Assembly (NCBI GenBank): GCA_947469815.1
Contig: CANIRI010000008.1
Span: 1 to 19,790 of the forward strand
Reading direction: 5' to 3'
Length of the DNA: 19,790 bases
Origin: Comamonadaceae bacterium
Lineage (GTDB): Bacteria; Pseudomonadota; Gammaproteobacteria; Burkholderiales; Burkholderiaceae_C
The translations under genes and the position numbers were made by a program. This document shows, in pieces, positions 1 through 19,790 of this stretch (positions within the stretch are counted from its first letter, which is position 1; each line of letters begins with the position of its first letter). Under the pieces are notes generated by a model that saw nothing but the letters and a program-made list of their open reading frames with translations, was not told the origin of the DNA and did not search any database.

Positions 1-347
1 AAACCCCGTACACAATCATCTACAAGATTTGGATCCACCAATGGGCAATCGCCAGTTATCCTAACAATAACATCCGCGTGATACTTTTCTGAGGCTTGAA
101 CATATCTATCAAGCACATCCTCCTCGCTACCTTGCTCACAAAAAAATCCAAGTTTTTTAACATGCTCAACTAGCGGCAAGTTTCCATTATCAATAGATGT
201 TGCAACGACTATTTGATCAATGGATTTAGCTTTAGAAAGGCGCATAAGCAATAATTCGATTAATGGAATACCGCGGATTTCCCTCATCACCTTTCTCGGA
301 AATCGGGTTGAATTCATCCTTGCCTGCACAATCGAAACAATTTTCAC
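1..347 (-). CDS. spsF: SpsF-type cytidylyltransferase, 5' part only
   Basis: This is the N-terminal ~115 residues of a nucleotidyltransferase of the CTP_transf_3 (SpsF) family; the gene runs off the left edge. The translation opens KIVSIVQARMNSTRFPRKV, matching the family's nucleotide-binding QARMxSTRxPxK motif, and later has VVATS, LDRY and RITGDCPLVDP, all typical of SpsF. Members activate sugars, classically nonulosonic acids, as CMP derivatives. The GTG start at 347 is chosen because it overlaps the TGA of the upstream aldo/keto reductase (GTGA), implying translational coupling. The pseB gene in the same operon fits a nonulosonic acid pathway, but the substrate is inferred. The gene is AT-rich like its two upstream neighbours. 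Confidence 0.85.
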   Translation of the reverse strand, partial: MKIVSIVQARMNSTRFPRKVMREIRGIPLIELLLMRLSKAKSIDQIVVATSIDNGNLPLVEHVKKLGFFCEQGSEEDVLDRYVQASEKYHADVIVRITGDCPLVDPNLVDDCVRG

Positions 348-1216
348 AAGTATTCCCAATTAAACGGATTAATTAATTGCTCGTCCTCAGAAACAAGTTC
401 ATTCCAATCATGATTTTTAAAGCTAGTTTTTGAAGCGGAAATTAATTCACGGAGATGCGATTGACTATCGACACCTACAACAATTTTGTCTACAAATGGC
501 AGGGAGAGAGGGTATTGCAAACATGCAGAAACAGCGGAAATATTACGTTTCAAAAGACCCTCGTGCCACAAATCCCAGATTCGCGACCATTTATTAAATT
601 TTTCTGGAATTTCAGAACGAGGTAAAAGTAGAAGGCCCTGCAAAAAAGTTGAACGAACATGAATTTCAACCCCGCGCTCATGCAACTTTTTCATCCAACC
701 GCTCGTAACCAACCTTCGGTCAATCAGGTTAAGTGGCGCTTGAACTATATCAACATCAAGAATGTTCTCCAAAAAATCAAGATCGTGTGGCGAATAAATT
801 GAAACCCCCAATTTTTGGATAACTCCATTGACACGCATTTTCTCCAAAGATGCAGCTATGCATTTTCCTTCAGGGCCTTTTAGTTGATCGACTCGATGCA
901 ACAAAAGGCCATAAAGTGAATTTACTTTAAGCCTATCTATTGACCTTTCAATTTCAGAATTGGTCCATAAAATAATATTTCTTGTATCAGCTTTTAAAGG
1001 TGCGAGCTTAGTTACAACATTGAAATCGTGAACGCCTATTTCACCAAGTATTTCTTCACTATCACCGTACGAACTTGCCGTATCAATAAAATTAATGTTT
1101 TCAGCGCGCGCAAGATCTAATATTTCCTTAGCCTCATCTCGTAAAATTTTTCCTTTACGATTGGCAATGCCATAGGAAAGGCCGAATTGGACTGTACCGA
1201 GAGCTAACTTAGACAT
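344..1216 (-). CDS. Aldo/keto reductase
   Basis: A 290-residue NAD(P)H-dependent aldo/keto reductase. It opens MSKLALGTVQFGLSYGI, and FIDTASSYGDSEEILG carries the catalytic Asp and Tyr. The tetrad is completed by Lys in VVTKL and His in LLLHR. The SKLALGTVQFG opening is typical of reductases found in nonulosonic acid and surface-sugar clusters beside SpsF-like enzymes. The ATG at 1216 is preferred over an upstream in-frame start near 1270, because the family homology begins there and AAGGG lies just ahead of it. It overlaps the methyltransferase stop by 8 bp and is followed by spsF with a 4-bp overlap, so the three genes are coupled. The substrate is unknown; reduction of a keto-sugar intermediate is inferred. 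The DNA is AT-rich. Confidence 0.88.
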   Translation of the reverse strand: MSKLALGTVQFGLSYGIANRKGKILRDEAKEILDLARAENINFIDTASSYGDSEEILGEIGVHDFNVVTKLAPLKADTRNIILWTNSEIERSIDRLKVNSLYGLLLHRVDQLKGPEGKCIAASLEKMRVNGVIQKLGVSIYSPHDLDFLENILDVDIVQAPLNLIDRRLVTSGWMKKLHERGVEIHVRSTFLQGLLLLPRSEIPEKFNKWSRIWDLWHEGLLKRNISAVSACLQYPLSLPFVDKIVVGVDSQSHLRELISASKTSFKNHDWNELVSEDEQLINPFNWEYL

Positions 1217-1871
1217 GCCCTTGTTTTTTTCGTAACACGGATGTCGAAACCCACTCATTAGGATCATCACAGTAAACTGAATTACCCATAATTAGCCCTG
1301 ATTGCGATCGAATTTTGTGATAAACACATGTATAGGCAGGATGCCAATCAAAAATTTTCCTGTAGTCCATCTTGTAGGAATAAACACCTTGCTTATGGTG
1401 ATAGCTATTTCGAACCGGATTATTTGAAAAAAAATCATGTATGACTACCCAACCATCCGCCTTTAACACTCGATCCGCTTCTTGTCCAATACGAAAAAGA
1501 TCTTCTCTATCACATAAGTAAAGACAGTGACCAAAAACAACAACATCAAAAGCGCAAGAATCGTATGGCAAATCATCGGCAGTACCTCTCAAAACGTTTA
1601 ATCCCGCTCCTTGACCGACACTTACTGCATTAGCTGATGGATCGATTCCATAACATTCAAATGAATATTTATTTTTTATCTTAGTTAATCGAATTCCATT
1701 CCCGCAACCAATTTCAATTAACTTTAGTTTCTTTTGCATTTCTGTAATGGGTAGGGAATTTTCAATTGAAATAATTACGGGGTCATCGGCGTCATTTACA
1801 TAATTTAGACTAACCCTATTTCTCTCAAACCAAGCATCGCCTTCACCATCTAAAAATATATTTTTTTGCAT
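1209..1871 (-). CDS. Class I SAM-dependent methyltransferase
   Basis: A 220-residue protein with a Rossmann-type methyltransferase core. Motif I is LIEIGCGNGIRL (about residues 50-61), the acidic residue after strand 2 is in YGIDPS, and the later strand motif is FDVVVFGHCLYLC, followed by VLKADGWVVIHDF. It belongs to the Methyltransf_11/25 group. It sits between pseB (24 bp upstream) and the aldo/keto reductase (8-bp overlap), which suggests it modifies the same sugar or its glycan. The acceptor cannot be read from sequence. The N-terminal ~45 residues resemble methyltransferases of nonulosonic acid loci only loosely. AT-rich composition sets it apart from genes beyond 2 kb. Confidence 0.85.
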   Translation of the reverse strand: MQKNIFLDGEGDAWFERNRVSLNYVNDADDPVIISIENSLPITEMQKKLKLIEIGCGNGIRLTKIKNKYSFECYGIDPSANAVSVGQGAGLNVLRGTADDLPYDSCAFDVVVFGHCLYLCDREDLFRIGQEADRVLKADGWVVIHDFFSNNPVRNSYHHKQGVYSYKMDYRKIFDWHPAYTCVYHKIRSQSGLIMGNSVYCDDPNEWVSTSVLRKKQGHV

Positions 1872-1895
1872 AAAACTAACTTTCTTTTAAAGATT

Positions 1896-2894
1896 TCAAA
1901 TCGCACCAATCTTTACGCGATTACTTCCAATCCATACCCTCAAATCCTCAACTTCCATCCACTCGGAATTATTGTCTGACGAGTATGTAAAATTTGGTGG
2001 CACTATGGTCCCTCCATTGATTCTCTTAGGGTCATTATTCCAGTTATGAATCGCGGGCAGTATTTTGAAATGATTCAAATATTCGTAGGTATATAACGCG
2101 TCATCCTGACCAATCATTTGTTCGTGCAGCTTCTCCCCTGGACGGATGCCAATGATTTCATGAACTGCATTTGGGGCAATAGCCTGAGCGATATCGACAA
2201 TATTCATGGATGGAGTCTTCTTGACGTAGATCTCTCCTCCAACCATGTCCCTGAAGGCATGCCATACAAGGTCCACCCCCTGTTCAAGCGTAATCATGAA
2301 ACGGGTCATTCTTTCATCAGTAATCGGTAACACCCCTTTTTCCGCAAGCGACAGAAAAAACGGGATCACGGAACCCCTTGAACCCATCACATTACCGTAG
2401 CGCACCACGGCAAATCGGGTGTCGTTTTTTCCAGCATACGAATTTCCAGCGATAAACAGCTTGTCTGAGGTGAGTTTCGTCGCACCGTAAAGATTTGCCG
2501 GACTGCTGGCTTTGTCCGTTGACAAGGCCACCACACGCTTGACTCCCTGATCGATGCAGGAATCAATCAGGTTCATGGCCCCAATGACGTTAGTCTTGAC
2601 GCATTCAAAGGGGTTGTATTCAGCAGTCGGTACAATTTTTGTTGCCGCCGCATGAATCACAAAATCTATACCGTTCAGCGCCCGGGCAAGACGGTCTTTG
2701 TCACGCACATCGCCAATAAAAAAACGGACTCTATCGTCGTCGCGGTATAACTTTGCCATTTCCCACTGCTTCATTTCGTCACGAGAGTAAATCACCAAGC
2801 GTCTCGGGTTGTATTTGGCAAGGGTCATCGGCACGAAGGTGTTGCCAAATGAGCCAGTACCACCAGTGATAAGGATGGATGAGTTATTGAGCAT
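1896..2894 (-). CDS. pseB: UDP-GlcNAc 4,6-dehydratase (inverting), PseB-like
   Basis: A 332-residue extended short-chain dehydrogenase/reductase that, in the PseB/FlaA1 family, converts UDP-GlcNAc to a 4-keto-6-deoxy-L-arabino sugar, the first pseudaminic acid step. Seen directly: the NAD-binding ILITGGTGSFG at residues 7-17; the family block STDKASSPANLYGATK with the catalytic Tyr/Lys; RYGNVMGSRGSVIPFF; and GIRPGEKLHE. The length matches PseB. The start at 2894 (MLNNSSILITGG) is chosen over an in-frame ATG at 2975 because it lies 4 bp after the ABC transporter stop and the family begins there. Base composition is intermediate between the AT-rich genes to its left and the GC-richer genes to its right. 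PseC, PseG and PseI are not in the window. A paralogous CapE-like role is an alternative. Confidence 0.92.
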   Translation of the reverse strand: MLNNSSILITGGTGSFGNTFVPMTLAKYNPRRLVIYSRDEMKQWEMAKLYRDDDRVRFFIGDVRDKDRLARALNGIDFVIHAAATKIVPTAEYNPFECVKTNVIGAMNLIDSCIDQGVKRVVALSTDKASSPANLYGATKLTSDKLFIAGNSYAGKNDTRFAVVRYGNVMGSRGSVIPFFLSLAEKGVLPITDERMTRFMITLEQGVDLVWHAFRDMVGGEIYVKKTPSMNIVDIAQAIAPNAVHEIIGIRPGEKLHEQMIGQDDALYTYEYLNHFKILPAIHNWNNDPKRINGGTIVPPNFTYSSDNNSEWMEVEDLRVWIGSNRVKIGAI

Positions 2895-2898
2895 GTAA

Positions 2899-4713
2899 TT
2901 AAGTTCCCAGCTTTTCTGCAGATTCATGCGATGAAGACAAAATATCCTGATAAGTTCCAACCCGAATCCCTCCACCCGCCATCAACTCAACAATTTGGGT
3001 GCAATTTTTCAAGGTGGAAATGCGATGGGCAATGATAAAAATAGTAATATCTTTGCTGAGCCCCTCAATTGCCTCCATTACAGCCAATTCGGTATCATTG
3101 TCCAGTGCGCTGGTGGCCTCATCAAAAACAATAACATCGGCCTGCTTATAAAGAGCTCGTGCGATGGCAATTCTTTGACGCTGGCCACCGCTCAGGCGAA
3201 CACCGCGCTCGCCGACAATGCTGTTGTAGCCCGCAGGTTGACTGTCAATAAATTCAGAAATCTGTGCCTGAAATGCTGCTTTTCTGACCCTGGAAAGATC
3301 GATCTTTTCGGGTGGTATGCCAAAAGCAATATTGTCTGCAAACGAGGTGTCGGTCAGATAGATAGCCTGTGGCACATGGGCGATGTTGCTTTGCCAACAA
3401 AGGCGCGCGGCTCCAGTAAGCGGCATGCCATCCACTCGAATAAGCCCCGCCGAGGGCTGCAGCAGTCCCATCAATAGATCCATTGCCGTGCTTTTTCCAC
3501 TGCCGGTAGTACCTACAAACCCGATCCTGCCACCCTTGGCAAAGGTCAGATCAATTTTCTCCAACACAAACGGTTGCTTGGGCTGATAGCGAAACGAAAC
3601 CTGCTCAAACCGGATTTCCCGATCAAACGGGAGGCGCTTGATCTCCGACCGGACTTCCTCAGATACCGGTTGCTGCAACAGAACAACCACATCATGAAGC
3701 AACTGTCGATTGCCTGATACCTGTATCCAGCTCTGATAAGCCTGCTGGATGAGTGGCATCAATCGTTGAGCGCCAAGGGCTAGTGCGCCAAGTGCAGGCA
3801 TTGAGGCTGCCAGACCGCCTTTTGATATTGCCATGCTGTAAGCCAAGAATGCGATCAGCACCATGCCAAGCGCCTCAACTGCAAAGCGTGGACTGGGACC
3901 AATGATGTTGTTACTGGCCTGAGCCTGTCGAATGGGCCAGTCGATGTCATTGAAGCGACGGGAAAACAAGACTTGCGAATGATCCAGTAGCACGTCCCGG
4001 ATGCCTCCAAGCCCTTCCTGCAGTGTTTGCACCCGCCGGTTCATGGCCTGGCTTATCACCCGACTATTCCTAATTAATTGCTTTCTCGCAATCAGAGAAA
4101 TAGTCGTGTAAATGCCACCCAAGCCCAGCAACGTCGCCATAGCCAGAAACGGATCAATTAACAGTAAGGCAATCACGATAAAGATTGCCATTAGCGAAGC
4201 GCTGGCCATATTAAGCATGGCGAACACCACCCAAACGACGGCATCGACTTTGCCGAGGCCACCCATAATCTCGCTGCTGTTGCGTGCGATATGCACTTCG
4301 TAAGGCTGATAAAGGGTGCGGCGGTATATTTCAGCACCCATTTCATGCCCAATACCAAAATTGAGCCGCGCAGTCACATAGGTCAACGCGTATCGCACCA
4401 CACCCGCTGCAACGGCCGTCGCTGCGAATATCAGCGTGAGATACCACCGAAGATCATCGGTAAAGCCAAGGCCCAAGGCAGCAACAACCCGGGCTATCAG
4501 GGGTGTTTGCAAGGCCTGCTGCGGATCTACCAGAATTGCGAGAAAAGGCAAAATCGCCCCGAGGCTTACGACCTCTGTGACCGCACCCGCAATCATCAGC
4601 CCCAGCAATAACAGCAACTGCCTGCGACGGCGTTTCGGCAGGCTGCCCAGGAGATCACGAACCGCTTGGGTGATCGTGTTGTTCATTTCACGAGGATCAT
4701 GCTCATCGAGCAT
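2899..4713 (-). CDS. ABC transporter, permease-ATPase half-transporter (PglK/MsbA-like flippase)
   Basis: A 604-residue inner-membrane exporter with an N-terminal membrane domain (hydrophobic segments near residues 33-62, 91-115, 155-205 and 278-300) and a C-terminal ATPase. Walker A is GTTGSGKST (about 401-409), the signature LSGGQ (507-511), Walker B VIVFDE followed by the D-loop SALD, and the H-loop IIAHRIS. The EVVSLGAILPFLAIL segment in TM1 is typical of PglK-like lipid-linked oligosaccharide flippases. Its place in a sugar-nucleotide operon without Wzx suggests it flips the lipid-linked repeat unit; this is inference. The start may be 4713 or the in-frame ATG at 4686; AAGG sits very close to the first. 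About 106 bp separate it from the upstream methyltransferase. Confidence 0.9.
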   Translation of the reverse strand: MLDEHDPREMNNTITQAVRDLLGSLPKRRRRQLLLLLGLMIAGAVTEVVSLGAILPFLAILVDPQQALQTPLIARVVAALGLGFTDDLRWYLTLIFAATAVAAGVVRYALTYVTARLNFGIGHEMGAEIYRRTLYQPYEVHIARNSSEIMGGLGKVDAVVWVVFAMLNMASASLMAIFIVIALLLIDPFLAMATLLGLGGIYTTISLIARKQLIRNSRVISQAMNRRVQTLQEGLGGIRDVLLDHSQVLFSRRFNDIDWPIRQAQASNNIIGPSPRFAVEALGMVLIAFLAYSMAISKGGLAASMPALGALALGAQRLMPLIQQAYQSWIQVSGNRQLLHDVVVLLQQPVSEEVRSEIKRLPFDREIRFEQVSFRYQPKQPFVLEKIDLTFAKGGRIGFVGTTGSGKSTAMDLLMGLLQPSAGLIRVDGMPLTGAARLCWQSNIAHVPQAIYLTDTSFADNIAFGIPPEKIDLSRVRKAAFQAQISEFIDSQPAGYNSIVGERGVRLSGGQRQRIAIARALYKQADVIVFDEATSALDNDTELAVMEAIEGLSKDITIFIIAHRISTLKNCTQIVELMAGGGIRVGTYQDILSSSHESAEKLGT

Positions 4714-4754
4714 GCCTTGAAAATAACTTTCCTGAGATCATCGAAAGATGGCAG

Positions 4755-4792
4755 TGCATTTCCATAGTCGCCTGCAAGACGAGGGAAATGCA
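4755..4792. repeat. Inverted repeat between methyltransferase and flippase genes
   Basis: TGCATTTCC (4755-4763) and its exact complement GGAAATGCA (4784-4792) form a 9-bp stem around a 20-nt spacer, within which GTC/GAC could pair again. No T-run follows on either strand, so it is not an obvious intrinsic terminator. It could be an mRNA stem or attenuator in the 106-bp gap, or chance. Confidence 0.35.
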
Positions 4793-4819
4793 TTATTTGA
4801 TCGATCCGCTCTCGACTAA

Positions 4820-5794
4820 TCACCCTCGTTTTACTCCTCTAACGACTGATGCAGACCACTCTTTACTCAAGGGCTCAAACCCTGCGAAAGTCACGGTTGC
4901 GCCATGCCGCTCGAACATCTTCGCAACATCCGCGATCCGCTGCGGATGATCGTGCTCAGGAGAATACTGGTCGAAGGTGTCCAGGATGGTCCATTCACGA
5001 AGTTCGGCTTGGGTCAGCGTCGCAGGAAAGGAATCCTTGATATTGCAAACCGGAAGAAATCGATTCAGCAGACCAAGCCCCATTCGGTGCAAAAGAAAAT
5101 GCGCTTTGATCAGCCAATCGACGTTACCTTCGATGAGGCTGAAGAGTCGGTCGTGTGATAATCGCTTGGTAAGCGGGCGCAGGATGTATTTGGCGTTGAT
5201 CTTGGTCCACCAGCCCTTGATGGGGTAAAAATCCACCGCGATTTCCGCGCCCGGCTTTGCCTTGTTAATCAGCGCCTTGACTGAGGCGTCGAAATCAGGG
5301 GTGTGCTGTAGCACGCCAAAACAAAAAACCTTGTCAAAGGCATTGTCCGGAAACGGCAATTCATAGATGCTGGCCTGAAACAGGTGAAACCGCTCCGGTG
5401 CGATGTGGTTGTTATTGTTGTAATTCGCAGTCACGGCATCCGAATAGTCAACGCTGTAAAGCGTTGCCATGGTGTTCTCCAATACCACCTTGCTGAATCG
5501 GCCTGCACCGGAACCTACTTCGAGGATGTTTTTTCCGGTCAAGTCCTCGCGATCCCAGTGCGTTTCAGCAAAGAATCTTCGACGACTGATGTGCAATCCG
5601 TCATTTTCCCGGTCAAGCTGCGTCCTGGCGAACTTGTTCCACTGAACGCCAAAGTTTTCAGTGTAATTATCAAGCTCGCAAATCCTCGGCACACCGTTAA
5701 GGATTGGATATTGCTGCCCTGCTTCATCCATTAAATGATTGCCGACCTTCTTCAGCGGAAGACCGTTGCGGGGGTTGATCACGTTAACGCTCAT
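4820..5794 (-). CDS. SAM-dependent methyltransferase with N-terminal Trm112-like segment
   Basis: A 324-residue protein. Residues 1-40 (NPRNGLPLKKVGNHLMDEAGQQYPILNGVPRI) look like the Trm112-type segment often fused to glycan methyltransferases, but without the usual zinc cysteines. A class I methyltransferase core follows, with NILEVGSGAGRFS near residue 90, SVDYS after strand 2, and LPFPDNAFDKVFCFGVLQHTPD. The C-terminal third is partly hydrophobic (about 220-245), common in this group. The ATG at 5794 has GAGGAAA upstream at good spacing. It lies 66 bp after the TviB-like gene. O-methylation of a sugar in the polymer is the likely role; the acceptor is not readable. Confidence 0.85.
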   Translation of the reverse strand: MSVNVINPRNGLPLKKVGNHLMDEAGQQYPILNGVPRICELDNYTENFGVQWNKFARTQLDRENDGLHISRRRFFAETHWDREDLTGKNILEVGSGAGRFSKVVLENTMATLYSVDYSDAVTANYNNNNHIAPERFHLFQASIYELPFPDNAFDKVFCFGVLQHTPDFDASVKALINKAKPGAEIAVDFYPIKGWWTKINAKYILRPLTKRLSHDRLFSLIEGNVDWLIKAHFLLHRMGLGLLNRFLPVCNIKDSFPATLTQAELREWTILDTFDQYSPEHDHPQRIADVAKMFERHGATVTFAGFEPLSKEWSASVVRGVKRG

Positions 5795-5860
5795 TAATCA
5801 GTTTCCTCAATTTCCAAGGCCAAGCGAGCCGTCTTGCAATAACAAGTATTCATAATGGTC

Positions 5861-7162
5861 TTACAGTCGCCAAACCGTATGGGAAATCTTGTTTTTGAGA
5901 ATGGCCTTTACATCAACGACCACGCCGTCCGGGGCCAGCAAGGACTGCAATACCCCCTCAATATTCTCTTTATAGCTGCGGTGAGCGACTGCCAAAATCA
6001 CAGCGTCGGCCTTATTGGGCATTTCATCCAGATCGGTCAGCACCACACCATATTCCCGGATGGCCTCATCTGAATCCGCCAGCGGGTCGTTAACAAAAAC
6101 CTCACAACCGAATTCCCGAAGCTCCCGTATCAAGTCCATGACCTTACTGTTCCTGAGATCGGGGCAATCCTCCTTGAAGGTCAGGCCCAGCACGATGACC
6201 TTTGCCCCCTTGATATTCTTGCCCTTCTGAATCATTAACTTGATCGTTTTTTCCGCAATAAACTTACCCATGCCGTCGTTGATGCGCCGGCCTGCGGTAA
6301 TGACCTGCGGGTGATAACCGAGCATTTCGGCTTTGTGTGTCAGGTAATAGGGATCCACACCGATACAGTGCCCGCCGACAAGCCCTGGCTTGAATTTCAG
6401 GAAATTCCACTTGGTGCCCGCGGCTTCGAGGACTTCGTTGGTATCAATGCCGATCTTGTCGAACAGAATGGCCAATTCGTTCATCAAGGCGATATTCAGG
6501 TCACGCTGGGTGTTTTCGATCACCTTGGCCGCCTCGGCCACCTTGATACTGCTTGCCCTGTGAACACCCGCGGTAATGATGCTTTCGTAGAGCGCAGCCA
6601 CTTTATCCAGTGTTTCCGGCGTATCCCCTGAGACCACTTTGAGGATTTTGGTCAGGGTGTGCTCTTTGTCACCGGGATTGATCCGCTCCGGGCTGTATCC
6701 GACGTGGAAGCCTTCTTTCCACTTCAGGCCCGATATTTTCTCCAGAACCGGGATGCAGACCTCCTCGGTGGCCCCCGGATAAACCGTCGATTCATAGACG
6801 ATCACAGCCCCCTTTTTCATGTGCTGGGCTGCTATGCGGCTGGCGCTGATCAGGGGGGCAAAGTCCGGGATATGCGCTTGATCAACGGGCGTCGGCACTG
6901 CAATGATCAGAAAATCAGCCTTAGCAATCTGCGCGGGGTCCGTCGTGGGTTGCAGCCCCCCTTCACGCACCACTTGCCTGAGTTCATCCGGACTCACTTC
7001 ACCAGTAGGATCAACGTATCGGCAATAAGCATCCACCTTGGCGTGCGAGAGGTCGAATCCGACTGTGCGAAATTTTTTTCCGAACTCCACCGCCAGCGGG
7101 AGACCGACATATCCCAGCCCCAATACAGCGATGGTTGTGCCTTGATGAAGACTTTTTGTCAT
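5861..7162 (-). CDS. tviB: UDP-N-acetylhexosamine 6-dehydrogenase, TviB/WbpA/VipA-like
   Basis: A 433-residue member of the UDP-sugar dehydrogenase family, oxidising C6 of a UDP-HexNAc to the uronic acid with two NAD+. Seen: the dinucleotide-binding IAVLGLGYVGLPLA (about 11-24), FLIIAVPTPVD, YESTVYPGATEE, GYSPERINPGD, and the active-site cysteine C266 in GLVGGHCIGVDPYY. GLTFKEDCPDLRNSKV marks the C-terminal domain. The YSPERINPGD and GGHCIGVDPYYL blocks are those of the TviB/WbpA branch, not UDP-glucose dehydrogenase. Substrate choice between GlcNAc and GalNAc cannot be settled by eye. The ATG at 7162 follows the epimerase stop by one base, with AAGGTC as ribosome site; a longer in-frame extension to 7354 lies inside the epimerase gene and is not coding. 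Confidence 0.92.
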   Translation of the reverse strand: MTKSLHQGTTIAVLGLGYVGLPLAVEFGKKFRTVGFDLSHAKVDAYCRYVDPTGEVSPDELRQVVREGGLQPTTDPAQIAKADFLIIAVPTPVDQAHIPDFAPLISASRIAAQHMKKGAVIVYESTVYPGATEEVCIPVLEKISGLKWKEGFHVGYSPERINPGDKEHTLTKILKVVSGDTPETLDKVAALYESIITAGVHRASSIKVAEAAKVIENTQRDLNIALMNELAILFDKIGIDTNEVLEAAGTKWNFLKFKPGLVGGHCIGVDPYYLTHKAEMLGYHPQVITAGRRINDGMGKFIAEKTIKLMIQKGKNIKGAKVIVLGLTFKEDCPDLRNSKVMDLIRELREFGCEVFVNDPLADSDEAIREYGVVLTDLDEMPNKADAVILAVAHRSYKENIEGVLQSLLAPDGVVVDVKAILKNKISHTVWRL

Positions 7163-7163
7163 G

Positions 7164-8171
7164 TCAGACCTTGAAGTATTCACGGTACCAGGCCACGAAC
7201 CGTTTAATACCCACGTTGACCTGGGTGGCCGGCTTGTAACCAAACTGTTGCACCAGATCATCCACATCGGCATAGGTATCAGGCACATCACCAGCCTGCA
7301 GCGGCAACATTTCCATTTCCGCCTTCCTGCCCAGCGCCTCTTCCAGCGCAGCAATGTAATCCATTAGCTCAACGGGGCAATTGTTGCCGATGTTATAGAC
7401 GCGCCATGGGGCCTTGCTGGTCGCGGGGTCGGGCTGATCACCGTTCCAGGCGGGATTGGCCATCGCCGGTCGATCAAGAACCCGGATTACGCCCTCAACG
7501 ATGTCATCGATGTAAGTAAAGTCACGGCGGTGTTTGCCAAAATTAAATACCTGGATCGGCTCCCCCGCCAGAATGGCTTTGGTGAACTTGAACAAGGCCA
7601 TGTCAGGCCGCCCCCAAGGCCCATAGACGGTAAAGAATCGCAATCCGGTGGTCGGCAAGCCATAGAGGTTGCTGTAGGTGTGCGCCATCAGCTCGTTGGT
7701 CTTTTTGCTCGCGGCGTAAAGGCTCAGCGGATGATCGACGTTCTGATGGGTTGAGAAAGGCATCGCCGTATTGGCGCCATACACGCTGGAACTACTGGCG
7801 TAGACCAGATGCTCAACACCGTTGTGGCGGCAACCCTCGAGAATGTGGGCGAAACCCACGACATTGCTGTCAATGTAGGCGAGCGGGTTTTCGATGGAAT
7901 AACGGACGCCCGCTTGCGCAGCAAGATTCACGACTCTCTGGGGTTTGTGCAAGGCGAAGGCATCATTCATCGCCTTGCGGTCAGCCAGGTCAGCCCGGAT
8001 ATGGGTGTAATTCGGGTGATTGGCATGACGCGCAAGGCGCGCCTCCTTGATCGCCGGATCGTAGTAATTATTGTGATTATCGATGCCGATGACATGATCA
8101 CCGCGTTCGATCAATCGCAACACCAGGGCCGAGCCGACAAAACCAGCCGCACCGGTGACGAGGATTTTCAT
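7164..8171 (-). CDS. NAD-dependent epimerase, UDP-glucuronate 4-epimerase type
   Basis: A 335-residue extended SDR. It has [12 protein letters not shown] at the N terminus, [13 protein letters not shown] (the block typical of UDP-GlcA 4-epimerases such as CapI/LspL), SSSSVYG, and the catalytic YAASK with Y152 and K156. [22 protein letters not shown] and [14 protein letters not shown] are also diagnostic. The family converts UDP-GlcA to UDP-GalA. The ATGA overlap with ugd upstream (8168-8171) and the one-base gap to the TviB-like gene indicate coupled translation. Ugd therefore supplies its likely substrate directly. Action on the UDP-HexNAcA made by the TviB-like enzyme, as TviC does, is an alternative I consider less likely. 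Confidence 0.9.
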
Positions 8172-9493
8172 GAATTTCTTCCGATTGCGTAATATTCAAG
8201 CCCGGCTTGTCGCAAAACTTCCGGCTCGTAGAGATTACGGCCATCAAATACGGCCGGCACCTTGAGTTTGGCTTTAATCAGGGAGAAGTCAGGCGACCGG
8301 AACTCCTTCCATTCGGTGATGATCGCCAACACATCCGCCTCTTCAAGCGCTGCCATGGGCGACTCTTCGTAAGTAATACGGGGCTCATCACCAAGAATCC
8401 GTTTGGCTTCCCCAATGGCGACAGGGTCGTAAGCCTTGACCTTTGCCCCACGTGCCAGCAGTTGCCGGATCAGCGTAAGGCTCGGCGCCTCGCGCATGTC
8501 GTCGGTGCCCGGCTTGAACGCCAACCCCCACAATGCAATAGTCTTGCCGGAGAGATCCTCGCCCAGACGGTTGATGATTTTATCCGCCAGAATCTGCTTC
8601 TGTGCCGTATTGACCTCTTCTACTGCCCGCAAAACCCGCAGGGTCTGCCCGAATCCGCTGGCTGCTCGAATCAGCGCCTGCACATCCTTGGGAAAACAGG
8701 AACCGCCATAACCGGCTCCGGGATAGAGGAATTGATAGCCGATCCTCGGGTCGGATCCGATGCCCTTACGCACTTGCTCAACGTCAGCCCCCAAAACCCC
8801 GGCAAGATTGGCCAGCTCGTTCATGAAACTGATACGCGTCGCCAACATGGCGTTGGCAGCATATTTGGTCAGCTCTGCACTTCTGGGGTCCATCACAATC
8901 AGCCGTTCATGATTGCGCTGAAATGGCGCATAAAGCTGTTGCAGTATTTCAATGACCTTGGGGTCTTCCGTGCCGGCAATGATGCGATCAGGCCGCATGA
9001 AGTCTTCAACGGCAGCGCCCTCCTTCAGGAATTCCGGATTTGAGGCAACACTGAACGGCAGCACCAAGCCTCGCGATTGAATCTCCCGGTCTATCGTCTC
9101 CCGGACCCGATCCACAGTCCCCACCGGCACAGTGCTCTTGTTGATGACAACCTTGTAGTCGGCCATATGCCGGCCGATGCTGGATGCAGCCGCGATGACA
9201 TGCCGCAGGTCTGCGGAACCGTCTTCATCCGGCGGGGTACCAACAGCGATGAATTGAAGCGCTCCGTGGTCCACAGCAGACTTGGCATCGGTGGTAAAAA
9301 CAAGCCTGCCAGCGGCCGCATTTTTCCGGACCAAATCCCCAAGCCCCGGTTCATGGATCGGAATCCCGCCTTCCTTAAGACATTGGATTTTTGCTGCATC
9401 GACGTCCAGACAAAGGACGTCGTTACCGACGTCTGCCAGACAGGCGCCGGTCACCAAACCAACATAGCCAGTGCCAATAATCGTAATTTTCAT
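8168..9493 (-). CDS. ugd: UDP-glucose 6-dehydrogenase
   Basis: A 441-residue cytoplasmic enzyme oxidising UDP-glucose to UDP-glucuronate. Seen: [18 protein letters not shown] at the N terminus, [34 protein letters not shown], and the catalytic C266 in [32 protein letters not shown] is the C-terminal domain signature. The length is normal for the bacterial single-polypeptide family. It begins 12 bp after the EPS regulator gene and ends overlapping the epimerase start, so it is the first enzyme gene of the operon. Confidence 0.96.
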
Positions 9494-9505
9494 ATCGTGA
9501 CAGGC

Positions 9506-9883
9506 CTAACTGGTTGAGCCGCGCCCAGCAGGGCCACTTTCGGATTCAAAATCACACTCTCGCTGTTCGATGCGCTTCAGCGCCTCGATTTCCCGATGCA
9601 GCGCCTCGTATTCCGTCTCTTTTCGCGCAAGGTATTCCCGTGTGAGTTCGACACGATTCCGGATCCCTTCCGGCGTGAGCAGATAAACCACCTTCGCCAG
9701 TTTCCCGCCGTGACGCGAGAAGTGCCCGATCTTCAGCAACCCCTTGTCGACCAGCGCCGCAATCAGGTAATGGGCCTTGCCTTTGCTGATGCCCAATTGA
9801 CTGGAAAGCGCGCGCTGCGAGATTTCGGGATTCAGTTCAATCGCGCGCAGTATTCTGAAATGCACTTCATTTTCAGCGTTCAT
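9506..9883 (-). CDS. MarR-family EPS-associated transcriptional regulator
   Basis: A 125-residue protein. Residues about 8-75 form a winged helix: ILRAIELNPEISQRALSSQLGISKGKAHYLIAALVDKGLLK is the helix-turn-helix and GGKLAKVVYLLTPEGI the wing. Residues about 80-113 (LTREYLARKETEYEALHREIEALKRIE) are a likely coiled-coil dimerisation helix. This matches the small MarR-type regulators found at the head of exopolysaccharide loci. The gene leads the sugar-nucleotide operon, 12 bp before ugd. A perfect palindrome 56 bp upstream (9939-9952) is a candidate binding site, so autoregulation is plausible but inferred. The last ~12 residues (Ser/Gly-rich) look disordered. Confidence 0.88.
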   Translation of the reverse strand: MNAENEVHFRILRAIELNPEISQRALSSQLGISKGKAHYLIAALVDKGLLKIGHFSRHGGKLAKVVYLLTPEGIRNRVELTREYLARKETEYEALHREIEALKRIEQRECDFESESGPAGRGSTS

Positions 9884-9938
9884 GGATCAATCCGGGACGA
9901 TGGTTAATGAAGATTAAGTGGAGATTCGTTTTGATACC

Positions 9939-9952
9939 GCCCAATATTGGGC
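9939..9952. promoter_or_regulatory. 14-bp palindrome, candidate operator of the EPS regulator
   Basis: GCCCAATATTGGGC is a perfect 14-bp palindrome. It lies between the terminator of the wzz unit and the regulator start codon. Dyad sites of this size suit dimeric MarR proteins, so it is a candidate autoregulatory operator. I could not place a convincing -35/-10 pair around it. Confidence 0.45.
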
Positions 9953-9961
9953 ATACTCGAT

Positions 9962-10001
9962 AAAAAAAACACTCTGGCCGAAAAAACGCTCGACCAAGAG
10001 T
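9962..10001 (-). terminator. Intrinsic terminator after wzz
   Basis: Read on the minus strand, ACTCT-(bulged T)-GGTCG pairs with CGGCC-AGAGT around a short loop, with a run of eight T directly after (9962-9969 on the plus strand as A). This is a standard Rho-independent shape. It lies 35 bp past the wzz stop and separates the export/chain-length unit from the regulator-led operon. Confidence 0.8.
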
Positions 10002-10035
10002 TTTGATGACAAAGATGCGTACATCCGCAGAAAAA

Positions 10036-11208
10036 TCATTTTCTTCCCAGAGCCGCGGCAAAAGATCGGCGAATACCCGCCAGTCGCCTCACGCTTTCTG
10101 CGTCTGTGCCGGCGTTACGGAATATCAGTCTCATGAATAAATACAAAAAGAGCACAACGGCAGTGGCCAGCGTCGCGCCGATTGCGAGCGCCGCTTTTTT
10201 CGGCTTGGACTTGCGCTCCGGCGGCAACGCCAGGTCAATCACTTGGATGACCGCTGACTCCCGGCTCTCGTCGATTTTTGCGATTTCGTACTGCTTGGAC
10301 AGCAGCTCAAAAAGGGTTTCGTTGTATTTGTAATCCCTGTATTTCGTGACGTAATCTCCACCAACCGCTGGCGTTTGGCCGTCTTTTTGCACACGCTCCA
10401 GCTGCGTTCTCAATGCCGCAAGCTCAGCCTGGGTGCTCTTGAACTCCGGAGAATTTTCGGTCAGGTAATTGCGCATCGCGCTCAAGCGGATTTCCTTGGC
10501 GGTCACTTCTGCCATCAGGAGGGCGACCGACGACATCGCGGATTGCGGGTTCGCCTTCAGAGCGTCAGCGCTGACGCCGGTCGACCGGAGGACAACTTCG
10601 GCACGGTCAAAATTATCCTTGGCTTTGGCCAATTGAGTCTCGTAAAACGCTCTGCGCTGCTGCGCTTCGGTCAGCGACAGTCGACCCATGAGCTTGGCCA
10701 GTTCTTCGACATAGGCATTGGCGACATCCGCGGCAAATTTCGGATCATGGTCGTCAAATGCGATACGAATCAGGCCGTCCCTACCCGATGAAATGTTGGT
10801 CTCGCCAGCCAACACCTTTCGAGCGTCATGCTTCAGCTCGACTCCATAGCGCTTCACCAGATCAAAGCGCTCCACCAGGGCATCCGCCACTGAACGGGAG
10901 GCGACATAGGCAACATATTGATCAGCCTGACTCTTCAGTCCACCGGAAGCAGCCGCCGCACCCAGACCGCCCAGCGCCTGCATCATGGCCGCTGCCGAGC
11001 TTTGCTGCTGCAACGGGGGTAACACGGTGGTCATCGCGGTATAGGTGGGCGTAATCATAAAGCTGATTCCCAGTGCGATGAATCCAACAGCCAATGGCCC
11101 CAACACCAGAAGCCTCAGGTTGTCGGCCACGACCTGCAATAAATCGAGCAGGCTGAACTCGTCAGTTTCGTCGGCGGTTACGTTATAGGCTGGGACTTGT
11201 TCGGTCAT
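10036..11208 (-). CDS. wzz: Wzz/GumC-type polysaccharide chain-length (co-polymerase) protein
   Basis: A 390-residue inner-membrane protein with the Wzz layout: a cytoplasmic N terminus (FSLLDLLQVVADN), TM1 at about 31-52, a large periplasmic domain with coiled-coil tendency (about 180-320), and TM2 at about 340-363. The SKPKKAALAIGATLATA segment at TM2 holds the Pro-rich co-polymerase signature region. There is no C-terminal kinase domain, so it is PCP-1/PCP-2-like without autokinase. A short Ala/Gln-rich insert (about 68-92, SSAAAMMQALGGLGAAAASGG) lies near the start of the periplasmic domain, as in many EPS versions. It sets polymer length with the export protein upstream. The ribosome site (CAGG) is weak. 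The 173-bp gap before it contains a REP pair and a second copy-like MTEQ start. Confidence 0.9.
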   Translation of the reverse strand: MTEQVPAYNVTADETDEFSLLDLLQVVADNLRLLVLGPLAVGFIALGISFMITPTYTAMTTVLPPLQQQSSAAAMMQALGGLGAAAASGGLKSQADQYVAYVASRSVADALVERFDLVKRYGVELKHDARKVLAGETNISSGRDGLIRIAFDDHDPKFAADVANAYVEELAKLMGRLSLTEAQQRRAFYETQLAKAKDNFDRAEVVLRSTGVSADALKANPQSAMSSVALLMAEVTAKEIRLSAMRNYLTENSPEFKSTQAELAALRTQLERVQKDGQTPAVGGDYVTKYRDYKYNETLFELLSKQYEIAKIDESRESAVIQVIDLALPPERKSKPKKAALAIGATLATAVVLFLYLFMRLIFRNAGTDAESVRRLAGIRRSFAAALGRK

Positions 11209-11211
11209 GAA

Positions 11212-11376
11212 TCAACAGCCTGGTGGTTGTTGGGTTTTGAATTTGTAGCCCGGATGAAGGCCGCAGGCCGGAATCCGGGGAGAAGCACAGTCATCGATTT
11301 GCTCCACACCTGCCCCGGATTCCATCCGGGCTACAAGGGCGTCATTTGTCCGGGCTGCGGGGGTTTGTTCGGTCAT
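11212..11376 (-). other. Short ORF (54 codons) spanning the REP pair between export gene and wzz
   Basis: An open frame starts with ATG at 11376, 5 bp after the export-gene stop. It runs through the whole repeat and stops 3 bp before the wzz ATG. Its first residues, MTEQTPA, resemble those of wzz (MTEQVPA), and 17 of the first 20 bases agree. The remainder (HPGYK and similar) is simply translated REP. It may be the original wzz start displaced by repeat insertion, or a leader that couples translation across the repeat. I do not claim a functional protein. Confidence 0.25.
11245..11334. repeat. REP pair (inverted GTAG-headed elements)
   Basis: The left element GTAGCCCGGATGAAGG... ends in GGAATCCGGGG (11245-11280). 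The right element CCCCGGATTCC... ends in ATCCGGGCTAC (11313-11334) and is its inverted partner. Together they resemble a BIME in the gap between the export gene and wzz. GTAG heads are characteristic of REPs mobilised by RAYT transposases; no RAYT gene is in the window. Confidence 0.85.
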
Positions 11377-11381
11377 CGCGA

Positions 11382-14171
11382 TTACAGATCTTTTAGGACT
11401 TTGAGCCCCGCCACACCCAGCGCAAACTGATAGAAGATTTGCGTCCAGTCACGCAATTCACGCGCCCAATTGAAGTATTTCAACCGCTCAGGCACAACCA
11501 CGGCATCACCCGGCATCACTTGTGGTGCGCCAGCAATCCCCATTAACCCACTGCGAAACACCATAACCTCGCCGTTTGCTTTCACGATATACATATGATC
11601 GGTGTCACCCGTCGGGATAGAGCCGCCTGCCTGCTGCAAATACTCTGTCGCGCGCTTCTCGGGTCGATAGATAAATGAATTCTGGTTGTAGACTGCACCC
11701 AGCACACTAACCGTCGAGGGCTTGGGCGGTACATAGAAGCGGTCTCCATCTTCCAGCACCAGATCCGGCAGATCGCTCAGTGCCAGGCGTGAAGGTTGCA
11801 AGTCCAGCACGATGCGGCCCATGGCTTTGGTTTGCCGGAGTTTGCCGACCAACCCCATTTGCCCCTGCATGAAGGCTTTCAGCGTTTCGGTGTCATCCTT
11901 GTTGATTGTGCCCTGCGCGCTCGTGGCAAAGTTGCGTTGAACGTCGGTTTCCAGCCGGTCGACCGCCTCATTCAATCCTTTTTGTTGCAGCACGCGTGTG
12001 GACTCACGGGTAAATTCCGAGCCATACAGATAGGCATTCGGACTGAGCCCGCCAGTGCGCGCCAGGAACTGCCGTAGCGTCTCTCCCGGCAATACCCGAT
12101 ACTGGCCCGGTCGATTGACTTCGCCCTCGATGCGTACGTAGACCGTCTGTTTGGCCACTGGCACTGGATACTCGGTTTTGGAGTAAATCGAGATCTCGTC
12201 ACCGGGATTAAGCGCAATATTATTGGTCGCCTCTCCCTCGAGCACCGCTTGGCCCAGGTCGAATGACAACAACGTTTTGGTCAGATCTTGTGGCTGCAGT
12301 CGGATCAGGTTGGCGTGATCCCAGTTGATCTCGCTACGCAGACCGTTGCCCCCCATGTTGAACCAGTAGTCGTAGTAATCAGCTAGCCACTGCGCGCTGG
12401 GGATGATGTCCCGAATACGCTTGCCTTCACGCCACACGAATTTCCACTTCTGCCCGCCGAGAACGCTGCCGCTGAGGGTGATCTCGTTTTCCGCGCGGGG
12501 CAGTGCATCATCCACACCAAAAATCGACACGATGTCGCCGGCTCGTAATTCCATGTTTTCAGTGGCATCGCCACGAATCGCCTTGCCCAGATCAAATGCT
12601 ACGATCCTGGTCGAAAGCTTGTCACCATCCAGCCGCTGCACAGTGGCGTAATCCCAGTTCACTTCCCGCCTTGAGTGGCGTGTGATACCCGCCCCTGCGT
12701 TCTGGCGTTGCCAGTAGGTGGTCGGAATCAGCGCATTCTTGTCGACAAACAGATCCATCACCCGCATGCCTTGGCGCCAGGGGTAGCGGGCGGGGGCGGC
12801 AACGTTGCCGCGCAGGACAATGGCGTTGTCAAAACGCGGCGAAATCGAAAATACGTTAACCACATCACCGCCGGCAATCTTGCGGGAAAGGCCTGCCTGG
12901 TCGAGTGTGAACTCATCCACCTGACGAATCTTGCGATCAACAATCCGCTCGAGCGTCACTTTTTGCCCTTGGGCGGTGATGGTCAGCCCGCCGGCAAGGT
13001 CCAGCAACTCTTCGAGTGATGCGCCCTTTTTGAGTTCGTAAATGGCGGGCGTGTTGACGCTGCCGGCAATCGCCACCAGATCACCAATCGGCGGAATGTA
13101 GATCACGTCGCCAGAGATCAACGAGACATCTTTTGATTTATCACCCCGACGCAGCAGGTCATAGAAATCGAATTCCGTCACTACCTTGCCCGCGCGTTTT
13201 AACTGGATGTTGCGCATTGAGCCGCGTGCCGAAGGCCCACCCGCCGCAAAAATGGTGTTGACCAGGGTGCTCAGTGAACTCACGGTGTAGCTGCCCGGTT
13301 TTTTGGCGTACCCCACTACAAACACCTGCAGCGAACGCAGTTGCCCCAGAGTCACATTGAGTTCGAAATTGCGGAAGACCTTGCCGATTTCGCGTTTGAG
13401 GTGGGGTTGCAAGTCCTGAAACTTCACGCCCGCCACATTGACCACGCCCACGCGCGGAATGTTGATGGTGCCATCGCGATCGATGAGTAGCCTTAAATCG
13501 ACTTCGATCTGGCCCCAGATGCGGATCACCAGTTCGTCGCCGGGGCCGACTTGATAGTCCGGCACCACCGGCACCCGATCCACCGGCGCAAAGGTCGAAG
13601 GCACGTCCGAGAATAGTTCCTGTCCGAACATCGGCAGAAATCGGCCGATCGATTGGGCAACAAAGTTCTGGAATTCATTGCGTTCATTAACGTCAGCGAA
13701 CTGGGCCTGCTGGGCATCAGGGTTGGGTTGTGGCTGTTGCGACTGCGGTTTATCCGTTGCAGCGCCCTGCTGCTGCGGCGAAGCAAGCTGTTGCGCTGAC
13801 GGCGCCTGGTTGGGCTGTGCGCCGCTACCCGGTGCCGCAGGTTGACCACGCATCGTCGTGGCCGCGCCTGCGTTGGGGGTATTACCAACATTACCAGTCA
13901 TCGCCCCCGAAGACCGGGGCGCGATAGCGCCAGAGCCACCGGGTTGCCCCGGCGCAATCATCGGCGTCGATGGGAAATTGACTGTCGGCAAGTTGGCACC
14001 CGGTGCCGCGCCCGTTTGCGGCACCATCGTTGGCGCACCAATACCGGTTGATGTGCCGGTGGATGCTGCTCCACCGACTGAACCCGCCCCATCCTGAGCG
14101 TTGGCAATCGATGCGCTCGAAATAAACAGCACAAGCGCAGTGGAAAATAACTTCAATGATGAGCGCGACAT
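11382..14171 (-). CDS. SLBB-domain polysaccharide export protein (large Wza/OtnA-like)
   Basis: A 929-residue secreted protein, much longer than Wza (about 380). A Sec signal peptide occupies residues 1-25 (hydrophobic ALVLFISSASIA, cleavage after ANA), with no lipobox Cys visible. Residues about 27-160 are a low-complexity Gly/Ala/Pro/Gln-rich linker. The Poly_export domain is at about 204-277 (DYQVGPGDELVIRIWGQ). Repeated SLBB-like units follow, starting at LQVFVVGYAKKPGSYTV, LVAIAGSVNTPAIYEL, AIVLRGNVAAPARYPW, EITLSGSVLGGQKWKF, VYVRIEGEVNRPGQYRV and VSVLGAVYNQNSFIYR. A hydrophobic C-terminal helix ends the protein (FYQFALGVAGLKVL). This layout fits the large OtnA-like outer-membrane exporters of capsule loci. 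It leads the transcription unit containing wzz. Confidence 0.92.
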   Translation of the reverse strand: MSRSSLKLFSTALVLFISSASIANAQDGAGSVGGAASTGTSTGIGAPTMVPQTGAAPGANLPTVNFPSTPMIAPGQPGGSGAIAPRSSGAMTGNVGNTPNAGAATTMRGQPAAPGSGAQPNQAPSAQQLASPQQQGAATDKPQSQQPQPNPDAQQAQFADVNERNEFQNFVAQSIGRFLPMFGQELFSDVPSTFAPVDRVPVVPDYQVGPGDELVIRIWGQIEVDLRLLIDRDGTINIPRVGVVNVAGVKFQDLQPHLKREIGKVFRNFELNVTLGQLRSLQVFVVGYAKKPGSYTVSSLSTLVNTIFAAGGPSARGSMRNIQLKRAGKVVTEFDFYDLLRRGDKSKDVSLISGDVIYIPPIGDLVAIAGSVNTPAIYELKKGASLEELLDLAGGLTITAQGQKVTLERIVDRKIRQVDEFTLDQAGLSRKIAGGDVVNVFSISPRFDNAIVLRGNVAAPARYPWRQGMRVMDLFVDKNALIPTTYWQRQNAGAGITRHSRREVNWDYATVQRLDGDKLSTRIVAFDLGKAIRGDATENMELRAGDIVSIFGVDDALPRAENEITLSGSVLGGQKWKFVWREGKRIRDIIPSAQWLADYYDYWFNMGGNGLRSEINWDHANLIRLQPQDLTKTLLSFDLGQAVLEGEATNNIALNPGDEISIYSKTEYPVPVAKQTVYVRIEGEVNRPGQYRVLPGETLRQFLARTGGLSPNAYLYGSEFTRESTRVLQQKGLNEAVDRLETDVQRNFATSAQGTINKDDTETLKAFMQGQMGLVGKLRQTKAMGRIVLDLQPSRLALSDLPDLVLEDGDRFYVPPKPSTVSVLGAVYNQNSFIYRPEKRATEYLQQAGGSIPTGDTDHMYIVKANGEVMVFRSGLMGIAGAPQVMPGDAVVVPERLKYFNWARELRDWTQIFYQFALGVAGLKVLKDL

Positions 14172-14217
14172 ACGTTTTTTTCTGGGGAATGTGAGCCACC
14201 GTGGATGCTGTGAATTC

Positions 14218-14235
14218 TATCATAAGTCCATGATA
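14218..14235. promoter_or_regulatory. Inverted repeat upstream of the export gene
   Basis: TATCAT and ATGATA flank a 6-bp spacer, giving a perfect 6-bp dyad 46 bp before the export-gene ATG. On the minus strand TATGAT and TAGAAT are overlapping -10-like hexamers here, but no good -35 is at the right distance. It is a candidate operator or promoter region only. Confidence 0.35.
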
Positions 14236-14310
14236 CGGCTGCAGGTTTTTCCTGTCTGAATAATGCGTAAGCGCAGCGGTTTCCAACGCGCAGCCCCGAC
14301 AAAACGCCCC

Positions 14311-14384
14311 CGTAGCCCGCATACCCGACCTTGTAGCCCGGATGAAGCAAAGCCCTTGTAGCCCGGATGAAGCGAAGCGCGCCC
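14311..14384 (+). repeat. Cluster of three GTAG-headed REP copies, one degenerate
   Basis: GTAGCCCG heads occur near 14312 (degenerate, followed by CATACCC), 14333 and 14358, the last two continuing as GTAGCCCGGATGAAGC. All three face the same way. They abut the broken hydrolase remnant and mark the 3' limit of its homology. The stretch 14236-14310 before them holds nothing I recognise. Confidence 0.75.
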
Positions 14385-14404
14385 CGGCCTGGTGAAGGGC
14401 GTGT

Positions 14405-14551
14405 TGCGGCCCAGGCGTCATAGACCGGATGGTTCCAGTCCGCCTGCTGCACCCGGACAAAATCGGAGAAGGCCTGTTCCCAGTGGTTGTGCCAGTGATC
14501 CGGGCCGGAACAGTTGAGGCCGGGGTGGATCAGGATGGAGAGGTTATTCAG
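14405..14551 (-). pseudogene. 5' remnant of an RBBP9/YdeN-family serine hydrolase
   Basis: The minus-strand translation LNNLSILIHPGLNCSGPDHW, continuing HNHWEQAF and RVQQADWNHPVYDAW, matches the N-terminal ~45 residues of RBBP9/YdeN-type alpha/beta hydrolases (usual form: ILIVPGL.GSGPDHWQ.HWE and RV.Q.DW). The family is about 180-190 residues. Here homology stops at about 14405 and the frame reads into REP sequence (LLHPGYK). The nucleophile elbow GHSLG and the rest of the catalytic triad are missing, and no ATG lies at the expected start. It is a truncated, non-functional remnant. Confidence 0.65.
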
Positions 14552-14629
14552 AGTAGCCGTGCGACGGGGCAAATTTGGATCATAGGGCAGCTCACTCTGC
14601 CCGCATATCATTCTGGAGTACCAGATATG

Positions 14630-14707
14630 AAATCGACCCCGGTAATTTTGATTGATGCGGGAGAAGCGGTAGTCAATTAAAAAAATCGACTCCGGTACCT
14701 TTGGATT
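14630..14707. repeat. Imperfect direct repeats of about 24 bp
   Basis: AAATCGACCCCGGTAATTTT (14630 onward, ending GATT at 14653) and AAATCGACTCCGGTACCTTT (14683 onward, ending GGATT at 14707) are related copies about 53 bp apart. Both are followed by a similar TTGATGxGGGA stretch. Each can be read as KSTPV on the plus strand, the first in a 17-codon ORF starting at 14629. The origin is unknown. The rest of 14552-14728 shows no gene. Confidence 0.5.
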
Positions 14708-14728
14708 ACCAAATTGATGGGGGAATCG

Positions 14729-15802
14729 TTACGCGATTTGAATGAATAGCGCGGATCCCATTACAAATGAACACGCAATTTTTTTAAACCACCTGCTGAG
14801 GAGTTCGTCGCCTACCCTTTGAGGCCCATCTCCATATGGCCAAATGTAATCGTCGATGATGACCCATCCGCCGGGCATTACCAAATCACACCATGACGCC
14901 ACATCCGCCTGTGCGTTGGCGTAACTGTGGTTGCCATCGATATGCAATACCGCGATGCGGCCGGAGTATTCTGTTTTCCCGAATACAGGTGTTGCGACCA
15001 GGGGGGTTTTTCGATATTGGATAGCTGCGTCAACCGATGGCAGCCGGATAAAATTGACCGAGCCGTTGGCGTAGGGCAGCAAATTGAGTAGATATACGGT
15101 TAGTGCCTCATCAGCAGAGACAGGCACTCGATCAACCAGTCCTTTCCCCTCATGCTGAATCAAATGTTCATTTGACCACGGGTCAATACAAAGCAGTTTC
15201 CCGGTTTCGTAACATTGGGCCAGTCGCAAAAGTACGAATGCTGACTTACCCCACCAACTGCCGATTTCAACGATGTCACCTGCAGGCGTGTGGCGGAAGA
15301 TTTCGCAAAGCGCACGAATCTTTTCATGGTCACACATGCCGGGAATGGAGTCGGCGTGGCGAAACAGCGAGGCGATCTCCAACGTTGAAATTGCTGGCTT
15401 GGCCGCGTTACTGGCTGCGAGTTCCAAGGGGTGTGCAAGCACGGATTTACCAAAATCCATTGCCGTTTGATAAGGCGCCATCTCGACGTCGATGGGGGAA
15501 GCATTGACCAGAGTTACGCCAGGGCAGGTATGGAGCAGGGTGCGATGGAGATAATCCCAAATCACCGGATTTGGGGTGAAAATGCCGTCGATGTCATGAA
15601 CGGTAGTCACCTGTTTCAGTGCTTTGTCAAAGTCAGGAGAGGTTACGTAAGGCAGGTGCGCCCATTGCGGATAGCGCTCGCGTACCGGATCGTGCCCAAG
15701 GGAGGATGAGCCGACCACCGACTGGCCTTCTGCCAGCGCACGTTCAAGGTAGGTCAATGAGCGCGGCATGCCTGCCGGGAATATCAGGACTTGTTTAGCC
15801 AC
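14729..15802 (-). CDS. Methyltransferase with N-terminal pre-ATP-grasp-like domain
   Basis: A protein of about 357 residues. Residues 1-110 (AKQVLIFPAGMPRSLTYLERALAEG, SSSLGHDP, DIDGIFTPNPVIWDYL) resemble the Rossmann-like pre-ATP-grasp fold, but no ATP-grasp domain follows. From about residue 155 a class I methyltransferase of the TylF/CmcI-like (Methyltransf_24) type appears: GDIVEIGSWWGKSAFVLLRLA, LLCIDPWS, and VLHIDGNHSYANAQADV with the acidic metal-site residues, then GGWVIIDDY. The GTG at 15802 is preferred to the GTG at 15820, because AAAAAGG lies at proper distance and it overlaps the upstream stop by 8 bp. It is co-transcribed with the preceding methyltransferase. The substrate is unknown. 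Confidence 0.75.
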   Translation of the reverse strand: MAKQVLIFPAGMPRSLTYLERALAEGQSVVGSSSLGHDPVRERYPQWAHLPYVTSPDFDKALKQVTTVHDIDGIFTPNPVIWDYLHRTLLHTCPGVTLVNASPIDVEMAPYQTAMDFGKSVLAHPLELAASNAAKPAISTLEIASLFRHADSIPGMCDHEKIRALCEIFRHTPAGDIVEIGSWWGKSAFVLLRLAQCYETGKLLCIDPWSNEHLIQHEGKGLVDRVPVSADEALTVYLLNLLPYANGSVNFIRLPSVDAAIQYRKTPLVATPVFGKTEYSGRIAVLHIDGNHSYANAQADVASWCDLVMPGGWVIIDDYIWPYGDGPQRVGDELLSRWFKKIACSFVMGSALFIQIA

Positions 15803-16349
15803 GCAGCACGCCTTTTTCACGCCTCAGGAATATGCTGGAGCAAAGATCAAGGTAAATCTGCCCCAGTTGGTAGCATCCCTCAAGGTATTCCTTCGAGACG
15901 ATGTCGGTCTTCAGGAGTCGGTCCCACTGAAAGTTGGCCAGTGCTTTAAAGAAAATTCCGGGGCGATGCACTACTTTCAGACCAGCCTCGACGGCATCAT
16001 GCTCCAGCACGTGTGTCAGCACAATGTTGTCATAGCGTCTCGGCAATGCTGCACTCTCGAATGTCGATTGAATAAATTGAATCTTACGGCCAAGTACCTT
16101 CTTCGCGGCTTCGGTCGCTACATCAAATGCTTCGACGCAGGGGATGTCGTCAAAATGGGGCAGGAATCGGCGCGTGAAATCCCCCGTGTAACTGCCAAGC
16201 TCGAGAAGGCTGCCGTTTCTGTAGAACGGCTCAAAAGAGTGAATCATGAAGGGATGCATCACATCAAAATCAAAGCTATAGGCGTATTTTTCGTTGACCG
16301 CGTTTTTCATATCGCTTAGTTCAAGGTCGTAGTTTCTGGGCCCGGGCAT
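15795..16349 (-). CDS. Class I methyltransferase with apparent internal deletion
   Basis: A 184-residue protein. SLLELGSYTGDFTRRF (about 47-62) is motif I, CVEAFDVA the next strand, and YDNIVLTHVLEH (106-117) the strand-4 region. Normally about 60 residues with the substrate-binding strand and CPN-type motif follow. Here residue 118 onward reads DAVEAGLKVVHRPGIFFKALANFQ, which looks like the C-terminal part of the family; the end, CYQLGQIYLDLCSSIFLRREKG, is intact. I infer an in-frame internal deletion at about 15998/15999. The ATG at 16349 has GGGAGAAGG upstream. The reading frame is open, but the product may be inactive. It overlaps the next methyltransferase gene by 8 bp. Confidence 0.7.
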   Translation of the reverse strand: MPGPRNYDLELSDMKNAVNEKYAYSFDFDVMHPFMIHSFEPFYRNGSLLELGSYTGDFTRRFLPHFDDIPCVEAFDVATEAAKKVLGRKIQFIQSTFESAALPRRYDNIVLTHVLEHDAVEAGLKVVHRPGIFFKALANFQWDRLLKTDIVSKEYLEGCYQLGQIYLDLCSSIFLRREKGVLRG

Positions 16350-16366
16350 GGCTTGCCTTCTCCCAG

Positions 16367-16443
16367 TTAAGCTTCAAGCACAGCCAGACCGAAGCCGTTC
16401 CGGCCAAACTGATTGCCGTTGTAGATTAGGTAGACGTTGCTGT
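16367..16443 (-). pseudogene. C-terminal remnant of an unrecognised gene
   Basis: The minus strand reads IDSNVYLIYNGNQFGRNGFG then LAVLEA and a TAA stop at 16369-16367, 17 bp before the next gene's ATG and beyond its ribosome site. This spacing is what an upstream operon gene would have. The coding appearance ends where the repeat block beginning at 16444 starts, so the body of the gene seems to have been lost when the repeat arrived. I do not recognise the family. Confidence 0.4.
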
Positions 16444-16527
16444 CAATCAGGCATAAGCATCGCCGTCGCTTTTCTCAATACTGCCCCGGATTACGGCCTG
16501 CGGCCTGCATCCGGGCTACGAACCCCG
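16444..16527 (-). repeat. REP element with 32-bp arm, copy 1
   Basis: A 32-bp arm (16444-16475) matches 17846-17877 exactly. A CCCCGGATT...CATCCGGGCTAC REP in inverted orientation (about 16484-16519) and GAACCCC follow it. The whole block of about 84 bp recurs at 17846-17931 and, in part, at 19635-19695. It truncates the remnant gene to its left. Confidence 0.8.
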
Positions 16528-16539
16528 ACGCCCGCCTTT

Positions 16540-16600
16540 GTAGCCCGGATGGAGCAACGCGCGCCCTGCAAGAAGTCCCCTTGGGGGGGGAAATCCGGGA
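16540..16600 (+). repeat. GTAG-headed REP, degenerate tail
   Basis: GTAGCCCGGATGGAGCAACG begins at 16540 and is followed by AAGTCCCCTTGGGGG and AAATCCGGG (to 16600). This is the plus-orientation partner of the preceding inverted copy, with a diverged centre. It ends just before the stop of the orphan antitoxin gene at 16614. Confidence 0.7.
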
Positions 16601-16613
16601 AGAAACCCATGCA

Positions 16614-16988
16614 CTACGCCGCACTCAGCTCATCCGGCTGTCGAATCAGACTCTCTGCGGGAATATCCAGCCCATGATGGAGCTTCCAGATCATCTTCAG
16701 GGTCAACGGGCGCTTATGGTTAAGGATTTCGTAAACCCGGTTTAAGCGACCGATCATCGGCTTTAAATCCTTGGGGGTCAGGCCCTTTTGCTCCATCTGG
16801 AATTTGATGGCCTCTACCGGATCGGGCAGTTCAAGCGGAAAGTGCTTCCTCTCGTAGGCCTCAATCAGCGTCACCAATACGTCAAGGCGTTCACCATCAG
16901 CGGTATTCGCTTTAGCGCCCATCAGCGCCTCGACATCCTTCAACGCCGCACGATAGTCAGCCTTGGTCTTGATCGGTTTGATATTCAT
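16614..16988 (-). CDS. HigA-type HTH antitoxin (COG5499-like), orphan
   Basis: A 124-residue cytoplasmic protein. MNIKPIKTKADYRAALKDVE and the ERLDVLVTLIEAYE helix are typical of the long HigA antitoxins. The C-terminal HTH is KFQMEQKGLTPKDLKPMIG with RLNRVYEILNHKRPLTLKMI. These normally follow a RelE-like HigB toxin, but no toxin frame is found upstream on this strand; the next gene is the divergent higBA pair 144 bp away. The ATG at 16988 is chosen because the family begins MxIKPIxTxxDY; an in-frame extension to 17048 looks non-coding. Possible roles are an anti-addiction or regulatory antitoxin, or a decayed TA remnant. Confidence 0.82.
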   Translation of the reverse strand: MNIKPIKTKADYRAALKDVEALMGAKANTADGERLDVLVTLIEAYERKHFPLELPDPVEAIKFQMEQKGLTPKDLKPMIGRLNRVYEILNHKRPLTLKMIWKLHHGLDIPAESLIRQPDELSAA

Positions 16989-17072
16989 CGTGTTGTCTCT
17001 TTCAAAAACCCTGAGCGTCCGACTATCGTCTTGGGATTGACTATTCAAGGATTACACTCGTTGCCGCCATCC

Positions 17073-17101
17073 TTGACATTGTAATCTACCCAATTACAAT
17101 G
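17073..17101 (+). promoter_or_regulatory. Promoter of higBA overlapped by an inverted repeat
   Basis: TTGACA (17073-17078), a 16-bp spacer and TACAAT (17095-17100) form a near-consensus sigma70 promoter ahead of the GTG at 17133. The half-sites CATTGTAAT (17077-17085) and ATTACAATG (17093-17101) form a perfect 9-bp dyad with a 7-bp spacer, covering the spacer and the -10. Binding by the HigA antitoxin would block RNA polymerase, the usual type II TA autoregulation; the binding itself is inferred. Confidence 0.75.
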
Positions 17102-17132
17102 CGTAAGTAATGCACCACCATACAATCCGATC

Positions 17133-17411
17133 GTGATTCGCAACTTTCGCCACAAAGGGCTGGAGCGGTATTTCGCGAAGAGCGACCGGAGCGGCATCGA
17201 TGCCAGGCAAGCCGACCGCATCCGCCGGATTCTAGACCTACTGGATGCGGCGGCGGCACCCGCAGATATGGACCTGCCGGGATACCGCTTCCACAGCCTC
17301 AAGGGCGACCGCAAAGGCGCCTACGCGGTATCAGTATCCGGAAACTGGCGGATCACCTTCCGGTTTGAACGGGGCGATGCTGTAGACGTGAATTTGGAGG
17401 ATTACCACTGA
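17133..17411 (+). CDS. higB: HigB/GraT-family toxin (RelE/ParE fold)
   Basis: A 92-residue protein, normal length for HigB toxins, which in this family are ribosome-dependent mRNA endonucleases. It starts VIRNFRHKGLERYFAKSD from GTG, followed by IDARQADRIRRILDLLDAA, LPGYRFHSLKGDRKGAYAVSVSGNWRITFRF and the ending VDVNLEDYH. The WRITFRF and EDYH blocks and the basic residues preceding them are hallmarks of the GraT/HigB group. The toxin comes first and overlaps the antitoxin by one base (TGATG), typical of higBA. Transcription comes from the TTGACA/TACAAT promoter just upstream. Confidence 0.93.
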   Translation: MIRNFRHKGLERYFAKSDRSGIDARQADRIRRILDLLDAAAAPADMDLPGYRFHSLKGDRKGAYAVSVSGNWRITFRFERGDAVDVNLEDYH

Positions 17412-17713
17412 TGAAGACCATGCGAGATCCGAAGAGAAAACCCACCCACCCGGGCGAGGTGTTGCGTGCGGACGTGCTGCCCGGCCTGGATATGTCCCAG
17501 ACTGAGTTTGCGAAACGGCTCGGCGTGAGTCGGCTGTCCGTGTCTGAACTTTTGCTCGAAAAACGGGGGCTCTCCCCTGACATGGCCATCCGCATTGGCA
17601 AGCTGACCAACACCACGCCGGAGAGCTGGCTGCGGATGCAGCAAGCCTTGGACCTGTGGGAGTTGGAGAGGGACAGCAAGCGCTATCGGGATATAGAGCC
17701 GGTGGCGGTATAA
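17411..17713 (+). CDS. higA: HigA/GraA-family antitoxin
   Basis: A 100-residue HTH_3 protein. It has RKPTHPGEVLRADVLPGLDM, then the helix-turn-helix SQTEFAKRLGVSRLSVSELL, and TNTTPESWLRMQQALDLWE, all diagnostic of the HigA addiction-module antitoxin family. It neutralises the adjacent toxin and probably represses the operon through the dyad at 17077-17101. The C terminus (RYRDIEPVAV) is intact. The stop is followed by a REP array. Confidence 0.95.
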   Translation: MKTMRDPKRKPTHPGEVLRADVLPGLDMSQTEFAKRLGVSRLSVSELLLEKRGLSPDMAIRIGKLTNTTPESWLRMQQALDLWELERDSKRYRDIEPVAV

Positions 17714-17745
17714 CCGATCGATCCCGATTCCGGTCCTGAGCCCTT

Positions 17746-17800
17746 GTAGCCCGGATGCAGCGCGCCTTTGTAGCCCGGATGAAGCGAAGCGAAATCCGGG
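17746..17800 (+). repeat. Two tandem GTAG-headed REP elements
   Basis: The first, GTAGCCCGGATGCAGC, begins at 17746 and is short. The second, GTAGCCCGGATGAAGCGAAG, begins at 17770 and continues to AATCCGGG (17793-17800). They lie directly after higA and start a 300-bp repeat array without coding potential that extends to about 18050. Confidence 0.85.
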
Positions 17801-17845
17801 GGAAGTCACCTTGGGTGGAAATCCGGGGGAAGTCACCTTGGGTGG
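17792..17845 (+). repeat. Perfect 27-bp tandem duplication
   Basis: A 27-bp unit beginning AAATCCGGGGGAAGTCACC is present twice in exact tandem (17792-17818 and 17819-17845). A near-identical inverted copy of its GGAAGTCACC(T/C)TGGGTGG part lies at about 18011-18029. Exact identity suggests recent duplication by slippage or recombination. Confidence 0.9.
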
Positions 17846-17931
17846 CAATCAGGCATAAGCATCGCCGTCGCTTTTCTTAACACCCACCCCGGATTCCCGG
17901 CCTGCGGCCTTCATCCGGGCTACGAACCCCG
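17846..17931 (-). repeat. REP element with 32-bp arm, copy 2
   Basis: The arm 17846-17877 is identical over 32 bases to 16444-16475. It is followed by ACCCCGGATTCCCGGCCTGC and CATCCGGGCTACGAACCCC, an inverted REP. Together with the plus-strand copies on each side this makes a BIME-like mosaic between higBA and the relE-like pair. Confidence 0.85.
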
Positions 17932-17947
17932 CGCCATAACCGCCCTT

Positions 17948-18055
17948 GTAGCCCGGATGAAGCAACGCGGAATCCGGGGGCTGTCCCCTTAGGCGACGGC
18001 CTTTGGCCTGCCACCCAGGGTGACTTCCTTCGGGGCGCCTCCGGGTTACAAAATC
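17948..18055 (+). repeat. GTAG-headed REP and degenerate inverted tail
   Basis: GTAGCCCGGATGAAGCAACG starts at 17948 and closes with GGAATCCGGGGG by about 17980. Downstream to about 18055 are an inverted partial copy of the 27-bp unit (about 18011-18029) and a degenerate CTCCGGGTTAC resembling an inverted REP head. No gene is visible before the antitoxin stop at 18084. Confidence 0.65.
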
Positions 18056-18083
18056 TGCTGAACCAAATGAAATGGCCAGCGCA

Positions 18084-18398
18084 CTACGCAACGATCTCCA
18101 GGCCCCGCTTCTGCACCAAGTGGAGCAGTTTGAGTGCGGTCCCGGTCGGCCGCTTTTGACCGATTTCCCACTTCTGCACCGTCGATACGCTGGTATTGAG
18201 TAGCGCTGCAAAGACCGCTTGGCTCACGTTTGAGGTTTCACGGATTTTCTTGATCTTACGGGGTGACAACGGTTCAATCGGCGGCAAACACAACCGATCG
18301 AATTCGCGCAGGGTGACCTGATCCATCACGCCCGCGGCATGTAGCCCCTGGGCCGTCTCACGCACGGCCTCAAGAATTGCTGATTTTGTCTTCCTCAT
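18084..18398 (-). CDS. HTH antitoxin of a RelE-like TA pair
   Basis: A 104-residue XRE-family protein. The N-terminal helix is AILEAVRETAQGLHAAG. The HTH is at about 48-95: LSPRKIKKIRETSNVSQAVF, AALLNTSVSTVQKWEIGQKR, PTGTALKLLHLV. The SVSTVQKWE..K.PTG block is typical of NadS/YiaG-like antitoxins. An excellent ribosome site GGAGGT lies 7-8 bases before the ATG, inside the toxin gene; the 29-bp overlap with the toxin shows translational linkage. It likely neutralises the upstream toxin and binds the palindrome at 18786-18806. Confidence 0.9.
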   Translation of the reverse strand: MRKTKSAILEAVRETAQGLHAAGVMDQVTLREFDRLCLPPIEPLSPRKIKKIRETSNVSQAVFAALLNTSVSTVQKWEIGQKRPTGTALKLLHLVQKRGLEIVA

Positions 18399-18765
18399 CG
18401 CAATTTACCTCCATCAATTCACCGGCACCTTGTGCCTTGGCTAACGCCTGAGGCGTCTGCAATAATAAATACGCGGCAAGTTTCTTCAAGGCATCTTCCT
18501 CGTCCTTGTCGATGTTGCTGCGTTCGTTTTTGGGAAAACCAAACACGAAAAACCACCGGTTTCCCTTGTTGGTCGCCACCAGCGTACGAAATCCGCCCCT
18601 TTTACCTTGACCTTGGCGGGCAATCCGTTTTTTCAGTAGCCCGCCACCCAAATCTGCTTCATAAAGTCCAGCCGCCATTTCGCGGACCGCTTCGCAGAGG
18701 GCGCGCGTGCTCAGGTTTTGTTTTCTGGCCCAACGGTCAAACCAGAGGGTTTTGTATATCGCCAT
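18370..18765 (-). CDS. RelE-like toxin (PF06296/DUF1044 type)
   Basis: A 131-residue protein. The N-terminal part, IYKTLWFDRWARKQNLSTRA, is followed by the family core GGLLKKRIARQGQGKRGGFR, TLVATNKGNRWFFVFGFPKN and ERSNIDKDEEDALKKLAAYL. The core GK.GGFRTL and FGF.KNER blocks identify the RelE-like family that partners XRE antitoxins. It is slightly longer than usual through a C-terminal acidic tail (VNCDEEDKISNS), which is the part overlapping the antitoxin. GAGGAAG lies 7 bases before the ATG. A 21-bp palindrome sits 20 bp upstream. Likely an mRNA interferase, by family. Confidence 0.9.
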   Translation of the reverse strand: MAIYKTLWFDRWARKQNLSTRALCEAVREMAAGLYEADLGGGLLKKRIARQGQGKRGGFRTLVATNKGNRWFFVFGFPKNERSNIDKDEEDALKKLAAYLLLQTPQALAKAQGAGELMEVNCDEEDKISNS

Positions 18766-18785
18766 GCCTGTCTTCCTCGGCTACT

Positions 18786-18806
18786 CTATAGCACTAAGTG
18801 CTATAG
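18786..18806. promoter_or_regulatory. 21-bp palindromic operator of the RelE-like TA pair
   Basis: CTATAGCACT (18786-18795) and AGTGCTATAG (18797-18806) are exact complements around one central base. The site lies 20 bp before the toxin ATG, where type II antitoxins normally bind to autoregulate. Such a long perfect dyad is unlikely by chance. Confidence 0.75.
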
Positions 18807-18888
18807 ATTGCAAGCGCAAAGCTTGAACACATTGCCCTACCCATTTTGGCGCGTTTCGTCGCCTGGCACCCGCGGTTTGCTTGGCAAA

Positions 18889-18903
18889 AAAGGCTTGGCC
18901 TTT
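18889..18903. repeat. Small hairpin between the two TA modules
   Basis: AAAGGC-TTG-GCCTTT is a 6-bp perfect stem with three-base loop. On the minus strand the stem is followed by a T-run, giving a weak terminator shape, but no minus-strand gene ends here. The surrounding 18807-18905 shows nothing else recognisable. Confidence 0.3.
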
Positions 18904-18916
18904 AATTGACAAAAGT

Positions 18917-18927
18917 AGTTCATTGAA
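18917..18927. promoter_or_regulatory. Short palindrome upstream of brnT remnant
   Basis: GTTCA-T-TGAAC is a perfect 5-bp dyad, 12 bp before the ATG of the brnT remnant and just after a TTGACA hexamer (18906-18911). No good -10 sits at the right spacing. It may be the antitoxin operator; five base pairs is weak evidence. Confidence 0.3.
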
Positions 18928-18939
18928 CCACTCTAAACC

Positions 18940-19235
18940 ATGAAGTTCGAATAGGACCCGACTAAAAGTGATGCCTGCTTTTCGCAAAGAGGATTCGATT
19001 TTGCCTACGTCCTTTTGCCTACGTCATTCACGCCTTCCTCGATGCCAATCGCCTGATTAAACAAGATCACCGTTGGGACTATGGCGAAGATCGATATCAG
19101 ATGCTGGGGCAGATCGACGCTCGTTTGTTCTTTGTGACGTACACCGTGCGCAGTTCCGTGATTCGAATCATCTCAGCCCGTAAAGCCAATCAACGAGAGG
19201 TAAAGGAATATGAAGACCATTCGCGTGAAGCTTGA
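18940..19235 (+). pseudogene. brnT: BrnT-family toxin gene with amber codon and 14-bp duplication
   Basis: From ATG at 18940 the frame reads MKFE, TAG (18952-18954), then DPTKSDACFSQRGFDFAYV. BrnT proteins commonly open with E/Y-W-D-P-x-K, so TAG most likely replaces TGG (Trp). At 18999-19026 a stretch of 13 bases (TTTTGCCTACGTC) occurs twice with a 14-bp period, shifting the frame. After it the sequence continues as VIHAFLDANRLIKQDHRWDY, GEDRYQMLGQIDARLFFVTY and SSVIRIISARKANQREVKEY, the diagnostic BrnT C-terminal half. Repairing both lesions gives about 93 residues, the family length. The stop at 19235 overlaps the antitoxin start, as in intact pairs. A TTGACA at 18906 may be the old -35. 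Confidence 0.85.
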
Positions 19236-19545
19236 TCCAGTTCGTATTGGAAAGTCAGCCAAGGGCAGAGCCAATCTGCGGATGCTCGATGCCACGACAG
19301 ATGCTGACATTCTGATGCAGCAAAAAACTGACGATGCCGAGGCCCTGCAGGATGCCGCCAAATTCGCGCGAAGGGTGCGCAAACGACTGGGTTTGACCCA
19401 ATTGGAATTCTCTCAGCGGATCGATGTCTCGCTCGATACCATTCGTAATTGGGAACAAGGCAAGCGTTGCCCGACAGGGGCCGCCAAGGCGCTTCTTAAA
19501 ATACTGGATAAGGCCCCTGAGTCTGCGTTGTTGGCGCTGAGTTAA
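19210..19545 (+). CDS. HTH antitoxin paired with the broken BrnT
   Basis: A 111-residue protein. The N-terminal part (MKTIRVKLDPVRIGKSAKGR and NLRMLDATTDADI) is the toxin-binding/linker region. A C-terminal XRE helix-turn-helix follows: RVRKRLGLTQLEFSQRIDVS, LDTIRNWEQGKRCPTGAAKA, LLKILDKAP. Most BrnT toxins pair with ribbon-helix-helix BrnA; this is the HTH type. The ATG overlaps the brnT frame by 26 bp and AGAGGTAAAGG precedes it as ribosome site. The reading frame is intact although the toxin gene is broken, so it may survive as a free regulator or antidote. Confidence 0.88.
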   Translation: MKTIRVKLDPVRIGKSAKGRANLRMLDATTDADILMQQKTDDAEALQDAAKFARRVRKRLGLTQLEFSQRIDVSLDTIRNWEQGKRCPTGAAKALLKILDKAPESALLALS

Positions 19546-19575
19546 GCCTCGCGGCTCAGATAAAGCAAAGCCCCC

Positions 19576-19687
19576 GTAGCCCGGATGCCCGCACTGGTAG
19601 CCCGGATGTAATCCGGGGAGAAGCACCGCGATCATTTTTCTCAACACCCACCCCGGATTCCCGGCCTTCGGCCTTCATCCGGGCTAC
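19576..19687. repeat. REP cluster after the BrnT-type antitoxin
   Basis: Plus-orientation heads GTAGCCCGGATG lie at 19576 (short) and 19597 (ending TAATCCGGGG). An inverted partner lies at about 19650-19687 (CCCCGGATTCCCGG to CATCCGGGCTAC). The segment 19635-19695 resembles the right part of the blocks at 16444 and 17846. The arrangement again forms a BIME-like pair immediately after a gene stop. Confidence 0.85.
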
Positions 19688-19715
19688 GAACCCCGATGAC
19701 CTTGCCACGGTTTCA

Positions 19716-19750
19716 CGTTCATCAGATTGCAGGTAAATGGAAGATGAACG
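19716..19750. promoter_or_regulatory. Inverted repeat before the right-edge gene
   Basis: CGTTCATC (19716-19723) and GATGAACG (19743-19750) are perfect 8-bp complements with 19 bases between, ending just ahead of the ribosome site of the next gene. It could be an operator or a 5' UTR stem. Confidence 0.4.
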
Positions 19751-19759
19751 GAGGACGTG

Positions 19760-19790
19760 ATGAGCAAGAGGGAATTGGTTCCAAACCGGC
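19760..19790 (+). CDS. Start of an unidentified gene, cut by window edge
   Basis: ATG at 19760 follows GGAGG at good spacing and opens the frame MSKRELVPNR before the window ends. Ten residues are too few to name a family. The strong ribosome site and the inverted repeat upstream support a real start. Confidence 0.5.
   Translation, partial: MSKRELVPNR

What the first reader, a model, noticed from the sequence alone, without database searches (positions are those of the whole stretch)
18940..19235. BrnT toxin gene killed twice while its HTH antitoxin stays intact
Seen: an amber codon at 18952-18954, exactly where BrnT proteins carry the conserved Trp of the W-D-P-x-K start (TGG to TAG needs one base), and a 13-base sequence repeated with a 14-bp period at 18999-19026 that shifts the frame. 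Beyond both, the BrnT protein is recognisable to its end and the overlapping antitoxin frame is open. Either toxin decay with retained antitoxin, or a phase-variable switch, would explain this: loss of the 14-bp copy restores the frame, although the amber codon would still need suppression.
Basis: partly seen in the sequence, partly recalled or inferred. Interest (0 to 1): 0.72.

Follow-up and report, generated by a model that had tools for sequence, protein, structure and literature searches.

The report
Dead BrnT toxin beside living antitoxin
A bacterial poison-and-antidote gene pair in which the poison gene was recently broken while the antidote gene is intact, a form of decay that recurs independently among the relatives examined.

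Summary
At 18940-19235 lies a BrnT-family (PF04365) toxin gene that cannot make its full protein: TAG at 18952-18954 stands where 109 of 112 relatives have Trp, and a 14-bp tandem duplication (18999-19026) shifts the frame. The overlapping 111-aa HTH antitoxin (19210-19545) is open. A 92%-identical locus in what appears to be a different organism (L005) has the toxin intact, so this copy broke recently. Toxin-first decay fits; a phase switch does not: there are two unequal copies, a second lesion, and no repeat in the gene in 18 other toxin-less loci. The case is not isolated: 22 of 89 distinct relatives with an intact antitoxin have a broken or missing toxin, scattered on the tree (20 state changes for 23 losses, window included). 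All 13 intact toxins found from the toxin side have an intact antitoxin. A 17-bp palindrome before the toxin start, probably the antitoxin's operator, is kept in the window and in 13 of the 22 toxin-less loci; in two it lies directly before the antitoxin. Toxin loss with antitoxin retention is in print for other TA families. New member of a known kind, modest interest.

The parts
18915..18931 (+). 17-bp palindrome GTAGTTCATTGAACCAC, probable operator of the antitoxin
   Evidence: 15 of 16 consensus positions; in 66 of 67 intact relatives the best site lies 281-289 nt before the antitoxin ATG, here 295, i.e. 281 plus the 14-bp duplication; one match with up to 3 mismatches in the window against 0.04 expected. 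Binding not tested.
18940..19235 (+). brnT pseudogene, from its ATG to the TGA of the shifted frame
18952..18954 (+). TAG stop where relatives carry Trp
   Evidence: Trp in 109 of 112 relatives
18999..19012 (+). first copy of the 14-bp tandem duplication
19013..19026 (+). second copy of the 14-bp tandem duplication
   Evidence: a single copy in L005
19026..19235 (+). 3' piece of brnT in the shifted frame with its TGA
   Evidence: PF04365 E 5.4e-18; the first ATG of this frame is 19101, leaving 44 aa
19210..19545 (+). intact 111-aa HTH antitoxin
   Evidence: HTH_3 36.9 bits against a cut-off of 23; MqsA_antitoxin 28.5, below its cut-off of 30; dN/dS 0.054 against L005

Best explanation
This is a horizontally acquired type II toxin-antitoxin operon of the BrnT plus HTH-antitoxin kind whose toxin has recently died. 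Shown: two lesions in the toxin gene, an open antitoxin, a retained palindrome in front of the operon, and an intact operon at 92% identity in another genome. Inferred: the antitoxin is still translated from its own ribosome-binding site inside the dead gene, represses the operon through the palindrome, and could neutralise a homologous incoming BrnT. Decay goes toxin first because losing the antitoxin first should be lethal while losing the toxin is at worst neutral. The scatter of losses over the tips of the tree suggests that most toxin-less loci are young and do not last.
For: Lesions and frames. Intact twin L005. L005's genome has the TA stretch at 92% but only 373 nt at 68% of window 5861-9493, and no match to two other stretches of the window's genome. 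Changes against L005: antitoxin 2 nonsynonymous and 11 synonymous, toxin 3' piece 3 and 9, 5' piece 2 and 2, so most of the divergence accrued under constraint. 22 of 89 distinct relatives with an intact antitoxin lack an intact toxin, with differing lesions. Tree: 20 state changes for 23 toxin-less rows. From the toxin side 13 of 13 intact toxins over 110 bits have the intact antitoxin.
Against: No reads. The two-sided comparison is small (5 of 18 against 0 of 13, one-sided p 0.05), and the two samples share 13 loci. The 89 loci were mostly found through the antitoxin, which favours intact antitoxins. 17 further BrnT loci at 54-78 bits (one of them, L139, partial) have no antitoxin of this family; their partners were not examined. 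The tree has few firm branches: 12 of 86, forcing only 6 changes. The palindrome is rarer in toxin-less loci (13 of 22) than in intact ones (58 of 67), p 0.012. No sigma-70-like promoter was found. A marine survey (PMC12654330, passages seen) counts more orphan toxins (4386) than orphan antitoxins (3099), so the asymmetry is not universal.
Confidence: 0.85

Rival explanations
1. Selected retention: the antitoxin with its operator is kept because it protects the cell from homologous toxins on incoming elements (anti-addiction) or regulates other genes. The lesions are the same; the claim is about why the antitoxin stays.
For: Antitoxin dN/dS 0.054 against L005; the toxin-less pair L111/L114 has dN/dS 0.19 at dS 0.20, and in both the palindrome lies 38-39 nt before the antitoxin. 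The cassette moves between genomes. Anti-addiction is proposed in PMC2654758 and PMC4861877 (passages seen).
Against: Toxin-less loci are scattered as shuffled labels are (204 of 500 shuffles as low), which suggests transience. In the window most of the constraint may predate the break. No second palindrome with fewer than 3 mismatches was found in the incomplete own genome.
Confidence: 0.3
2. Assembly or sequencing error in the draft genome; the real gene is intact.
For: No reads seen; draft genome; the toxin's remaining letters are still conserved.
Against: Two different kinds of error within 90 bp would be needed. P0004, from other assemblies, implies an insertion at the same place. The repeat copies differ by one base.
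Confidence: 0.05
3. Phase-variable switch through the 14-bp repeat.
For: A tandem repeat in the coding frame; P0004 implies a 17-nt insertion at the same place where the window has 14.
Against: Two unequal copies; the stop is a second lesion; no repeat in the gene in 18 distinct toxin-less relatives; L005 has no repeat and no stop.
Confidence: 0.04
4. A shortened protein of 44 aa from ATG 19101 is functional.
For: The 44-aa frame scores 39.2 bits, over the PF04365 cut-off of 34.5.
Against: It covers profile positions 46-77 of 77 only; several toxin-less relatives have lost this part too (L055, L057, L069, L111, L114, L115).
Confidence: 0.02

Closest known systems
BrnT/BrnA type II toxin-antitoxin system, Brucella abortus type (PMC11980606, passages seen)
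   Same: PF04365 toxin gene first, antitoxin second, overlapping frames; an antitoxin with a DNA-binding domain.
   Different: Antitoxin is HTH, not the RHH domain of BrnA; toxin dead. That paper counts 2 HTH and 31 RHH among 33 BrnT-BrnA fusions.
BrnT plus HTH-antitoxin pairs of Pseudomonadota, e.g. on the Methylomarinovum plasmid NZ_AP024719
   Same: Same gene order and families; antitoxin 65.5% and toxin 67.4% (query L005) identical.
   Different: The plasmid's genes are annotated as a BrnT family toxin and an HTH protein; the window's toxin is broken.
Orphan antitoxins and toxin loss in Xanthomonas (PMC4861877) and in reviews (PMC7354431; PMC2654758); passages seen
   Same: Toxin lost, antitoxin kept; in Xanthomonas at least 7 of 26 systems against one antitoxin loss.
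   Different: Here one gene family is followed, with lesions typed, the palindrome traced and losses placed on a tree.

Membership tests
BrnT toxin (PF04365) | Profile match over the curated cut-off | tested here: met
   3' piece 65.5 bits against 34.5
BrnT toxin (PF04365) | Complete open reading frame | tested here: not met
   Stop and frameshift
BrnT toxin (PF04365) | Ribonuclease activity and growth arrest | not testable with these tools
   Bench assay
BrnA antitoxin (RHH) | BrnA/RHH domain in the partner | tested here: not met
   HTH_3 and HTH_31 over cut-off, no BrnA or RHH family listed at E up to 1
Type II antitoxin of HTH (Xre/MqsA-like) kind | HTH domain, second gene of the operon, own operator | tested here: inconclusive
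   HTH and order met; palindrome present; binding and neutralisation not tested
Orphan antitoxin from a decayed TA pair | Intact antitoxin, broken cognate toxin, intact pair in relatives | tested here: met
Phase-variable (contingency) gene | Repeat copy number that varies among close relatives and switches the frame | tested here: inconclusive
   L005 lacks the repeat; P0004 implies 17 nt; no population reads

The most novel reading that the evidence does not exclude
In this BrnT family toxin shedding is a repeated route to a self-contained unit of operator plus HTH antitoxin, seen in its final form in L111 and L114, which lives on as an autoregulated immunity or regulatory gene; the window shows an early stage of that route.
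Probability: 0.2. Interest if true: 0.5.

Novelty: new member of a known kind. Interest (0 to 1): 0.3.

Why it matters
Why orphan antitoxins are common is open. This family offers a countable set of toxin losses with typed lesions, intact sister loci and a visible probable operator, so that neutral decay and selected retention could be told apart. The window itself is one ordinary, recent case.

Tried and rejected
Phase variation: rejected as main reading (see rivals). Amber suppression: not pursued, since the frameshift remains; no tRNA gene lies in the window. Rfam families in 16000-19790: none at gathering scores. Promoter and terminator scan of 18700-19790: no site. Regulon search with the palindrome: no further site with fewer than 3 mismatches in the own genome; the reversed control pattern gave more hits than the pattern, 7 against 3 per strand. 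PADLOC: only weak HTH matches to the antitoxin, none to the L005 toxin. Other BrnT matches of the own genome (L001, L003, and L004 below the cut-off) have no copy of this antitoxin on their contigs. Phages and E. coli collections and viral contigs were not searched.

Rows dropped from 94 distinct before the count of 89: L071 (contig edge), L122 (partial antitoxin with a stop, no toxin), L123-L125 (distant partial matches). L086 was printed in the wrong orientation; it is the same locus as L042, so one search scanned 18 distinct toxin-less loci; L107, L111, L114 and L115 were read but not scanned for repeats. L055 is counted as antitoxin-intact although its start codon reads ATA. An earlier count missed loci on the reverse strand and was replaced.

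Full report
What is there. The window is contig C8, 19790 bp, of a draft genome of 2.31 Mb in 317 contigs, 75% complete. Its last 3.2 kb hold small toxin-antitoxin genes beside a cluster with polysaccharide genes. A gene that starts at ATG 18940 reads MKFE and then TAG at 18952-18954. A 14-nt unit is present twice at 18999-19026, 13 of 14 bases alike. After it the frame has changed, and 19026-19232 matches BrnT (PF04365) from profile position 23 to its end, E 5.4e-18. The antitoxin at 19210-19545 is open for 111 aa and is an HTH protein. The stop stands where 109 of 112 full-length relatives have Trp.

An intact twin. L005, a Burkholderiales bin, carries the pair at 92% DNA identity (645 of 698 positions) with a complete 93-aa BrnT, no stop and no duplication. 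The rest of that genome is not that close: of window 5861-9493 only 373 nt match, at 68%, and two stretches from other contigs of the window's genome do not match at all (an empty answer is weak evidence). So the cassette probably moved horizontally, and the window's copy broke after the two parted. The toxin's 3' piece differs from L005 by 3 nonsynonymous and 9 synonymous changes, its 5' piece by 2 and 2 in 19 codons, the antitoxin by 2 and 11. The toxin was under constraint for most of the time since the split; the break is young.

Not alone. 80 loci found by the antitoxin (best 80 of 151) plus the order and class samples (399 and 369 genomes) give 89 distinct loci with a full open antitoxin. 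The toxin is intact in 67, broken in 15 and unrecognisable in 7; in the first set alone 18 of 79 lack it. The lesions differ: a stop at the same Trp codon plus a deletion in L064; stops in L042 and L053; frameshifts in L013, L017, L021, L056, L062, L065 and L107; deletions in L018, L057 and L082; loss of the 5' part in L026, L041 and L059; toxin nearly or wholly absent in L027, L055, L069, L111, L114 and L115. Of 36 same-genus genomes searched, one (G031) has this antitoxin at high score, and its toxin has a stop; it is the same locus as L042. On the antitoxin tree the toxin state changes 20 times for 23 toxin-less rows, no more clustered than shuffled labels (mean 20.7; 204 of 500 as low). 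Only 12 of 86 inner branches are firm, and these force at least 6 changes.

Direction of decay. In the order and class samples 18 full antitoxins were found, window included, and 5 lack an intact toxin. From the toxin side 13 intact toxins over 110 bits were found, and all 13 have the intact antitoxin. One-sided Fisher p is 0.05, on samples that share loci: suggestive only. Against this, 17 further BrnT loci at 54-78 bits lack this antitoxin; their partners were not examined. In print, a Xanthomonas survey found toxin loss in at least 7 of 26 systems and antitoxin loss in one (PMC4861877, passages), whereas a marine survey lists more orphan toxins than orphan antitoxins (PMC12654330, passages).

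The palindrome. In 66 of 67 intact loci the best site for a 17-bp palindrome of the form GTAG-N2-CA-N-TG-N2-CTAC lies 281-289 nt before the antitoxin ATG, just before the toxin start; the exception is L051. It reaches 12 or more of 16 consensus bases in 58 of 67 intact loci and in 13 of 22 toxin-less ones, against about 2% of shuffled sequences. The consensus was chosen after seeing the window and L005; the fixed distance in the other loci does not depend on that choice. The window's copy is 18915-18931, 15 of 16. In six toxin-less loci with deletions the site lies 38, 39, 73, 84, 166 and 200 nt before the antitoxin (L111, L114, L082, L057, L018, L064; L057 scores only 11). That it is the antitoxin's operator is inferred from its place and from the HTH domain.

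The duplication. None of 18 distinct toxin-less loci scanned has a tandem repeat in the gene. However P0004, a 95-aa database protein, begins with what matches the window's own out-of-frame reading and continues as BrnT. If its gene starts as the others do, it is 17 nt longer than the intact gene at the same place, where the window is 14 nt longer. This is a second sighting of an insertion at this spot from another assembly.

Judgement. Recent toxin-first decay of a mobile BrnT/HTH pair explains the observations best. Whether the antitoxin is kept for a benefit is open: tip-scattered losses speak for transience, the L111/L114 pair (palindrome and antitoxin alone, dN/dS 0.19 at dS 0.20) for occasional persistence. 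The literature searches listed no paper whose title names toxin loss in BrnT/HTH pairs; only openly licensed papers are held, and most hits were seen as listings only. The lethality argument for toxin-first decay is recalled general knowledge.

Noticed in passing
18084-18765 (-) and 18785-18807: RelE-type toxin (PF06296, 154.8 bits) with an HTH antitoxin, and a 23-bp near-perfect palindrome (22 of 23) just upstream, a probable operator of its own.
   Followed up: partly
17133-17713 (+): HigB-like toxin (PF05015) and HigA-family antitoxin (TIGR02607), both open.
   Followed up: no
16614-17048 (-): HTH protein weakly like HigA (HTH_3 17.2 bits, below cut-off; PDB HigA E 0.0096), with no toxin frame recognised upstream; about 95% identical DNA lies beside the pair in L005. 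Possibly a second orphan antitoxin.
   Followed up: partly
L005:837-1014: A truncated second copy (end of toxin, start of antitoxin, 97% identical to the window) near the intact pair.
   Followed up: partly
19575-19688: Inverted repeats with GTAGCCCGGATG near the contig end; similar short pieces match dozens of places in the genome behind L005, a dispersed repeat.
   Followed up: no
17791-17845: 27-bp tandem duplication (exact run of 28).
   Followed up: no
L111 and L114, stretch before the antitoxin: Palindrome 38-39 nt before a solitary antitoxin of this family, no toxin between, in two genomes of one genus.
   Followed up: partly
L064, toxin codon 5: TAG at the same Trp codon as in the window, in a distant relative.
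   Followed up: yes
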